NCBI GenBank assembly: GCA_021741245.1
Contig: JAIOYF010000007.1
Span: 124,001-188,000, forward strand
Reading direction: 5' to 3'
DNA: 64,000 nucleotides
Origin: Paracoccaceae bacterium
GTDB lineage: Bacteria > Pseudomonadota > Alphaproteobacteria > Rhodobacterales > Rhodobacteraceae
Of the stretch, positions 1 to 64,000 are shown piece by piece. The translations under genes were made by a program, and so were the position numbers. The notes under the pieces were generated by a model, which searched no databases, had not been told where the DNA came from, and saw nothing but the letters and a program-made list of their open reading frames with translations. Position 1 is the stretch's first letter. Each line of letters opens with the position of its first letter.

Positions 1-380
1 ATGGCCATGAACAGTTTGCGGAAATTCTCGGCCTGTTGGCTTTCAGTCGAAGACAACTGGAGATTGGTCAGCTTGGTCACGCCATCGACAAGTTCCGCGA
101 CTTCAGCACCAAATTGCGCGGTGATGTCCGAATAAGTCGACCGCGTATCTTCGATCGTATCATGCAAAAGTGCGGTGATGATCGTGGCATCATCCAGCCG
201 CTGTTCGGTCAGGATGGCTGCGACTGCAACGGGATGGGTGAAATATGGTTCGCCAGATTTACGGAACTGACCTTCGTGCATGGCAAGGCCATAGGCATAG
301 GCCAGCCGGATCAGATCAGCGTTCGTGCGTGGGTTATAGTTCCTGACAAGGGCGATGAGGTCTTCAACGTCGATCATCAT
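1..380 (-). CDS. rsh: RelA/SpoT-family (p)ppGpp synthetase/hydrolase, N-terminus (cut by window edge)
   Basis: Only about the first 126 codons are present; the gene runs out of the window at position 1. The translation from the minus strand starts MMIDVEDLIALVRNYNP and contains the HD-type hydrolase region of the family (HPVAVAAIL, ALLHDTIEDT, then VDGVTKL and a stretch ending ENFRKLFMA), which matches the start of bifunctional alphaproteobacterial Rsh proteins. These make and degrade (p)ppGpp in the stringent response. Either of two adjacent ATG codons (380 or 377) could be the start. It lies 27 bases downstream of rpoZ, the same rpoZ-spoT order as in enterobacteria. The synthetase, TGS and ACT domains would lie outside the window, so bifunctionality cannot be judged. 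Confidence 0.9.
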   Translation of the reverse strand, partial: MMIDVEDLIALVRNYNPRTNADLIRLAYAYGLAMHEGQFRKSGEPYFTHPVAVAAILTEQRLDDATIITALLHDTIEDTRSTYSDITAQFGAEVAELVDGVTKLTNLQLSSTESQQAENFRKLFMA

Positions 381-407
381 CGCCCCTGAAACGGGGTTCC
401 CCCCGAC

Positions 408-761
408 TTAAAGCTCGCCCTGCGCTTCCATCAAAGCACGCAGCAGCTTTTCTTCTGACATGTCGTCTTGCATTGGGCGGTCAATCTCGCCCGACATCAG
501 CAACGCCATCTGATCTTCTTCCGGCTCATCAACCTCGATCTGAGTTTGATAGCTTTCAATCATCCGTTCGCGCAGAGATTCAGCTGCCTGAGTTTCCTCT
601 GCGATCTCGCGAAGGGCAACGACAGGGTTCTTGTCGTTATCCCGGTCGATGGTCAGGGAAGAACCGGACTGGATCTCACGCGCCCGATGGGCCGCCAGCA
701 TCACCAGTTCGAACCGGTTCGGAACCTTATCAACGCAATCTTCAACCGTCACGCGGGCCAT
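408..761 (-). CDS. rpoZ: DNA-directed RNA polymerase omega subunit
   Basis: A 117-residue protein beginning [20 protein letters not shown], the characteristic RpoZ N-terminus, followed by AAHRAREI and an acidic, variable C-terminal tail. Omega helps assemble the beta' subunit and is part of the ppGpp site of RNA polymerase. The ATG at 761 is preferred over an upstream ATG at 773 because GGAG sits six bases before it and the family begins at MARVT. It is directly upstream of the rsh gene on the same strand, so the two are probably co-transcribed; this fits the link between omega and ppGpp. Confidence 0.96.
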
Positions 762-803
762 AGAGGACTCCAATTGGTCTTTAGGGGCATGGAATGCGCT
801 TAC

Positions 804-1412
804 TTACGCGTGATGCTGGGGCTTGACAACCCCGCCACCGGGAATTTCGCGCACATCATCGCGATCTTTTTCCGGCAACGCCGCAAGCAGCTGCCGAATG
901 GTCAAGTCAAGCAGCGGGTGCCGCCAGTCCGGCGCGATTTCCGCCACAGGAACAAGAACGAAGGCGCGGTCTTGCAAGCGCGGATGCGGCAAGATCAATT
1001 GATCGGGTGTGGCGCGGCTTTGTTGATCGCTTGGCAAATCGATCCAATGCCGCAAAGTGGGCCGATCTGGCAGGACGGCTTGCCCCATGGCAATAAGGTC
1101 AAGATCAAGCGTCCGCATCCCCCAGCGGACGTCCCGCCTACGCCCAAAAGACGACTCGACGTCATGAAGGGCGGTCAGAATATCTTGGGCAGACCACTCA
1201 TCAGGGTAACGCAACAATGCCGCTGCGTTCACATAGTCGGGACCTGCCCCTGCTGGAAAACAAGGTGTTTTATAGAGTTTGCTCATTATAATCGTGGACA
1301 AACCCAAATCTGAAAGCATTGATAATGAAGCGAGAATAGTTTCCCTTGGCGGCGAACCGCTCACGGGTAAATTCGCGCCAAATGCAACCATAGCGGTCTT
1401 TCCGTTTTGCAT
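804..1412 (-). CDS. folK: 2-amino-4-hydroxy-6-hydroxymethyldihydropteridine pyrophosphokinase
   Basis: A 202-residue HPPK, which transfers pyrophosphate from ATP to hydroxymethyl-dihydropterin in folate synthesis. Visible signatures are the N-terminal FGANLP strand (GSNL-type), the FGRRRDVRWGMRTLDLDLI block with the metal-binding Asp pair, and LPHPRLQDRAFVL followed by PVAEIAPDW. The length is slightly above the usual 160-180 residues because of a C-terminal tail. It lies 42 bases upstream of rpoZ on the same strand, so folK-rpoZ-rsh may be one transcription unit. It is divergent from the NYN gene; the 147-base gap holds the promoters of both. Confidence 0.95.
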   Translation of the reverse strand: MQNGKTAMVAFGANLPVSGSPPRETILASLSMLSDLGLSTIIMSKLYKTPCFPAGAGPDYVNAAALLRYPDEWSAQDILTALHDVESSFGRRRDVRWGMRTLDLDLIAMGQAVLPDRPTLRHWIDLPSDQQSRATPDQLILPHPRLQDRAFVLVPVAEIAPDWRHPLLDLTIRQLLAALPEKDRDDVREIPGGGVVKPQHHA

Positions 1413-1442
1413 TGGGAATGTTACACTTCCGTATAGTTGAGC

Positions 1443-1472
1443 TTGCGACTTAACGTGATCCGCTGATATTAG
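1443..1472 (+). promoter_or_regulatory. Possible promoter of the NYN-domain gene
   Basis: TTGCGA (1443-1448) and TATTAG (1467-1472) are separated by 18 bases in the divergent gap between folK and the NYN gene, about 90 bases before the NYN start codon. Matches to the sigma-70 consensus are moderate, so this is a weak call based on position and spacing. Confidence 0.25.
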
Positions 1473-1559
1473 AAACTACGTTTCACGCCCACCTTTTTTT
1501 CCTGCTTCACCACTCACGAAGAAGGCAGGCTAGAGACACTTTTTTGAGGGGAAACATAG

Positions 1560-2135
1560 ATGTTTTACAAAGACGAACGGCTCGCGCTGTTCATCGACGG
1601 GTCAAATCTATACGCCGCAGCAAAGGCCTTGGGTTTCGACATCGACTACAAACTTCTGCGTCAGGAATTCATGCGTCGCGGCAAGCTTCTTCGTGCGTTC
1701 TACTATACTGCCCTTCTGGAGAATGACGACTATTCACCTATCCGGCCGTTGGTAGACTGGCTTCACTACAATGGGTTTACCATGGTGACGAAGCCAGCCA
1801 AAGAATACATGGATAGCCAAGGCCGCCGCAAGGTCAAAGGCAACATGGATATCGAACTGACCGTCGATGCCATGGAGCTTGCGCCGCGGGTTGACCATAT
1901 TGTTTTGTTTTCCGGCGATGGGGATTTCCGGCCTTTGGTCGAAAGCCTTCAGCGGCAGGGTGTGCGCGTTTCCGTTGTCTCGACGATCCGCAGCCAACCG
2001 CCAATGATTGCTGATGAACTGCGCCGTCAGGCCGATAATTTCATCGAGTTGGATGAATTGCGTGATGTGATCGGCCGCCCGCCGCGTGAGCCGCGGCTTG
2101 ATGAACGGCCCGAAATGATGGTCGAAGTAAAATAA
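1560..2135 (+). CDS. NYN domain (LabA/DUF88-like, PIN-fold) protein
   Basis: A 191-residue protein. It starts with a hydrophobic strand and acidic cluster (LALFIDGSNLY, near residues 8-18), has a GNMDIELTVDAM block in the middle and LFSGDGDFRPLV near residue 120. These acidic residues build the metal site of NYN/PIN-fold RNases. The family is widespread in alphaproteobacteria as the whole protein, without attached domains. The role is inferred to be RNA processing or decay; no substrate can be read from the sequence. The start is supported by GAGGGG upstream. A strong hairpin follows the stop codon, so the gene is probably monocistronic. Confidence 0.85.
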   Translation: MFYKDERLALFIDGSNLYAAAKALGFDIDYKLLRQEFMRRGKLLRAFYYTALLENDDYSPIRPLVDWLHYNGFTMVTKPAKEYMDSQGRRKVKGNMDIELTVDAMELAPRVDHIVLFSGDGDFRPLVESLQRQGVRVSVVSTIRSQPPMIADELRRQADNFIELDELRDVIGRPPREPRLDERPEMMVEVK

Positions 2136-2138
2136 ACT

Positions 2139-2157
2139 GGGGCGCCTTCGGCGCCCC
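2139..2157 (+). terminator. Rho-independent-type hairpin after the NYN gene
   Basis: GGGGCGCC and GGCGCCCC form a perfect 8-bp stem around a TTC loop, four bases after the NYN stop codon. The following sequence (TGATATTTTC) is only moderately T-rich. Confidence 0.7.
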
Positions 2158-2500
2158 TGATATTTTCAGGCCCTTGATTTGGTCAAACACCCCTAGACCT
2201 TTGCACTTTTGGCAGCGATGGGAACGGGGGCAGATTTCTGCCTACCTCAGACCTGCAGGCCACATCACTCACGGCAAAGCAATCCCTTTCGGGCTTGCGT
2301 TAAAGCCGCAACTGCCCCTGTCCACCATCCTTTGCGCCCCACCCAGCAGTGACCTGGTTGCGCTCAGATCGGATCAAAGATCGGCATTTGCCTATCCGAT
2401 CCTTTGGGCACTCTGGTCCTTTGATCCCGGCTTTCCCCCTGCAAACGGATCGCGTAAGGGCTACGGGGCAAGATGCGTGCAAAAGGTGGGCGGCTGACGA
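2158..2500. other. Intergenic stretch without a recognisable gene
   Basis: About 340 bases between the NYN terminator and the YqaA-type gene. Open frames exist on both strands, but their translations look like no protein family and lack convincing ribosome-binding sites. It presumably holds the promoter of the downstream membrane-protein/ispH pair; I cannot point to a clear -35/-10 pair. Confidence 0.5.
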
Positions 2501-2938
2501 ATGATGGTGGGGGCGTCGCTCTTTGGTCTTTTTGTTGCGGCGTTCCTTGCGGCCACACCCATTCCCTTTCAGTCAGAGGTGGTCTTTCTGGCGCTCTTGG
2601 CAAACAAGAGCGCAGGTGTGCTTGTCCTGATCCTCATAGCCTCGGTTGGGAATGTGTTAGGGTCTTGCGTGACCTATGCGGTCGGTCGTGGGATCGGGGG
2701 GCAGCGCAGCGCACGGTGGTTTCCTGTACGACCCGAGCAATTGGCGCGGGCTGAGGTCTGGTTCCAGAAATGGGGTCTTTGGGCCTTGCTGCTCAGCTGG
2801 GCGCCGGGTGGTGACCTGATCGTGGCACTTTCCGGCGTGATGCGCGTGTCGATCTGGAGGTTTCTTGCGCTTGTCTCGCTGGCCAAGACGCTCCGCTATG
2901 GCGTCGTCGCCTTGATCGGCTTGGGTATTTGGGGGTAA
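2501..2938 (+). CDS. YqaA-type (DedA/SNARE-associated superfamily) small membrane protein
   Basis: A 145-residue hydrophobic protein with about four membrane segments. It has the PIPFQSEVVFLALL opening, GNVLGSCVTYAVGRGIG in the middle, a W-F-x-K-W-G motif and LSWAPGGDLIVALSGVMR. This resembles E. coli YqaA, a short relative of DedA membrane proteins, a superfamily linked to lipid scrambling and membrane homeostasis. Start: ATG at 2501 or the adjacent one at 2504; AGGTGGG lies upstream. It lies 92 bases before ispH in the same direction and may share its transcript. The exact function is unknown. Confidence 0.8.
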   Translation: MMVGASLFGLFVAAFLAATPIPFQSEVVFLALLANKSAGVLVLILIASVGNVLGSCVTYAVGRGIGGQRSARWFPVRPEQLARAEVWFQKWGLWALLLSWAPGGDLIVALSGVMRVSIWRFLALVSLAKTLRYGVVALIGLGIWG

Positions 2939-3030
2939 ATCCCCAGATAGTTGCCGCATCCGCGCGCCTTGGGCTGGACCTGCGACATGCCACGCCTTAC
3001 CTCTTGGGTCATCCATAGCCGAGGTCGACC

Positions 3031-3996
3031 ATGACTGCACAGACTGACACCCTGCCGCCCCTGAAGCTGTTTCTTGCCGCGCCGCGCGGGTTTTGTGCGG
3101 GTGTTGATCGCGCCATCAAGATTGTCGAGATGGCGTTGGAGAAATGGGGCGCGCCCGTCTATGTGCGCCACGAAATCGTGCACAACAAATTCGTCGTGGA
3201 TGCCCTGCGCGACAAAGGGGCGGTCTTTGTGGAAGAGCTGGACGATTGCCCGCCGGATCGTCCGGTGGTGTTTTCCGCCCATGGGGTGCCAAAGGCGGTG
3301 CCGGCCGAGGCTGCACGCCGCGAGATGATTGCCGTTGATGCCACCTGCCCGCTGGTGACCAAGGTGCACAATGAGGCTGCCCGCCATTTCGAAAATGGGG
3401 TGCAGCTGATCATGATCGGCCATGCAGGCCATCCAGAAACGGTCGGCACCATGGGTCAGTTGCCCGAAGGCGAGGTGCTGTTGGTTGAGACTGTCGCCGA
3501 TGTTGCGGACCTTCAGGTCCGCGACGAGGCGCGCCTTGCCTTCATCACCCAAACCACCCTGTCGGTGGATGACACGGCCGAAATCGCCGCCGCCCTGATG
3601 CAGCGGTTTCCGGCCATTCTTGCGCCCGCACATGAAGACATTTGCTATGCCACGACAAACCGTCAAATGGCGGTCAAGGCGGTTGCCCCCCGGATTGACG
3701 CCCTGCTGGTGATTGGCGCGCCAAATTCCTCAAACTCCAAGCGACTGGTGGAGGTTGGCAAGGCCGCCGGCTGCAGCTATTCGCAACTGATCCAACGCGC
3801 GACGGATATTGATTGGCGGGCCCTTGCGGGGATTAAGGCTGTCGGCATCACAGCAGGCGCTAGTGCCCCCGAAGTGCTGGTAAACGAGGTGATCGATGCC
3901 TTCCGCGCGCGGTTCGAAACCACCGTGGAGCTTGTAGAAACAGCCGTGGAGACCGTTGAATTCAAGGTGCCCAGACTCCTGCGCGAACCGGCCTGA
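3031..3996 (+). CDS. ispH: 4-hydroxy-3-methylbut-2-enyl diphosphate reductase
   Basis: A 321-residue IspH (LytB), which performs the last step of the non-mevalonate isoprenoid pathway, reducing HMBPP to IPP and DMAPP. The three cysteines that ligate its 4Fe-4S cluster are visible in GFCAGV (Cys22), DATCPLV (Cys106) and [10 protein letters not shown] (Cys205). So are the substrate-binding histidines in VHNKFV, SAHG and GHAGHPE, and the TQTTLS motif. Length and residue spacing are normal. It is followed by a short non-coding gap and a DUF3429 gene in the same direction. Confidence 0.98.
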
Positions 3997-4115
3997 GCGC
4001 CGTGGCATGACGCCGTATGATCATCCGCCCCCCTATAGCGCGTCCGCTTGGCAACACCTGCCTCAAATCGCTTAGGCTGACTGGTTCACCGCCCGGCAAA
4101 GACTAGAACAGCACG

Positions 4116-4595
4116 ATGGTCAGCCGCTCGGGGGAGATTGCGTTGGAACCAATTCCTAGATCCGCGCTTTTGCTTGGGCTTGCAGGCGTTTTGCCATTCG
4201 CTTGGGGGGCCGCCACCGCCTTGTCCCCCGCGCTTGCGGCTTGGGGGGGGGCATGGGTTGGCCCGCTGTTCTTGGGAACCTATGTCAGCCTGACCTATGG
4301 CACTGTCATTCTGGCTTTCATGTCTGGCGTGCTCTGGGGCTTTGCAACCAAGGCTGACGGGCAAGAGGCCACAATTGGCTACTGCCTGTCGGTCATTCCA
4401 GCGCTTTGGGCTTTTTTCATGGTCAACGGCGATCCCGCTGATGCGGCTGTCAATCTGGCCACCGGCTTTGCGTCGCTTGTGCTGCTCGATTGGCACTTTT
4501 GGAAAATGGGCACGGCACCGGATTGGTGGATGCGCTTGCGGCTCTTGCTGACTGCCCTTGTCTTGTTGTGCCTGAGCGTGCCGATTTTTGGCTGA
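4116..4595 (+). CDS. DUF3429 family integral membrane protein
   Basis: A 159-residue protein with about five hydrophobic segments (LLLGLAGVLPF, LFLGTYVSLTYGTVILAFMSGVLWGF, LSVIPALWAFFMV, ATGFASLVLLDW, LLLTALVLLCLSVPIF). The order and the SGVLWG motif match the DUF3429 family of small inner-membrane proteins of proteobacteria. No function is established. The N-terminal start is uncertain; the frame could begin a few codons later at MEPIP-like positions, since no strong ribosome-binding site is visible. Confidence 0.75.
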   Translation: MVSRSGEIALEPIPRSALLLGLAGVLPFAWGAATALSPALAAWGGAWVGPLFLGTYVSLTYGTVILAFMSGVLWGFATKADGQEATIGYCLSVIPALWAFFMVNGDPADAAVNLATGFASLVLLDWHFWKMGTAPDWWMRLRLLLTALVLLCLSVPIFG

Positions 4596-5031
4596 CCTCT
4601 CTCAAGCGCGATGCGTCCCAAGCATCACCGCATTCGTTGGGGTGCGCTGGCCCCGCACCAACGCAGCACTGGGCGGGGACCTGAGTGGTCTGGGCCTTGC
4701 ACCTATCGGCAGGTTGCGCATGTGCCTGTTCAGCGGCGGCCAGTTCATTCGGCCAAGCTTGGTTCCCGCTGATGTTGCCAAGGCGAATTTCACAGGGATT
4801 TGCAATGGCTTGATCGCAGGTCCATCCGGGATTGATGTGATGGAGTTCGAAAACGCGCAAGGGGAATTTTCATCCCTGCCGCAGAGTTGATTTTTGGATC
4901 GACTTTACTTGCACATTCAAAAAACTGTGCAGAACACTTCCCAGAAAAAGGCCGAGCGTACGGTCAAAGCGCAAATGATTTGGCGCCGTTACGCCCAGCT
5001 CAACCACATCTCGCATAAGTATTTGGAGGAA
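4596..5031. other. Non-coding stretch between the DUF3429 gene and tRNA-Arg
   Basis: About 435 bases. Two overlapping open frames of roughly 100 codons exist (one on each strand), but their amino-acid composition looks random, no family is recognisable and there are no good ribosome-binding sites. It could be a decayed gene; nothing can be named. Confidence 0.5.
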
Positions 5032-5108
5032 TGGTGAACCCGGAGCGATTCGAACGCCCGACCCTCAGATTCGTAGTCTGATGCTCTATCCAGCTGAGCT
5101 ACGGGTCC
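5032..5108 (-). tRNA. tRNA-Arg (anticodon ACG)
   Basis: Read on the minus strand, the 77-base gene folds as a full cloverleaf. The acceptor is GGACCCG/CGGGTTC, the D arm is GCTC...GAGC, the anticodon arm is TCAGA-CTACGAA-TCTGA with anticodon ACG, and the T arm is GGGCG-TTCGAAT-CGCTC. It is followed by discriminator A and an encoded CCA end (5032-5034). Anticodon ACG (inosine after editing) reads CGU/CGC/CGA arginine codons. The last ten bases of the upstream sensor-kinase gene, including its stop codon, lie inside the 5' end of this tRNA gene. Confidence 0.97.
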
Positions 5109-6580
5109 ATCATGCTGGCGGATTTAGCGGCCCCCGCGCGGGTTTGCAAGGGCAAATCGTGCACAATCTCATGAACAGTTTTCGGAAGGCGGATCAGGAA
5201 CTCTGTTCCCTCGCTATCGCTGCGCATCAGATCCAATTTGCCCCCATGTCCCTTGACCAACTCTGACGCGATGGCTAGCCCCAGCCCGGTTCCGCCCTTG
5301 CGCGCGCCCCCCTGAAACGCTGCAAAAAGGTGTTCTTTGGCCTTGGCAGGCAGGCCCGGCCCGGTGTCACCGACCCTGATCCACCAATCAGCCTCATCCT
5401 CGCCTGCTGAAATCTCGATGGTGCCTTCCTTTGCCGTTGCCTCCAAAGCTTGTTTTGCATTGCGCACAAGGTTGGACAAAACACGAAACAGCTGCTCGCC
5501 ATCTGCGCGCACCGTCAGCGTCGGAAGAATATCAATGATGCAAGTGACAAGCGATGCCGGGGTTTGCTCTGCCCCCAAGCCCTCGGCTTCGATCACATCT
5601 TCGGCCAACCGCGCCAGCGCGACACGCTCCAGCCGTGGCGGGGGCTCCTCGGCCTTGCCAAAGGTCAGCGTCGCCTCACACAGGTTCACGGCCCGGCTGA
5701 TCGAGGACACAAGCTTTGGCACGGCGCGGGCAACCATCGGATCGCCGCTGCTTTCGATACGATCCGCAAATAGCTGTGCGGTGGTCAAGATATTGCGCAG
5801 ATCGTGGCTGATTTTTGCAACCGCCCCGCCCAATTGCGCCAGCCGTTCCTTTTGCCGCAAGGCATTTGTCAGCTGCGTCTGCATGCTTTGCATGGCGTCT
5901 TCGGCTGCGCGCAATTCGGTCACGGTTGAGGTTGGGTCGATGATCCGGCGCGCATCTTCCGGGGCCTCGGCATAGGTTTGCATATGCTGCACTACCCGGC
6001 GAATCGGCGCCACCAACATGCGCTGCACGGCGATAAACAGCAAAAGCGCCGTCACCGCCGAGATCAGCGCCGACAGCAGCAGGATTCGCACCCCGTAATC
6101 CAGCATCGCCACCCGCAGCGGCCCTGTCTCCAGCGTCACTTCGATCAGCAAACCACCCTGCTGCACCGGGTTTCCGATCACCCGGATCACCCGGTTCATC
6201 GGATCAATCAGAATTTGTGCGGCATCGCGGATAAGTTCCCATGGGCCGGAAAGCCGCAGATCATAGGTTTCATAAACTGCGGCGGGAATGGGCGAGGACA
6301 GGACCAACTGCCGGATCTCGTCCCGGCGCAGAACAACGTTGAACACCCCCGCATTGACCAGCAGTTCTTTTTCCAGATCCGGGGCAATGGTTTCATCTGT
6401 CGTCAGCAGGGCAAGTGACGCGATCTGGGCATCTTTCAGACGGCTAAGCAGATAGTCGGCCCGGAACCGCGCGATCGAGGGCACAAAGATCAACACCTCG
6501 GCCAGCATGACAAAGGCGACAGTCAAAAGAAGAAAGCGACCGGAAAGCGTCTTGAAGAACTTCCCCCGTGTTGCCGCCAC
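5099..6580 (-). CDS. Membrane-bound sensor histidine kinase (HAMP-type)
   Basis: A 493-residue kinase. Membrane segments lie near residues 14-36 and 164-186 with a roughly 130-residue extracytoplasmic sensor region between them. A HAMP-like linker and coiled coil follow, then the H-box KISHDLRNIL (phospho-accepting His259) and an ATPase domain with NLVRNAKQAL (N box), VGDTGPGLP (G1) and GTGLGLAIASELV (G2). No response regulator lies next to it, so it is an orphan by position and its signal is unknown. The stop codon TAG and the codons for the final Asp-Pro lie within the tRNA-Arg gene downstream. Confidence 0.92.
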   Translation of the reverse strand: MAATRGKFFKTLSGRFLLLTVAFVMLAEVLIFVPSIARFRADYLLSRLKDAQIASLALLTTDETIAPDLEKELLVNAGVFNVVLRRDEIRQLVLSSPIPAAVYETYDLRLSGPWELIRDAAQILIDPMNRVIRVIGNPVQQGGLLIEVTLETGPLRVAMLDYGVRILLLSALISAVTALLLFIAVQRMLVAPIRRVVQHMQTYAEAPEDARRIIDPTSTVTELRAAEDAMQSMQTQLTNALRQKERLAQLGGAVAKISHDLRNILTTAQLFADRIESSGDPMVARAVPKLVSSISRAVNLCEATLTFGKAEEPPPRLERVALARLAEDVIEAEGLGAEQTPASLVTCIIDILPTLTVRADGEQLFRVLSNLVRNAKQALEATAKEGTIEISAGEDEADWWIRVGDTGPGLPAKAKEHLFAAFQGGARKGGTGLGLAIASELVKGHGGKLDLMRSDSEGTEFLIRLPKTVHEIVHDLPLQTRAGAAKSASMMDP

Positions 6581-6607
6581 TCTTTTCCTACCTTTCGCAA
6601 TCCGCGA

Positions 6608-8026
6608 TCAGGGCAGATACCGTTGCACCAATCGCACCACCGTCTTCAATGTAGGATTATCAAAGAGTTTGGGAGAAAAATAGGCTCCTGCCGCGCGTTT
6701 GGAAATTTCCCCCAATGTTGGATAGGGCGCGACCATTCCTGCGATGGCCCCCATCTTGGCGTTTGAGGCAATGGCAAAGGCCCAAAGCCCGATCAACTCG
6801 CCTGCCTGCGGCCCCGCGATGGAAACCCCGACAGGCCGGCCCTTGACCACCATCACCTTCATCAGACCCTTTGCCTTGCCCTCGGCCTGCGCGCGATCAT
6901 TGTGGTGAAAGTCCTGCCGCAGGACAGTCAGCGCGGCGCCATGCGCCTTGCGCGCCTCGGCCTCTGTCAGGCCCACTTGCGCCAATTCTGGATCGGTGTA
7001 GGTGACCCACGGAATATGCCTTGTGCTGGTCTTGGCGGGCAGTCCCAGCACGATCTGACGGATCAAGATCCCTGCGTGGTAGCCCGCGACATGGGTGAAT
7101 TGCAGCCCACCTGCCGCATCCCCCACCGCATAAACGCGGCGATTGCTAGATCGCAGGTTTGCCCCGACCGTCACGCCACGACGCGTAAACTCCACCCCGG
7201 CGGTCGGCAGATCAAGACGGTCAAGCTGCACCTGACGCCCGACCGCCATCAAGATATGGGTGCCCCTGATCGCACGCCCATCTTTCAGCGTCACCGTCAC
7301 ATCGCCTGAGGTGCCGGACAGTTGCGTGACCGGAGACTCCTCAAGGATCACCACACCTTCGGCGCGCAGATTGTCCAGCACCACCGCCGCCATTTCAGGA
7401 TCATCCCGACCAAAGGCGCGGGCCCCTTCAATCACCGTAACGTTGCAGCCAAGACGCCGATGGGCCTGCGCCATCTCTAGTCCGATGGGGCCGCCGCCGA
7501 TCACGATCAAATGACCGGGCCGTTCACGCTGGGCAAAGATCGTCTCATTCGTCAGATAGGGAACCGTCTCCACCCCCGGAATGGGGGGAACAAAGGGACG
7601 GCTCCCGGTCGCAATCACAAAGCGGCGCGCCTTGATCGTCTTGCCGCCCGCCTCGACCGTATCGGGGCCCGTAAAGCGCGCCCAAGCCCTTATGACGTTT
7701 ATGCCAAATCCCTCAAACCGTTCTTGGCTGTCGACGGGCGCGATTGTTGCGATGACATTGGCCACATAGTCTTTTACTGCCCTGAAATCGATCTCTGGCT
7801 CGACCGGCGACACCCCGAACTGCGCACCCGAACGCATCGCCTGGGCCGCCTTGGCCGCCGCGATCAGCGCCTTGGAGGGGACGCAGCCCGCATTCAGGCA
7901 ATCCCCCCCCATCTCACCGCCCTCAATCAGGACCACACGTGCGCCCATCTGAGCGGCCCCTGCGGCCACCGAAAGCCCCCCGGACCCCGCACCAATAATG
8001 CAGATATCGGTTTCAATGCGGTCCAT
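6608..8026 (-). CDS. MerA/lipoamide-dehydrogenase-like FAD-dependent disulfide oxidoreductase
   Basis: A 472-residue two-dinucleotide-fold flavoprotein. It shows the FAD-binding GAGSGGLSVA, the redox-active disulfide in GGDCLNAGCVPSK (Cys43/Cys48), the NAD(P)-binding GGGPIGLEMA and the FAD GDAAGG motif. The C-terminal interface carries APYPTLGE where lipoamide dehydrogenases have HAHPT, so the usual catalytic His is a Tyr, as in mercuric reductases. The N-terminal HMA domain and C-terminal Cys-Cys of true MerA are absent, so mercury reduction should not be assumed. It is one base from the TVP38-type gene, a pairing seen in many bacteria and suggesting a joint function. Confidence 0.9.
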   Translation of the reverse strand: MDRIETDICIIGAGSGGLSVAAGAAQMGARVVLIEGGEMGGDCLNAGCVPSKALIAAAKAAQAMRSGAQFGVSPVEPEIDFRAVKDYVANVIATIAPVDSQERFEGFGINVIRAWARFTGPDTVEAGGKTIKARRFVIATGSRPFVPPIPGVETVPYLTNETIFAQRERPGHLIVIGGGPIGLEMAQAHRRLGCNVTVIEGARAFGRDDPEMAAVVLDNLRAEGVVILEESPVTQLSGTSGDVTVTLKDGRAIRGTHILMAVGRQVQLDRLDLPTAGVEFTRRGVTVGANLRSSNRRVYAVGDAAGGLQFTHVAGYHAGILIRQIVLGLPAKTSTRHIPWVTYTDPELAQVGLTEAEARKAHGAALTVLRQDFHHNDRAQAEGKAKGLMKVMVVKGRPVGVSIAGPQAGELIGLWAFAIASNAKMGAIAGMVAPYPTLGEISKRAAGAYFSPKLFDNPTLKTVVRLVQRYLP

Positions 8027-8027
8027 A

Positions 8028-8750
8028 TCAGGCCCCTTTCCTAAAACGCTTCACAAGAATCGGCAGGGCCGACAGTGCTGCCAGCCCAAGGATCGGCCCA
8101 AGCACATGCGGCGCAAAGATGATCGACAGATCTGGCGTCTCGCCCCGCGCAAAAACTTCGCCCAAGCCTGCCCCGACCGAGGTGAACACAAGTGCCCCCG
8201 GCATGATCCCGAAGAATGTCGTCACGGCAAAGCGAAACAGTGACGTGCCAACAAAGGCGGGAATCAGGTTGGCAAGAAAGAACGGCACCGCAGGCACCAG
8301 CCGCATCATCAGCAGAACCGACCATTCATTTTCGCGCAATCCCTGTTGCAACCGCGCCGCGGCCCCGCCCTTTTGTTCCAGCTTTGCCGCCATATCCGCG
8401 CCGAACCCGGCCCGCGCCGCCAAGAACACCGCCACCGCCCCAAAGGTCGCCCCCAGAACGTTATAAAGCACCCCCGGAAACAGCCCGAACAAAAATCCAC
8501 CCGTCAGCGTGGCGATGGTCGCACCGGGCAGGCTGAAGGCAACGATCACCACATAGGCCCCAATAAAGGCGAGGCTTGCAAGCAAGAAGTTGCCGTCCCG
8601 AAAGGCGATCAAGGCCTCGCGGTTCTGGGCCAAGGCATCAAAACTGATGTGATCGCGCAGGGTAAAGGCCCCGACCACGGCAGCCAAGGCGATGGCAAGG
8701 ATGGGCAATCGCTTGATCCAGGGGGACGGGGGTGGGGTGGTCTCGGTCAT
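8028..8750 (-). CDS. TVP38/TMEM64-family membrane protein
   Basis: A 240-residue protein of about six membrane segments with the family core (VAFSLPGATIATLTGGFLFG, then GATFGAVAVFLAARAGFG) and the later RLVPAVPFFLANLIPAFVG block. These SNARE-associated/DedA-superfamily proteins are thought to act in lipid or membrane homeostasis. The start at ATG 8750 is chosen because GAGG lies five bases upstream; an ATG at 8768 is in frame but less supported. It is the first gene of a pair with the flavoprotein gene, with one base between them. Confidence 0.88.
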   Translation of the reverse strand: MTETTPPPSPWIKRLPILAIALAAVVGAFTLRDHISFDALAQNREALIAFRDGNFLLASLAFIGAYVVIVAFSLPGATIATLTGGFLFGLFPGVLYNVLGATFGAVAVFLAARAGFGADMAAKLEQKGGAAARLQQGLRENEWSVLLMMRLVPAVPFFLANLIPAFVGTSLFRFAVTTFFGIMPGALVFTSVGAGLGEVFARGETPDLSIIFAPHVLGPILGLAALSALPILVKRFRKGA

Positions 8751-8929
8751 GTCAGCCTCATATTTCATGGGGCTACCATGGTCAGGAAGCAGCCTCACAT
8801 GATAGGGGGATCACGCCGCCTTGAACGGACGCGAGGGCCATTTGCCAAAATGGACCGGAAATGAAACATTCGGAGTGGTCGTGCAGGCGATTGGCCGCCA
8901 AATGTTGCAGGAAATCCGCGCGCTCTGCG

Positions 8930-8957
8930 TTGACTTACCCCCAAACCCTGCTTAAAG
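8930..8957 (+). promoter_or_regulatory. Probable sigma-70 promoter of rpmH-rnpA-yidD
   Basis: TTGACT (8930-8935) is a five-of-six match to the -35 consensus and is followed after 16 bases by TTAAAG (8952-8957), about 85 bases before the rpmH start. Strong expression is expected for this operon. The -10 is imperfect. Confidence 0.45.
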
Positions 8958-9041
8958 GACGGGCTTCAAGTTCCCTGCCCTCGAATCCCCGGATCATCCG
9001 GACCGTCGGGTTCGGGCATACCCGTCTGATGGAGTCCTGCG

Positions 9042-9176
9042 ATGAAGCGTACATATCAACCGTCGAATTTGGTCCGCAAGCGCCGCCATGGGTTCCGTGC
9101 CCGTATGGCAACCAAGGGTGGTCAGCTTGTGCTGTCCGCACGTCGCGCCAAGGGCCGCAAGCGCCTGTCGGCTTAA
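9042..9176 (+). CDS. rpmH: 50S ribosomal protein bL34
   Basis: A 44-codon gene that is easily missed because of its size. The protein begins [21 protein letters not shown] and ends GRKRLSA, essentially the canonical bL34 sequence. It is a small, Arg/Lys-rich protein of the large ribosomal subunit. It is followed by rnpA and yidD in the classic rpmH-rnpA-yidD order. GGAG lies about ten bases before the ATG. Confidence 0.98.
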
Positions 9177-9215
9177 TCCAGTGGCTCTTCGGGGCCTCTA
9201 CAGGATTTACACGCC

Positions 9216-9629
9216 ATGATACCGCCGGAGGAAATGGGCAAAGGCATTGATGCCGAGCAGCCTGTTACGTCTCCGGCGGCTTTGTTTTGCATAAAGACCA
9301 TGCAAACCCGCCCTGAATTCGTGCGCACGGCCTCGGCCAGGCGACAGGGGGCTGGTGGTTTTTTGATTCAGGCCCGGTATCGCGACGACCAGAATGCCAT
9401 GGTGCAGGTCGGCATTACTGCCTCAAAGAAAATCGGCAATGCCGTCGCCCGCAACCGTGCCAAGCGCAGGCTGCGCGCCGTGGCCCGAGCGGTCCTTCCC
9501 GGCTTTGCCTGCCCCGGATGGGATTATGTGCTGGTGGCACGCCCCGGCGTCACGGTCGACAGGCCCTTTGCAACCCTTTTGACCGATCTTGAAAGTGCTT
9601 TGCTGCACATCCACAAAGCCCGGACATGA
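9216..9629 (+). CDS. rnpA: Ribonuclease P protein component
   Basis: The protein part of RNase P, which removes 5' leaders from pre-tRNAs together with M1 RNA. The hallmark RNR motif is present as [22 protein letters not shown], and the C-terminus has [14 protein letters not shown]. With the ATG at 9216 the protein is 137 residues. ATG 9234 is also possible, and the region before [11 protein letters not shown] is probably a variable N-terminal extension. It follows rpmH by 39 bases and overlaps yidD by four (ATGA). Confidence 0.95.
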
Positions 9630-9895
9630 GCCCGATTGCCCATCTGATCGCCCTGCCTGTGCGTGCCTATCGGCTACTGCTCAGCCCTTGGGTCGGCCAC
9701 GGCTGCCGCTTTCAACCAACCTGCTCTGTCTACGCGCTGGAGGCGTTGGAGGATCATGGCCCCCTTAAGGGCGGCTATCTGATGGTCCATCGTCTGTGCC
9801 GGTGCCACCCTTGGGGCGGGCAAGGCTATGACCCTGTGCCCGGCCGGGATGCGGCGCATGACGCCTCAGACCAAGGTCGCGATCACCGCCCGTAG
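9626..9895 (+). CDS. yidD: Membrane protein insertion efficiency factor YidD
   Basis: An 89-residue protein with the family core [27 protein letters not shown] and the [18 protein letters not shown]-terminal motif with conserved cysteines. YidD assists YidC-dependent membrane insertion. Its ATG overlaps the rnpA stop codon (ATGA), indicating coupling. The C-terminal roughly ten residues are encoded in DNA that also encodes the 3' end of engB on the other strand (30-base convergent overlap). yidC, normally next on the same strand, is here in the opposite orientation. Confidence 0.93.
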
Positions 9896-10528
9896 CGTCT
9901 CCATCCCCTCGCCCTTTTCCGAGCTTGTGACGATGATTTCCGGATAGGCCGCCGGGTGCTTGGCAAGGGCCCCCTGAACCTGCGCGATTGTCTCCTCGCG
10001 CGTGGCCAGATTCACCTTGTCGGACTTGGTCAGCACGACCTGAAAGGTGACGGCGGATTTGTCCAACAGGCCAAGGATCTCTTGATCAACGGCCTTGATC
10101 CCGTGCCGCATGTCCACAAGCACAAACGCGCGGCGCAAAGTCTGACGCCCCGCCAGATAGGCGCGCAACAGCGCCTGCCATTTGGCAACGATGGCGACCG
10201 GGGCCTCGGCATAGCCATACCCGGGCAAATCGACCATGTAGCGATCTGTGCCAAGGGCAAAATAGTTGATCTCTTGCGTCCGCCCCGGCGTATTCGAGGC
10301 ACGGGCAAGGGTTTTGCGCCCCGTCAAGCCGTTGATCAGGCTGGACTTGCCAACGTTCGAGCGGCCCGCAAAACACACCTCAATGCGATCTGCGGGGGGC
10401 AGTCCGGGCATGGCGACCACGCCTTTGACGAAATCAACAGGGCCGGCAAACAAAAGACGACCCCGCTCACGCGTGATGTCATCTGGTTCTTCGGCAAGGG
10501 GGAAAGCTAGGCTCACATTAATCTCCAA
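9866..10528 (-). CDS. engB: Ribosome biogenesis GTPase EngB (YihA/YsxC)
   Basis: A 220-residue GTPase needed for large-subunit assembly. G1 is GRSNVGKSS (residues 55-63), the switch region is [13 protein letters not shown]3 is DLPGYGYA, G4 is TKSDKV and G5 is SSEKGEG. The start codon region overlaps the end of the MOSC gene by 16 bases, so yidC-MOSC-engB form one tightly packed operon. The 3' end overlaps yidD on the other strand. Confidence 0.96.
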
Positions 10529-11256
10529 GGGTCGCCAAGGGCAACGGGGCCGCCTTCGACCACAACGGCATAGACGCCAAAATCCTGATGGCCATAGGTC
10601 TTCTCCAGCATGCCAAGGGTATCGGCGTCGCGTTCCCCTGTCATCGGGTTAACCATCGTGGCCACGCAGCGGGTGATCCGCTCTTTGATCTGTAGCACGG
10701 ACTGCCCGATGCGGATCTGGCGGCCAATCCAATCAAACTCGGCAAAGGGGTCAGCCCCCTCGATCCACAGATTGCCGCGCCACCGGTCATGGGCCAAGGG
10801 TTGGCCCAGATGGCGCGACAGATCCGCCAAGGAAGAGTCGGACAAAATCGCCACCGAAGGAAAGGGGCTGTCTGTCATTCCCACATCAGCGCTGACAATT
10901 TTCGTGGGCGCGGCCCGCTCGGCCGGGATCAGCGGGGCCACCCAGTCCAGAAATCGGGCTGCGTCTTGCGGATCATCCGGGCGAAACCGGATCGTGCCCT
11001 GTGTGGGGTGTGACACTGTCACCTCGGCCTTCGCCTCATCCAAGGCCGCCGTCACCGCCATCAACTGGGGTGCCTTTGCGCCACGGGCAAAATTCGCGCA
11101 ATTGTTCCAGCCGGGCACCAGTTTCGCCGCCTCATGGGCCACGGCCCAGTGGCGATCCCAAGGCAGGCAGGCCCCCGGCAAAAGGGAAACGGACGCGAGA
11201 TCCTCGCGTCCGTGGCCTTTGATCGGATGTCTCGTGATCCGGGTCAGGCGGTTCAT
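10513..11256 (-). CDS. MOSC domain protein (molybdenum cofactor sulfurase C-terminal type)
   Basis: A 247-residue protein with an N-terminal beta region (RITRHPIKGHGRE) and a C-terminal MOSC domain. It ends with ITRCVATMVNPMTGERD, the cysteine-containing block by which the mARC/YcbX branch binds a molybdenum cofactor. Catalytic activity would be N-hydroxylated-compound reduction by analogy with YcbX/mARC, but this is inference. It sits between yidC and engB; its ATG overlaps the yidC stop by four bases. This location recurs in Rhodobacterales as far as I know, though no functional link to membrane insertion is established. Confidence 0.85.
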   Translation of the reverse strand: MNRLTRITRHPIKGHGREDLASVSLLPGACLPWDRHWAVAHEAAKLVPGWNNCANFARGAKAPQLMAVTAALDEAKAEVTVSHPTQGTIRFRPDDPQDAARFLDWVAPLIPAERAAPTKIVSADVGMTDSPFPSVAILSDSSLADLSRHLGQPLAHDRWRGNLWIEGADPFAEFDWIGRQIRIGQSVLQIKERITRCVATMVNPMTGERDADTLGMLEKTYGHQDFGVYAVVVEGGPVALGDPWRLM

Positions 11257-13091
11257 TTTTTCTTCTTTTCCGGCGGTGCTTTGACAGCAGGCACCGGCGT
11301 TTTCTTGAAGCTTGATCTGATGTTTCCAAACAGGTCAGGCTTGTGCCCATGGCTGCGCATGATCGCATATTGCTGGGTGAAGGTGATGATGTTGTTGGTG
11401 ATCCAGTAGACGACCAGACCGCTGGCAAACCCACCCAGCATGAACATGAAAATCCATGGCATGAAGGCGAAAATCTGCTGCTGAACCGGATCGGCGGGGG
11501 CCGGGTTCAACTTTTGCTGCAGCCACATCGAAATCCCCAGCAAGATTGGCAGGACACCGATAAAGATCAGGTGCAAGATCGTGCCCGCAACCGGCGCATC
11601 CCAGGGAAGCATGCCAAACAGGTTGTACAGCGATGACGGATCAGGTTGCGACATGTCTTTCAACCAGCCAAAGAACGGCGATTGGCGCAGCTCGATTGTG
11701 ACGAATATCACCTTGTAAAGGCTGAAGAAAATCGGAATCTGGATCAGGATCGGCAGGCAACCCGCAGCAGGGTTCACCTTCTTGTCCTTGTACAGCTTCA
11801 TCATCTCGCGCTGAAGCATCTGCTTGTCATCGCCCGCGCGTTCTTTCAGCGCCTCCATCTCAGGCTGAAGTTCCTTCATCCGCGCCATGCTGACATAGGA
11901 TTTATAGGCCAGCGGCAGGACAAGAAGCTTCAGGATAAAGGTCAGCGCGATGATCGCCAGACCCATGTTTCCGATGGCCGCATGCAACCAGTGCAGAACC
12001 GAGAAGATCGGCTTGGTCAGAAAGAAGAACCAGCCCCAGTCGATGGCGTCAATAAAGCCGCCAATCGGTTTTTCGCCGGCCGAGAACCCGCCCTCGTTTT
12101 GATAGGTGCGGATGGTTTCCCATTCCTTGGCCCCGGCAAACACTCGTGAGGCGGTGCTGACCGATGCTCCCGGCGCGATGCTGACGACCGGTTGGCGGAC
12201 TTCCGTTTGGTAGATATCCGCGCTTTGGACGTATTTGGTGACCGAGGTGAAAGGCTTGCCTTGCTCGGGGATCAGGACGGTCATCCAGTATTTGCTGGTA
12301 AAGCCAATCCAGCCATCTGTCGTGGCCTCAACCGTTTCCGCCTGCGCGCCTTCACGTTCCACGAAGGGCAGTTTTGCCACGTCCTTATACTTCACTTCTT
12401 CCAAAGTGCCGTCGGCGCGGGCGATGATGCCCTCATGGCTGACAAAGAAATTTTCAAGGTCGGTCGGAACACCGTGACGTGCGACGATCCCATAAGGGAA
12501 CATCCGCGCCTCTGTCGTGCCCAGATTCTTGACGGTGTCGGTCACGGTGAACATGAACTCGGCATCCACGGCGATCTGACGCTCAAATTCCAGACCCTTG
12601 CCATTGTCCCACCGCAGGGTGACAGGCTGGCCGGGGGCAAGCGTTCCGCCGCCGGCGGGCATCCATTCGGTATTGGCGCCGGGCACGTCCGAGAATTCAA
12701 GTTGACCCGCAGGGCCCCATCCGAACAAGGCATAATAGGCGTCTTGCTTGCCGACAGGCGACAAGAGCCGCACGATATCGGAGCCGGGCTCGATCGTCTG
12801 GGTATAGTTTTTCAGCTCCAGATCATCAATCCGCCCGCCCAAAAGCGAGATCGAGCCGCGCAGGGCTGGCGTGTCAATCGTCAGGCGCGGGGCCTCGGCG
12901 CTTGGGGTTGCGGCATCCGTGACAACGGCCGCTTGCTCGGCCGCGGGGGGGGTTACCCCTTGGGTCGCCGTTACCGCAGGCACGTTCGGATCAACCACCG
13001 TCTCTGGTGGAGGAAATACCACAAACCAAACCATGATGACCAAAAAGGACAGCACAGTTGCGAGGATTAGATTCTTGTTCTGATCGTCCAT
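11253..13091 (-). CDS. yidC: Membrane protein insertase YidC
   Basis: A 612-residue YidC (Oxa1 family). It has an N-terminal membrane anchor (MDDQNKNLILATVLSFLVIM), a large periplasmic domain of about 300 residues, and a C-terminal insertase core of five membrane segments beginning near IGNMGLAIIALTFILKLLV. The K-x-Y-x-D-K-K-V-N-P-A-A-G-C-L-P block lies in the core. A positively charged tail ends PPEKKKK. The ATG at 13091 is preferred because the family starts MDDQNKN; an ATG at 13109 is in frame. It is the first gene of yidC-MOSC-engB and faces rpmH-rnpA-yidD. Confidence 0.97.
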   Translation of the reverse strand: MDDQNKNLILATVLSFLVIMVWFVVFPPPETVVDPNVPAVTATQGVTPPAAEQAAVVTDAATPSAEAPRLTIDTPALRGSISLLGGRIDDLELKNYTQTIEPGSDIVRLLSPVGKQDAYYALFGWGPAGQLEFSDVPGANTEWMPAGGGTLAPGQPVTLRWDNGKGLEFERQIAVDAEFMFTVTDTVKNLGTTEARMFPYGIVARHGVPTDLENFFVSHEGIIARADGTLEEVKYKDVAKLPFVEREGAQAETVEATTDGWIGFTSKYWMTVLIPEQGKPFTSVTKYVQSADIYQTEVRQPVVSIAPGASVSTASRVFAGAKEWETIRTYQNEGGFSAGEKPIGGFIDAIDWGWFFFLTKPIFSVLHWLHAAIGNMGLAIIALTFILKLLVLPLAYKSYVSMARMKELQPEMEALKERAGDDKQMLQREMMKLYKDKKVNPAAGCLPILIQIPIFFSLYKVIFVTIELRQSPFFGWLKDMSQPDPSSLYNLFGMLPWDAPVAGTILHLIFIGVLPILLGISMWLQQKLNPAPADPVQQQIFAFMPWIFMFMLGGFASGLVVYWITNNIITFTQQYAIMRSHGHKPDLFGNIRSSFKKTPVPAVKAPPEKKKK

Positions 13092-13239
13092 CGGGACTAC
13101 CGCCACCATTGTTCAGGTCAGCGGTCGTTCAACAGAAGGGGGCGGAAAAGGTCAAGCGGTTTTCCCGAATTCTTCCGGACGAATGGACGCGGCAGGCCAG
13201 TTACCGCATTCTAGACGCCCATTCCCCCCCTATTTGGGG

Positions 13240-14787
13240 TCACCCACGGCTGCGTCCAAGGCGAAGGGTCTTGGATAGTCCCTTTTGATGCCGCTCGATC
13301 CAGCCAAAGCTTTCCTCCATCGCCATGGGGCGTGCGATGCCAAATCCCTGCACATGGGCGCAGCCCAGTTGCGCGACGGCTGCATGCTCTCCGGGTGTCT
13401 CGACCCCTTCGGCCACCGTTGAAAGACCCAGCTGTTCGGCCAAGGAGACGATGGCCGCCACCATCTTTTTCTGCCCCGGCTCGGTATCAGCCTTTGTGAC
13501 AAATGATCTGTCGATCTTGATGCGGCTCACAGCAAAACGCCTGATATTGGCGATAGAGGCCATGCCAGTCCCGAAATCATCCAGATCAATGCCGCAGCCC
13601 AGTTTGGACAGGGCAGCAAGGTTTGTGACAATCACATCCTCTTCTGATTGGCCCGCCACGGTTTCCAGCACTTCAATCGTCAGACGCGCGGGCAGCAGGT
13701 TAAAACGATCCATTTCCCATTTCAGCTTTTCGACCAGCCTTGGATTGCGCAATTCGGGGGCGGAGAAGTTGACGGCAACCCGTGGCACCGCATAGCCCGC
13801 CTTATCCCATCGGTTCAGGGCTGAAAGCGCGCCATACAGCATCACCTCGCAAAGCCGTTCAGACAGGCCCACATCCTCGACCAAGGGCAAAAACTCGGCC
13901 GGTGGAATGACGCCGCGCTGGGGATGATGCCATCGGGCAAGGGCCTCAAACCCGCTGATGGCCCCGGTATCGGTGCACAACTGCGGTTGGAACCATGGCC
14001 TGATCTGCCCTTCATCCAGCGCTTGCTCCAACCCCTCGCGCAGTTCCGCACGATCAGAGCGTCGGCGCGACATGTCTGGCGAAAAGGCCCGGATGGCACC
14101 GGGGCCGTTGCGCAAGGCATCATCTGCCGCAATGCGCGCGGCCCCCAGCAGGGCGGTGGCCTTTGGGCCGGGCGCGCGTTCCAACACACAAAACCCAACG
14201 GAAACAGAGGGATATATGGTCATTTCGTCCACAGCCATAGCCGCGACAGCAGCTTTCTGCACCCGGACAGCAAGTTGAACTGCCGTCTCAAGATCAAAGC
14301 GGCGCACGGGCGACAGGCCAATGGCAAAGCCCCCCTCGGCCAGTCGTGCCACAATGTCACCTTCGCGCAAAACAAGGCTCAGACGTTCTGCCGTTTTGGC
14401 AATCACAGCCTCCTGCGCCAAGCGACCGTGACGTTCGACAATCGTTTCAAGATCGTCAAACATCACAACAAAACAGGCGGTCGTTCTACCAGTGACTGTC
14501 CGATTCGACAAAATGTCGTCAAACATCGCCAAAAGCTGCTGTTCCGTCGCAAGTCCCCGCGTCTGAACGATTGCGCGCGGGTCTTGCCATGCCCTTTTGA
14601 CAAGGAACAACAGCGCCATGACAACGGGCGCGCCAATCGCCACGCCCATCAGCCATCCTTCCCCCCCCAGCCAAAACGCAATCAAGGTTGCCGCAGGCAA
14701 AAGCACAAGCCACTCGGCCGAAGCCGCGCGCATGACCGTGTCTTGCCATGTCGCCGCCCCGGATCGATACTTTGCGCCACGCGCCAT
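13240..14787 (-). CDS. Membrane-anchored degenerate-GGDEF/EAL protein, probable c-di-GMP phosphodiesterase
   Basis: A 515-residue protein with two membrane segments (about 26-42 and 47-65). A GGDEF-fold domain follows whose active loop reads LAEGGFAIGL (149-158), lacking the acidic GGDEF residues. The EAL domain looks catalytically complete: EAL at 281-283, IEVLET at 371-376, DDFGTG at 403-408, Lys424 and AEGVET near 459-464. It therefore probably hydrolyses c-di-GMP, with the inactive GGDEF as a possible GTP sensor. It lies 148 bases upstream of yidC on the same strand. Confidence 0.9.
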   Translation of the reverse strand: MARGAKYRSGAATWQDTVMRAASAEWLVLLPAATLIAFWLGGEGWLMGVAIGAPVVMALLFLVKRAWQDPRAIVQTRGLATEQQLLAMFDDILSNRTVTGRTTACFVVMFDDLETIVERHGRLAQEAVIAKTAERLSLVLREGDIVARLAEGGFAIGLSPVRRFDLETAVQLAVRVQKAAVAAMAVDEMTIYPSVSVGFCVLERAPGPKATALLGAARIAADDALRNGPGAIRAFSPDMSRRRSDRAELREGLEQALDEGQIRPWFQPQLCTDTGAISGFEALARWHHPQRGVIPPAEFLPLVEDVGLSERLCEVMLYGALSALNRWDKAGYAVPRVAVNFSAPELRNPRLVEKLKWEMDRFNLLPARLTIEVLETVAGQSEEDVIVTNLAALSKLGCGIDLDDFGTGMASIANIRRFAVSRIKIDRSFVTKADTEPGQKKMVAAIVSLAEQLGLSTVAEGVETPGEHAAVAQLGCAHVQGFGIARPMAMEESFGWIERHQKGLSKTLRLGRSRG

Positions 14788-14857
14788 CTCTGCCCCCTTT
14801 TGTCACCGAAAGACGGAATCTTCGGATTGACCCTAGGCAGCGTTGCTGAGCGAAACC

Positions 14858-15727
14858 TTAATCTTCACCCCGAAGTTGCGGCGGATTTTCGCTAATTGTT
14901 CTCATCTCTTGCATCAGTCCCGCAAAATCAAAGATCTGCGGGTCCGCCAGATGCGACGGCCGGACATTCATCAACGATCGGAACATCACCTGCCGCCGTC
15001 CGGGGGTGCGGACCTCCCATTCATCCAAAAGGCGCTTGACCTGCACGCGCTGCAGCCCCTCTTGGCTGCCACACAGATCGCATGGAATGATGGGATAGTT
15101 CATTTCGCGGGCAAACCGATCACAATCGGCCTCGGCCACAAAGGCGAGGGGGCGGGCGACGAACAGATCACCCTCTTCATTCAGCAGCCTTGGCGGCATG
15201 CTGGCCAAGCGTCCGCCATGAAACAGGTTCATGAAAAACGTCTCAAGAATATCGTCGCGGTGATGGCCCAGCACAACGGTGGAACAGCCCTCTTCGCGGG
15301 CGATGCGATACAGGTTCCCCCGCCGCAGGCGCGAGCACAGCGAACACATCGTGCCACCGGGCGCGATCTTGTCGACCACGATGGAATAGGTGTCTTGGTA
15401 TTCGATCCGATGCGGCACGCCCATCTTGGTCAAAAACGCAGGCAAAACGGTCGCCGGAAAGTTTGGCTGGCCCTGATCCAGATTGCAGGCCAGCAGATCA
15501 ACCGGCAAAAGCCCGCGCCATTTCAATTCGTGTAAAATGGCAAGCAAGGTATAGCTGTCCTTGCCGCCCGACAGGCAGACCAGCCAGCGGTCGCCCGCCT
15601 TGGCCATGCCATAGGTCTCAATCGCCTCGCGCGTTTGCTGGACCAGCCTTTTGCGCAGCTTGCGAAAGTCCAGATCCTTTGGCGCGCCATGGAACAGGGG
15701 GTGAATGTCGTCGGCATCGTCAAGCAT
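14858..15727 (-). CDS. ttcA: tRNA 2-thiocytidine(32) synthetase TtcA
   Basis: A 289-residue PP-loop enzyme with [12 protein letters not shown] for ATP, the first CxxC in [27 protein letters not shown] and the second CxxC in CDLCGSQ. Together the cysteines hold the Fe-S cluster used to thiolate cytidine 32 of some tRNAs. The ATG at 15727 has GAGG six bases upstream and is chosen over a TTG four codons earlier. The nearest genes on the same strand are unrelated (EAL protein and SDR). Confidence 0.95.
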
Positions 15728-15802
15728 GGGCAACCTCAAGCATTCTGGCCTCCGGGCATTGGGGCGATATGCGGGGCAAGCGGGCGTTGGTCAAGCGTCG
15801 GG

Positions 15803-16534
15803 TCACACGTGCTGCGCACCGTTCACTTCAATTTCGGTCCCTGAAATATAGCTCGACTGGTCCGAACACAGAAACCAGATCACATCGGCCACTTCCTTGG
15901 GCTGCCCCAACCGCCGAAGGGGCAGTTGCTCCACGATCTTGTCGGTGCCGGGGGACAGGATGGCCGTTTCCACCTCGCCCGGGGCAATGGCGTTCACGCG
16001 CACGCCCAAGGGGCCAAAATCATGCGCCATCTCACGTGTAAGTGCCGCAAGCGCTGCCTTTGACGTGGCATAGGCGGCCCCAGCAAAGGGATGCACCCGC
16101 ACCCCGGCAATCGAAGTCACATTGACGACCGAACCTTTGGTCGCCGCCAGTTCATTTTGCAGCCCCCGCGCAAGGATGACCGATGAAAAGAAATTGACGT
16201 GGAATACCTGCCCCCATGTGCGCAGATCGGTTTCCAGCGTGTTCAGACGCTTGCCACCCTCGCCCTTTGGGCTGATCCCGGCATTGTTGACCAGTGCATG
16301 CAGGCGTCCATTGATCTTGCCCTTGATCGTCTCGATCGCCTCAATGGTCTTTTTGGGATCGGCAAGGTCAAGCTGGATATGGTTGGCCTCGCCCCCCGGC
16401 CATGGGCAACGCGGATCGAAGGGTTGGCGCGAACAGGTCAAAACCCGCCAGCCCTCGGCCGAAAACCGCTTGACGGTGGCATGGCCGATGCCACGCGATG
16501 CACCTGTCAGGACAATGGTTTTCTGTTCAGACAT
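15803..16534 (-). CDS. Short-chain dehydrogenase/reductase
   Basis: A 243-residue classical SDR. It has the dinucleotide motif [10 protein letters not shown] near the N-terminus, NNAG, the Ser of the catalytic triad in [10 protein letters not shown], the YATSK Tyr-Lys pair and the cofactor-side IAPGEVET. The C-terminus [17 protein letters not shown] is typical. The substrate cannot be predicted. The start ATG at 16534 has GGAGG five bases upstream; a longer frame exists but lacks support. It is divergent from argB with 109 bases between the two start codons. Confidence 0.93.
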
Positions 16535-16643
16535 CGGACCCTCCGCAATTAGCCCGAACCCTACCCTTCCTGTCAGGAAAGGCAAGCAAGGCTTGGCACC
16601 GGGGGATGAGTGCGTTACCAATCATCAACCCGAGAGGCCCCCC

Positions 16644-17543
16644 ATGAAACAACAGACCCTGACCATGCAAGATGCCATAAACACCGCCAAGATGTTGTCC
16701 GAGGCCCTGCCCTATCTGCAACGCTATTCAGGCGCGGTGGTGGTGGTGAAATTCGGCGGCAACGCCATGGGGGATGAGGCCGCGATGGCCGAATTCGCCC
16801 GTGACGTCGTGCTGATGCGGCAGGTTGGCGTGAACCCGGTTGTGGTGCATGGCGGCGGGCCGATGATCAATGAATTGCTGGGCAAGCTGGGCATCAAATC
16901 GGAGTTCGTGCGCGGTAAACGGGTGACCGACAAAGCCACGGTCGAGGTGGTCGAGATGGTTCTGACCGGCCTTGTTAACAAGCGTATCGTGCAAGCGATC
17001 ATGGATGCAGGCGGGCGCGCTGTGGGTTTGTCCGGCAAAGATGATGACCTGATGGTATGTGAGGCCGACGATCCCGAACTTGGCTTTGTGGGCCGCCCCG
17101 TAGAAATGAACGTTCAAGTTCTGCGCGATCTGTTCAACGCAGGAATCATCCCCGTCGTGGCCCCGGTGGCCACGGGCATGGCGGATAATGAGACGTTCAA
17201 CGTCAATGGCGATACCGCGGCGGGGGCCATCGCCGGTGCCCTGCAGGCCGACCGCTTGCTTCTGCTGACGGATGTCTCGGGCGTGAAGAATGCCGCCGGT
17301 GAGGTGATGACCGCCATCACGCCCGAAGAGATTCGCCAGATGACCGCAGATGGCGTGATTGCGGGCGGGATGATCCCGAAAACGGAAACCGCCCTGAAAG
17401 CGATTGATGAAGGCGTGCGCGCCGTGACCATTCTTGACGGGCGCATTCCGAACGCCTGCCTGCTGGAACTGTTCACCGACCATGGCGCAGGCAGTCAGAT
17501 CCGCTCTACCGTGCCCCGCGTGCAACCCCGTGTGCGGCGCTAA
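16644..17543 (+). CDS. argB: Acetylglutamate kinase
   Basis: A 299-residue kinase of arginine synthesis that phosphorylates N-acetyl-L-glutamate. Visible are [11 protein letters not shown] (phosphate loop), [44 protein letters not shown] and [11 protein letters not shown] near the end. The N-terminal helix (residues 1-25) is the kind found in arginine-inhibited hexameric enzymes. The start is ATG 16644, with GAGG six bases upstream; a much longer open frame extends back over the SDR gene but is not coding. Confidence 0.96.
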
Positions 17544-17564
17544 GGCGCGGTCGGGTCGCGGACT

Positions 17565-18233
17565 GTGACCAAGCCCCCCTTGCCTGACCTGTCCCTTGCC
17601 ACCCTGTCAGAACGGCTGGCCACCCATCAGCTGGAGGTGCTGGGCGGTTTTATCCCCAAGCCCGAAGATAAGATGGCACCGGACATCCAGCGGCTGGTGC
17701 TGATCGGCCCCAAGGAACCGGGATTCTGGCCACATCTGACCGCCCAACCGGAATGGGACGGTGCGCCTGACCCGGTGGATCGCTGGTCGCGGCGCGTGGT
17801 GGGGCAGCTTGCCTGTGACCTTGGGGGCAAGGCCATTTTTCCCTTTGGTGGCCCACCCTATCATCCTTTTTACGCATGGGCCCTGCGCACGGGCCGGGTC
17901 TGGGAAAGCCCTGTCAGGCTTTTGGTGCACGCGGATCAGGGGCTGATGGTCAGCTTTCGGGCAGCGCTTGGCCTGCGCCAGCCCATCGACCTGCCCCCGC
18001 CTGCTGCACGCCCCTGCGAGGGCTGTGCCCAGCCCTGTGTGACGGCCTGCCCAGTCGCGGCACTGGGGTCTGGGGGCTATGACGTCCCCGCCTGCCACGC
18101 CTATCTTGACCGACCCGAAGGCGATGCTTGTCTTTCCGCAGGTTGCCTTGTGCGTCGTGCTTGCCCGGCAAGCATTGGCTATGCAAGGATGGCCACTCAA
18201 TCAGCCTATCACATGAGGCAATTCCACCGATGA
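17565..18233 (+). CDS. Ferredoxin-like 4Fe-4S protein
   Basis: A 222-residue protein with a GTG start. It carries one complete 4Fe-4S motif CEGCAQPCVTACPV (Cys151, 154, 158, 162) and a second, incomplete cysteine set (Cys189, 194, 200). The layout recalls the C-terminal iron-sulfur part of epoxyqueuosine reductases, but their cobalamin-binding region is not visible. Proteins of this size are annotated as ferredoxins in Rhodobacterales. An electron-transfer role is inferred; the partner is unknown. It starts 21 bases after argB and overlaps the phosphatase gene by four bases (ATGA). Confidence 0.78.
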   Translation: MTKPPLPDLSLATLSERLATHQLEVLGGFIPKPEDKMAPDIQRLVLIGPKEPGFWPHLTAQPEWDGAPDPVDRWSRRVVGQLACDLGGKAIFPFGGPPYHPFYAWALRTGRVWESPVRLLVHADQGLMVSFRAALGLRQPIDLPPPAARPCEGCAQPCVTACPVAALGSGGYDVPACHAYLDRPEGDACLSAGCLVRRACPASIGYARMATQSAYHMRQFHR

Positions 18234-18733
18234 AGCGCTTGATACTGACCCGCCATGCCAAATCCGCATGGGACGATCCCCTCACACCGGATCACGACCG
18301 CCCCCTCAATGATCGCGGCCTTGCGGCTGCGGCTGATCTTGGGCAATGGCTGGCCTCTCGCGGCTATGTGCCCGATGAGGTGCTGTGCTCGGATGCCGTG
18401 CGCACCCGCAAGACCTTTGCGGGGATTGCACCTGCATTGCCGGCGACTCCGGTTCTGGAGCTAAAACCTGCGCTTTATCAGGCCGGGCCCGATGTGATGC
18501 TGGCGGTGCTGCGTCATGGCAAAGGCGAGACGGTCATGATGATCGGTCACAACCCCGGAATAGCGGAATTCGCGGCACGCCTTGTGGCGCTGCCACCGAT
18601 GAACCCCGAGTTTGCGCGCTACCCCACAGGTGCCACTCTGGTTTTGGATTTTGACGTTGACGCCTGGGGCGATGTCACCTTTGGCACCGGCACCGTCGAT
18701 GACTTCATCATCCCACGCGAGATTGTCGCCTGA
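18230..18733 (+). CDS. SixA-type histidine phosphatase
   Basis: A 167-residue member of the histidine phosphatase superfamily, with the RHAKSAWDD phosphohistidine motif (His9), the CSDAVRTRKT block and IGHNPGIAEF with the second catalytic His. Small SixA-like proteins remove phosphate from phosphohistidine. The substrate here is unknown. Its ATG overlaps the stop codon of the ferredoxin-like gene, so argB, the ferredoxin-like gene and this gene probably form one transcript. It converges on a glycosyltransferase gene 11 bases away. Confidence 0.9.
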   Translation: MKRLILTRHAKSAWDDPLTPDHDRPLNDRGLAAAADLGQWLASRGYVPDEVLCSDAVRTRKTFAGIAPALPATPVLELKPALYQAGPDVMLAVLRHGKGETVMMIGHNPGIAEFAARLVALPPMNPEFARYPTGATLVLDFDVDAWGDVTFGTGTVDDFIIPREIVA

Positions 18734-18744
18734 CGCATGCGGCG

Positions 18745-19602
18745 CTAACTGACAGGCGTGCCATGCAACTGCGCCCCCGCCCAATCTGTCAGGGCGGCGG
18801 CGTTCAGATAGGAAAAATCGCGCGCAAGGTGGGCTGCGAAATCCTCAGCCGAGATCGCGTTCAACCCGCGCGGTTTGTGGCCTCTATCATCCATGGGTTG
18901 GGAATCGTGCCCCGGCAACTTCAGGGCCAGAAACGCCGTGCCCCTGCCATCCAGAAAGCTTGGGAAACGCGACTGCAACGCCAGATGCCCAAAGCTGAAC
19001 ACCGTATGCGGTGAGGCGGGCAGATACACCGTCGCCCCCATGGAGTGGAACGGTAGCTTCAAGGTGAAATGTTGCGGCGCGTCACCTGAATAGGCCGTCA
19101 GCACAAGACCCTGAGAGCGGGAATAGCTAAAGGGGCCAAAACCCTTCATCCGCCGCGAGAAATCGGCCAGTTTGGCGATGAAATCGGTGGACAGGCAATC
19201 GTCATCGTCAATCCTGAACTGAACAAGACCCGGCGCATCGCCGCGAATCTTGGCCAAGGTCGGCAGCAAACCCTCATTCACCGTTGCCGCATCCGAAATC
19301 ACCAGATGCACATTCGCAAGACCCGCCGTCAGATCACGCAGACGCTCTTGATCGCCGGACGGCATCGCTGTGGAGGTCAGGACAACAAAATGGAAATTGC
19401 GATCTGTCTGGGACATCACCGCCCGCAAAAGCAGGTTCTCAAAGCTCCAGAAACGCTGCGCCATCCGCGACGGGTGGTAAAGCGCTGCGGCATGTGCGGC
19501 CAGATCAGCGGGGGCACCCGGCTGGCCATCAACCGCGCTCCACGCATGCCAATCACCGCGCCCGAGGAAGGAAAATCGGCAAATACCGACGATAGGGACC
19601 AT
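18745..19602 (-). CDS. Putative rhamnosyltransferase-type glycosyltransferase
   Basis: A 285-residue protein. It has the opening GICRFSFLGRGDW, an FENLLLRAVMSQTDRNFHFVVLTS segment and an acidic cluster RIDDDDCLSTDFI (DDDD at 132-135), which would bind the metal-nucleotide sugar. This arrangement fits the family of putative rhamnosyltransferases of Rhodobacterales surface polysaccharide synthesis. No polysaccharide genes are nearby, so the acceptor is unknown. Confidence 0.78.
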   Translation of the reverse strand: MVPIVGICRFSFLGRGDWHAWSAVDGQPGAPADLAAHAAALYHPSRMAQRFWSFENLLLRAVMSQTDRNFHFVVLTSTAMPSGDQERLRDLTAGLANVHLVISDAATVNEGLLPTLAKIRGDAPGLVQFRIDDDDCLSTDFIAKLADFSRRMKGFGPFSYSRSQGLVLTAYSGDAPQHFTLKLPFHSMGATVYLPASPHTVFSFGHLALQSRFPSFLDGRGTAFLALKLPGHDSQPMDDRGHKPRGLNAISAEDFAAHLARDFSYLNAAALTDWAGAQLHGTPVS

Positions 19603-19848
19603 AATTGCCGGGCCTTTTGATCAATGTTCTTGGGGTCACGTCAAAGCAACTGCAAGAATCTTACTGCCCCAAGATCTGGCAAGGGAACAGCCTTTGTTCA
19701 GAAACCCCTTAGGGTGTTGTAAAATTCTTCTCTCCCGGACGGGCAAGCCAAGTGACCAATGTGGCGCGGGTGCCTCACAGACCCGAGTTTTCAGCGCGCC
19801 GCCCCAAGCCAATCGCATTGAATTCTGGCGAACGCTTGAATTTAAACG

Positions 19849-19873
19849 GGCAGCACCGAGTCCCGGTGCTGCC
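19849..19873 (-). terminator. Terminator of the aap operon
   Basis: GGCAGCACCG and CGGTGCTGCC form a perfect 10-bp stem around a 5-base loop, 14 bases after the aapP stop codon. On the minus strand it is followed by CCGTTTAAATT, a short T-containing tail. Confidence 0.7.
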
Positions 19874-19887
19874 TGATGCAGGATTTG

Positions 19888-20676
19888 TCAGTGACCGAGG
19901 ATCTGGCTCAGGAAAAGTTTGGTCCGGTCAGATTGCGGGTTGTTGAAGAACTCTTTGGGTTCATTTTGCTCAACGATCTGGCCCTGATCCATAAAGATCA
20001 CGCGGTTCGCCACAGCCTGAGCAAAGCCCATTTCATGCGTCACGCACAGCATGGTCATCCCCTCTTCGGCCAGTTCGATCATGGTGTCGAGCACCTCTTT
20101 GATCATCTCGGGGTCAAGCGCCGATGTCGGTTCGTCAAACAGCATGATGCGGGGCTTCATGCACAGCGACCGCGCGATGGCCACACGCTGTTGCTGCCCG
20201 CCCGACAACTGGCCGGGGTATTTATGCGCCTGTTCCGGAATTTTCACCTTGCCCAGATAGTGCATCGCGACCTCTTCCGCCTCACGCTTGGGTGTCTTGC
20301 GCACCCAAATCGGTGCCAGCGTCAGGTTTTCCAGAATGGTCAGGTGTGGAAACAGATTGAAGTGTTGAAACACCATCCCAACCTCGGACCGGACCTTGTC
20401 GATGTTCTTGAGGTCCGACGTCAGTTCAGTGCCATCCACGATGATCTGGCCCTGCTGATGTTCCTCCAACCGGTTGATACAGCGGATCAGCGTCGATTTG
20501 CCGGAACCAGATGGCCCGCAAATGACGATACGTTCTCCGCGGTTCACGGTCATGTTGATGTCGCGCAGAACGTGGAATGTACCATACCACTTGTTCATAG
20601 CCGTGATCTGAATGGCGACCTCATCGCTGACCTGCATTTGGCTGCGGTTGATGTCGCGGGCAGTTGCGTCTGACAT
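19888..20676 (-). CDS. aapP: General L-amino-acid ABC transporter, ATP-binding protein
   Basis: A 262-residue ABC ATPase, with Walker [10 protein letters not shown] (residues 54-62), a Q loop in [11 protein letters not shown], signature [13 protein letters not shown] (157-169), Walker [15 protein letters not shown] and the switch His in VTHEM. It powers uptake of polar amino acids by the AapQM permease. It is the last gene of aapJ-aapQ-aapM-aapP, 10 bases after aapM, with a hairpin terminator downstream. Confidence 0.96.
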
Positions 20677-20686
20677 TGGAATGCTC

Positions 20687-21997
20687 CTAGCGATGATCAG
20701 TCTTCAGCTTGCGCTCGAGATACATCGAGTAGCGCGACATGCCGAAGCAAAAGACAAAGAAGATGGCGCCGACAAAGATATAGGGCTCCCAGTAGACGCC
20801 CTTCCAGTCGGTCGAGGCCCGCACAGCATCTGTGATGCCCTTGAGCGGGTCAAGCAGGCCGACGAAAACCACAAGCGTGGTGTCTTTGAACAGGCCGATG
20901 AAAGTCGACACGATGCCCGGGATCGAGATTTTCAGTGCCTGAGGCATGATGATCAGGCGCTGCGCCTTCCAGTAGTCAAGGCCAAGCGCATCGGCGGCCT
21001 CGTACTGGCCCCGTGGCAGGGCGGCAAGGCCACCCCGCACGACCTCGGCGATATAGGCGGCGGCGAAAAGCACCACCATGATGATGACCCGCAAGATGAT
21101 GTCAAAATCAGTCCCCGGCGGCAGGAAGTAGTTCAGCAAAAGTGAGGCCGTGAACAGCAAGGTGATCAGCGGCACGCCACGAATGAACTCGATAAAGCCA
21201 ACCGACAGTTTGTTCACGATGAACATGTCGGATTGGCGACCCAAGGCAAGCATCACCCCCAAAGGCAGCGAAAAGGCGATGCCGGTAAAGCCGATGGTGA
21301 AAGCAAGGATAAAGCCGCCAAACTCGCGCGAGCGCACCCCCTCCAAGGCGATGGGAATGACCGATTGAGCAGCGTCGGCCGCAGGACCGGCAAGGAACAA
21401 CCACCACAACACGGGCGTCAGGACTGCGGCAATGGTGGCAAGGATTGTCCCTGCAATAGGTTGCACGATCTTTGCCGCAACGTAGCTGATGACAAACCCG
21501 GCCAGCGCCATAACCGGCACCCAGACCGTGCCACCCCACAGCAGCCAGAAGCCGACGGCAGGATAGACCAGCGTAAACCATAGAACCCTGCGCGGCAGGG
21601 CGTCGAACAACACAGGCGCGATGGCCGCCAGCATCAGCACAAAGGCCAATACAGGCCGCCAATAAAGCTCTGACGGGTAGAAGCCGAACAGGTACTGCTG
21701 CCAACGGTCACGGATCAGCGCCCAGCACGCGCCGGTGACGCCCTCACCATAGCGGGCCTGAATGATCTCACGGCATTCGGACAGCGTGCCCGCAACCCAG
21801 ACCCCGCGCAGCATCCACGGCGCGATGTGCATCACGATATAAACGACAGCACCAACACCAAGAACCGTCAGAACGATGTTGAGCGGCGAAGAGAACAGAT
21901 TCTCGCGCATCCACTTGATTGGCCCCGCCTCTGTGGAGGGTGGCGCGGACGGTGCAAGCATTTCATTGCGCACAAAGGTGGCAGAGGTGGCTTTCAT
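20687..21997 (-). CDS. aapM: General L-amino-acid ABC transporter, permease AapM
   Basis: A 436-residue permease with a long N-terminal region of several membrane segments, as in AapM/YhdY. The permease core carries the EAA-type loop [38 protein letters not shown], which contacts the ATPase. It forms the inner-membrane channel with AapQ. Its start lies one base after the aapQ stop. Confidence 0.95.
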
Positions 21998-21998
21998 C

Positions 21999-23252
21999 TC
22001 AGCGCTCCTTCAGGCGGACGGAATTATTATAGATGTTCATCGCGCCCGAAATGACCAGACTGATGATCAGGTAGATCAGCATCAACAGCATCATCGCTTC
22101 CAACCCGCGACCCGTCTGGTTCAGCGTGATGCCCCCCAAGGTGCCGCGCAGGTCCATGTAGCCGACTGCAATCGCGAGCGACGAGTTCTTGGTCAGGTTC
22201 AGATATTGCGAGATCAGCGGCGGGATAATCACCCGAAGTGCCTGTGGCAAGATCACCAGATTCATGGTCCGCCCCGGACGCAGGCCAAGGGCGAAAGCGG
22301 CCTCGGACTGGCCGCGCGAAATGGCATTGATGCCCGAGCGGACGATTTCGGCGATATAGGCGGCGGTGTACAGCGTCAGCGCCAGCCACAGTGCCACCAA
22401 GGAGTTCGACACCTGCAAACCGCCCGTGAAGTTGAACCCTTGCAGCGACGGCGCATCAACATGCGTGCCCAGTAGCAAAAACACGGCAATGATCGGGCCG
22501 AACAGCGCAAGAATGGATTGCCACCAAGTTGTCGGTCGCTCACCCGTAGCTTCTTGTATTTTGGTTGCGCGACGCACGATCGCGCGGTTGATCAGAAATC
22601 CGCCAACCAACGCGCCAATGATTGCCGCAAGGTCGAGGTTCAGCCATAGCGGCCCCAACGCAAGCCACCCAAGCGAGTTGTCGAACATCACCCACGGAAT
22701 AGCCGTGTACCGATTGGTAAAGGCGACACTATCAAACATCACCATGGTGGACGTCGCGTTCTCTCCCCTGAAAGCGTTCGGTGCAGGCAGGGCCTCGGTG
22801 AACACGGCGTAGATAATAAGGATCCACAGCAACAGCGGGACGTTCCGAAAAATCTCGACATAGACCGTCATCAGGCGCGCGACGACCCAGTTCTTCGACA
22901 GACGCAACACACCGGCAAGCACGCCGACCACGGTTGCCGCAACGCAACCAAGAAAGGCGACCAATAGGGTATTGAGGATACCTACCAGCGTAGCCCGGGC
23001 GTGGGTGCTGTCGTTGGTATATTCCACTAAGGACTGGTTGATATCATAGCCTGCCCGGTTGCCCAGAAAGCTGAAATCGATGCCGCGCCCCAGAACAGCA
23101 AGATTGCGAAGCAGGTTGTCTATCAACCAAGCGGCGCCAGCCATAACAAGGAAAAGCACCACGATCTGGATGGTGATCGACCGATACCGCGTGTCGTAGA
23201 TAAGCATCCCGAGCCGAAAGCCTGCTTTCGGTTCATCCGTTATAACGGCCAT
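21999..23252 (-). CDS. aapQ: General L-amino-acid ABC transporter, permease AapQ
   Basis: A 417-residue permease (AapQ/YhdX type) with an N-terminal membrane segment after RSITIQIVVLFLV and a long periplasmic insert between early membrane helices. The EAA loop reads EIVRSGINAISRGQSEAAFALGLRPGRTMNLVILPQAL. Partner of AapM. It lies 134 bases downstream of aapJ; the gap contains a GC-rich hairpin. Confidence 0.95.
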   Translation of the reverse strand: MAVITDEPKAGFRLGMLIYDTRYRSITIQIVVLFLVMAGAAWLIDNLLRNLAVLGRGIDFSFLGNRAGYDINQSLVEYTNDSTHARATLVGILNTLLVAFLGCVAATVVGVLAGVLRLSKNWVVARLMTVYVEIFRNVPLLLWILIIYAVFTEALPAPNAFRGENATSTMVMFDSVAFTNRYTAIPWVMFDNSLGWLALGPLWLNLDLAAIIGALVGGFLINRAIVRRATKIQEATGERPTTWWQSILALFGPIIAVFLLLGTHVDAPSLQGFNFTGGLQVSNSLVALWLALTLYTAAYIAEIVRSGINAISRGQSEAAFALGLRPGRTMNLVILPQALRVIIPPLISQYLNLTKNSSLAIAVGYMDLRGTLGGITLNQTGRGLEAMMLLMLIYLIISLVISGAMNIYNNSVRLKER

Positions 23253-23349
23253 GAAAAATCCCCTAATCTCCGCGCGTAACCGGGCTTTGCCCTTGTTGCT
23301 GGGTATTGCACCCCGACGCTACGGATAACCCTGTTGGAGGTTATGGAAA

Positions 23350-23372
23350 GGGCGCGCCGTGACAGCGCGCCC
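23350..23372 (-). other. Hairpin between aapJ and aapQ (partial terminator or mRNA stabiliser)
   Basis: GGGCGCGC and GCGCGCCC form an 8-bp stem with a 7-base loop, 14 bases after the aapJ stop and about 100 bases before the aapQ start. Such structures after binding-protein genes commonly reduce read-through or protect the upstream mRNA, giving more binding protein than permease. The minus-strand tail is TTTCC. Confidence 0.55.
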
Positions 23373-23386
23373 CAATAGTCAGCCAA

Positions 23387-24412
23387 TCAACGGAAAGGCG
23401 GGGTGTAGAGCAGACCACCTTGGGTCCACTGAGCGTTCAGGCCACGGGCCAGACCGATCGGTGTGGATTCGCCGATGGTTGCAGCGAAGATCTCGCCATA
23501 GTTGCCGCTTGCCTTGATGGCGTTCATGGCCCAATTCGGCTCAAGCCCGATCATCTTGCCAAGTTCACCCGAGGTGCCCAGCAAACGCTGAACTTCCGGG
23601 TTCTGCGACGATGCAGCCAGCTCATCGATGTTGGTCGAGGTGATCCCGAATTCTTCGGCAGCGATGAGTGCGTTCAGCGTCCATCTTACGACGTCACCCC
23701 AAGCATTGTCGCCATGGCGCACGGATGGCCCCAATGGCTCTTTCGAGATGATTTCGGGAAGGATGATGTGGTTTTCTGGATCTGCAAACGCAGCGCGCGT
23801 CGCAGCAAGGCCAGAAGCGTCAGTTGTATATGCATCGCAGGCCGCAGCAAGGTACTGCTGTTCGCCTTCGGCGTTGGTTTCGATCGGAACCGCCGTATAG
23901 GTCATGTTGTTCGCTTTGAAGTAGTCAGCGAGGTTCAATTCCGTGGTGGTGCCGGTCTGGATACAGATCGTCGCGCCGTCCAGTTCCTTGGCGGAGGATA
24001 CGCCAAGATCCTTGCGGACCATGAAGCCCTGACCGTCGTAGTAGTTAACGCCGACGAAATCCATCTTGAGGTCGGTATCGCGCGAGAAGGTCCATGTCGT
24101 GTTACGCGACAACAGGTCGATCTTGCCCGAGGTGAGCTGTTCAAAACGGTCCGACGAGGTGGTCGGGATGTACACGACCTTCGATGCGTCGCCCAGAACG
24201 GCAGCGGCGACAGCCTTGCAGATTGCAACGTCAAAGCCCTGCCAGTTGCCGTTTGCATCCGGCGCGGCAAAGCCGACGAGACCTGTGTTCACGCCGCAGT
24301 TCAGTTCACCACGGGCCTTGACGGTATCGAGCGTCGAGGTTCCCTGCGCCATAGCGCCAGCCGCCAGAAGCGTGCTTGCGGCGAGGGTGCCGAGGAATAC
24401 GGATTGTTTCAT
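23387..24412 (-). CDS. aapJ: General L-amino-acid ABC transporter, periplasmic binding protein
   Basis: A 341-residue solute-binding protein (AapJ/YhdW). It has a Sec signal peptide MKQSVFLGTLAASTLLAAGAMA with cleavage near residue 22, then the family-3 binding fold starting GELNCGVNTGLVGF with GNWQGFDVAICKAVAAAVLGD. ATG 24412 is supported by GAGG five bases before it and by the signal peptide; the open frame extends further upstream but that part is not coding. It captures amino acids for AapQM. First gene of the operon. Confidence 0.96.
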   Translation of the reverse strand: MKQSVFLGTLAASTLLAAGAMAQGTSTLDTVKARGELNCGVNTGLVGFAAPDANGNWQGFDVAICKAVAAAVLGDASKVVYIPTTSSDRFEQLTSGKIDLLSRNTTWTFSRDTDLKMDFVGVNYYDGQGFMVRKDLGVSSAKELDGATICIQTGTTTELNLADYFKANNMTYTAVPIETNAEGEQQYLAAACDAYTTDASGLAATRAAFADPENHIILPEIISKEPLGPSVRHGDNAWGDVVRWTLNALIAAEEFGITSTNIDELAASSQNPEVQRLLGTSGELGKMIGLEPNWAMNAIKASGNYGEIFAATIGESTPIGLARGLNAQWTQGGLLYTPPFR

Positions 24413-24658
24413 TCTTACCTCATCCTGAGTTGCCGGTCTTTTTGACCAGCCATTTTTGAAGCCAGCCGCGCCCATCATGGGCGCGACACAGCAGAAACTA
24501 GTGGAGGTGAGCCTCTCCCAGTACCGCACAGTGTCTTCCAAAGGGGTTTGAAAGGTCAAGTCGATCCCGCAAAAATGCTGAAAAACTATGCAAAATATCG
24601 ACTTAGGGGGAGATGTGGGCAATATCTCTTACCATTGCACAGCGTTTAGGCAAGATTG

Positions 24659-25366
24659 TTACCCAGACAATCCATAGAATCGCTCTGCGATCAGCAACGC
24701 GTCTTTGCGTTTTGCCTCTGTCGCGGTGGCCTCCTCATCGGCCCCCCACTGCTCCACCTGCCAAGCCTCGTCGATTCGGCTCAACTCAAAAGCCTGCTCC
24801 GCCGACAGGCGATTTCGGGCCACGGCAAGGGCCAGAACAAGCGATCCCGTGATCGCCACAAGGTCATGCAAGGCAGCCAGATGAAAGGCGCTGTGCCCCG
24901 CGACATGGGCGCGCAGATTTTGCAAACTGCCGTGTGGTTGCGGCATGGGGATGACACCCGCCGTCACGCGCAGCGGGGCCCCAAGGTCACTGTGCGACCA
25001 CGCAAGCAGCGGGTCCCAGCCAGTCGCCTGACGGGCCACCAGTTGCGCCGGGCTATCGGCGCGGTAGCACAAAAGATCAGACCCGCCATAGCCCGCCAAC
25101 TCATCCACCACGGCGTCAAAGTTTGGCGCGACTTTGTCGAGGGCGGAATTTGCCGCGCGGGTCAGCGGCATGGTTGCAGGATTGATGACACCGCTTTGTG
25201 CATCCCATTCCACCGCCAGCGCCTGCGCCATCTTCATCGTGGGCACGACCAAAGGCGTCTTCGCCGGGGTTTTCACCGGGCGCGCATCAAGATGCACGGT
25301 AAAGCCACCCTCACACTCTCCGGCGGATGCGGCCTTCCAGAACCGTTTGGCAGCCCATGCAGACAT
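24659..25366 (-). CDS. ATP12 family F1-ATPase assembly chaperone
   Basis: A 235-residue protein with the ATP12 pattern: WKAASAGECEGGFTVHLDARPVKTPAKTPLVVP at the N-terminus, AVEWDAQSG, PLTRAANSALD, the GGSDLLCYRA segment and WDPLLAW. ATP12 binds the F1 alpha subunit during ATP synthase assembly in mitochondria, and homologues occur in alphaproteobacteria. It lies 15 bases downstream of the pseudouridine synthase gene, at the end of a five-gene minus-strand run. Confidence 0.92.
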   Translation of the reverse strand: MSAWAAKRFWKAASAGECEGGFTVHLDARPVKTPAKTPLVVPTMKMAQALAVEWDAQSGVINPATMPLTRAANSALDKVAPNFDAVVDELAGYGGSDLLCYRADSPAQLVARQATGWDPLLAWSHSDLGAPLRVTAGVIPMPQPHGSLQNLRAHVAGHSAFHLAALHDLVAITGSLVLALAVARNRLSAEQAFELSRIDEAWQVEQWGADEEATATEAKRKDALLIAERFYGLSG

Positions 25367-25381
25367 ATCGTTCCCCGCGTA

Positions 25382-26428
25382 TTACTTGAAAACCTCGAAC
25401 GGGTCAGCAGGCACATCGTCCTCTTTCCAGTCGAGCAGTTTCCACGTTCTTGCCATGTGTTCCGGCAAGGGTGCTGTAAAGGTCATCTCTACCTTTGTGA
25501 TCGGATGCTCAATGGTCAGGCGGCGGGCGTGCAGATGCAGCTTTTTCGACAGATCCCCCCCGATGGCGGAGCCCCAGCCATCGCCGATATTTTCTTGGTC
25601 CGACCCGCCGTATTTGCCATCGCCCAAGATCGGATGGCCCAGTTCGGCCATATGGGCGCGCAATTGGTGGGTTCGGCCCGTCACAGGCTCCAGCGCCATC
25701 CATGACATCCGGGCACCCAGAAACCAAAGGGTGAAAAAGTCGGTGTGGGCACGCTTGGCATCGGGATAATCGGCCATCTTGGCGGGATGGACGCAGATCA
25801 TCTTTTCGCCCTCACCGCCCCGGCCCCGGCCCGGTGCCTTCATCAACCCGTATTTGATGCTGCCTTGGCGCGGATGCGGCACACCGGCGACAATTGCCCA
25901 GTAGATCTTGCGCGCATTGCGGTGACGCAGTGCCTCGGACAGGGCGCGTGCCACGCGGTCAGTGCGCGCCAGCATCAAGACACCCGAGGTATCCTTGTCC
26001 AGTCGATGCACCAGCTTTGGCTTGTCCTTATAGCCAAATTTCAGCGCCTCCGACAGGGCGTCGACATGGCGTTCCCCCTGCCCCGATCCACCCTGACTGG
26101 GTAGACCCGGCGGTTTGTTGAGCACGATCAAGTGCTCGTCTTTCCACAAGACCGCATCTTGAATCATCTTGGCATCGGCGGCAGAGATCCGCCCCTCGGC
26201 CGAACGGCTGGGGGCCGGGCTGTCGGGCAGCGGTGGCACGCGAACGGTCTGGCCGGGGATCACCCGATCCGACGCCTTGGCGCGCGCGCCATCCACCCGC
26301 ACCTGTCCCGTGCGGCACATCTTTTCGACCGCCCCTTGGGTGACCTGCGGAAAGCGCCGCTTGAACCATTTGTCCAGCCGCTGCTCGCCCTCATCTTCCG
26401 AAATCGTCAGGGTCTTGACGCCGCTCAT
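25382..26428 (-). CDS. RluC/RluD-family 23S rRNA pseudouridine synthase
   Basis: A 348-residue enzyme. An N-terminal S4-type RNA-binding region (RLDKWFKRRFPQVTQGAVEKMCRTGQVRVDG) is followed by the synthase domain with VLNKPPGLPSQ and the catalytic HRLDKDTSG (Asp144). GRTHQLRAHMAELGHPILGD is the second conserved block. The start ATG at 26428 overlaps the crcB stop by four bases. Probably RluC-like (U955/2504/2580 in E. coli numbering), but the family member cannot be fixed by eye. Confidence 0.92.
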   Translation of the reverse strand: MSGVKTLTISEDEGEQRLDKWFKRRFPQVTQGAVEKMCRTGQVRVDGARAKASDRVIPGQTVRVPPLPDSPAPSRSAEGRISAADAKMIQDAVLWKDEHLIVLNKPPGLPSQGGSGQGERHVDALSEALKFGYKDKPKLVHRLDKDTSGVLMLARTDRVARALSEALRHRNARKIYWAIVAGVPHPRQGSIKYGLMKAPGRGRGGEGEKMICVHPAKMADYPDAKRAHTDFFTLWFLGARMSWMALEPVTGRTHQLRAHMAELGHPILGDGKYGGSDQENIGDGWGSAIGGDLSKKLHLHARRLTIEHPITKVEMTFTAPLPEHMARTWKLLDWKEDDVPADPFEVFK

Positions 26429-26799
26429 ATCAGGTTCCTTGCAACAAAAAGGCCTGCCGCGATAGCGGCGAGCGAGAAGAGGACCGAGGCTGCAACATAG
26501 CCGAACGCAAGGCCCTGTTGGCCCCGCTCCCATAATGTCAGCGCATCGAGAGAAAAGGCCGAAAATGTAGTGAACCCGCCAAGGATGCCTGTCATCAACA
26601 AAGGCGCAAGGTGATTGCCACCCTTCTTCGCCAATGCAACGACGAGCAAGCCCATCACGAACGAGCCTGCGATGTTCACGATCACCGTGCCGATGGGAAA
26701 CCCCGGTCCAAACATGCGCATAGCCCCCACATTCGTGAGGTAGCGCAAAGACGCACCGATAGCGCCGCCAAGGGCGACTTGGAACAGGGTCAGGATCAT
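26425..26799 (-). CDS. crcB: Fluoride exporter CrcB/Fluc
   Basis: A 124-residue four-helix membrane protein. It has the hallmarks GGAIGASLRYL near the start, GTVIVNIAGSFVMG (with the conserved Asn) and GILGGFTTFSAFSLD, the phenylalanine-containing pore motif of Fluc channels. It works as a dual-topology dimer that exports fluoride. ATG 26799 is chosen because the family begins with a short MxLTLFQVALGGAIG segment. Translationally coupled to the pseudouridine synthase gene. Confidence 0.94.
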   Translation of the reverse strand: MILTLFQVALGGAIGASLRYLTNVGAMRMFGPGFPIGTVIVNIAGSFVMGLLVVALAKKGGNHLAPLLMTGILGGFTTFSAFSLDALTLWERGQQGLAFGYVAASVLFSLAAIAAGLFVARNLI

Positions 26800-26896
26800 G
26801 AGCGGTCTTTGCGGTGGGGCGCGGGAAATGTCAAGGAAGGGCAAGGCACACGCAGATGACTGGCAGGTATGCGGAATGCAGAGGACGCCTGCGCCC

Positions 26897-28207
26897 CTAG
26901 CCCTGCCGTTTGGCCCTGAGCTTTGCGAAATACTCCACCCGCTTTTTCAACTCGCGCTCAAAGCCGCGTTCGGGCGGCAGGTAGTAGACAGGGCGTTTCA
27001 TGTCATCGGGGAAGTAGTTTTGCCCCGAAAAGCCATCTTCGGCGTCATGATCATAGGCATAGCCGGTGCCATAACCGATGTCCTTCATCATCTTGGTGGG
27101 TGCGTTCAGGATATGTTTGGGCGGCATCAGGCTGCCGGTGTCCCGCGCGGCGGCTCGTGCAGCCTTGTAGGCGGTGTAAACCGCGTTCGACTTGGGGGCG
27201 AGGGCGAGGTAGACCACGGCATTGGCCAGCGCCAGTTCCCCCTCGGGCGATCCCAGCCGTTCATAGGTGTTCCATGCATCAAGGCAGACGCTTTGCGCCT
27301 GTGGGTCAGCAAGGCAGATATCTTCAACCGCCATGCGCGTCAGGCGGCGGGCCAGAAAGCGCGGGTCTTCGCCGCCCTCCAACATCCGCGCGAACCAGTA
27401 AAGTGCCGCATCCGGGTCAGATCCACGCACCGATTTGTGCAGCGCCGAGATCAGGTTGTAATGCTCTTCGCCCGATTTGTCGTATTTGGCGGCCCGGCGC
27501 ATCAGACGGGTGGCAAGCTGATCACGACCAAGCGGGCTGGACACCTTCCACGCGGCCACCTGCTCGATCAGGTTCAACAGCGCACGGCCATCGCCATCGG
27601 CCATCTCCAGCAGCGCCTCGCGCGCCTCGCCGGTCAATGGCAGATTGCGCGCCAGTTCCTTTTCGGCCCGCTGCGCCATAAGTTCCAGATCAATGAGCGA
27701 AAGCCGTTCCAGCACGATCACTTGGGAGCGCGACAACAGGGCCGAGTTCAGTTCAAAACTGGGGTTCTCGGTGGTGGCGCCGACCAAAAGGATCGTGCCA
27801 TCCTCCATAAAGGGCAAAAACCCGTCTTGCTGGGCTTTGTTGAAACGGTGGATTTCATCCACAAACAGCAGCGTGCCCTGCCCGGTCTGGCGGCGGATGC
27901 GCGCACCCTCGAACACCTTTTTCAGATCAGGCACACCGGTGAAAATGGCGCTGATCTGCACGAAATGCAGATTGGTCTGATCGGCCAGAAGCCGCGCAAT
28001 CGTGGTCTTGCCCACGCCCGGGGGGCCCCACAGGATCAACGATGACAGGCTGCCCGCCGCCAACATGGCACCAAGGGGGCCTTCGGGTGACAAGACATGC
28101 GATTGGCCGATGACTTGCGCCAACGATTGCGGGCGCAACCGGTCGGCCAAGGGGCGCGGGCCTTCGGCGCGAGGGGGCGCGGGCGTGGTGTCAAACAGGT
28201 CAGCCAT
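26897..28207 (-). CDS. rarA: Replication-associated recombination protein A (RarA/MgsA)
   Basis: A 436-residue AAA+ ATPase related to clamp loaders. Walker A is GPPGVGKTT (61-69), Walker B is LLFVDEIHRFNKAQQD, sensor 1 is GATTENPSFELN and the C-terminal tetramerisation domain has YHPF-type replacement GQNYFPDDM. RarA acts at stalled forks and in recombination control. It lies 39 bases from the DegP-type gene upstream and 97 bases before crcB. Confidence 0.95.
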   Translation of the reverse strand: MADLFDTTPAPPRAEGPRPLADRLRPQSLAQVIGQSHVLSPEGPLGAMLAAGSLSSLILWGPPGVGKTTIARLLADQTNLHFVQISAIFTGVPDLKKVFEGARIRRQTGQGTLLFVDEIHRFNKAQQDGFLPFMEDGTILLVGATTENPSFELNSALLSRSQVIVLERLSLIDLELMAQRAEKELARNLPLTGEAREALLEMADGDGRALLNLIEQVAAWKVSSPLGRDQLATRLMRRAAKYDKSGEEHYNLISALHKSVRGSDPDAALYWFARMLEGGEDPRFLARRLTRMAVEDICLADPQAQSVCLDAWNTYERLGSPEGELALANAVVYLALAPKSNAVYTAYKAARAAARDTGSLMPPKHILNAPTKMMKDIGYGTGYAYDHDAEDGFSGQNYFPDDMKRPVYYLPPERGFERELKKRVEYFAKLRAKRQG

Positions 28208-28246
28208 GGCGTTAGATTACGCGCGCGGGCCCGCAGTGGAAAGGGG

Positions 28247-29638
28247 CTAGAGGCGAAAGCGCAATTGCACCGTTTTCCCCTGACGGATCAGCGCGATTGA
28301 CCACCGTCGGGTCGCTTGCGACGCGGCAGTCATGACATCGGCCGGACTTTGGATCGGAATGTCATTTATGGCAATCAAGACGTCGCCCACCGTCAGCCCC
28401 ACACGGGCGGCAAGGTCCGAGACTTGCGTCACCACCACGCCCTCTGCAGGCAGGGAAAGGCCCAGCTCGGCAGTCACGGCGGGGTTGATGCGCGCGACCG
28501 AAAGACCCCGCAGGGCAACATCCCCCGTCACATCGACCGCATCACGCGGTGGCAGTTCGGGCGGGGCGATCAGCGTCACCTCAACCTCGGCTTGTTCTTT
28601 TCCATGCAGATAGACAACCTGTGTCTTGGCCCCAACCCCCAATGTCGCAAGACGGAAGATCATCTCTTGCGGTGTATTCGTGGGCTCCCCCCCGATGGAC
28701 AAGATGACATCGCCCGCCTCAACCCCGGCTTTGGCGAAGGGGCTTTCGGGATGGATATCAGACAGGACCACGCCGTCGGGATGCGGCAACCCAATCGCCT
28801 CAGCCAAGGCCGCATCAACCGCCTGCCCGGTCACGCCCGCCCAAGGCCGTGTAAAGCGGATGGCCCCCGCCAAGGCCTGCTGAACGACCGTTTGCACAAG
28901 GTTGGACGGAATCGCAAAGCCGATGCCGTTCGATCCGCCAGACCGCGTCACGATCGAGGTATTGATCCCCAGCAGACGGCCCTGCATATCCACCAGCGCC
29001 CCACCGGAATTGCCGGGATTGATGGCAGCATCCGTCTGAATGAAATAACCATTGCCCTGCCCGAAAGAGCTGCGCGCGAGGCCCGAGATGATGCCCGAAG
29101 ACACCGTTTGACCAACGCCAAACGGGTTGCCGATGGCAAGCACAAGATCGCCCACCTCAACCTCATCGGAATTGCGCAGCGGCAATGCAGGCAGGTCCTT
29201 GGCCCCTTCCAACCGCAAGATCGCCAGATCGCTCCCCTCATCCCCCAGGATCACTTTGGCCGCAAACTCCCTGCGGTCGTTCATCACAACGCGGATCTCG
29301 GTCGCATGGCCGACCACGTGGAAATTCGACACGACGATGCCATCGGCCGAAACCACCACGCCCGAGCCAAGCGAGTTTTGGACACGAGGCTGCACCTGCC
29401 CGAAATCACGAAAGAAATCCTGAAAGAACGGGTCATTGGCAAAGGGGCTGACGCGCTGTTCAACGACTTGCGTCGCATAGATATTCACGACGGCGGGGGC
29501 GGTTGCCTTTACCAAAGGAGCGAAGCTGAGGGTGAGGTCAGCCGTCGTTTGCGGAACCTGCGTTTCGGACCAAGTCGGCGTGCCCAAAGCAAATGTCACG
29601 ATCAAGACTGGCAAAGACTTGCGCAAAGATTGAAACAT
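28247..29638 (-). CDS. DegP/HtrA-type periplasmic serine protease
   Basis: A 463-residue S1C protease. It has a signal peptide (MFQSLRKSLPVLIVTFALGT) with cleavage near residue 24. The triad is visible as His107 (SNFHVVG), Asp137 (GSDLAIL) and Ser211 (INPGNSGGALVD), and two PDZ domains follow (about 240-350 and 370-463). It degrades or refolds misfolded envelope proteins. ATG 29638 is preferred for the signal peptide; GGGG lies eight bases upstream. First gene of the run with rarA, crcB, the pseudouridine synthase and the ATP12 gene. Confidence 0.94.
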   Translation of the reverse strand: MFQSLRKSLPVLIVTFALGTPTWSETQVPQTTADLTLSFAPLVKATAPAVVNIYATQVVEQRVSPFANDPFFQDFFRDFGQVQPRVQNSLGSGVVVSADGIVVSNFHVVGHATEIRVVMNDRREFAAKVILGDEGSDLAILRLEGAKDLPALPLRNSDEVEVGDLVLAIGNPFGVGQTVSSGIISGLARSSFGQGNGYFIQTDAAINPGNSGGALVDMQGRLLGINTSIVTRSGGSNGIGFAIPSNLVQTVVQQALAGAIRFTRPWAGVTGQAVDAALAEAIGLPHPDGVVLSDIHPESPFAKAGVEAGDVILSIGGEPTNTPQEMIFRLATLGVGAKTQVVYLHGKEQAEVEVTLIAPPELPPRDAVDVTGDVALRGLSVARINPAVTAELGLSLPAEGVVVTQVSDLAARVGLTVGDVLIAINDIPIQSPADVMTAASQATRRWSIALIRQGKTVQLRFRL

Positions 29639-29812
29639 TTCGATCCCCCGTGTTTGCACGATCCGGGTATCGCACCACAGGCCGCCATACGCAATCGGGC
29701 CTGAGGATTTTGGGCGATGCCAGACGAATGCGGGAAGGCGCATCTTTGCCAAAGCCCTGAAAATCAAGGGAAGAGGCGCCAGCACATCCAACTTTTGTTG
29801 GCGGATCAGGCT

Positions 29813-31537
29813 TTAGAAAAGGATATCTTCAAGGTCATTCATGTCGACTGTTTGGGCAAGGCTGTTTTCGCTTGTCTCTTCCTTGGCGCGGCCCAGCATG
29901 CGGTCATGGATCAGCCGCTCTGCCTCCATGGTATAATCGGACCGCAGCGCGTCAAAAACCGCCTCCTCTGCCGATCCCGTGGGGAAAGGTAAACTCGGGT
30001 CAGGCAACGTGGACCGTTTGGCGCGCGAAACGGCCAGGACGACGTCAAGATGGCCCAGCAATCGGTTGAAATCGGTCAACAAGACGATGGCGGCGGAAAT
30101 CGAAGCAGGCAGGGATTTGCCCGCCTGCCGTGTTTCCTTTGTGGCAATCCCGATCAGCGAATGCACCTTGCTGATCCGCCTTTGCACATCCGCGCCCTGT
30201 TCAAAAATGCGGGCCGAGCCAGTTTGCAGCACCTCGACGCTGGTCGTGCCCAAATCGTCACTGATGGCGCGGGCGTTCCCAAGCGACAGTTGCAACTGCC
30301 CAATGATCAGATCGGCCTCATCCGTCATGCCACGCAACCACTGGGCAACTTCGCGCAGGGCATTGCCCTTGTGGCCAAGTTGCGTGCAGATCACGATGGC
30401 ATTCACCCCGGCAAGACGAACCTTTTGCCCGATGGCGCGCAGACCGCGCTCTTGGTCACGAATGTATTGCAACCGGTGCAAGACTGAGTGGCTGCGGGCC
30501 TCAAGGAAGCGCAACTGTGTCTCGAAATTCGCAAGATGGGCTTTCAGGGCGATCCCATGGTTTGCCAGATCAGACCGTCCCATCCCCTCGACACCCGCCC
30601 CCAGATAAAAGCGCTGTGCCACCTGAATGGCGAAACGCGCAGCACCTTCTAGATCATGCAAAGTCGTAACGGCTGTGGACACATCTTGAGTTGCCTGCGT
30701 CCGGGCAGAGGTCAGCAACTGCTCCAACAGGTCAAGGGCAGCGGCGGTGGCGGATGCACTGGGCATATCCGCGACGCCATCTTGCATCGCGATCACACGA
30801 TTCAGTCGTTGGCGAAAACTGTCCCCAGCCTGAAGCGAAATAATCAGTCGCGACACGCCAGAAAACGTGTCCGCCATGCGATCCGACAAGGTCTGGTTGG
30901 TGCGGGCAAAATCGGCACGCCCGGCCTGAACCTTTTCCGCCGCACCCGTCAATTGCGCCACGACGGTCAGGATGTCTTGCACAAGGATCTTGCGCAAAAG
31001 CTCTACCGTTTCAGACAGCTCTGCCGTTTCCGTCCGGATATCGGCAATGGTTTCCTTGACATCAACCAAGATGCGCTCGGCCTCGCCCGCCATGACGGAA
31101 AGGTTTTCCACAAACGAAGCGACTTTGGGTTGCGGCGGCGACATCGAATGCCCGATCAGGCGGGCCGTCACGGCAAGGGTCATGATGGTGCGAACAACCC
31201 GGTCAAGATCCGAGATATCGCGACTGACCGCACGGGCAGCGGTTTGCAAATCCTCTGTTCTTGCAATGAAATCGCCAAGACCTTTCTTGGAAGCGGTTGC
31301 GGCCTGCTGCAGCGTCATCGACGCTTGGGCAAATTCCAGCCCCGCATCCGCGCCCAAACCGTTTTCCAACCGCGGGAAAAGGGCCTTGAGCCGGTTAAGG
31401 ACATCGAGGGCCGACTGAAGATGATCCCCTGCGGCAAGAAAAATCGTCTCGGTCCGTGCGGCGCAGGTTTCAATTGTGGAAGGCCCATCAACCGACTGAT
31501 GACGACCCTCCTGAGAAATTGTTACTAAACTGTTCAC
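29813..31537 (-). CDS. Helical protein of the che operon with a diverged chemoreceptor-tip segment
   Basis: A 574-residue, predicted all-helical, soluble protein with a GTG start that overlaps the cheB stop (GTGA), so it is part of the che operon. Residues 368-409 (from AIGQKVRLAGVNA to the MTDEAD end) align without gaps to the signalling tip of the operon's own receptor, sharing Ile, Leu, Asn-Ala, Val, Gly, Gly, Val-Ala and Arg; the receptor's Glu contacts are lost. A second similar patch lies near 114-132 (VVRTIMTLAVTARLIG). LQAGDSFRQRLNRV (235-248) recalls motifs in chemotaxis-associated coiled-coil proteins. The C-terminus is acidic and ends NDLEDILF. No membrane segment, HAMP or ligand domain is seen. 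Function unknown; it may bind CheA/CheW or act as a phosphatase adaptor. Confidence 0.75.
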   Translation of the reverse strand: MNSLVTISQEGRHQSVDGPSTIETCAARTETIFLAAGDHLQSALDVLNRLKALFPRLENGLGADAGLEFAQASMTLQQAATASKKGLGDFIARTEDLQTAARAVSRDISDLDRVVRTIMTLAVTARLIGHSMSPPQPKVASFVENLSVMAGEAERILVDVKETIADIRTETAELSETVELLRKILVQDILTVVAQLTGAAEKVQAGRADFARTNQTLSDRMADTFSGVSRLIISLQAGDSFRQRLNRVIAMQDGVADMPSASATAAALDLLEQLLTSARTQATQDVSTAVTTLHDLEGAARFAIQVAQRFYLGAGVEGMGRSDLANHGIALKAHLANFETQLRFLEARSHSVLHRLQYIRDQERGLRAIGQKVRLAGVNAIVICTQLGHKGNALREVAQWLRGMTDEADLIIGQLQLSLGNARAISDDLGTTSVEVLQTGSARIFEQGADVQRRISKVHSLIGIATKETRQAGKSLPASISAAIVLLTDFNRLLGHLDVVLAVSRAKRSTLPDPSLPFPTGSAEEAVFDALRSDYTMEAERLIHDRMLGRAKEETSENSLAQTVDMNDLEDILF

Positions 31538-32640
31538 CGTAATAACCCTTGTCTGTGACGCTGGGCGAAAGACATAATGAATGCGGCAATCGCCTCCACT
31601 GGCAGCATTTGACTGGCACTGCCGAATTCCAGGGCTGCACGTGGCATGCCAAACACAACGCAGGACTGTTCGTCCTGGACGGCGGTTTTTGCACCCGCCT
31701 TGCGCATATCCCCAAGGGACAGCGCGCCGTCGTCGCCCATGCCTGTCATTAAAATGCCAAGCGCATTGTCCCCGGCGGCAATCGCCACAGACCGAAACAA
31801 AAGATCAACCGACGGGCGATGGCGCGAGATGGGCGGGCCGTCCACCAGATCGGTCCGGTATTCGCTGCCGATGCGCCGCAAGATCAGATGGCGATTGCCC
31901 GGCGCAATCACAGCACATCCCTGACGCAGCCTTTCGCCCCCCTCCGCCTCGATCACCTGAATTTTGCTCAGGCTGTCCATCCGGCGTGCAAAGGCTGTGG
32001 TGAATCCTTCGGGCATGTGTTGCACGATCACGATCGCCGGGGCCTCTGCCGGAAGGGCGGTCAGCACCTGCCGCAATGCTTCGGTGCCACCGGTCGAGGC
32101 CCCCAGACAGACGATTGGCTCGGTTGCCGGGGCGGGGCGCAAAACGGCAGGCATGGGCATGATCACGTCTGGAGAATGTTTGGTGGGCACATGGGGCGCG
32201 CCAGTTTCGGATTGCCGCGCCAAAGGTCCTGCTGCCCCCGCTCGCAATGCCGCGCAGATCCGCCTGCGGGCGCGCTCATAATCAGCCGCATCTGCCATGA
32301 TTGGCTTTTCCACCACGTCATGCGCCCCCGCCGCACGGGCAATTTGGACAAGTTCTGATCCCTCAACCGCGTGGCTGGAACAGATCACGACGGGCAAGGG
32401 CCGCTGGCTCATGATCTTGCGCAAGAAAGACAGCCCATTGATCCCCGGCAAGTCGATATCCAGCAGCATCACGTCAGGCAGCGCCGTTTTCATTTTTCGC
32501 GCAGCACTTTGCGCATCATTCGCGGTCGCCATGACCTGAAGCCTTGAATCCGATTCCACGATCTGGCGCAAAAAAGCGCGGGCGGCGGTGGAATCGTCAA
32601 CGATCATGACCGAGTATGACGGGCGCGCACTTGGGATCAT
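31534..32640 (-). CDS. cheB: Chemotaxis response regulator protein-glutamate methylesterase
   Basis: A 368-residue CheB. The receiver domain has VDDS at 14-17 and phospho-acceptor Asp61 in LLDIDLPG. After a Pro-rich linker comes the methylesterase domain with Ser182 in GASTGGTEAL, His208 in VQHMPEGF and Asp303/304 in TGMGDDG. It demethylates or deamidates receptors when phosphorylated by CheA. It overlaps cheR by four bases upstream and the receptor-tip-like gene by four bases downstream. Confidence 0.97.
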   Translation of the reverse strand: MIPSARPSYSVMIVDDSTAARAFLRQIVESDSRLQVMATANDAQSAARKMKTALPDVMLLDIDLPGINGLSFLRKIMSQRPLPVVICSSHAVEGSELVQIARAAGAHDVVEKPIMADAADYERARRRICAALRAGAAGPLARQSETGAPHVPTKHSPDVIMPMPAVLRPAPATEPIVCLGASTGGTEALRQVLTALPAEAPAIVIVQHMPEGFTTAFARRMDSLSKIQVIEAEGGERLRQGCAVIAPGNRHLILRRIGSEYRTDLVDGPPISRHRPSVDLLFRSVAIAAGDNALGILMTGMGDDGALSLGDMRKAGAKTAVQDEQSCVVFGMPRAALEFGSASQMLPVEAIAAFIMSFAQRHRQGLLR

Positions 32641-33494
32641 TTACGCCCCGCCTTTTGAAAGAGGGTGGGCACGATCTGCTGCAGATCCGTTTGGCGGACG
32701 ATCATCGATTCTGAATGGCCAACGATCAGATAACCACCCGGCGCGATATGTTGTGCGACATGCGAGATCACCTGTTGCTGCACATCCGCCTCAAAATAGA
32801 TCAACACATTGCGCAAGAAGACAACGTCGATATCCCGGTCCAGCGGGTAGGTCTGCGCCATCAGGTTCATCACACGAAACCGCACCTTGGCCCGCAATTC
32901 GGGGCAAATCCGGCTTTGTGTGGCAGCGCGGGTTTCGCGGCTGGTCAGGACATAGCGATCCAACAGGGCCGAGGGCACGGCAGCGACCTGATCATGGGTG
33001 AACACCGCCTTTTGCGCCTTTTCCACCATGCGCTGCGACAGATCTGTGCCCAAAACGGCAAAGTCAAAATCGCCGCCCTTCCGACGCTCGTCGGCCAAAG
33101 TCATGGCGATTGTATAGGCCTCCGCCCCTTCCGAGCAGGCCGCACTCCACACCTTGATCCGCCTGCCTTGTTTTCCTGCGATCAGCGCGGGCAAGATGCG
33201 CTGCGACAGGAATTCAAAATGCTGGGGCTCTCGGAAAAAGCTGGTGGTGTTGGTGGTCAGGCACTCGACTGCGGCCTGCAGTGCGTCATTGGCCGCGGGA
33301 TTTTTCAGGGCCGACTCAAGAAACGCCTCGGTGCTGTCAAGGTTTGCCTCCATCACGCACCGCTTTAAGCGCTGGTGAATCATCGGCGTTTTGGCCCGAG
33401 ACAGGGCAATCCCGGTCGTATCCCGCAGATAGTGGCGAAACTTGTCCAAGATATCAGGCGCAACAGCGCGCGCCCCTGCCCCCGAACGGGTCAT
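32637..33494 (-). CDS. cheR: Chemotaxis protein methyltransferase
   Basis: A 285-residue CheR with an N-terminal helical domain and a SAM-dependent methyltransferase domain. Visible signatures are TTNTTSFFREPQHF, the SAM loop VWSAACSEGAEAYTIAM, FLRNVLIYF and the C-terminal GGYLIVGHSES. It methylates receptor glutamates. Its ATG overlaps the cheW stop and its stop overlaps the cheB ATG, both as ATGA. Confidence 0.96.
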   Translation of the reverse strand: MTRSGAGARAVAPDILDKFRHYLRDTTGIALSRAKTPMIHQRLKRCVMEANLDSTEAFLESALKNPAANDALQAAVECLTTNTTSFFREPQHFEFLSQRILPALIAGKQGRRIKVWSAACSEGAEAYTIAMTLADERRKGGDFDFAVLGTDLSQRMVEKAQKAVFTHDQVAAVPSALLDRYVLTSRETRAATQSRICPELRAKVRFRVMNLMAQTYPLDRDIDVVFLRNVLIYFEADVQQQVISHVAQHIAPGGYLIVGHSESMIVRQTDLQQIVPTLFQKAGRK

Positions 33495-34006
33495 TGAGCA
33501 CCCTCGATCACGCGGTCGTCCTGCACTTGGGCCGAGGCGGTTTGCACGGCGGCCAGCGACGCGTCAGCCCTTGTCGAAAACAAATTGTCGAGGTCAAGAA
33601 CACTCACAACGGCACCCTCACGGCGACCAAAACCGATAATCGCTGTCCCGTGCCAATGAAGCATGTCGGCCCCCTCCATCGGTTTGATCTCGCCGTCGTC
33701 AAGTTGGGTAACCTCGATCACGCTATCGCTGCGCAGACCGACAAGCCTGCGATGATCGCTTTTTCCCATCCAGACGATCAAGATCCGGGTTTGCGGCGTG
33801 TCTTCCGCCCAGGGGCGGCCAAGGATGCAGCGCAGATCAAGGATCGGCACATTGGCCCCGCGCAGATCAAGGATCCCCAGCAGATGTGCCGGGGCACTTG
33901 GCATAGGGGCAATTACTTGGGTATCGATCACCTCTTGCACACGGGTGACGGGGACCGCGTAGATCGCTCCGTCCACCGTCAATGTCACGACATCAGGGTT
34001 TGACAT
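33491..34006 (-). CDS. cheW: Chemotaxis coupling protein CheW (second copy in the operon)
   Basis: A 171-residue CheW-like SH3-type beta protein that links receptors to CheA. It contains VTRVQEVIDTQ, HLLGILDLRGANVPILDLR (the RG-x-x-V/I-P-I-x-D signature) and ILIVWMGKSDHRRLVGLRSDSV. It follows the receptor gene by 18 bases and overlaps cheR by four. The C-terminal tail is longer than in minimal CheW proteins. Confidence 0.94.
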   Translation of the reverse strand: MSNPDVVTLTVDGAIYAVPVTRVQEVIDTQVIAPMPSAPAHLLGILDLRGANVPILDLRCILGRPWAEDTPQTRILIVWMGKSDHRRLVGLRSDSVIEVTQLDDGEIKPMEGADMLHWHGTAIIGFGRREGAVVSVLDLDNLFSTRADASLAAVQTASAQVQDDRVIEGAQ

Positions 34007-34024
34007 GATGCTGCTGTCCCCACC

Positions 34025-35746
34025 TCACGCGGCATCGCGGCGCTTGAACCGGTCGTCAAGTTCATCGCGCCCCGCACCAAGATCGAAGGCAAAACCGCCA
34101 TCAGTCTCTGCGCCCTTTGCGCCCCCGGCGCGGCTGGTGGCAAAGGTGCCATCCGTCCGGCCCTTCGTGCGTGGCGAGGGTGCCTGACGCTCTGGTGTCG
34201 CTTTGCCCAAGTGCGCGGTCCAGTCCTGTGCCAGTGTTTCCGTGTCACCCGCGACCTTGAAGAAGGCGATCACGTCGGTCAGTTGTTCGGCCTGGCTTGC
34301 AAGTTCCGCCGCAGCCGAAGACATTTCCTCAGACGCCGAGGTGTTCTCTTGCGTGACCTTGTCAAGCTGCTGGAGCGAGATTGTGATTTGGGCACTTCCA
34401 TTCGCCAATTCGCGCGAGGCGGTGGTGATTTCCGTCACAAGGGTCGACGTTCGCTCAATATCAGGCACCAATGATGTCAACATAGTCCCAGCACTTGCCG
34501 CCGACCGTGCCGTTGAGGCCGAAAGAACCGAAATTTCCAACGCCGCCGTTTGACTGCGTTCTGCAAGTTTGCGGACCTCGGCGGCAACCACGGCAAAACC
34601 ACGGCCATGATCCCCCGCACGTGCCGCCTCAACCGCTGCGTTCAAAGCAAGAAGATCGGTCTGCCGAGCGATTTCTTGCACGATCCCAATGCGTTCAGCG
34701 ATGGATTGCATGGCTTTGACGGCCTCGGACACCGCGACGCCCGATGCCCGAGCATCTTCGGCTGATTTCTTTGCGATCCGTTCGGTCAATTGCGCGTTTT
34801 CGGCGCTTTGGGTGATGTTTGCAGACATCTGAGTGATGGCCGAGGCGACCTCTTCCGTCGCGGCGGCCTGTTCCGTTGCCCCTTGGGACAGCTCTTCAGA
34901 GGTCGCGGCCATCTGCGAACTGCCTGCCGCCACATTGCGAACGGCAACCGACACATTGCCCACCGTATCGCGCAGGCGCACGATCATCTGGTTCAGCGCG
35001 TTGAGCAGATCCGAGATTTCATCATTCGTGCGAATTTTGGCGGTGTCGCGAAGGTTCCCCGTTGAGACCGAACTGGCCAGACGCACCGCGACGGCAAGTC
35101 CGGATGAGATGTTGCGGATGATGAATGAGGCTGCGATCAGGCCAACCACAAGAGAGACACCCAAAAGGATGAACAGATGGCGTGACGCCTCTGTGTTCGC
35201 AATCTTGGCAGCGTCAGCCGCCGCGTCGAATTCAGCACGGATTGTATCGCGCATATCTTGCAAGATGACGCGGATTTCAGAGCTGTTCTGTCCCAGTTCC
35301 CCATGAAAAAGGGTATTGGCCGTATCACCGTCGCCTGCCAATTCCGCTGCCACGACGCGCGCAGACAGGGTCTGTGCCTGCGCGTGCAACACTTCGAATC
35401 TTTCAACGTCGCTCACCAGCGATGGCCGCCCGATCTCCTTGATTTCAGCCAGCAAGCGGTCGACATTTTCAATTTGCGACGCCAGTTTGGCTTGGAGATC
35501 GCTCATGTGGTTTGGCGGTGCATTGGGCAGGCCGACAAGGATCTCTCCGACGGAGGTCCTGACCTGCAACTTGGTGGTCGCGATATCCTCGATCAAGTGC
35601 AACTCCGTCAGGTCACGGTTCGCAAGCTGACCGAGTCGCTTTTGCCCATCATCAATCGCAAGGATTGCGACGATGACCGACGCGGCAAACAACCCGAACA
35701 CCAATACGAAGACCGCGGCGAGTTTCAGTTTTATCGTAAGTCTCAT
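34025..35746 (-). CDS. Methyl-accepting chemotaxis protein
   Basis: A 573-residue receptor with TM1 near residues 10-31, a helical periplasmic sensor region of about 155 residues rich in Asp/Glu/Leu (four-helix-bundle type), TM2 near 191-210, HAMP at about 211-263, then methylation helices around the highly conserved tip at 359-400 ([20 protein letters not shown]). A roughly 60-residue Gly/Lys/Asp-rich tail follows with no NWETF-type CheR-docking pentapeptide. The ATG at 35746 overlaps the upstream cheW stop (ATGA) and gives a normal N-terminus ([15 protein letters not shown]). The ligand is unknown. Confidence 0.95.
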
Positions 35747-36252
35747 ATCGTTGTTCCATTCGAAGAAGGGGTGCTGGGCTTTTTGGCAAGGGTCGAAAAC
35801 ACTTGCACAAGGTCGGGCAGGATGACGAAACCGTCGCCGGATTTGTAGAGACCGAGCAGGAACTCGGCAGGCCACGGGGAAAGCGAAGCGCTTGCTGTCA
35901 AGATCGCCTCGGGATGCAGGCTGGCCACCTCGTGGACCGCATCGGCGTGGATCACGACGGTTGAAAGATCACCGCCAACATCCACCTCGACAACGACGAA
36001 GCGGTGGTTCGCAACGTCGCCGCCGCGCGGCAACCCAAGGGCCGCGCCAAGGTCTGCAAATGGAACGACCGACCCGCGCACATTCACGACGCCGGGCACA
36101 AGACGCCCCGCCCCCGGCACCCGCGTGACAGGTAAAGGGTCCATAACTTCCAGCAAGGAGGTCGCAGGAACGGCCAGCCGCTGTGGACCGATGGAAAAGG
36201 TGACCATCGTTTGTGGCCGTGTGGGTGCGCGTTGGTTTTGACCTTGGCTCAT
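35743..36252 (-). CDS. cheW: Chemotaxis coupling protein CheW (first copy in the operon)
   Basis: A 169-residue CheW-type protein with [44 protein letters not shown] and FVVVEVD. The N-terminus has a basic stretch before the fold. It lies between cheA and the receptor gene, with ATGA overlaps at both ends, so receptor, coupling protein and kinase would be made together. The two CheW copies differ clearly in sequence, so they are not a recent duplication. Confidence 0.92.
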
Positions 36253-38237
36253 GCGGCGGCCCCCCGCGCGTGACCGGCCGACCCGGCTTGATGATGCCCC
36301 AATGTGATCAATTGGGCGGTATCAAGGATCAGGGCGACCTTGCCATCGCCCAAGATCGTCGCCCCTGAAATACTGCGCACATGGGCATGCAATTTTGACA
36401 TGTGCTTGATCACAACCTGCTGGGTGCTGATGATACGATCCACCACGATGCCAACCTTGCCGCCAGACGCCGAAACGATCACCACGTTTTGGGTCCTTGG
36501 CGCTTCGCCAGCGCAGTCGAAGGCCGCACGCAGCCGGAGAAAGGGTACGAACTCTCCGCGCACATCCAGAAAGTCACTTGTTGTGTCTGGATTGGTCTTG
36601 TCGGCGGGCAGTTCAACAATCTCCTGCACGGCCCCCATCGGCAGGGCATAGCGTTCACCAGCCACATCCACCAAGAGCCCGTCGATAATGGCCAGCGTCA
36701 GGGGCATGTGCAGGGCAATTTCGGTGCCCTGCCCCGGCTCAGACGTAAGTTCAATGCGTCCACGCAGGCCCTCAATGGTGCGCTTGACCACATCCATCCC
36801 AACCCCTCGGCCAGAAACTTCGGTCACTTGCGACGCCGTAGAGAATCCGGGCGCGAAGATCAGAGCAAAGATCTGGCTGCGGTCCAGACTGGCTTCTGGC
36901 GCAATCAGGCCCATGGCCACGGCCTTTTCGCGGATTTTGGCCGGGTCCATGCCCTTGCCATCATCGCGAATCCGCACCACCACTTCGGTTCCCTCATGGG
37001 CTGCGGACAGGGTGACGGTCGCGACGCTGTGCTTTTGCGCAGTCTGCCGATCTTTGGCTGTTTCCACCCCGTGATCCAGCGCGTTGCGCAAAAGATGCAC
37101 AATTGGATCGGCAAGCTTTTCAATCAACGTTTTGTCCAACTCCGTCTCTTCGCCTTGAACGACGAAGTTGACAGGTTTGCCCAAATGATCGGCCAGTTCA
37201 GACACCAGCCTGCGAAACCGCCCGACAAGGCTGCGTATCGGCACCATGCGCAGCGTCATGGTGGCATCGCGCAACCCATTGGCAAGGCGGGTGATCTGCT
37301 CTGCCGTGGCCAACAGGGCCGCGTCTTGGCTGTTGAGCGCAAGTTCGGTCAATCGGGCCTCGACGATCACCAATTCGCCAACGGCGTCCATCAGGGCATC
37401 CAGCCGCTCTGCCGGAACGCGAACGGTTGGCGCGGCAGACGGCGTTGGCGCACTTGGCGCTTCTGTCTTTGTGGGGGGATTGTCCGCAGTGTCTATTGCA
37501 GGCGCGGCGGGCATTGGTTGCGCCTGCGGTGCAGGGTCTTTTGCAACAAGCGTCCATGTCGCCTCGGCGAACATGAAAACGTCAGCGATGGCCTCTTCGC
37601 CCACGCCGGGTGGCACATCGCAGGTCCAGACGATGTGGCACACAGAAGGATCAAGCTGGGCAAGATCGGGAATGGCGTCGGTTTCGGCGACGAACCCCAC
37701 AGCCCCAACTGTTTGCAACTCTGCAAGGATCAGATCAGGCCGAACACCCAGATCAAACGCCGCCCCATCCAAGGCAAACTGGAGGGTCTGCCAGTGTGTT
37801 TGTCGGGCATCTTGCTGCCCAAGGCTGGGCGGATTTGCAACGCGCGTCGCGGAATGGACAGCGGCCCCATCCGAAAGGGCAGCCGAAAGGTCTGACAAAA
37901 GCGCCTGCCTCGCGTCAGCCGTGCCTGCTTGCCCGTCCAACAGGCCCGGAATCTCATCTCGCGCCCGCAGGGCAAGGCGGATCACCTCAGGCGTGACCTT
38001 TGCCGCGCCACTGCGGATGCGTTCAAAGGCCGTTTCAAAGCCATGCACAAAGCCGGAAAGCTCGGCAAAGCCGAACATTGCACCATTGCCCTTGATGGTG
38101 TGCAAATCGCGAAAGACCTGATCGATCAACGCCGGGTCTTCGGGCGTGGCCCGCAGATCAAGCAGCCCTCGGTCTAGGCTGTCGAGCAAATCTCGAAGTT
38201 CCTCGTGGAACAATTGGGCAAGATCGTCGGGGATCAT
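36249..38237 (-). CDS. cheA: Chemotaxis histidine kinase CheA
   Basis: A 662-residue class II histidine kinase. The HPt domain carries the phospho-accepting His46 in FRDLHTIKGNGAMFG. A low-complexity Ala/Pro linker runs near 245-270, the dimerisation helices carry VRVPAERLDALMDAVGELVI, the ATPase domain has HLLRNALDHGVE (N box), VRIRDDGKGMD (G1) and GRGVGMDVVKR (G2), and a C-terminal CheW-like domain follows. The segment between HPt and linker might be a P2-like domain. It overlaps cheY and cheW by four bases each. Confidence 0.97.
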   Translation of the reverse strand: MIPDDLAQLFHEELRDLLDSLDRGLLDLRATPEDPALIDQVFRDLHTIKGNGAMFGFAELSGFVHGFETAFERIRSGAAKVTPEVIRLALRARDEIPGLLDGQAGTADARQALLSDLSAALSDGAAVHSATRVANPPSLGQQDARQTHWQTLQFALDGAAFDLGVRPDLILAELQTVGAVGFVAETDAIPDLAQLDPSVCHIVWTCDVPPGVGEEAIADVFMFAEATWTLVAKDPAPQAQPMPAAPAIDTADNPPTKTEAPSAPTPSAAPTVRVPAERLDALMDAVGELVIVEARLTELALNSQDAALLATAEQITRLANGLRDATMTLRMVPIRSLVGRFRRLVSELADHLGKPVNFVVQGEETELDKTLIEKLADPIVHLLRNALDHGVETAKDRQTAQKHSVATVTLSAAHEGTEVVVRIRDDGKGMDPAKIREKAVAMGLIAPEASLDRSQIFALIFAPGFSTASQVTEVSGRGVGMDVVKRTIEGLRGRIELTSEPGQGTEIALHMPLTLAIIDGLLVDVAGERYALPMGAVQEIVELPADKTNPDTTSDFLDVRGEFVPFLRLRAAFDCAGEAPRTQNVVIVSASGGKVGIVVDRIISTQQVVIKHMSKLHAHVRSISGATILGDGKVALILDTAQLITLGHHQAGSAGHARGAAA

Positions 38238-38599
38238 CCGATGACCTTGCGCAAAACTGCCGTCAGTTTGGCCTGATCAAACGGCTTGACCATCCACCCG
38301 ATTGCCCCGGCCTCACGCGCCCTTTGGCGAAGCGTGTCGTCGGAATCCGTCGACAGAACGATGATCGGCACACCGCGACTGACCGTTTGCTGGCGGAACT
38401 CCCGAATAAAGGTCAGCCCATCCATATTGGGCATGTTTTGATCGGTGATGATCCCGTCGCAAGGGCCTTTCAACGCCTTGGCCAAGCCATCGCGGCCATC
38501 GGTTGCCTCGATCACGTCATACCCGATTTCGCCCAAGGTCATCGCCACCATGCGCCGGATCGAAGGAGAATCGTCAACGATCAGAATGGTCTTTTTCAA
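38234..38599 (-). CDS. cheY: Chemotaxis response regulator CheY
   Basis: A 121-residue single-domain receiver with the acidic pair VDD (Asp9/Asp10), phospho-acceptor Asp53 in IITDQNMPNMDG, the switch Thr/Ser in VLSTDS and Lys104 in MVKPFD. When phosphorylated by CheA it binds the flagellar motor. It is the second gene of the operon and overlaps both neighbours by four bases. Confidence 0.96.
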   Translation of the reverse strand: MKKTILIVDDSPSIRRMVAMTLGEIGYDVIEATDGRDGLAKALKGPCDGIITDQNMPNMDGLTFIREFRQQTVSRGVPIIVLSTDSDDTLRQRAREAGAIGWMVKPFDQAKLTAVLRKVIG

Positions 38600-38925
38600 A
38601 GGGAGTTCTCCGTCATATGGCCCACGTCTTGCGGTGCCATCTCGCAGCCCAAGGCCGCCGCAAGGTGCAGTTTGTGGACAAGCGTGTGGAAGGGTGTTTG
38701 CGGCGATGTGCTCACCGTCAGGCGGTTCCCATGGAGAACCGCATGTCGGCGGGCCGCAACCAAGACCTGAACAAGCGCCCCATCAAGGTCTTGCAGGTCG
38801 CTCGTCTCGACCACAATGTCACGTTGCGGCAAGATTGCCGTCAGTTGGGCGGCCAGTTCCGAAGCCTCTGTCAATCGAACGGTCCCGTTCAACCGCAAGG
38901 TGACAGCCCCTGATGCCATTGCCAT
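38596..38925 (-). CDS. STAS-domain protein of the che operon
   Basis: A 109-residue STAS-fold protein (VTLRLNGTVRLTEASELAAQL, then IVVETSDLQDLDGALVQVLVAA). In anti-sigma-factor antagonists the position in the D-x-S-G-L motif holds a phosphorylatable serine; here it reads LDGAL, so classical SpoIIAA-type control looks impossible. STAS proteins at the head of che operons are seen in other alphaproteobacteria and deltaproteobacteria; function unclear. It is the first gene of the operon and overlaps cheY by four bases. It is divergent from the MHYT-LytTR gene; the 254-base gap carries the che promoter, which I cannot pinpoint. Confidence 0.82.
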   Translation of the reverse strand: MAMASGAVTLRLNGTVRLTEASELAAQLTAILPQRDIVVETSDLQDLDGALVQVLVAARRHAVLHGNRLTVSTSPQTPFHTLVHKLHLAAALGCEMAPQDVGHMTENSL

Positions 38926-39179
38926 ATCTTTGTACTCTTTATCTTTACAATTCTGACCGTTTCTCCGCAGACGGCCCTTCGGTACAAAGAACGGCGTCAG
39001 CGGCCCCGGCTTTAGCCCCGCTCTATGTTACAGTCTGCTGACAGGCCTTTTCGGCTCGGATGCGATCTGGCCTCCGCCGCCAAAGGTGACCTCGCCCTTC
39101 GTTGGGGCTGCGTTCGGGCTTTCAGTCCGGGCCCCCGATCTGCTAGGATCGCGGTGCTACGCTGCCGGGGAGGGCTTGG

Positions 39180-40304
39180 GTGCTGGACTATTCGCATGAT
39201 TGGCGACTGATTCTGGCGTCCCTTGCCATCTCGTTGATGGCTGGTTTTACGGGCCTTTCGCTGACGCAAGGGGCCAACCAGCTTGAGGTTACACGCCGCA
39301 AGGCCGTTGTCTCCATGTCTGCGGTCGCCCTTGGCGGTGGCATCTGGTCAATGCATTTCGTGGCAATGCTGGGCCTGCAGCTGCCGATCTTGTTTTACTA
39401 CGACGCCCTTGTGACCCTGATTTCGGCCTTGGTCGCCATCTTGATGACAGGCGTTGCCTTGTTGATCTTGCATTTCCGCCCCCGAACGCCCCGCAGTATC
39501 ACCCTTGCCGGTGCGATCATTGGCTTGGGCATTCCGCTGATGCACTATATCGGCATGTCGGGGATCGAGTTGTGCCGCCCAATCTATACCCCCATGGGCA
39601 TCAGCGGCGCATGGGCGGCGTCGGTTGCCCTGTCAATCGTTGCGATGAGAGTGGCCTACGGCGAAAGAGGGCATCGCAATATCCTTCTGGGCACGGGTTG
39701 CTTTGGTATCGCCGTCGTTGTCGTGCATTTTCTGGCCATGGCAGGCACAGGGTTTGAACAGACCGGCGAGCCGGGCCTTGCGGGGCCGCTCATCGGCAAC
39801 GAAAGCCTTGCCATTCTGGTCACGCTATCGGCCTTCGTGATCTCGGCGGCGTTCTTGCTGACCGGAATTACCTTTGCCCCGGCAAATGGTCAGGTTTCGG
39901 CCAAGAACGAAAACGCGGTGGAACCCGTGGCCAAAGCTGCGCCGCCCCGGCCCGACCCAGTGGGCGAAGCCGTTTCCGTCCGTATTCCCCATGAGCGTGA
40001 TGGGCGCACGTTCTTTATTGATCCCACGACCATCGGCGCCATCCGCGCCGAGGGGCATTACACGCTTTTGCACCGGGGCAATGAGACGCTGTTTTGCCCT
40101 TGGTCAATCTCTGACGCCGAAGAACGGCTGACGCCCATGGGCTTTTTGCGGGTGCATCGCAGCTATCTTTTGAACCCGGCACGGGTCGCGCGGTTCGAGC
40201 GCAACAAAGACTCTGGCCAATGCTTTTTGGAAGAGGATGGCAAACTCGCGGTCCCCGTCAGCCGAACGCGTCTGGCTGAGTTGCGGCAGGTCTTGGGCTT
40301 GTAG
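39180..40304 (+). CDS. coxC: MHYT-LytTR membrane-bound transcription regulator (CoxC-like)
   Basis: A 374-residue protein with a GTG start and GGGGAGGG just upstream. The N-terminal half is a seven-helix MHYT domain; the three MHYT-type repeats are MHFVAM (58-63), MHYIGM (121-126) and VHFLAM (182-187), proposed to bind copper or another metal and to sense O2, CO or NO. After a Pro/Ala linker comes a LytTR DNA-binding domain (about 268-372; RAEGHYTLLHRG, FLRVHRSYLLNP). This is the architecture of CoxC/CoxH in Oligotropha carboxidovorans. It lies directly upstream of coxM, so it is the likely regulator of the CO dehydrogenase operon. Confidence 0.9.
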   Translation: MLDYSHDWRLILASLAISLMAGFTGLSLTQGANQLEVTRRKAVVSMSAVALGGGIWSMHFVAMLGLQLPILFYYDALVTLISALVAILMTGVALLILHFRPRTPRSITLAGAIIGLGIPLMHYIGMSGIELCRPIYTPMGISGAWAASVALSIVAMRVAYGERGHRNILLGTGCFGIAVVVVHFLAMAGTGFEQTGEPGLAGPLIGNESLAILVTLSAFVISAAFLLTGITFAPANGQVSAKNENAVEPVAKAAPPRPDPVGEAVSVRIPHERDGRTFFIDPTTIGAIRAEGHYTLLHRGNETLFCPWSISDAEERLTPMGFLRVHRSYLLNPARVARFERNKDSGQCFLEEDGKLAVPVSRTRLAELRQVLGL

Positions 40305-40310
40305 TCCTCT

Positions 40311-40362
40311 TTCGCACTTCGTGCGGCCTATTCGCAGTTCGTGCAATTCGCGGCGGTTTTCG
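40311..40362 (+). promoter_or_regulatory. LytTR-type direct repeats upstream of coxM
   Basis: TTCGCACTTCGTGC (40311-40324) and TTCGCAGTTCGTGC (40331-40344) are repeats differing at one base, 20 bases apart. A looser third copy (GCGGTTTTCGT) starts at 40353. Their core GCAGTTCGT fits the LytTR half-site consensus at eight of nine positions, and LytTR proteins bind two direct repeats about two helical turns apart. They lie just before the candidate cox promoter. Confidence 0.55.
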
Positions 40363-40366
40363 TTCC

Positions 40367-40396
40367 CTGACGCTTAGCATTTTGGGCCGCCACAAT
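40367..40396 (+). promoter_or_regulatory. Candidate promoter of coxMSLDEFG
   Basis: CTGACG (40367-40372), 18 bases, then CACAAT (40391-40396), about 50 bases before the coxM start. Both hexamers are four-of-six matches to consensus, as expected for an activator-dependent promoter; the LytTR-like repeats sit immediately upstream. Confidence 0.35.
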
Positions 40397-40443
40397 AGTG
40401 TTCGCGGCAAGTGCGCAAGATGGCGCACCTCAGGGAGGAACAC

Positions 40444-41298
40444 ATGATACCATCGGCGTTCGAGTATCATCGGCCGGGCGATCTGTCGTCGGCGATTGGA
40501 CTATTGACCGAATACGGGGACGAGGCGCGCGTGATCGCGGGCGGGCACAGCCTGATCCCGATGATGAAACTGCGCATGGCAGATATCGGCCATCTTGTGG
40601 ATTTGCAGGATGTGGCCGAACTGCGCGGGATCAGCGTCACGGCTGGCAGCATTTCCATCGGGGCGATGGTCACCCAATATGACATGCTCAGCCACGATGG
40701 CCTTGCCGGTGACGCGCCGATCTTGCGCGAAGCGGCCTTGCAGATCGCGGACCCTCAGGTGCGCTACGTGGGCACGGTTGGCGGCAATGTTGCAAATGGG
40801 GATCCGGGCAATGACATGCCGGGCCTGATGCAATGTCTGGATGCCACCTTTACCGTGGCAGGCCCAGATGGCAGCCGCGATATCGCGGCCCGCGAGTTCT
40901 ATCACTCGGCCTACATGACAGAACGTGCCGATGACGAGATCCTGACCAAGATCACCTTCGCCACGCCCTCGGGTGGTTATGCCTATGAAAAGCAAAAGCG
41001 CAAGATTGGCGACTATGCCACGGCGGCGGCGGCGGTTCTGATCACCAAGGCAGATGGCAAAGTGGCCACGGCCAGCGTTGCCATGACCAACCTGAAAGAC
41101 ACGCCTGTCTGGTCGGCCAAGGCGGGTGCGGCCTTGATCGGCAGCGACTGCGGCAAAGACTCCGTCGCCGCCGCCGTTGCAGCCATGCTCAACGATATTG
41201 ATCCGGGAGCTGACAACCGCGGCCCGGTGGAGTTCAAACGCCATGTGGCGGGGGTCATCCTCGCCCGGGCCATTCAACGCGCATGGTCGCGGGCCTGA
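40444..41298 (+). CDS. coxM: Carbon monoxide dehydrogenase medium (FAD) subunit
   Basis: A 284-residue FAD subunit of the molybdenum hydroxylase type. The two FAD motifs are AGGHSLIPMMKLR (32-44) and TVGGNVANGDPGND (111-124), the same as in characterised CoxM. The domain order is FAD-binding, then the CO-dehydrogenase flavoprotein C-terminal domain with EKQKRKIGDYATAAAAV. It passes electrons from the FeS subunit to the quinone pool. GGGAGG lies five bases before the ATG. First structural gene of the operon; coxS starts 12 bases downstream. Confidence 0.97.
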   Translation: MIPSAFEYHRPGDLSSAIGLLTEYGDEARVIAGGHSLIPMMKLRMADIGHLVDLQDVAELRGISVTAGSISIGAMVTQYDMLSHDGLAGDAPILREAALQIADPQVRYVGTVGGNVANGDPGNDMPGLMQCLDATFTVAGPDGSRDIAAREFYHSAYMTERADDEILTKITFATPSGGYAYEKQKRKIGDYATAAAAVLITKADGKVATASVAMTNLKDTPVWSAKAGAALIGSDCGKDSVAAAVAAMLNDIDPGADNRGPVEFKRHVAGVILARAIQRAWSRA

Positions 41299-41310
41299 GG
41301 GGGGAACATC

Positions 41311-41802
41311 ATGGCAAAAAAGATGCACATCAACCTGACCGTGAACGGTGAGGCACAGGAGTTTCTGGCCGAACCGCGCGAGTTGCTGATCCATACCCTG
41401 CGGGAACGCCTTGGCATCACCGGGCCGCACATCGGCTGCGAAACCAGCCATTGCGGGGCCTGCACCGTTGATCTGAACGGCAAGTCGGTCAAGGCCTGCA
41501 CCGTGTTTGTGGCACAGGCGAACGGGGCCGAGATCACCACGATCGAGGGGCTGGGCAGCCCGGATGCGCTGCACGTCTTGCAACGCAGTTTCCGCGAGCA
41601 TCACGGTCTGCAATGCGGCTATTGCACGCCGGGCATGATTACCCGCGCGCATCGCCTGCTGCAAGAAAACCCATCGCCGACCGAAGAAGAGGTTCGCTTT
41701 GGCATCGCGGGCAATCTTTGCCGCTGCACCGGCTATCAAAACATCGTCAAAGCGATCCTTGCTGCGGCCAGCGAGTTGAACGCGAAGGAGGCAGCAGAAT
41801 GA
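41311..41802 (+). CDS. coxS: Carbon monoxide dehydrogenase small (2Fe-2S) subunit
   Basis: A 163-residue protein with an N-terminal plant-type 2Fe-2S domain (Cys43, 48, 51 in [10 protein letters not shown] and Cys63) and a C-terminal helical 2Fe-2S domain (Cys102, 105 in QCGYCTPGM and Cys137, 139 in LCRCTGYQN). All eight ligands are present. It relays electrons from the Mo-Cu site in CoxL to FAD in CoxM. Its stop codon overlaps the coxL start (ATGA). Confidence 0.98.
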
Positions 41803-44219
41803 ACGACCTTACCCCCACGCGCGAAGAACGCGTTGAAAAGCTCAAGGGCATGGGGTCTTCGCGCAAGCGCGTCGAAGACGTGCGCTTTACCCAAGGCAAG
41901 GGCAACTATGTCGATGACATCAAGATGCCCGGCATGTTGTTTGGCGATTTTGTTCGCAGCCCCTATGCCCATGCCCGCGTAAAATCGATCAACGCCGATG
42001 CGGCAAAGGCGCTTCCGGGCGTCATTGCTGTGTTGACGGCGGCAGATCTGGCACCGTTGAACCTGCATTGGATGCCCACGCTTGCGGGTGACAAGCAGAT
42101 GGTGCTGGCCGATGGCAAGGTGCTGTTCCAAGGTCAGGAAGTGGCCTTTGTGGTGGCGACGGATCGCTATATCGCCGCCGATGCCATCGAACTGGTCGAG
42201 GTGGATTATGAGGAACTGCCCGTCGTCGTGAACCCGTTCAAGGCGCTCGAAGAGGGTGCGCCTGTGTTGCGCGAAGACCTCAATGGCATCATGTCCGGCG
42301 CGCATGGCCCACGCAAACATCACAACCACATCTTCTTGTGGGAAGTCGGCGATAAAGAGGCCACCGATCAGGCCATCGACAGCGCCGACGTGGTGGCCGA
42401 AGAGATGGTCTATTACCACCGCACCCACCCCTGCCCCTTGGAAACCTGCGGCTGTGTCGCATCAATGGACAAGGTCAATGGCAAGCTGACCCTCTGGGGC
42501 ACCTTTCAGGCGCCGCATGTGGTGCGCACCGTGGCATCGCTGCTGTCCGGCATCGAGGAGCATAACATCCGCGTCGTATCGCCCGATATCGGCGGTGGCT
42601 TTGGCAACAAGGTTGGCGTCTATCCTGGCTATATCTGCTCCATCGTTGCCTCCATCGTCACAGGCAAGCCGGTGAAATGGGTCGAGGATCGGATGGACAA
42701 TCTGATGGCCACGGCATTCGCCCGTGACTACTGGATGAAGGGCCGCATCAGCGCCACCAAAGAGGGCAAGATCACGGGCCTTTCCTGCCACGTGACCGCC
42801 GATCATGGCGCGTTTGACGCCTGTGCCGACCCGACGAAATTCCCGGCCGGGTTCTTTTCGATCTGCACCGGGTCCTATGACATCCCCGTGGCCTATGTCG
42901 GTGTGGACGGCGTTTACACAAACAAGGCACCGGGCGGCGTGGCCTACCGCTGTTCGTTCCGCGTGACCGAAGCCGCCTATTTCATCGAGCGGATGATCGA
43001 GGTTCTGGCAATCGAGTTGAACATGGATGCGGCCGAGCTGCGCCGGATCAACTTCATCCGCAAGGATCAGTTCCCTTATCAGTCGGCCCTTGGCTGGGAA
43101 TATGACTCGGGCGATTACCACACCGCGTGGGACAAGGCGCTGGAGGCGGTGAATTACAAAGGCCTGCGTGCCGAACAGGCGCAGCGGCTGGAGGATTTCC
43201 ACGCCGGCAAAACGCGCAAGCTGATCGGGATTGGCCTGACGCATTTCACCGAAATCGTCGGCGCAGGCCCGGTCAAGAACTGCGACATCCTTGGAATGGG
43301 CATGTTCGATTCTTGCGAGATCCGCATCCACCCCACGGGGTCGGCCATCGCCCGCCTTGGCACGATTTCCCAAGGTCAGGGCCATGCGACGACCTTTGCC
43401 CAGATCATCGCCTCGGAAATCGGCCTGTCGGCTGACAGCATCACGGTTGAGGAAGGCGATACCGATACCGCGCCCTACGGCCTTGGCACCTATGGCAGCC
43501 GGTCTACCCCGGTTGCTGGGGCCGCGACCGCCCTGTGTGGCCGCAAGATCCGGGCCAAGGCCCAGATGATTGCCGCCTATCTGCTGGAAGTGCATGACAA
43601 CGATCTGGAATGGGATATCGACCGCTTTCAGGTCAAAGGCGCGCCCGAGCGGTTCAAAACGATGAAAGAGCTTGCCTATGCTGCCTATAATCAGGCCATT
43701 CCGGGCATAGAGCCGGGGCTGGAGGCGGTCAGCTATTACGATCCGCCAAACATGACCTACCCCTTCGGCGCCTATATCGCGGTGATGGAGTTTGACGTGG
43801 ATACGGGCGAGCATGAGGTGCGCCAGTTCTATGCGCTGGACGATTGCGGCACCCGCATCAATCCGATGATCATCGAGGGGCAAGTGCATGGGGGTGCCAC
43901 CGAAGGCTATGCCATCGCCATGGGCCAAGAGATCGCCTATGACGAGATTGGCAACTGCAAGACCGGCACGCTGATGGACTTCTTCCTGCCAACCGCATGG
44001 GAGACGCCGCATTACACCACCGACCATACCGAAACGCCCTCTCCGCATCACCCGATTGGCGCGAAAGGCGTGGGCGAAAGCCCGAATGTGGGGTCGGTCC
44101 CGGCGTTTTCAAACGCGGTGCATGATGCGTTCCGGTCCTTTGGGCTGAAGCAAAGCCACATGCCGCATGATCATTGGCGCATCTGGAAGATCGCCAATGA
44201 TCTGGGCCTGCATGGCTAA
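41799..44219 (+). CDS. coxL: Form I aerobic carbon monoxide dehydrogenase large (Mo-Cu) subunit
   Basis: An 806-residue catalytic subunit. The active-site loop reads AYRCSFR with Cys385, the signature of form I (true CO-oxidising) enzymes; form II enzymes have AYRGAGR. Cys385 would bind copper next to the molybdenum, and the catalytic base is Glu760 in GAKGVGESP. Both are three residues before the O. carboxidovorans positions, in keeping with the slightly shorter protein. The Mo-pterin motifs GGGFGNK and [10 protein letters not shown] are present. The ATG at 41799 overlaps the coxS stop; an open frame continues upstream inside coxS but is not coding. Confidence 0.98.
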
Positions 44220-44226
44220 GGGAAAA

Positions 44227-44248
44227 GGGGCGGCAGCAATGCCGCCCC
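44227..44248 (+). other. GNRA-capped hairpin between coxL and coxD
   Basis: GGGGCGGCA and TGCCGCCCC form a perfect 9-bp stem with a GCAA tetraloop, starting seven bases after the coxL stop codon. No T-run follows, so it is more likely an mRNA-stabilising or partly attenuating element than a full terminator. It covers an in-frame ATG at 44239. Confidence 0.65.
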
Positions 44249-44256
44249 GCCTGATC

Positions 44257-45126
44257 ATGACAGATTGGACCGATATTCAGACCGACCTTGCCGCGCAAGG
44301 CTATGTCGCCGCACCCGACCTTGCGATGGCGGTTCACCTGTCATTGGCCCTTGGGCGGCCCTTGTTGCTGGAGGGGGCGGCAGGCGTTGGCAAAACCGAA
44401 GTGGCGCGCGCGCTTGCCGCCATGAAAGGCTGCGAACTGATCCGCCTGCAATGCTATGAGGGGTTGGACGCCGCACAGGCCATTTACGAATGGAACTATC
44501 AGCGCCAGTTGCTGGCCATCCGTGCCTCTGGTGAAACTGGCGCAGGCAGCGAGGCGCGGCTGTTTTCCGAAGATTACCTGCTGGAACGCCCGCTTTTGCG
44601 CGCCATTCGCCAGCCGGTTGCCCCGGTCTTGCTGATTGATGAAATTGACCGCGCGGATGAGGAGTTTGAGGCCTATCTGCTGGAGGTTCTCTCGGATTTT
44701 CAGATCACCATCCCCGAGATGGGCACCCTCCGGGCGGTGACGCGGCCCATGGTGATCCTGACAGCCAATGGCACGCGCGATCTGTCGGACGCACTGCGCC
44801 GTCGCTGTCTTTACGCCTATGTCGATTACCCTGACCGCGCCACGGAACTGGCGATCTTGCAAAAGCGTTGCCCCGGGGTTTCCGACGCTCTGGCCGGGCA
44901 GATCATCGGCTTTGTGCAAACGCTGCGCAAAGAGGATCTGGAAAAGAAACCCGGCGTGGCAGAGATGCTGGATTTCGCGGCGGCCTTGGCCGGGCTTGGG
45001 GTCAATGACCTGACCCGCGATCCCGTGGTCTTGCAGGCCGCCCTAGCGACCTTGCTCAAGACCCAGTCAGACCGCGCCAATATCACGACCGAGGTCGCGC
45101 AGCGCCTTGCCGGACGCGCGGCATGA
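44257..45126 (+). CDS. coxD: CoxD, MoxR-type AAA+ ATPase for CO dehydrogenase maturation
   Basis: A 289-residue AAA+ ATPase with Walker A GAAGVGKT (40-47), Walker B LLIDEID (125-131), sensor 1 TANGTRD and arginine finger DALRRRC. In O. carboxidovorans CoxD is needed to build the CuSMoO2 centre of CoxL. ATG 44257 (MTDWTD) is chosen because family members start there; in-frame ATGs at 44212 and 44239 exist, the latter within the hairpin. It overlaps coxE by four bases. Confidence 0.93.
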   Translation: MTDWTDIQTDLAAQGYVAAPDLAMAVHLSLALGRPLLLEGAAGVGKTEVARALAAMKGCELIRLQCYEGLDAAQAIYEWNYQRQLLAIRASGETGAGSEARLFSEDYLLERPLLRAIRQPVAPVLLIDEIDRADEEFEAYLLEVLSDFQITIPEMGTLRAVTRPMVILTANGTRDLSDALRRRCLYAYVDYPDRATELAILQKRCPGVSDALAGQIIGFVQTLRKEDLEKKPGVAEMLDFAAALAGLGVNDLTRDPVVLQAALATLLKTQSDRANITTEVAQRLAGRAA

Positions 45127-46301
45127 GGGGGGGCATCACACGCTTTGCCGCCCGCGATGACGGGCCCGCAGCCCGCGTGGCGGGCTTCATGGCGCATCTG
45201 CGCGAGAGTGGCTTCAAACTGGGCGTGGCAGAAAGCGATATGGCCCTGCGCGCCCTTGCCGCAACGCACCCCGAGGCCGAAGCTGTGCGCGCGGCGCTCA
45301 AATGCGTGGCTTGTGGCAGCGCCGAGGATTGGGCCCGGTTTGATGCGCTGTTTGACAGCTATTGGCGCAATGGTGGGCGCGTCCGCACCAAGGCCGTGCC
45401 CTCTGGCAGCTCCATGCAACACACCCGCAATTGTCGCAGCGCTGCGGAGGGGCAGGCCAGTGGCAGCGGTACGGCAGACAGCCCCGACACCAATGGCGAC
45501 GGCGAAAGCGAAGACGGCGGCGACGGGCGGCTGATCGCCTCGACCATCCGTAATCTGATGAAAAAAGACCTGCGCGAGGTCGTCTCACCCGAGGATATCC
45601 GACAGGCCGAACGGGTGGCCCTGCGTTTGGGCGCGGCCCTGAGGGACCGCAGGTCCCGCCGCGCCCGCCTTTCGGCCAAGGGGGCACGGATTGACTTGCG
45701 CCGGACCATCCGCGCATCCCTTGCCACGGGCGGGGATCCCTTGCGCCTTGCCCGCAAACGCCGCCCCGATCGGCCCGTGCGCATCGCCGCCCTCGTGGAT
45801 GTCTCAGGCTCCATGACGCTTTATGCTCGCCCCTTTCTGGCTTTTCTGGCGGGATTGATGCGGGCGGATGCCGCCTCGGACGCCTATCTGTTTCACACAA
45901 GGCTGGTGCGGATCACCGAGGCCCTGCGTGACGATGACCCGCTGCGCGCCCTGAACCGGATCACGCTGCTGGCGGATGGTTTTGGCGGGGGCAGCAAGAT
46001 CGGGGCAGCCTTGGCCCAGTTCGCGGCCACCTATGCGCGCCGCTTTGTGAATGGCCGGACGGTGGTGCTGATCTTGTCGGATGGCTATGACACCGAACCG
46101 CCCGAGGCCATGGCGCAGGCGATGGCCCGGCTGGCACGGCGGGGCTGCCGTATCATCTGGCTCAATCCGCTGAAGGGCTGGCGTGACTATGCGCCCATTG
46201 CCGCCGGAATGGCCGCCGCCCTGCCCCATCTTGACCTTTTTGCCCCGGCCGCAACGTTGGAAGACCTTGCCGCCCTTGAACCGGAGCTTGCCCGCCTATG
46301 A
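45123..46301 (+). CDS. coxE: CoxE, von Willebrand factor A domain protein
   Basis: A 392-residue VWA protein that works with CoxD, like other MoxR-VWA pairs. The N-terminal helical region is followed by a Ser/Gly/Asp-rich linker (about 93-135) and the VWA domain with the MIDAS metal site DVSGS (226-230) and SDGYDTEPPE. CoxD/CoxE insert or sulfurate the copper of CoxL. ATGA overlaps join it to coxD and coxF. Confidence 0.94.
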   Translation: MRGGITRFAARDDGPAARVAGFMAHLRESGFKLGVAESDMALRALAATHPEAEAVRAALKCVACGSAEDWARFDALFDSYWRNGGRVRTKAVPSGSSMQHTRNCRSAAEGQASGSGTADSPDTNGDGESEDGGDGRLIASTIRNLMKKDLREVVSPEDIRQAERVALRLGAALRDRRSRRARLSAKGARIDLRRTIRASLATGGDPLRLARKRRPDRPVRIAALVDVSGSMTLYARPFLAFLAGLMRADAASDAYLFHTRLVRITEALRDDDPLRALNRITLLADGFGGGSKIGAALAQFAATYARRFVNGRTVVLILSDGYDTEPPEAMAQAMARLARRGCRIIWLNPLKGWRDYAPIAAGMAAALPHLDLFAPAATLEDLAALEPELARL

Positions 46302-47119
46302 CAGCCCAGCTTGCCCACCGTTTCGACGCCGCTCTGCGTGCCATGCGCGATGCGGGCCAGCCCTTTGCCGTCGCGACAATCGTGCGCACCATTGATGCCA
46401 CCAGCGCAAAGCCGGGGGCAAAAGCGCTGATCTTGCCTGATGGCACAATTGCCGAGGGCTGGGTCGGTGGCGGCTGTGCGCGTGCCGCCGTCGGCAAAGC
46501 CGCGATGGCCGCCATCGCCGCAGGCACGCCACAGTTCGTCTCGCTGCGCCCCGAAGAGCTTTTGGTCGCCGAAGGTGTGGCACCCGGCGAAGAACGCAGC
46601 GGCGTCCGCTTTGCCCGAAATGGCTGCCCGTCCAAGGGATCGATGGATATCTTTGTGGAGCCAGTCTTGCCGCAACCGCGTCTGGTGATCTTTGGCGGCG
46701 GCCCGGTCGCCCTTGCCCTGTCCGATCTGGCGCAGCGCTTTGATCTGCACCGCACCCTTGCCGCCCCCGGACTTGCCGCCGGGGCCGCCGACGTGGTTCA
46801 AGACAGCTTTGCGCTGGACATAAGCGCCACCGCCAAACGGTTCATCGTGATCGCGACACAAGGCAAGGGCGATGAGGCCGCCTTGCGCGCAGCCCTGTCT
46901 TCTGGCGCCGATTATATCGCCTTTGTCGGATCGCGCCGCAAATTCGGCACGCTGAGCGAAAAGCTGATCCGCGACGGGATCGAGGTGTCCAAGCTGGCGG
47001 CCGTCAAGGCCCCGGCTGGGCTGGATATCCATGCCATCACGCCCGAAGAGATCGCGCTGTCGATCCTGGCCGAAATCACAGCGCGTCGCCGCGCGGGCGG
47101 ACGAGAGGGGCAGGAATGA
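46298..47119 (+). CDS. coxF: CoxF, XdhC/CoxI-family protein
   Basis: A 273-residue protein with an N-terminal XdhC_CoxI part (GWVGGGC at 54-60, NGCPSKGSMDIF at 109-120) and a C-terminal Rossmann-type domain starting LVIFGGGPVALALSDLA. XdhC-type proteins hold and sulfurate molybdenum cofactor for insertion into molybdenum hydroxylases. It overlaps coxE upstream and a 39-codon gene downstream, both by ATGA. Confidence 0.92.
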   Translation: MTAQLAHRFDAALRAMRDAGQPFAVATIVRTIDATSAKPGAKALILPDGTIAEGWVGGGCARAAVGKAAMAAIAAGTPQFVSLRPEELLVAEGVAPGEERSGVRFARNGCPSKGSMDIFVEPVLPQPRLVIFGGGPVALALSDLAQRFDLHRTLAAPGLAAGAADVVQDSFALDISATAKRFIVIATQGKGDEAALRAALSSGADYIAFVGSRRKFGTLSEKLIRDGIEVSKLAAVKAPAGLDIHAITPEEIALSILAEITARRRAGGREGQE

Positions 47120-47235
47120 CCAAGCCGCCTTCCCCCGCACCTGTGCAAAAGCCATCCCTTTTGGCCCGAATCTTTCCACCCCTCACCCCAGAACAGACAG
47201 CGGTTCTTATCGCTGTCAAACTTCCCTGCTGTTAA
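47116..47235 (+). CDS. 39-residue small protein ending Cys-Cys, within the cox operon
   Basis: A short reading frame whose ATG overlaps the coxF stop codon (ATGA), the same coupling used throughout this operon, with AGGGGCAGG just upstream as a ribosome-binding site. It ends nine bases before the coxG start. The product is Pro-rich at the N-terminus (MTKPPSPAPVQKP), has a middle hydrophobic part (LLARIFPPL and AVLIAVKL) and ends PCC. Two terminal cysteines could bind a metal or attach to a partner. I do not recognise a family; it may be chance, but placement argues for translation. Confidence 0.5.
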   Translation: MTKPPSPAPVQKPSLLARIFPPLTPEQTAVLIAVKLPCC

Positions 47236-47244
47236 GGAATTCCC

Positions 47245-47700
47245 ATGGATCTGTCTGACGAAATCCGTATCCCGGCCCCACGTGCCCGCGTCTATGCCGC
47301 CCTGCAAGACGCAGAGATCCTGCGCGCCTGCATCCCCGGATGCGAAGAGTTGATCAAGAATTCAGATACGGATCTGGAGGCCAAGGTGGTCTTCAAGGTG
47401 GGCCCCGTAAAGGCGCGCTTCGCCGGTAAAGTCACCTTGAACCCCGAAAGCCCGCCTGAGCGTTTCACGCTGCAAGGCGAAGGCTCTGGCGGGGTGGCAG
47501 GGTTTGCCAAGGGTGGCGCGGTTGTCACCTTGGAAGACCTCGGAGAGGAAACCCTGCTGCGCTATGAGGCCAAGGCAGAGATCGGCGGCAAGCTGGCACA
47601 ACTGGGGTCCCGCCTGCTGCAAGGCACCGCCAAGAAACTGGCAGGCAATTTCTTTGAGACCTTTCAGCAAACCCTGGCGGATGAGGTTGAAAAGGCCTAA
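47245..47700 (+). CDS. coxG: CoxG, SRPBCC-fold membrane-recruitment protein
   Basis: A 151-residue protein of the CoxG (polyketide-cyclase/SRPBCC) family, with RVYAALQDAEILRACIPGCEEL, VVFKVGPVKARFAGKVTL and GKLAQLGSRLLQGTAKKLAGNFF. In known systems CoxG anchors CO dehydrogenase at the membrane, allowing electron delivery to quinones. Usual full-length CoxG proteins carry a longer C-terminal region; this one is the short form. AAGGAA lies six bases upstream. A 7-bp hairpin (47692-47713) covers the stop codon and may end the operon. Confidence 0.93.
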   Translation: MDLSDEIRIPAPRARVYAALQDAEILRACIPGCEELIKNSDTDLEAKVVFKVGPVKARFAGKVTLNPESPPERFTLQGEGSGGVAGFAKGGAVVTLEDLGEETLLRYEAKAEIGGKLAQLGSRLLQGTAKKLAGNFFETFQQTLADEVEKA

Positions 47701-47816
47701 GGCAACAGGCCTTCGAGCGATCCCCGGATTACAAGGTGCCGCACAAAACAATTGGCATCAACAAACCCCTCGGCGGCTGCTAGAACGAAGGGACAATCGT
47801 TTTCGGAGGCCCCGCA

Positions 47817-49475
47817 ATGCTTGCAGACCGCATCATCACCAACGCCCGCGTTCTGACGATGAACCCCGCCCAGCCAAGGGCCGAGGCTGTTGCGATGTCT
47901 GCCGGCAAGATTCTGGCTGTGGGGATGCGCGCCGAGATTGAGGCCCTTGCGGGGCCCTTGACTGAGATCATTGATGCAAATGGTGCAACAGTTCTTCCCG
48001 GATTTGTCGAAAGCCATTTGCATTTGGGTCTGGGTGGCGCGGAACTGTCGCACCTGCATGTAACGGGCCTGCGCGGCCAAGACGCTTTGGCGCAGGCCTT
48101 TCGCAGCTTTGCCCGAAAGAACCCCGACCGACCCCTGTTGATGGCGCAGGGTGCGGATTATGCCATGCTGGATCATCCGGTAACGCGGCACGATCTGGAC
48201 GCGATAGTGCCAGACCGCCCCATCGCCATGACCGCCCATGACCATCACACGGTTTGGGCCAATACGGCCGCCTTGCGGTCTGCGGGCATTTTGGGCGGCT
48301 TGCAAACCCCGCATGGGCATGAGGTTGTCATGGGCGCGGATGGCCTTGCCTCGGGGGAACTGCGCGAGTTTGAGGCCTTTGCCCCCATCATCGCCTTGGG
48401 CGGCGAGACACGGCTTAACCTTGGCATCGCCACTGGGGCCGAACCGTCCCCTTGGCCAGATGCAGCAGAACGGGCCATCGACAAGGCCAAGATCCTTGAC
48501 GGTCTGCGCCACTGCGCCGCGCATGGCATCACCTCGATGGTGAATATGGATGGCAACCGCTACACGTTGGAGTTGCTGCGCGAGATACAGGCCGAAGGGA
48601 ACCTTTTGGCGCGCGTAAAGGTGCCGTTTCACCTTAAACCCCATATGGATCTGTCAGAACTGGACCGCGCCGAGGCGATGATGCGGGATTTCAATGACGA
48701 ATGGTTGCAGTCGGGCTTTGTGAAAATGTTCATGGACGGCGTTGTCGACAGCCGCACCGCCTTTATGCTGAACGACTATCCCGACTTGCCCGGCCATCGA
48801 TCAGAGCCGTTGTTCTCACCCAGACGCTTTTGCGAGGTCGCGACCGAGATTGATCGGCGGGGGCTTCAGATTGCCGTCCATGCCATCGGCGATGCTGCGG
48901 TTCGAACAACGATTGATGGATATGAGGCTGCGCAAATCGCGAATGGCAAACGCGACAGTCGTCACCGGATCGAACATATCGAACTGATCGACCGCGCCGA
49001 CATCGCCCGATTGGGCCAATTGGGGATTACCGCCAGCCTGCAACCGCCCCATCCCCCCGGTGCACTGGACTTTCCACTGATGCCCACGCTGGAGCGGATC
49101 GGAAGGGCGCGTTGGCCCGATGCCTACCTGTGGAAGACTCTTGCCATGGCCGGCGCCCCCGTTGCTTTTGCCTCCGATTGGCCGGTGACGGATGTGTCAG
49201 TGATGCGCGGACTTCAAGCCGCACTGACCCGCGCCCCCTATGAGGGCTGCGGCGATGAACGCCTGACCCTTATGGAAAGCCTGCGCGCCTATACGGCCGG
49301 CGGTGCATGGGCCGCGCACCGCGAACACGTCACGGGTCGGCTGGTGCCGGGATTGGCAGCAGACCTTGTGATGCTGGATGTTGATCTGGAAACAACGCCG
49401 GCCAACAGGCTCGGTCATTGCGCCGTTATGCTGACGATCTGCGGTGGGACGGTTACATACCGCCACGGGGCGTAA
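47817..49475 (+). CDS. Amidohydrolase family 3 (YtcJ-like) protein
   Basis: A 552-residue metal-dependent amidohydrolase with LPGFVESHLHLGLG (metal His pair), HDHHTVWANTAAL, VKMFMDGVVDSRTA, AVHAIGDAAVRTTIDGYE, HRIEHIELID, ASDWPVTDVS and a C-terminal LVPGLAADLVMLDVD. This is the layout of the YtcJ-like group (amidohydrolase_3), whose characterised members cleave N-formyl or amide bonds. The substrate is unknown. It follows coxG by 116 bases in the same direction, but nothing links it to CO oxidation. Confidence 0.9.
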   Translation: MLADRIITNARVLTMNPAQPRAEAVAMSAGKILAVGMRAEIEALAGPLTEIIDANGATVLPGFVESHLHLGLGGAELSHLHVTGLRGQDALAQAFRSFARKNPDRPLLMAQGADYAMLDHPVTRHDLDAIVPDRPIAMTAHDHHTVWANTAALRSAGILGGLQTPHGHEVVMGADGLASGELREFEAFAPIIALGGETRLNLGIATGAEPSPWPDAAERAIDKAKILDGLRHCAAHGITSMVNMDGNRYTLELLREIQAEGNLLARVKVPFHLKPHMDLSELDRAEAMMRDFNDEWLQSGFVKMFMDGVVDSRTAFMLNDYPDLPGHRSEPLFSPRRFCEVATEIDRRGLQIAVHAIGDAAVRTTIDGYEAAQIANGKRDSRHRIEHIELIDRADIARLGQLGITASLQPPHPPGALDFPLMPTLERIGRARWPDAYLWKTLAMAGAPVAFASDWPVTDVSVMRGLQAALTRAPYEGCGDERLTLMESLRAYTAGGAWAAHREHVTGRLVPGLAADLVMLDVDLETTPANRLGHCAVMLTICGGTVTYRHGA

Positions 49476-49510
49476 CCCCCTGCCCCACCTGACAAACCTT
49501 TCAAACAAAA

Positions 49511-49536
49511 GGTCCGCCCCAATCATGGAGCGGACC
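49511..49536 (-). terminator. Terminator after rplQ (end of the alpha operon)
   Basis: On the minus strand, GGTCCGCTCC pairs with GGGGCGGACC (10 positions with one G-U pair) around a six-base loop and is followed by TTTTGTTTG. As plus-strand RNA the same site has a C-A mismatch and no T-run, so it works for rplQ rather than for the amidohydrolase gene. Confidence 0.75.
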
Positions 49537-49565
49537 AATTCAGTGCACTTAACGTTGGCGCAGGC

Positions 49566-49976
49566 TTACGCCTCGGCAGCTTCGGTGCGTGCGTGGTCTG
49601 CGGCGCCTTTGGCCGACGGATCGCGATCCACGAATTCGATGATGGCCATAGGAGCCATGTCGCCATAGCGGAAGCCAGCTTTCAGAACGCGAACATAACC
49701 GCCCTGACGCTCTTTATAGCGCGGCCCCAGAATTTCGAACAGACGGGCCACATATTGCTCTTGCTTGAGCTGCGCACCAGCCTGACGGCGGGCATGCAAA
49801 TCGCCGCGCTTGGCCAGCGTGATCAGCTTTTCGATGATCGGGCGCAGTTCTTTTGCCTTTGGCAAGGTGGTCTTGATCTGCTCGTGCTCGATCAAGCTGC
49901 CGGCCATGTTTGCGAACATCGCTTTGCGGTGTTCGTGGGTGCGGTTCAGTTTGCGGTAACCGTTAGAGTGACGCAT
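49566..49976 (-). CDS. rplQ: 50S ribosomal protein bL17
   Basis: A 136-residue bL17 with the canonical start [24 protein letters not shown] and the [16 protein letters not shown]-terminal block. It is the last gene of the alpha operon, 169 bases after rpoA, and is followed by a terminator. The C-terminal Ala/Glu tail is a usual alphaproteobacterial extension. Confidence 0.98.
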
Positions 49977-50087
49977 GGAAATCTCCTATTCGCGTGTTTT
50001 GCTTTGTCCGGCAGGACCTACGATTGGCCTGCTCACCTTGGGGTCTTGTGACCCATGTTTTCCCCGGACGCCCGGGCATTTAGTACA

Positions 50088-50117
50088 CCCCACCCCTTCC
50101 GTGCAGAGGGGGTGGGG
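50088..50117 (-). other. GC-rich hairpin between rpoA and rplQ
   Basis: CCCCACCCC and GGGGTGGGG form a 9-bp stem around a 12-base loop, 29 bases after the rpoA stop. No T-run follows on the minus strand (TGTACTAAATG), so it may modulate relative rpoA/rplQ levels rather than stop transcription. Confidence 0.5.
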
Positions 50118-50133
50118 CTAAGAGAGTAACCTC

Positions 50134-50157
50134 TTAGAACTGATCTTAGAACTGATC
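50134..50157 (-). repeat. 12-bp tandem duplication at the 3' end of rpoA
   Basis: TTAGAACTGATC occurs twice in a row (50134-50145 and 50146-50157). On the coding strand this is GATCAGTTCTAA repeated, so the last three residues of RpoA (Asp-Gln-Phe) and its stop codon are duplicated in frame. Confidence 0.85.
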
Positions 50158-51162
50158 TTCGAAGCGCTTTGCCAGATCTTCGATGTTTTCTGGCGGCCAA
50201 TCTTCGACTTCCATGCCAAGGTGCAGGCCCATACCGGACAGCACTTCCTTGATTTCGTTCAAGGATTTGCGGCCAAAGTTCGGGGTGCGCAGCATCTCGG
50301 CTTCGGTTTTCTGGATCAGATCACCGATATAAACGATGTTGTCGTTCTTAAGGCAGTTTGCCGAACGGACAGAAAGTTCCAGTTCATCAACCTTCTTGAG
50401 GAGCAGCGGGTTGAATTCAAGCCCTGCATCCACTTCGCCCAGTTTCGCCGATTCAGGTTCGTCAAAGTTGACGAAGATCGACAGCTGGTCCTGAATGATC
50501 CGCGCAGCATAAGCCACAGCATCATCCGGGGTCAGCGAGCCATCGGTTTCAACCTTCATCGTCAGCTTGTCATAGTCCAACACTTGGCCCTCACGGGTGG
50601 GTTGAACTTCGTAGCTGATTTTCTTGACCGGCGAGTAGATCGCATCAATCGGGATCAAACCGATCGGGGCATCTTCTGGCCGGTTCTTGTCGGCCGAGAC
50701 ATAGCCTTTGCCGGTGCTGACGGTCAGTTCCATGAACACATCCGCGCCATCGTCAAGGTGGCAGATAACGTGTTCCTTGTTCAGGATCTCGATCCCGTTG
50801 GATTCCGAAATGTCACCAGCGGTCACGACGCCCGGCCCCTTGGCCGAGATCGTCAGGCGCTTTGGCCCTTCGACTTCCATCTTGATCGAGACACCTTTGA
50901 GATTCAGCACGATGTCGGTGACGTCTTCACGCACACCTGCAACGCTAGAAAACTCGTGCAGCACGTTGTCGATTTGCACCGATGTAATAGCTGCGCCTTG
51001 CAGCGAACTCATCAGCACCCGGCGCAGGGCATTGCCCAACGTCAAGCCAAAGCCGCGCTCCAGCGGTTCTGCAATCACTGTTGCAACACGCGCCGGGTCT
51101 GCACCTGGTTTTACAACCAATTGCGTCGGCTTAATGAGTTCCTGCCAGTTCTTATGGATCAT
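50146..51162 (-). CDS. rpoA: DNA-directed RNA polymerase alpha subunit
   Basis: A 338-residue alpha subunit. The N-terminal dimerisation domain carries [29 protein letters not shown]. After a flexible linker comes the C-terminal domain with [26 protein letters not shown], the helix-hairpin-helix that binds UP elements and activators. It is located between rpsK and rplQ as in most bacteria. Confidence 0.98.
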
Positions 51163-51281
51163 GCTGTCGCCTCCATCCTTGTTCTTCCGCCCATGTCCAG
51201 CAAGCGGATGAACGCCCGAGGGTCCTTGAATGCCGAAATCAGGCCGCGCGAAATCGCACGGCCTGACCTAATTTAAAATAG

Positions 51282-51674
51282 TTAGACGCGGCGACGCTTT
51301 GGCGGGCGGCAACCGTTGTGCGCCAGCGGGGTCACGTCGCGAATAGAGGTGATGTTGAACCCGACTGCAGCCAAGGCCCGCAGCGCCGATTCACGGCCCG
51401 AACCCGGACCTTGCACTTCAACTTCCAACGTCTTCACACCATGTTCCTGTGCCTTGCGGCCCGCATCTTCAGCGGCCATCTGCGCGGCGTAAGGTGTCGA
51501 TTTACGCGACCCCTTGAAACCCATTGTGCCCGACGACGACCAAGAGATCGCGTTGCCCTGCACGTCGGAGATCAGAATTTTGGTGTTGTTGAACGACGAG
51601 TTCACATGCGCCACACCAGCGGCGATGTTCTTGCGTTCTTTTTTCTTGGTACGAGCTTTTGTATCGCGTGCCAT
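51282..51674 (-). CDS. rpsK: 30S ribosomal protein uS11
   Basis: A 130-residue uS11 with a basic N-terminus ([16 protein letters not shown]), [33 protein letters not shown] and the conserved C-terminus [15 protein letters not shown]. It lies 15 bases after rpsM and 119 bases before rpoA. Confidence 0.98.
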
Positions 51675-51689
51675 TGAACTGTCCTCCCC

Positions 51690-52058
51690 TTACTTCTTCT
51701 TGCCAGCGATGGCTTTTGCGGGGCCCTTGCGGGTACGAGCGTTCGTGTGCGTGCGCTGACCGCGGACCGGAAGGCCCTTACGGTGACGCAGGCCGCGATA
51801 GCAACCAAGATCCATCAGACGCTTGATGTTCATCGACACTTCACGGCGAAGGTCGCCTTCAACGGTGAAGTTTGCGTCGATGAATTCGCGGATGGAAAGA
51901 ACTTCGGCATCCGACAACTGATTGATGCGACGCGCGCGATCAATGTTGAGCGATGCACAGATGGTTTCCGCATTATGCGGGCCGATCCCCGTGATATAGG
52001 TCAGGGCGATTGGAACCCGTTTGTTTGTCGGAATGTTAACGCCAGCAATACGTGCCAC
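51690..52058 (-). CDS. rpsM: 30S ribosomal protein uS13
   Basis: A 122-residue uS13 with [25 protein letters not shown] and the basic [22 protein letters not shown] block near the end that contacts rRNA at the subunit interface. First gene of the alpha operon; a promoter-like sequence lies 130 bases upstream. Confidence 0.98.
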
Positions 52059-52187
52059 GCGTGTGTCCTTTTCTCAGTTGCGGTTCCGTAGTGCCAGAAC
52101 CTTTTTTCACAACGATGCAGAGCATCTTGCCCTACATCCCGAATCCCATAGTGGGAGCCCTGCCACGATTCCGTATCAGGACGGTGT

Positions 52188-52216
52188 GCTGTATGGGCAT
52201 TTGACCGGCCCGTCAA
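52188..52216 (-). promoter_or_regulatory. Candidate promoter of the alpha operon (rpsM-rpsK-rpoA-rplQ)
   Basis: On the minus strand TTGACG (52216-52211) is followed after 17 bases by TACAGC (52193-52188), in the 178-base gap between adk and rpsM. The -35 matches five of six positions, the -10 three. Placement upstream of the first alpha-operon gene supports it. Confidence 0.4.
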
Positions 52217-52236
52217 GGCCGACACCGACAATTTTA

Positions 52237-52884
52237 CTATTTGTCAAGAATTTTCGCGATAGCTTCGCCAACAGCGTCCATTTCCGCCAAACCATCCACC
52301 GACTCAAGCTGCCCCTTGGCGTAGTAATAGCCGATCAGGGGTGACGTTTTCTTGTAGTATTCCATGAGGCGGGTCTTGAGGGCATCTGCGTTATCATCGG
52401 CCCGGCGCTTCAGATCATGGCTGCCACAGACATCGCAGGTTCCGTCAACCTTTGTTGGCCGGGTCACGTCATGGTAGACTTCCCCACAGGCACCACAGGT
52501 AAAGCGCCCGGTGATGCGGGCAACCAGTGCCGCATCATCAACCTGCATCTCGATCACGCTATCAAGCGTTTGCCCTGTCCGCGCCAAAAGCGCAGCCAAA
52601 GCATCAGCCTGTTTGAGCGTGCGCGGGAAGCCGTCAAAAATGAACCCCCCACCTGACTCGGCCGCAAGCTTTTCCTCAATCAGACCGATGACAATCTCAT
52701 CGGTCACAAGCTGGCCACGCTCCATCACTTCGGCGACCAGCTTACCCATTTCGGTTCCGCTCGTCTTGGCCTCACGCAGCATGTCACCGGTCGACAATTG
52801 CACCATGGCGCGTTCATCGACCAGACGTTTGGCCTGCGTCCCTTTTCCGGCCCCCGGGGGCCCAAGAAGAATGATATTGGCCAT
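52237..52884 (-). CDS. adk: Adenylate kinase
   Basis: A 215-residue long-form adenylate kinase with P-loop [28 protein letters not shown], and a LID domain that binds zinc through four cysteines (CGACGEVY and CDVCG). It equilibrates ATP, ADP and AMP. It follows secY by five bases, the common secY-adk order. The 178-base gap to rpsM has a promoter-like sequence. Confidence 0.97.
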
Positions 52885-52889
52885 ACTCG

Positions 52890-54248
52890 TTACCGCCTTG
52901 CCGGGGCCTTGTTGCCCGTGCGTTTTTTGCCGCGCAGCTGCGACTTTTCAATGAGGCCTTCGTACTGATGGGCAAGAAGGTGAGATTGAACCTGATTGAT
53001 CGTGTCCATCGTCACGGAAACCACAATCAAGACCGAGGTGCCGCCAAAGTAGAACGGAATGGCGAATTGGCTGCGCAGGATCTCTGGCAGCAAACAGACT
53101 GCCGCAAGATAGGCTGCCCCCAACACCATGACGCGGGTCACAACGTATTCCAGATACTCTTCGGTCTTCTTGCCCGGACGGATACCGGGAATAAAGCCGT
53201 TCTGGTTCTTCAGATTCTCAGCCACATCTTCCACCTTGAACGCCACGTTGTAGGTGTAGAAATAGGTGAAGAACACGATCATGCCGGTAAAGAACAGCAG
53301 GTACAAAGGCTGACCCGGACCAAAATAGGCAAGGACGGTCGACATGATCGGACCGGTCGATGCCCCCGAAAAGGTCGAGATCGTGGTTGGCAGCAGCAAC
53401 AGCGACGAGGCAAAGATCGCCGGGATAACGCCAGCCGGGTTCACCTTGACCGGCAAATGCGACGAGCCGCCGTCATAAACCTTCATGCCGACCTGACGCC
53501 GCGGGTATTGAATATGGATCTTGCGCAAGGCGCGCTCCATGAACACCACAAAGGCAATCACACCAACGATCATGACAATAACGCCAACAATCACTGCCGG
53601 AGATATCGCACCTGAACGGCCTTGGCTCAGGAACTGCGCAATGGCATTTGGGATTTCCGCGACGATTCCCACAAAGATGATCAAGGAAATGCCGTTGCCG
53701 ATGCCGCGTGCGGTAATCTGTTCACCCAGCCACATCAGGAACATCGTCCCCCCCACCAGCGTAATCACACAGGCGGCGATGAAAAACAGACCCGGCTCAT
53801 GTGCCAACCCGCCGCTTTGGATCGACACCGCGATCCCATAGGCTTGGAAAGTGGCAAGAAGCACGGTGCCATAGCGAGTGTATTGGTTCAGCTTTTTTCG
53901 ACCCTGCTCCCCCTCTTTCTTCATCTGCTCCAACGAGGGAACCATGGAAGACAAGAGTTGCACGATGATCGACGCGCTGATGTAGGGCATGATCCCAAGG
54001 GCAAAGATCCCCATCCGGCTGATCGCACCGCCGGTGAACATGTTCAAAATGCCCCCGATCCCCGCACCTGCGCTCTGCATGAACTCTCGCAGAGCCTGTC
54101 CATCGATGCCCGGCACGGGAATATAGGTGCCAAGCCGATAGACGATCAGCAATCCGATGGTAAAAAATATACGTTGGCGAAGGTCGGTGGCCTTGCCAAG
54201 GGCGCCCCAACTTAGGTTCGCCGCCATTTGCTCTGCAGCAGATGCCAT
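52890..54248 (-). CDS. secY: Protein translocase subunit SecY
   Basis: A 452-residue SecY with ten membrane segments. It has [27 protein letters not shown] at the start, the plug/TM2 region [31 protein letters not shown], a cytoplasmic loop with [27 protein letters not shown] and [16 protein letters not shown] near the end. It forms the SecYEG channel. It lies 114 bases after rplO. Confidence 0.98.
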
Positions 54249-54362
54249 GTCCGGTCTCTTTCATGGGCAGCGCCGCCAAACCGTCTTCCGGTCGGCGGCG
54301 CGGGAAAACTTGTCAGTTATGTAAGCGGTCTGACGGCCGCTCACAATCCCTTATTCTGGACC

Positions 54363-54839
54363 TTATTCCGCAGCGGCCTTCGGAGCGCGGACAGTCAGCG
54401 TCCCACCAGCCGCCGTAACAGCCTCAACAGCGGCTGCTGATGCGCCTGCAACAACTAAGTTGACCTTCGCGGTGAAGGCGCCCTTGTTCAAGATACGGAT
54501 ACCGTCACGCTTGTGCCCGGTCAGGCCAGCGGCCACGAGCACGTCCTCTGTGATCTCTGCCTGTGCATCCAATTTGCCCAATGAGATAAATTTCTCGATA
54601 AGGCCAAGGTTCACAACGGCAAAGTCCAGACGGTTCGGCTTGTTGAAGCCGCGCTTTGGCAAACGACGATAAAGCGGCATCTGGCCGCCTTCGTATCCAC
54701 CAATCGCCACACCCGAACGTGATTTCTGGCCCTTGATACCACGGCCAGCGGTCTTACCCTTGCCCGAACCTGGGCCACGGGCTACGCGCTTTTTGCTCTT
54801 GGTCGCGCCGTCGTTGTCGGCAAGTTCATTCAATTTCAT
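54363..54839 (-). CDS. rplO: 50S ribosomal protein uL15
   Basis: A 158-residue uL15 with the start [53 protein letters not shown] and a C-terminal [13 protein letters not shown] block. AGGAG lies eight bases before ATG 54839; the longer open frame is not used. Unlike in most bacteria, the gene before it is not rpmD but a HEPN-type gene in the opposite direction, so rplO probably starts its own transcript. Confidence 0.98.
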
Positions 54840-54964
54840 GTCGCATACTCCTATGCCGGAACGTTCCCGCCTGCGACGGATGGGAACAACACGGCGATTA
54901 ATGATACCTGCATCCAAGGCGAACACAGATTTTGATTCCCATGGCCCAAGAAGGCCACTGGCGG

Positions 54965-54993
54965 CGTATAGACACTTGCCGTGAATACTGCAA
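54965..54993 (-). promoter_or_regulatory. Candidate promoter of rplO-secY-adk
   Basis: On the minus strand TTGCAG (54993-54988), 17 bases, then TATACG (54970-54965), about 125 bases before rplO in the gap shared with the divergent HEPN-type gene. Matches are modest, but a promoter is expected here because a terminator follows rpmD. Confidence 0.3.
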
Positions 54994-55027
54994 GTCTGGC
55001 CGCTTGGCGAAAACAGATCGGAACCAC

Positions 55028-55531
55028 ATGTCGACGAACGCTGCCTACCGCGCCGGCCTTGAACAGCAATTCCACAATGAATGGGTCACCTTCTTTGCGA
55101 CCTTTGCAAGGTTCGAGCACGCGCTGAAAAAGGCCCCCTACCTGAAGCACACAAAATCCGGCACCACAGCCGAGGCGGGCTGGCAAGGATTTGCCAATGA
55201 CCTCGGGCCGGAATTTCTGGATCTGTGCCGGACAGAGCCGGATCTGGAGAAACTGTTCACCAATCCGCCGATGCTGTTGAAAGTCGACCTTGGCGAGGCG
55301 ACCTCGTGGAAAAAGGCGCGGGCGATCAACTCCGTGGCCGATTTTTTCCAAGTCGTGAAAGATGTGCGCAACAACCTGTTCCATGGCGATATTCGCCCGC
55401 ATTCCGACCGCGAAGAGCGGCTGATCAAGGCCGCACAGCAGGTTCTGGATCTGGCGTGGAGCCATGCCTCAAAAAAGGCCGACAACCCAAAACTGGTCGA
55501 GTTTTGTGAGGCGTTTCGCTTCAAGGCATGA
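55028..55531 (+). CDS. HEPN-domain protein inside the ribosomal-protein cluster
   Basis: A 167-residue, mostly helical protein. The C-terminal half has [13 protein letters not shown], with Arg114 and His119 spaced as the R-x4-H motif of HEPN RNases and HEPN toxins. The N-terminal [25 protein letters not shown] (written here in part) gives the other helices. It is the only plus-strand gene of the region, opposite to the ribosomal genes, between rpmD and rplO. The ATG at 55028 is preferred by similarity of form; an in-frame ATG at 54941 would add 29 residues. No antitoxin (such as an MNT nucleotidyltransferase) is next to it. Whether it is an active RNase is unknown. Confidence 0.75.
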
Positions 55532-55638
55532 ACAAAGAGGCGAGGGCCGGGTCTGCTGTGCGGAAACGTTAGGACACGGCCTGCCACCCCATAAAGCGCA
55601 TAGTCCAAAGGCGCAACCTTACCCAACAGCACATAGCA

Positions 55639-55666
55639 AAACGCCCCACCTTGCGGCGGGGCGTTT
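55639..55666 (-). terminator. Terminator after rpmD, inside the ribosomal cluster
   Basis: Read as minus-strand RNA, CGCCCCGCC pairs with GGTGGGGCG (one G-U pair) around a GCAA loop and is followed by TTTT. As plus-strand RNA the G-U pair becomes an A-C mismatch. The structure therefore fits transcripts coming from rpmD, 22 bases downstream of its stop, and not those from the HEPN-type gene. Confidence 0.7.
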
Positions 55667-55687
55667 GCACTCAGAAGAAAGCGGAAC

Positions 55688-55885
55688 TTAGCCGCGCTCT
55701 TCGATGATTTTCACAAGATGCGCGATCTTGTTGACCATACCGCGCACAGCTGGGGTATCTTCCAGCTCACGTGTGCGGTGCATTTTATTCAGGCCAAGAC
55801 CCTTGAGGGTCGCGGTCTGAATTGCAGGCCGGCGTGCAGCCGATTTGATCTGCTGCACAACGATTGTTTTCTTGGTGTCCGCCAT
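55688..55885 (-). CDS. rpmD: 50S ribosomal protein uL30
   Basis: A 65-residue uL30 with [46 protein letters not shown] lies seven bases before ATG 55885, which lies just inside the end of rpsE. It is the last gene of an rpmC-to-rpmD run and is followed by a terminator. Confidence 0.97.
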
Positions 55886-55887
55886 GA

Positions 55888-56457
55888 TCAAGCCTCCTGC
55901 ACTTCAGCTTCGGGCTTCTTCAGAATCTCGGCCACTTTCTTGCCGCGGCGAGCCGCAACCTGACGAGGCGAAGTTTCCGATTTCAGACCGTCGATGGTCG
56001 CACGGATCATGTTGTACGGGTTCGAAGTGCCGATCGACTTTGCAACCACGTCCTGGATGCCAAGCATCTCGAACACAGCGCGCATCGGTCCACCTGCGAT
56101 GATCCCGGTACCGGCAACAGCCGTCCGCATCACAACCTTGCCGGCGCCGTGGCGACCTTCCATGTCGTGGTGCAGGGTGCGGGCGTCCTTCATAGGCACG
56201 CGGATCATCTGGCGCTTGGCCTGTTCCGTTGCCTTCCGGATCGCCTCGGGCACTTCTTTCGCTTTGCCCTTGCCGAAGCCTACACGACCACGCTGGTCGC
56301 CGACCACGACGAGTGCCGCAAAGCCAAAGCGCTTGCCGCCCTTGACGGTTTTCGAAACGCGGTTGATCGCGACCAGACGGTCAGCGAATTCTGGCGTTTC
56401 CTCGCGGGTTTCCTGACGACGATCGCCGCCACGGCCCCGGTTTTCACGTTCTGCCAT
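55888..56457 (-). CDS. rpsE: 30S ribosomal protein uS5
   Basis: A 189-residue uS5 with [53 protein letters not shown] and [15 protein letters not shown]. The start is ATG 56457, with GAGGAG upstream, rather than a TTG two codons earlier. The N-terminal Arg/Gly-rich stretch is typical of alphaproteobacteria. Confidence 0.98.
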
Positions 56458-56468
56458 ATCCAAACTCC

Positions 56469-56828
56469 TCAGAACTTAAGGCCGCCTTCACGGGCAGCCT
56501 CGGCCAAAGCCTTGATCTTCCCGTGAAAGAGGAAACCACCGCGGTCAAAGTAGCATTCTTCGACGCCGGCCTTCTTCGCCCGCTCAGCAATCGCAGCGCC
56601 GATTTTGGCCGCAGCCTCGACGTTGTTCTTGCCAACCAAACCCAGATCTTTCTCCAACGTGGAGGCGGCCGCAACGGTCACGCCTTTCACATCGTCGATC
56701 AACTGAGCGCTGATGTTTTTGGACGACCGATGAACCGAAAGACGCAAGCGCCCATTGGCCATCGCCTTGATCTTGTTCCGTACGCGCAAGCGGCGCTTGA
56801 GGAACAGCTCTCTTTTGTTGTTCGCCAT
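56469..56828 (-). CDS. rplR: 50S ribosomal protein uL18
   Basis: A 119-residue uL18 with [35 protein letters not shown] and the C-terminal [26 protein letters not shown]. It helps bring 5S rRNA into the large subunit, with uL5. It lies 12 bases after rplF. Confidence 0.98.
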
Positions 56829-56840
56829 TTCTCTCGCCCC

Positions 56841-57374
56841 TTACTTCTTCTTGCCTTCCTTGCGGAAGATAAACTCACCCTTGTAGCGGATGCCCTTGCC
56901 CTTGTAGGGCTCGGGACGACGCCACTCACGGATGTTGGCCGCAACTTGTCCGACAAGCTGCTGGTCAATACCTTCCACAGTGATTTCAGTCTGCTTCGGC
57001 GTGACGACAGTGACGCCAGCCGGAACGTCGAAGTTTACTTCGTGCGAATAGCCAAGAGACAGCTTCAGAACATTGCCTGCCATCGCAGCGCGGTAACCCA
57101 CGCCTTGGATTTCAAGCTCTTTCTTGAAGCCGGTCGTCACGCCGGTGACGAGGTTCTCGACCATGGACCGCGCCATGCCCCACTGCTGACGAGCACGCTT
57201 GGAGGTGCCACGAGGCGTGACCTTGATCACGTCTCCGTCGATTGCGATGGTGACATCGTCGGTCGCGGTGAAGCTGCGGGTGCCTTTCGGCCCCTTCACT
57301 TCTACAGTCTGACCACTGACCGAGGCAGAGACGCCTTTGATCAGGGTTACGGGTTTCTTGCCGATACGAGACAT
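56841..57374 (-). CDS. rplF: 50S ribosomal protein uL6
   Basis: A 177-residue uL6 with [21 protein letters not shown] at the start and the C-terminal [31 protein letters not shown] lies before ATG 57374. The longer open frame upstream overlaps rpsH and is not coding. Confidence 0.98.
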
Positions 57375-57384
57375 TGCACCCTCC

Positions 57385-57783
57385 TCAGAACACGGTGCAG
57401 AGCACTTCGCCACCAACGTTGGCGGATCGTGCTGCTGCATCGGACATGACACCCTTGGGTGTCGAGATGATGGAAACGCCAAGGCCGTTACGGACCGATG
57501 GGATTTCCTTGACGCTCATGTACACACGGCGACCTGGCTTGGAGACGCGCTTGAGTTCGCGGATCACCGGGGTGCCTTCGTAGTACTTGAGAGAGATGAC
57601 GAATTCGCCCTGACCGTTCGAGGTCGGGTTCTTTTCGTATCCGCGGATGTAGCCTTCGGACGCAAGCACTTCCAAGACACGGCCGCGCAGCGCAGAGGCT
57701 GGCGTCATGACAGTGGATTTGCCGCGCATCTGGGCATTGCGGATGCGGGTCAGCATATCGCCGATAGGATCGTTTACAGGCAT
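57385..57783 (-). CDS. rpsH: 30S ribosomal protein uS8
   Basis: A 132-residue uS8, [30 protein letters not shown] at the start and [31 protein letters not shown] at the end. It binds 16S rRNA helix 21 and in E. coli represses the spc operon. It lies 12 bases after rpsN. Confidence 0.98.
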
Positions 57784-57795
57784 GTCCTACTCTCC

Positions 57796-58101
57796 TTACC
57801 AGCTCGACTTCACCATGCCCGGGATCTGACCGAAGGAGGCCAGTTCACGCAGCATGATCCGCGACAGTTTGAGCTTACGGTAGTAAGCGTGGGGACGACC
57901 CGTCAGTTGGCAGCGGTTATGAATCCGCACAGCTGACGAGTTACGGGGCAGCTTGGCCAATTTGAGAGTCGCGTTGAAGCGCTCTTCCATCGGCTTGGAC
58001 TGGTCTTCGATCACCGTCTTGAGGTCAGCGCGACGGCCAGCATATTGCTTGACCAACTTAGCGCGCTTGACTTCGCGGTTCACCATGGATTTTTTTGCCA
58101 T
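57796..58101 (-). CDS. rpsN: 30S ribosomal protein uS14 (zinc-free form)
   Basis: A 101-residue uS14 of the long, C-minus type. The region that carries the zinc ribbon in C-plus forms reads [29 protein letters not shown] with a single Cys. The C-terminus is [14 protein letters not shown]. It lies 17 bases after rplE. Confidence 0.97.
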
Positions 58102-58118
58102 TGTCAGTGTCCTCGCGC

Positions 58119-58679
58119 TTACGACGTGAAGGGCATGTTGAAATGCTTCAACAGCGCCTTGGCTTCAGCATCGGATTTCGCGTTCGTGCAAATGATGATG
58201 TCCATACCCAGAACCTCATCGACTTTGTCGAAGTTGATTTCCGGGAACACGATGTGCTCCTTAAGGCCCATGGCATAGTTGCCACGGCCGTCAAACGACG
58301 TACCTTTCACACCGCGGAAGTCGCGGACGCGGGGCAGTGCGATGTTGATCAGACGGTCAAGGAATTCGTACATCCGGTCGCCACGCAAGGTAACCTTGCA
58401 GCCGAGCGGCATTTCCTCACGAACGCGGAAGCCTGCGATGGACTTCTTTGCCTTGGTGATCACGGCCTTTTGGCCAGCGATCAACGACAGTTCTTCAGCA
58501 GCCTGTTTCACCTTTTTGGTGTCTTTGACGGCTTCACCGACGCCCATGTTGAGAACGATTTTCTCAAGCTTGGGGATCTGCATGTCGTTCTTGTACGCGA
58601 ATTCTTCTTTCATCGCGGCGCGGATCTTGCCGGCAAATTCTGCCTTGAGACGCGGAGTGTACTGAGCAGCGTCCAACAT
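58119..58679 (-). CDS. rplE: 50S ribosomal protein uL5
   Basis: A 186-residue uL5, [23 protein letters not shown] near the N-terminus, [37 protein letters not shown] in the middle and [25 protein letters not shown] at the end. It binds 5S rRNA. Start and rplX stop share one base. Confidence 0.98.
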
Positions 58680-58984
58680 CAGATCGCCTCCCCTGTGGTC
58701 TTGGCAAAGCGGACCTTCTTGTCGCCGTCCATACGGAAGCCAACGCGGGTTGCCTTGCCGTTCGCATCAATCAGCGACAGGTTCGACAGGTCGATCGGCA
58801 TTGACTTGGCAATGCGGCCACCCTGCGACGCTGCAGATTGTTTGGTGTGACGGATCGCGACATTCACGCCATCAACGACGGCTTTGTTGTCCTTGGGCAT
58901 GACGGTGGTGATTTCACCCTTCTTGCCCTTGTCCTTGCCCGTCAGCACGATAACGGTATCGCCTTTTTTCAGCTTAGCGGCCAT
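58679..58984 (-). CDS. rplX: 50S ribosomal protein uL24
   Basis: A 101-residue uL24 with the KOW motif [20 protein letters not shown] at the N-terminus and [18 protein letters not shown] near the end. Its start codon shares one base with the rplN stop. Confidence 0.97.
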
Positions 58985-59352
58985 CAGAGCACCTCCGGAG
59001 CCAGCGAGATGATCTTCATGAAGTTCTTGGCGCGAAGCTCACGCACAACCGGCCCGAAGATACGCGTGCCCACTGGTTCACCCTGGTTGTTCAGGATGAC
59101 AGCGGCGTTGCGGTCAAAACGGATTGCGGTGCCGTCTTCACGGCGAACTTCCTTGGCGGTGCGAACGACAACGGCCTTACGGACGTCGCCTTTTTTCACA
59201 CGACCTTTTGGAATTGCTTCCTTGACCGACACCACAATGATGTCGCCCACGGATGCATAGCGGCGGTGTGAACCGCCCAGAACCTTGATGCACTGAACTC
59301 GGCGAGCGCCGGAGTTATCAGCAACATCCAGATTAGTCTGCATCTGGATCAT
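58984..59352 (-). CDS. rplN: 50S ribosomal protein uL14
   Basis: A 122-residue uL14 with [22 protein letters not shown] at the start and [24 protein letters not shown] at the end, both near identical to the family. It lies 74 bases after rpsQ. Confidence 0.98.
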
Positions 59353-59426
59353 AATGTTTCTCCCGACCTTTGGGGACCATCATGCAGGTGACGGCCCCAG
59401 GGTTTCGATTGTCGTTGTAAATGGAC

Positions 59427-59666
59427 TTAAGCAGTTGCTTCGGTGACCACGGTCCAACGCTTGGTTTTCGAGATCGGCGCGCATTCTTCAATGCGAACGG
59501 TGTCACCGGTCTTGAATTTGTTATGCTCATCATGAGCGCGGTATTTCTTCGACTTACGAACCGTCTTTTGCAGCAGCGGGTGCTTGAAACGACGTTCGAC
59601 CAGAACCGTGATGGTCTGCTCGTTCTTGTCCGAGGTCACGACGCCGGTAAGGATACGCTTGGGCAT
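59427..59666 (-). CDS. rpsQ: 30S ribosomal protein uS17
   Basis: A 79-residue uS17 with [42 protein letters not shown] and the [18 protein letters not shown]-terminal block. It lies 12 bases after rpmC. Confidence 0.98.
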
Positions 59667-59678
59667 GGGTTTGACCTC

Positions 59679-59879
59679 TTACTTCGCTGCTTCAGCAGCT
59701 TTTTGGTTGAGAACAGTCAGCACGCGCGCGGCATCCCGACGGACGGCACGCATACGGGCGGTATTCTCAAGCTGGTTCGTAGCTTGCTGGAAGCGCAGGT
59801 TGAAGGCTTCCTTCTTCAGCGAGACGAGCTGATCACGCAGCTGGTCGGGCGTTTTGGCACGCAGTTCAGTGGCGTTCAT
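59679..59879 (-). CDS. rpmC: 50S ribosomal protein uL29
   Basis: A 66-residue uL29, [40 protein letters not shown] in type. ATG 59879 is preferred; an A-rich ribosome-binding site (AAGGAAAAGG) precedes it. It is normally directly after rplP. Here 1.2 kb with an oxygenase gene separates them, so rpmC is probably the first gene of its own transcript. Confidence 0.97.
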
Positions 59880-60240
59880 GCGCCTTTTCCTTTTCTCAAT
59901 CACCAGACGGCCCCTTTTCAGGGTGACCGTGAACCTGATGGATCAATGACAAACCAGCGATTCTGGGAAACCCCGAACCGCTGGATGCGTCCCTATAGGG
60001 GAGTGACGGGTATAGGGCAAGCGAGAAGTTGGGGTTTGCCCAAGGTGACGTTGAACGGCCCCCTGATCAGACGCAGGCCAGTGGGCAAGAGGCTGGATCG
60101 GCGACGGATGGTCCCGACGTGTCGCTAGTGCACGCAGCCATGTAAAGGCTGCCTTCGCCCAAAGCGCATCCGGGAACGCCCCCTCGCGCTATCATCGTGA
60201 CCGGAGGGAAGATTAATCCAAGTCCTAACGCTACCGACGC
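59880..60240. other. Intergenic stretch between the oxygenase gene and rpmC
   Basis: About 360 bases with no convincing open frame. It contains a promoter-like pair for rpmC (59992-60020), an inverted repeat GCAGCC/GGCTGC at 60135-60153 and a palindrome CCCTATAGGG at 59991-60000 that includes the candidate -10. Confidence 0.5.
59992..60020 (-). promoter_or_regulatory. Candidate promoter of the rpmC-rpmD gene run
   Basis: On the minus strand TTGCCC (60020-60015), 17 bases, then TATAGG (59997-59992), about 110 bases before rpmC. Consensus matches are three and four of six. A promoter is needed here if transcription from rplP stops at the terminator at 61006-61035. Confidence 0.35.
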
Positions 60241-60864
60241 TTACGCCCATTCGTAGTTGAAACTCACCGAAATCCGCTCTTCTTCAGACATGTTCATCGG
60301 CACCTCGTGGCGGAGCCAGCTTTCCCACAGCAGCACCTCACCCACCTCTGGCTTCACATAGACAAAGCTTTGCAGTTCCTGTGCCGCCTTCTTCAGGCGC
60401 AAGGGGGCGTGCATCATCATGGGCAGGCGCGGGTCTTCGAGTTTCAGGGCAGAGGTGCCAGCTGGCATCGCGACATAGGTGGTGCCCGAAATCACCGAAT
60501 GCGGATGGATGTGGCTGGCGTGCATGCCGCCTTCGGGCAGGATATTGATCCAGAATGACCCGCATTTGAGCTTTCTGTCTTGCAGATCAAAACCCAAATC
60601 TTTCACAAACGCTGCAACATGCTTATCCAGCGCCTTTTCCAGATCGGCAAAGATAGGGAAACGCCACGGCAGATCGTTGAGCGAGGCGTAAGAAGTATAG
60701 CCCGGATAACCATTCGCTTCGCACCACTCCTGCCCAGCCTCATCATCTTCGGCGATACCGTTGCACGCGGCCGCAAGCTCGGCATAGTCGATCTTTTTCT
60801 TGGCAGGCGTATTCACCTCGGCGCGATAGAGGCGTGTGACAAAGAGATTTGAGATTTCGGCCAT
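60241..60864 (-). CDS. TIGR02466-type 2-oxoglutarate/Fe(II) oxygenase, directly downstream of rplP
   Basis: A 207-residue protein. The double-stranded beta-helix core shows the iron-site region HASHIHPHSVISGTTYV (about 115-131), DPRLPM, GEVLLWESWLRHEVP with the distal His186, and RISVSFN with Arg197 in the R-x-S position that binds 2-oxoglutarate. This pattern fits the putative 2OG-Fe(II) oxygenase family TIGR02466. ATG 60864 is chosen over a GTG at 60909. It is on the same strand as the ribosomal genes, between rplP and rpmC, where most bacteria have no gene. A terminator separates it from rplP. The substrate is unknown; a ribosomal protein is an attractive guess. Confidence 0.82.
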   Translation of the reverse strand: MAEISNLFVTRLYRAEVNTPAKKKIDYAELAAACNGIAEDDEAGQEWCEANGYPGYTSYASLNDLPWRFPIFADLEKALDKHVAAFVKDLGFDLQDRKLKCGSFWINILPEGGMHASHIHPHSVISGTTYVAMPAGTSALKLEDPRLPMMMHAPLRLKKAAQELQSFVYVKPEVGEVLLWESWLRHEVPMNMSEEERISVSFNYEWA

Positions 60865-61005
60865 GGCGAAGGTGTTCCGGGTTTGAGAGGTGATGTTGTC
60901 AGCTTTCACAAAGACACGCTGAGTTCAATAGGCCGGATGGGACATCCAGCCATGCAAAGGCCCCTGCCCTATCCACACCCCAAAAGGGAGGTGGGCAGAA
61001 ACGAA

Positions 61006-61035
61006 AACACCCCCGCTGTTGCCAGCGAGGGTGTT
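61006..61035 (-). terminator. Terminator after rplP, inside the ribosomal cluster
   Basis: Thirteen paired positions (AACACCCTCGCTG with CAGCGGGGGTGTT on the minus strand, one U-G pair) around a GCAA loop, followed by TTCGTTTC, 77 bases after the rplP stop. As plus-strand RNA one pair would be mismatched, so the orientation fits rplP transcripts. Confidence 0.7.
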
Positions 61036-61112
61036 CTTTAGCTTGGTGGTCGCAGCCTGCCCTATGCTTTCACACGCGCATCACCGCACCGGTTATGCCC
61101 GAGGGCAAGACC

Positions 61113-61526
61113 TTACCAGTCTTCGCGCGCAACAACGCGGGTCAGCACCGGAAGCTTCATCGCACCAAGGCGCAGGGCCTCACGTGCGATCACTTCGGAA
61201 ACGCCGTCGATCTCGAACATGATACGACCGGGTTTCACCTTGGCCGCCCAATAGTCGTTCGAGCCTTTACCTTTACCCATACGCACTTCGACGGGCTTGG
61301 CCGACACTGGGACGTCCGGGAAAATCCGGATCCAGACACGACCTTGACGCTTCATGTGGCGGGTGATCGCGCGGCGAGCCGCTTCGATCTGACGCGCGGT
61401 AACCCGCTCTGGCTCTGTGGCTTTCAGCGCGAACGAGCCGAAGTTCAGCAAAAAGCCGCCCTTTGCTTCGCCGTGGATCTTGCCTTTGAACTGTTTGCGG
61501 AACTTAGTCCGTTTAGGTTGCAGCAT
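61113..61526 (-). CDS. rplP: 50S ribosomal protein uL16
   Basis: A 137-residue uL16 with [51 protein letters not shown] and [27 protein letters not shown]. Arg82 in VRMGKGKG corresponds to E. coli Arg81, which is hydroxylated by the 2OG oxygenase YcfD (RoxA). It lies 13 bases after rpsC; a 2OG oxygenase gene is next downstream. Confidence 0.98.
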
Positions 61527-61539
61527 TTGTTATGCTCCC

Positions 61540-62250
61540 TTACGCGCGTTCACGGCGTGGTTGACGCGGTGCTGCGCCTTCCTGTGCCTCAGCGTGACGG
61601 CGGTCATGTGCCTGCGGGTCATGCTCGAGGATCTCGCCTTTGAAGATCCAGACCTTCACCCCGATGATCCCGTAAGGGGTCGTGGCTTCGGACAGAGCAT
61701 AGTCGATGTCGGCGCGCAGCGTGTGCAGCGGAACGCGGCCTTCGCGGTACCATTCGGTCCGTGCGATTTCCGCGCCACCCAGACGTCCGGCAACGTTCAC
61801 ACGAATGCCAAGGGCGCCAATACGCATTGCGTTCTGCACACCACGCTTCATGGCGCGACGGAAAGAAACCCGACGTTCCATTTGCTGAGCGATCGATTCG
61901 GCCACCAGCTGAGCGTCAAGCTCGGGCTTGCGGACTTCGACGATGTTCAGGTGCAGTTCCGACTTGGTGAAAGCCGACAATTTTTTACGCAGGGTTTCGA
62001 TATCGGCGCCTTTTTTGCCGATGATCACGCCCGGACGTGCAGCATGGATCGTGACCCGGCACTTTTTGTGCGGACGTTCGATGATCACCTTGCTGATGCC
62101 AGCTTGCTTGGCTTCCTCATGGATGAATTCGCGCATCTTGAGGTCTTCAAGCAGAAGATTGCCGTAATCTTTCGACTCGGCGAACCAACGGCTGTCCCAG
62201 GTACGGTTGACCTGGAGGCGCATCCCGATTGGATTAACCTTCTGTCCCAT
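61540..62250 (-). CDS. rpsC: 30S ribosomal protein uS3
   Basis: A 236-residue uS3 with [24 protein letters not shown], the KH domain containing [18 protein letters not shown] and the C-terminal [30 protein letters not shown]. The start ATG 62250 shares a base with the rplV stop (TAATG). The C-terminus is Arg/Ala-rich, as usual. Confidence 0.98.
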
Positions 62251-62630
62251 TATGCCGACTCCCCGGTTTGACGCACGAGAATTGTGATTTCGCTGAACGG
62301 TTTCATGATCTTCCCGAAACGACCACGCGCACGCGGGCGGCCACGCTTCATCACAAGGTTCTTGCCACACCAGGCTTCAGCGACGATCAGATTGTCGACG
62401 TCGAGGCTGTGGTTGTTTTCGGCATTGGCGATCGCCGACTGAAGGCACTTCTTCACGTCGCCAGCAATGCGGCGCTTGGAGAAAGTCAGGTCAGCCAAGG
62501 CCTTCTCGACTTTCTTGCCACGGATCAGGCCCGCAACAAGATTCAGCTTCTGCGGCGAGGTGCGAAGCATCCGGCTGATCGCCATTGCTTCGTTTTCCGC
62601 CACGCGGCGCGGATTTTTATCTTTACCCAT
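62250..62630 (-). CDS. rplV: 50S ribosomal protein uL22
   Basis: A 126-residue uL22 with [37 protein letters not shown] and the exit-tunnel loop [23 protein letters not shown]. It lies three bases after rpsS. Confidence 0.98.
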
Positions 62631-62633
62631 GGC

Positions 62634-62912
62634 TTACTTCCGCTTCGCTTTTTTGTCGGCAGCATGTCCGTAATAGGTACGGGTCGGTGAATATTCACCG
62701 AACTTCTGACCGATCATATCTTCGGTGACCGCGACCGGGATGTGCTTCTGGCCGTTGTAAACGCCAAAGGTCAAACCAACGAATTGCGGCAGGATGGTGG
62801 AGCGGCGCGACCAGATCTTGATCACTTCGCTTTTGCCCGACTCGCGCGATTTTTCGGCCTTTTTCAGGACGTAGCCATCGACGAATGGGCCTTTCCAAAT
62901 GGAACGTGACAT
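62634..62912 (-). CDS. rpsS: 30S ribosomal protein uS19
   Basis: A 92-residue uS19, [21 protein letters not shown] at the start and [27 protein letters not shown] at the end. It lies three bases after rplB. Confidence 0.98.
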
Positions 62913-62915
62913 GGA

Positions 62916-63755
62916 TTAGCGCCCTTTTTTCTTGGCGTGACGCGAGCGGAGAATGTACTTGTCCGTCTCTTTGTTCGACCGGGTACGATTGCCCTTGGTG
63001 CCCTTGCCCCATGGTGTAACCGGATGACGGCCACCTGAGGTCCGGCCTTCACCACCACCGTGCGGGTGGTCGATCGGGTTCATTGCAACACCACGAACAG
63101 TCGGGCGAACGCCCATGTGGCGCTTACGTCCGGCTTTACCGAGGTTTTGGTTGGAGTGGTCAGCGTTTGACACAGCACCGATGGTGGCCATGCATTCTTG
63201 ACGCACCAGACGCAATTCGCCCGACGACAGGCGGATTTGCGCATAGCCACCGTCACGACCAACGAACTGGGCATAGGTGCCAGCCGCACGTGCGATCTGA
63301 CCGCCCTTGCCGGGCTTCATCTCGACGTTGTGAACGATGGTACCGATTGGCATGCCGCTGAACGGCATGGCATTGCCAGGCTTTACGTCGGTCTTGGCGC
63401 CAGCAATCACGCTGTCACCAACAGCCAGACGCTGCGGGGCAAGAATATAAGAGAGTTCACCGTCGCTGTATTTGATCAGCGCGATAAAGGCGGTGCGGTT
63501 CGGGTCATATTCGATCCGTTCAACAACTGCCGCGATGTCGAACTTACGACGCTTGAAATCCACAATACGGTACAGACGCTTTGCGCCGCCGCCCTTGTGC
63601 CACATCGTAATACGTCCGGTGTTGTTCCGGCCGCCCGTCTTGGTCAAACCCTCAGTGAGGCCTTTGACCGGGCGTCCTTTCCACAGCTCCGAACGGTCGA
63701 TCAGAACCAGCCCACGCTGGCCAGGCGTCGTCGGTTTATACGACTTGAGTGCCAT
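62916..63755 (-). CDS. rplB: 50S ribosomal protein uL2
   Basis: A 279-residue uL2, [25 protein letters not shown] at the start, the peptidyl-transferase-near histidine in [14 protein letters not shown] and a C-terminal [21 protein letters not shown]. The gene normally before it, rplW, is not within at least 245 bases upstream, where two hairpins lie instead. Confidence 0.98.
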
Positions 63756-64000
63756 GCTTTCTGTCTTCCGTCAGCTAGAGGACCATGCATTGATGGTCCG
63801 GTTTATAGGGCCCCGAAGGTCCCCAAGATAAAAACGATTAGCCCCGGAACGAATCCGGGGCCAATTGAGTGTGCGGGGAATAGCAGAGAGCATTGTGCCT
63901 GTCCATGCACAGACCAAAGGTTTTTGGACAACGGGGCCAAGAAAAACAGGCCTGCCGGGCAATGCGGTAAAGGGTGATTTCCGCGAGCGCATCTGCTGCA
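63756..64000. other. Spacer upstream of rplB with two hairpins, no gene seen
   Basis: No convincing coding frame; rplW would be expected a few bases away but is absent in this stretch. It contains an inverted repeat GGACCAT/ATGGTCC (63780-63799) about 25 bases before the rplB start and a terminator-like hairpin further upstream. On the minus strand TGGACA (about 63905-63900) and, 17 bases on, TATTCC form a weak promoter-like pair upstream of that hairpin. Confidence 0.55.
63841..63861 (-). terminator. Terminator-like hairpin upstream of rplB
   Basis: GCCCCGGA and TCCGGGGC form a perfect 8-bp stem around a five-base loop. On the minus strand it is followed six bases later by a run of five T, so it could terminate transcripts arriving from the preceding part of the ribosomal cluster or act as an attenuator of rplB. 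Confidence 0.5.

Follow-up and report, generated by a model that had tools for sequence, protein, structure and literature searches.

The window, by which we mean the whole 64,000-nt stretch of DNA analysed, carries a gene for an oxygenase of the TIGR02466/PF13759 family lodged between the ribosomal protein genes rplP and rpmC, with all three genes on the minus strand, as the initial annotation of this DNA had stated. Specifically, rplP (uL16; 61113-61526, minus; PF00252 and TIGR01164) closes an upstream ribosomal unit and is followed by the oxygenase gene (60241-60864, minus; 207 aa, delineated by profile matches, alignment to a solved orthologue and fold comparison) and then by rpmC (uL29; 59679-59879, minus; PF00831 and ORF order), the first gene of a downstream ribosomal unit in which the ORFs after rpmC were assigned by eye to rpsQ, rplN, rplX, rplE, rpsN and rpsH. 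The range 60241-61526, to which that annotation was attached, comprises the oxygenase gene plus rplP. The full oxygenase ORF occupies 60241-60909 (minus) and encodes 222 aa from a GTG codon; translation likely starts at the ATG at 60864, judging from the alignment of the solved orthologue 2rg4, which begins at this codon. The rpmC ORF spans 59679-59903, with the ATG at 59879 as its likely start.

The oxygenase scores above the cut-offs of both family profiles (PF13759, E 1.1e-35, 122.4 bits, cut-off 27; TIGR02466, E 5.8e-82, 274.4 bits, cut-off 62.5) and is a full-length member of TIGR02466. PF13759, the family named 2OG-FeII_Oxy_5, is its sole Pfam match at E up to 0.001, and the protein has no PF08007 domain; the earlier assignment to a TIGR02466-like family other than that of YcfD is thus borne out. 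A sequence search of the PDB for relatives beyond the two solved orthologues, 2rg4 and 3bvc, returned nothing below E 0.38.

Anatomy of the rplP-rpmC gap

The rplP gene is followed by a putative intrinsic terminator (61004-61037, minus), for which our own stem scan delineates a GC-rich 15-bp stem with two G-U pairs, a 4-nt loop and a U-rich 3' arm and tail, and whose 73-nt fold has a z score of -4.37, with none of 200 shuffles equally stable. A fixed-rule terminator scan returned five matches, all on the plus strand, and passed over this stem, perhaps because the rule wants a T run past the stem and here the T run pairs into it. Of 142 gap loci, 136 have a terminator-like stem no more than 180 nt downstream of rplP, whether they carry the oxygenase (116/119) or not (20/23), compared with 5/142 in a shuffled control (one mononucleotide shuffle per locus), and this stem stands wholly ahead of the oxygenase match in 78 of the 80 co-directional loci. 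These 142 loci, many fetched for holding the gene and the others from genomes chosen with and without it, are not a random sample; because they were partly picked in this way, 119/142 is no frequency, and the frequency comes from the 121-genome sample described below.

On the other side of the oxygenase gene, a promoter-like element (TTGCCC-N17-TATAGG; 59992-60020, minus) precedes rpmC. The corresponding pattern, TTG[CT]-N17..19-TAT, which was picked after the sequences had been viewed, occurs upstream of rpmC in 130 of 147 loci, with 2.2 expected from mononucleotide shuffles. Together, the terminator after rplP and the promoter-like element before rpmC suggest that the oxygenase gene occupies the boundary where one ribosomal unit ends and the next begins. 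In Escherichia coli, by comparison, uL16, uL29 and uS17 belong to one S10 operon (PMC2704228). All 29 loci measured in other alphaproteobacteria have about 5-56 nt between rplP and rpmC (they come from the 30 best-scoring loci of 57 genomes, of which the 30th belonged to the order and was left unmeasured), which makes the rplP/rpmC split a trait of Rhodobacterales as far as sampled. One further observation from this spacing set concerns locus L243, which holds one oxygenase match at E up to 1.

An S10-type operon would be co-directional and uninterrupted by a terminator, and the oxygenase gene does not conform; its operon membership was rejected on the terminator, orientation flips and spacing. 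The gene order rplP-oxygenase-rpmC, on which the initial annotation built its reading, stands, and the terminator, the promoter-like element and the structured leader in the gap had gone unnoticed. No gap ORF family besides the oxygenase occurs in more than 5 of the 142 loci, save one cluster from 36 loci that we read as antisense shadows of the oxygenase itself. A search for oxygenase relics in the 23 gaps without the gene gave a best E of 0.037 in a very small search space, which we take as chance.

Several individual gaps have features of their own. In L137 and L149, the gap appears by eye to contain a tRNA gene on the opposite strand. In three genomes (G111, G096 and G075), the rplP and rpmC matches are 0.64, 0.52 and 0.10 Mb apart, on one contig in each case, such that the ribosomal cluster is broken open at this very boundary. 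Partial second copies of the oxygenase (L012:5993-6094, L042:6517-6615 and G060:C45:160424-160555) and of rplP (G102:C3:277272-277448) are located within or at the gap, a hint of duplication or recombination at this site.

A conserved, probable leader RNA upstream of rpmC

A hairpin (59901-59940, minus) lies directly 5' of the rpmC ribosome-binding site and consists of a 6-bp P1, an internal loop, a 4-bp P2, a 2-nt bulge and a 3-bp P3. Its 13-pair structure, drawn by hand from the same alignment (A3, 95 leaders) on which it was scored, has 97.3% of cells paired, compared with at most 52.6% for slid versions, and 8 of the 13 pairs display double changes (130 double-change cells versus 19.9 +- 10.1 after shuffling). 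Removal of near-copies reduced 147 leader loci to 106, of which L014, L039, L069, L072, L133, L146, L156, L187, L205, L208 and L209 were left out of A3. As two of these, L133 and L156, are without the element, the pair counts hold for loci that have the leader; the other nine were omitted for shifted starts or to shorten the list.

The RNA model of this leader (R1) found one match at E up to 1 in the genome to which the window belongs, where 150 of 1282 first-look candidates were scored, and a single match in each of 119 genomes of the 121-genome order sample (36 first-look candidates scored per genome), all 119 ending 7-15 nt before the L29 match on the same strand. The remaining two genomes, G014 and G110, gave no leader match and have very short rplP-rpmC gaps. 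Across 143 genomes of the class, under strict filters, only three matched, all of the window's family, with 0/140 among the others; with 31 first-look candidates scored per genome here and 36 in the order, weak further matches may be missed. The leader is present in 21 of 23 loci that are devoid of the oxygenase gene, so that the two elements are separable.

No Rfam 15 family matched the leader above its gathering score, and at E up to 5 the three far weaker matches within 59870-60240 did not coincide with it. The hairpin is not known to bear clear mimicry of the S8 and S17 rRNA sites. The terms 'L29' and 'rpmC' are absent from the accessible main text of the study describing 20 new ribosomal leaders (PMC7247131), and the further literature searched, in which subscription journals were thinly covered, yielded no description of an rpmC leader. 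Judged by its covariation and placement, the hairpin is probably a new ribosomal-protein leader that would act autoregulatorily on the rpmC operon. Within the window, an L2-Alphaproteobacteria leader (RF03142) also lies before rplB (63758-63824, minus).

Distribution in Rhodobacterales

In a sample of 121 genomes drawn from the order, all with one family code, TIGR02466 matched in 100, including two (G057 and G110) with only a distant paralogue, and a close oxygenase orthologue was present in 98. Nearly all of these close orthologues (96/98) lie beside rplP and/or rpmC: 90 between the two genes and 6 adjoining one of them, at a contig end or in a split cluster. The comparison of synteny proposed at the outset thus reveals an association with the locus stronger than the earlier reader could know. 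A position at unrelated loci in close relatives had been named as an outcome that would speak against a ribosomal role; it was encountered in 2/98 (G018 and G073), the locus being kept in the other 96. Similarly, in 79 of the 80 named loci the oxygenase shares its contig piece with rplP and/or rpmC; the exception, L062, is a short contig that bears the label Beijerinckiaceae and has none of the 12 ribosomal proteins searched.

Of the 90 genomes with the oxygenase between rplP and rpmC, 88 have a gap of 0.9 to 26 kb between these two genes; in the other two it reaches 102 and 641 kb. Where the flanks are distant, split or contig-broken (15 genomes), the oxygenase gene is no more than 4 kb away from rpmC (12) or rplP (3). 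This proximity to one flank counts against the explanation that we favour below, since mere passenger status need not predict it.

Orientation and descent

Relative to rplP, the oxygenase gene has the same orientation in 40 and the opposite orientation in 50 of 90 genomes. On a tree of 12 ribosomal proteins from 78 of the 80 loci, there are 10 changes in presence at the locus and 11 in orientation; the starred branches by themselves require at least 7 changes of 'opposite' versus all other rows, gene-less rows included. An AU test on 54 loci (L197, one of two identical rows, was dropped) revealed a strong conflict, with the oxygenase alignment rejecting the ribosomal topology (p 7e-13) and the reverse comparison yielding p 6e-5; the oxygenase tree was built from a short alignment of about 210 columns and has 10 starred branches. 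Pairwise oxygenase and ribosomal distances correlate with r 0.49, indicating that the descent of the oxygenase is partly vertical. These patterns suggest a single site at which the gene has repeatedly been lost, inverted and exchanged, plausibly via recombination in the conserved flanks.

Ribosomal proteins as candidate substrates

The initial annotation had proposed from location that the oxygenase modifies uL16 or another component of translation, pointing to YcfD, which hydroxylates L16 at position 81 (PMC4682802 and PMC4295552). As it had stated, Arg82 of uL16 is present in its VRMGKGKG context, and the check for YcfD that it had proposed found no PF08007 match in the genome, in a search whose control was positive in 4 of 14 named genomes, E. 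coli included. Both would fit an independent uL16 Arg82 hydroxylase acting in place of YcfD. Nonetheless, the arginine before MGKGKG is invariant in 78/78 loci, oxygenase present or absent, so that Arg82 carries no information on this point. Furthermore, PF08007 matches, counted as domain matches whether or not they are true YcfD orthologues, were obtained in 12 of the 121 genomes, 11 of them scoring above the cut-off, and each of these 12 genomes carries the oxygenase as well, which belongs to a different domain family; the two kinds of protein are not mutually exclusive. Replacement of YcfD was rejected on this co-occurrence, and we regard a uL16 Arg82 hydroxylase as highly improbable.

More generally, the association with the locus is real, and the step from location to a ribosomal substrate is unsupported, because a terminator precedes the gene, its orientation flips, orthologues outside the order lie away from the S10 and spc genes (see below), PF08007 co-occurs with it and Arg82 is invariant. 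No column of the 12 ribosomal proteins was both fully conserved with the oxygenase and below 60% without it; co-evolving ribosomal residues were rejected in that no site fits this strict rule. Fisher tests of the same proteins against oxygenase presence produced many small p values, uncorrected for the tree, which we read as shared ancestry.

Fold and predicted active site

The oxygenase has the double-stranded beta-helix fold of the 2-oxoglutarate (2OG)-Fe(II) superfamily, and its nearest folds are PHD/PPHD-type enzymes. The nearest characterised ones include prolyl hydroxylases of EF-Tu and of uS12, which leaves some likelihood to a ribosomal or translation-factor substrate. In one such reading, the protein is a translation-linked hydroxylase that acts on a ribosomal protein other than uL16 or on a factor such as EF-Tu and is located where it is by virtue of its function; we consider this unlikely. 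YcfD and JmjC entries were absent among the 50 fold matches listed, which leaves a JmjC likeness possible.

In place of the 2-His-1-carboxylate motif (HxD/E...H), the protein has HxH...H, with H119, H121 and H187 predicted to bind the metal from their place in the strand order (residues are numbered as in alignments A1/A2, in which residue 2 is the start Met). H119-x-H121...H187 is invariant in 24/24 aligned relatives, two distant paralogues included. In a scan of 34 loci, HxH recurs in all 24 that fit the pattern with that residue left free; the 10 non-fitting loci include two cyanophage relatives and the Streptomyces relative. A swap of HxD to an HxH type abolished activity in collagen P4H. 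The usual 2OG-binding motif is RxS, and its basic 2OG-carboxylate residue is recognizable here, by sequence only, as R198, which is invariant, followed by S200 in at least 90% of aligned relatives.

The consistency of the three histidines lends itself to another reading, in which the protein is a 3-His oxygenase that does not use 2OG, or a non-catalytic sensor, and cysteine dioxygenase offers a precedent for a 3-His site (PMC2767507). By contrast, the conserved R198 and S200 that match RxS, together with a fold nearest to 2OG enzymes, argue for 2OG chemistry, and we deem this reading rather doubtful.

Relatives outside the order

None of the 12 S10/spc proteins was found within about 7-8 kb of any of the 11 close orthologues from outside the order. 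Their neighbours are mixed, mostly metabolic genes, according to a scan of 20 proteins. Of these, 18 came from outside loci, all eleven being represented except L122, and two from the surroundings of the relocated copies L124 and L125, with one protein apiece. The only recurrent neighbour is a HAGH-type hydrolase gene, beside the oxygenase in L115 and L118 of one genus. Two neighbours are counted against our preferred explanation: in L119, the orthologue is found immediately upstream of a gene for a YchF-family ATPase (L119:8508-10307), and in L121, immediately downstream of one for a small-domain methyltransferase (L121:7183-7938). One locus from outside the order, L112, clusters with the order's sequences in the oxygenase tree, making transfer or a mis-binned contig possible.

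This metabolic company, together with distant relatives in cyanophages and on plasmids, favours a small-molecule oxygenase whose location is purely historical. Such an enzyme lacks a recurrent pathway partner save the HAGH-type hydrolase, and it is retained near ribosomal genes rather than with a pathway; we see it as a serious contender that falls somewhat short of probable. In one of the cyanophages, Synechococcus phage S-CAM3 (L245), the relative lies between psbD and a glutaredoxin gene.

Proposed model and comparison with known systems

Considering these lines of evidence together, we favour, with moderate confidence, an oxygenase of TIGR02466 that stands alone, has an unusual HxH...H site and has been retained where two operons meet. 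Under this model, the usually contiguous ribosomal cluster would have been split in Rhodobacterales at rplP|rpmC into two units, the first ending at the terminator after rplP and the second opening, ahead of rpmC, with a promoter of its own and the leader RNA. The junction would tolerate insertions, with the oxygenase as the one recurrent gene there, retained by common descent and by putative exchange between lineages through recombination in the ribosomal flanks. The enzyme itself would be a single-domain double-stranded beta-helix protein with its own transcription, most likely binding metal via H119, H121 and H187 and 2OG via R198 and S200, and oxidising a peptide or small-molecule substrate within its PHD-like fold. 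A bolder alternative would unite the elements of the boundary in an oxygen-linked ribosome-control module evolved in Rhodobacterales, in which a 3-His PHD-fold translation hydroxylase is paired with the autoregulatory leader of the split-off rpmC operon; we consider it improbable.

This case illustrates that residence within a ribosomal cluster does not by itself make a gene ribosomal. Most sampled genomes of the order carry the oxygenase, and structures of two orthologues are solved, but our literature search found no described function for TIGR02466/PF13759 oxygenases. The conserved HxH...H site differs from the textbook triad, which makes the enzyme well suited to testing cleanly whether 2OG chemistry is feasible with three histidines. 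The rpmC leader, in turn, is a strong RNA element; 119/121 genomes have one copy each, at the head of a large ribosomal operon. It would extend the set of known ribosomal leaders by a site and perhaps by a ligand.

Among known systems, the solved TIGR02466/PF13759 orthologues 2rg4 (Oceanicola granulosus) and 3bvc (Roseovarius nubinhibens) are the closest, with no difference found in sequence or fold. YcfD, the JmjC-type ribosomal oxygenase also named RoxA (PF08007), is likewise annotated as a 2OG oxygenase and belongs to a separate family. The Pseudomonas putida EF-Tu prolyl hydroxylase PPHD and the HIF hydroxylase PHD2 are about 11-17% identical to the oxygenase and have HxD...H where it has HxH...H. 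For the leader, the counterparts are RF03142 and the other leaders described by Eckert et al. 2020 (PMC7247131), likewise structured RNAs upstream of alphaproteobacterial ribosomal-protein operons; the rpmC leader differs from RF03142 in its operon, standing before rpmC instead of rplB.
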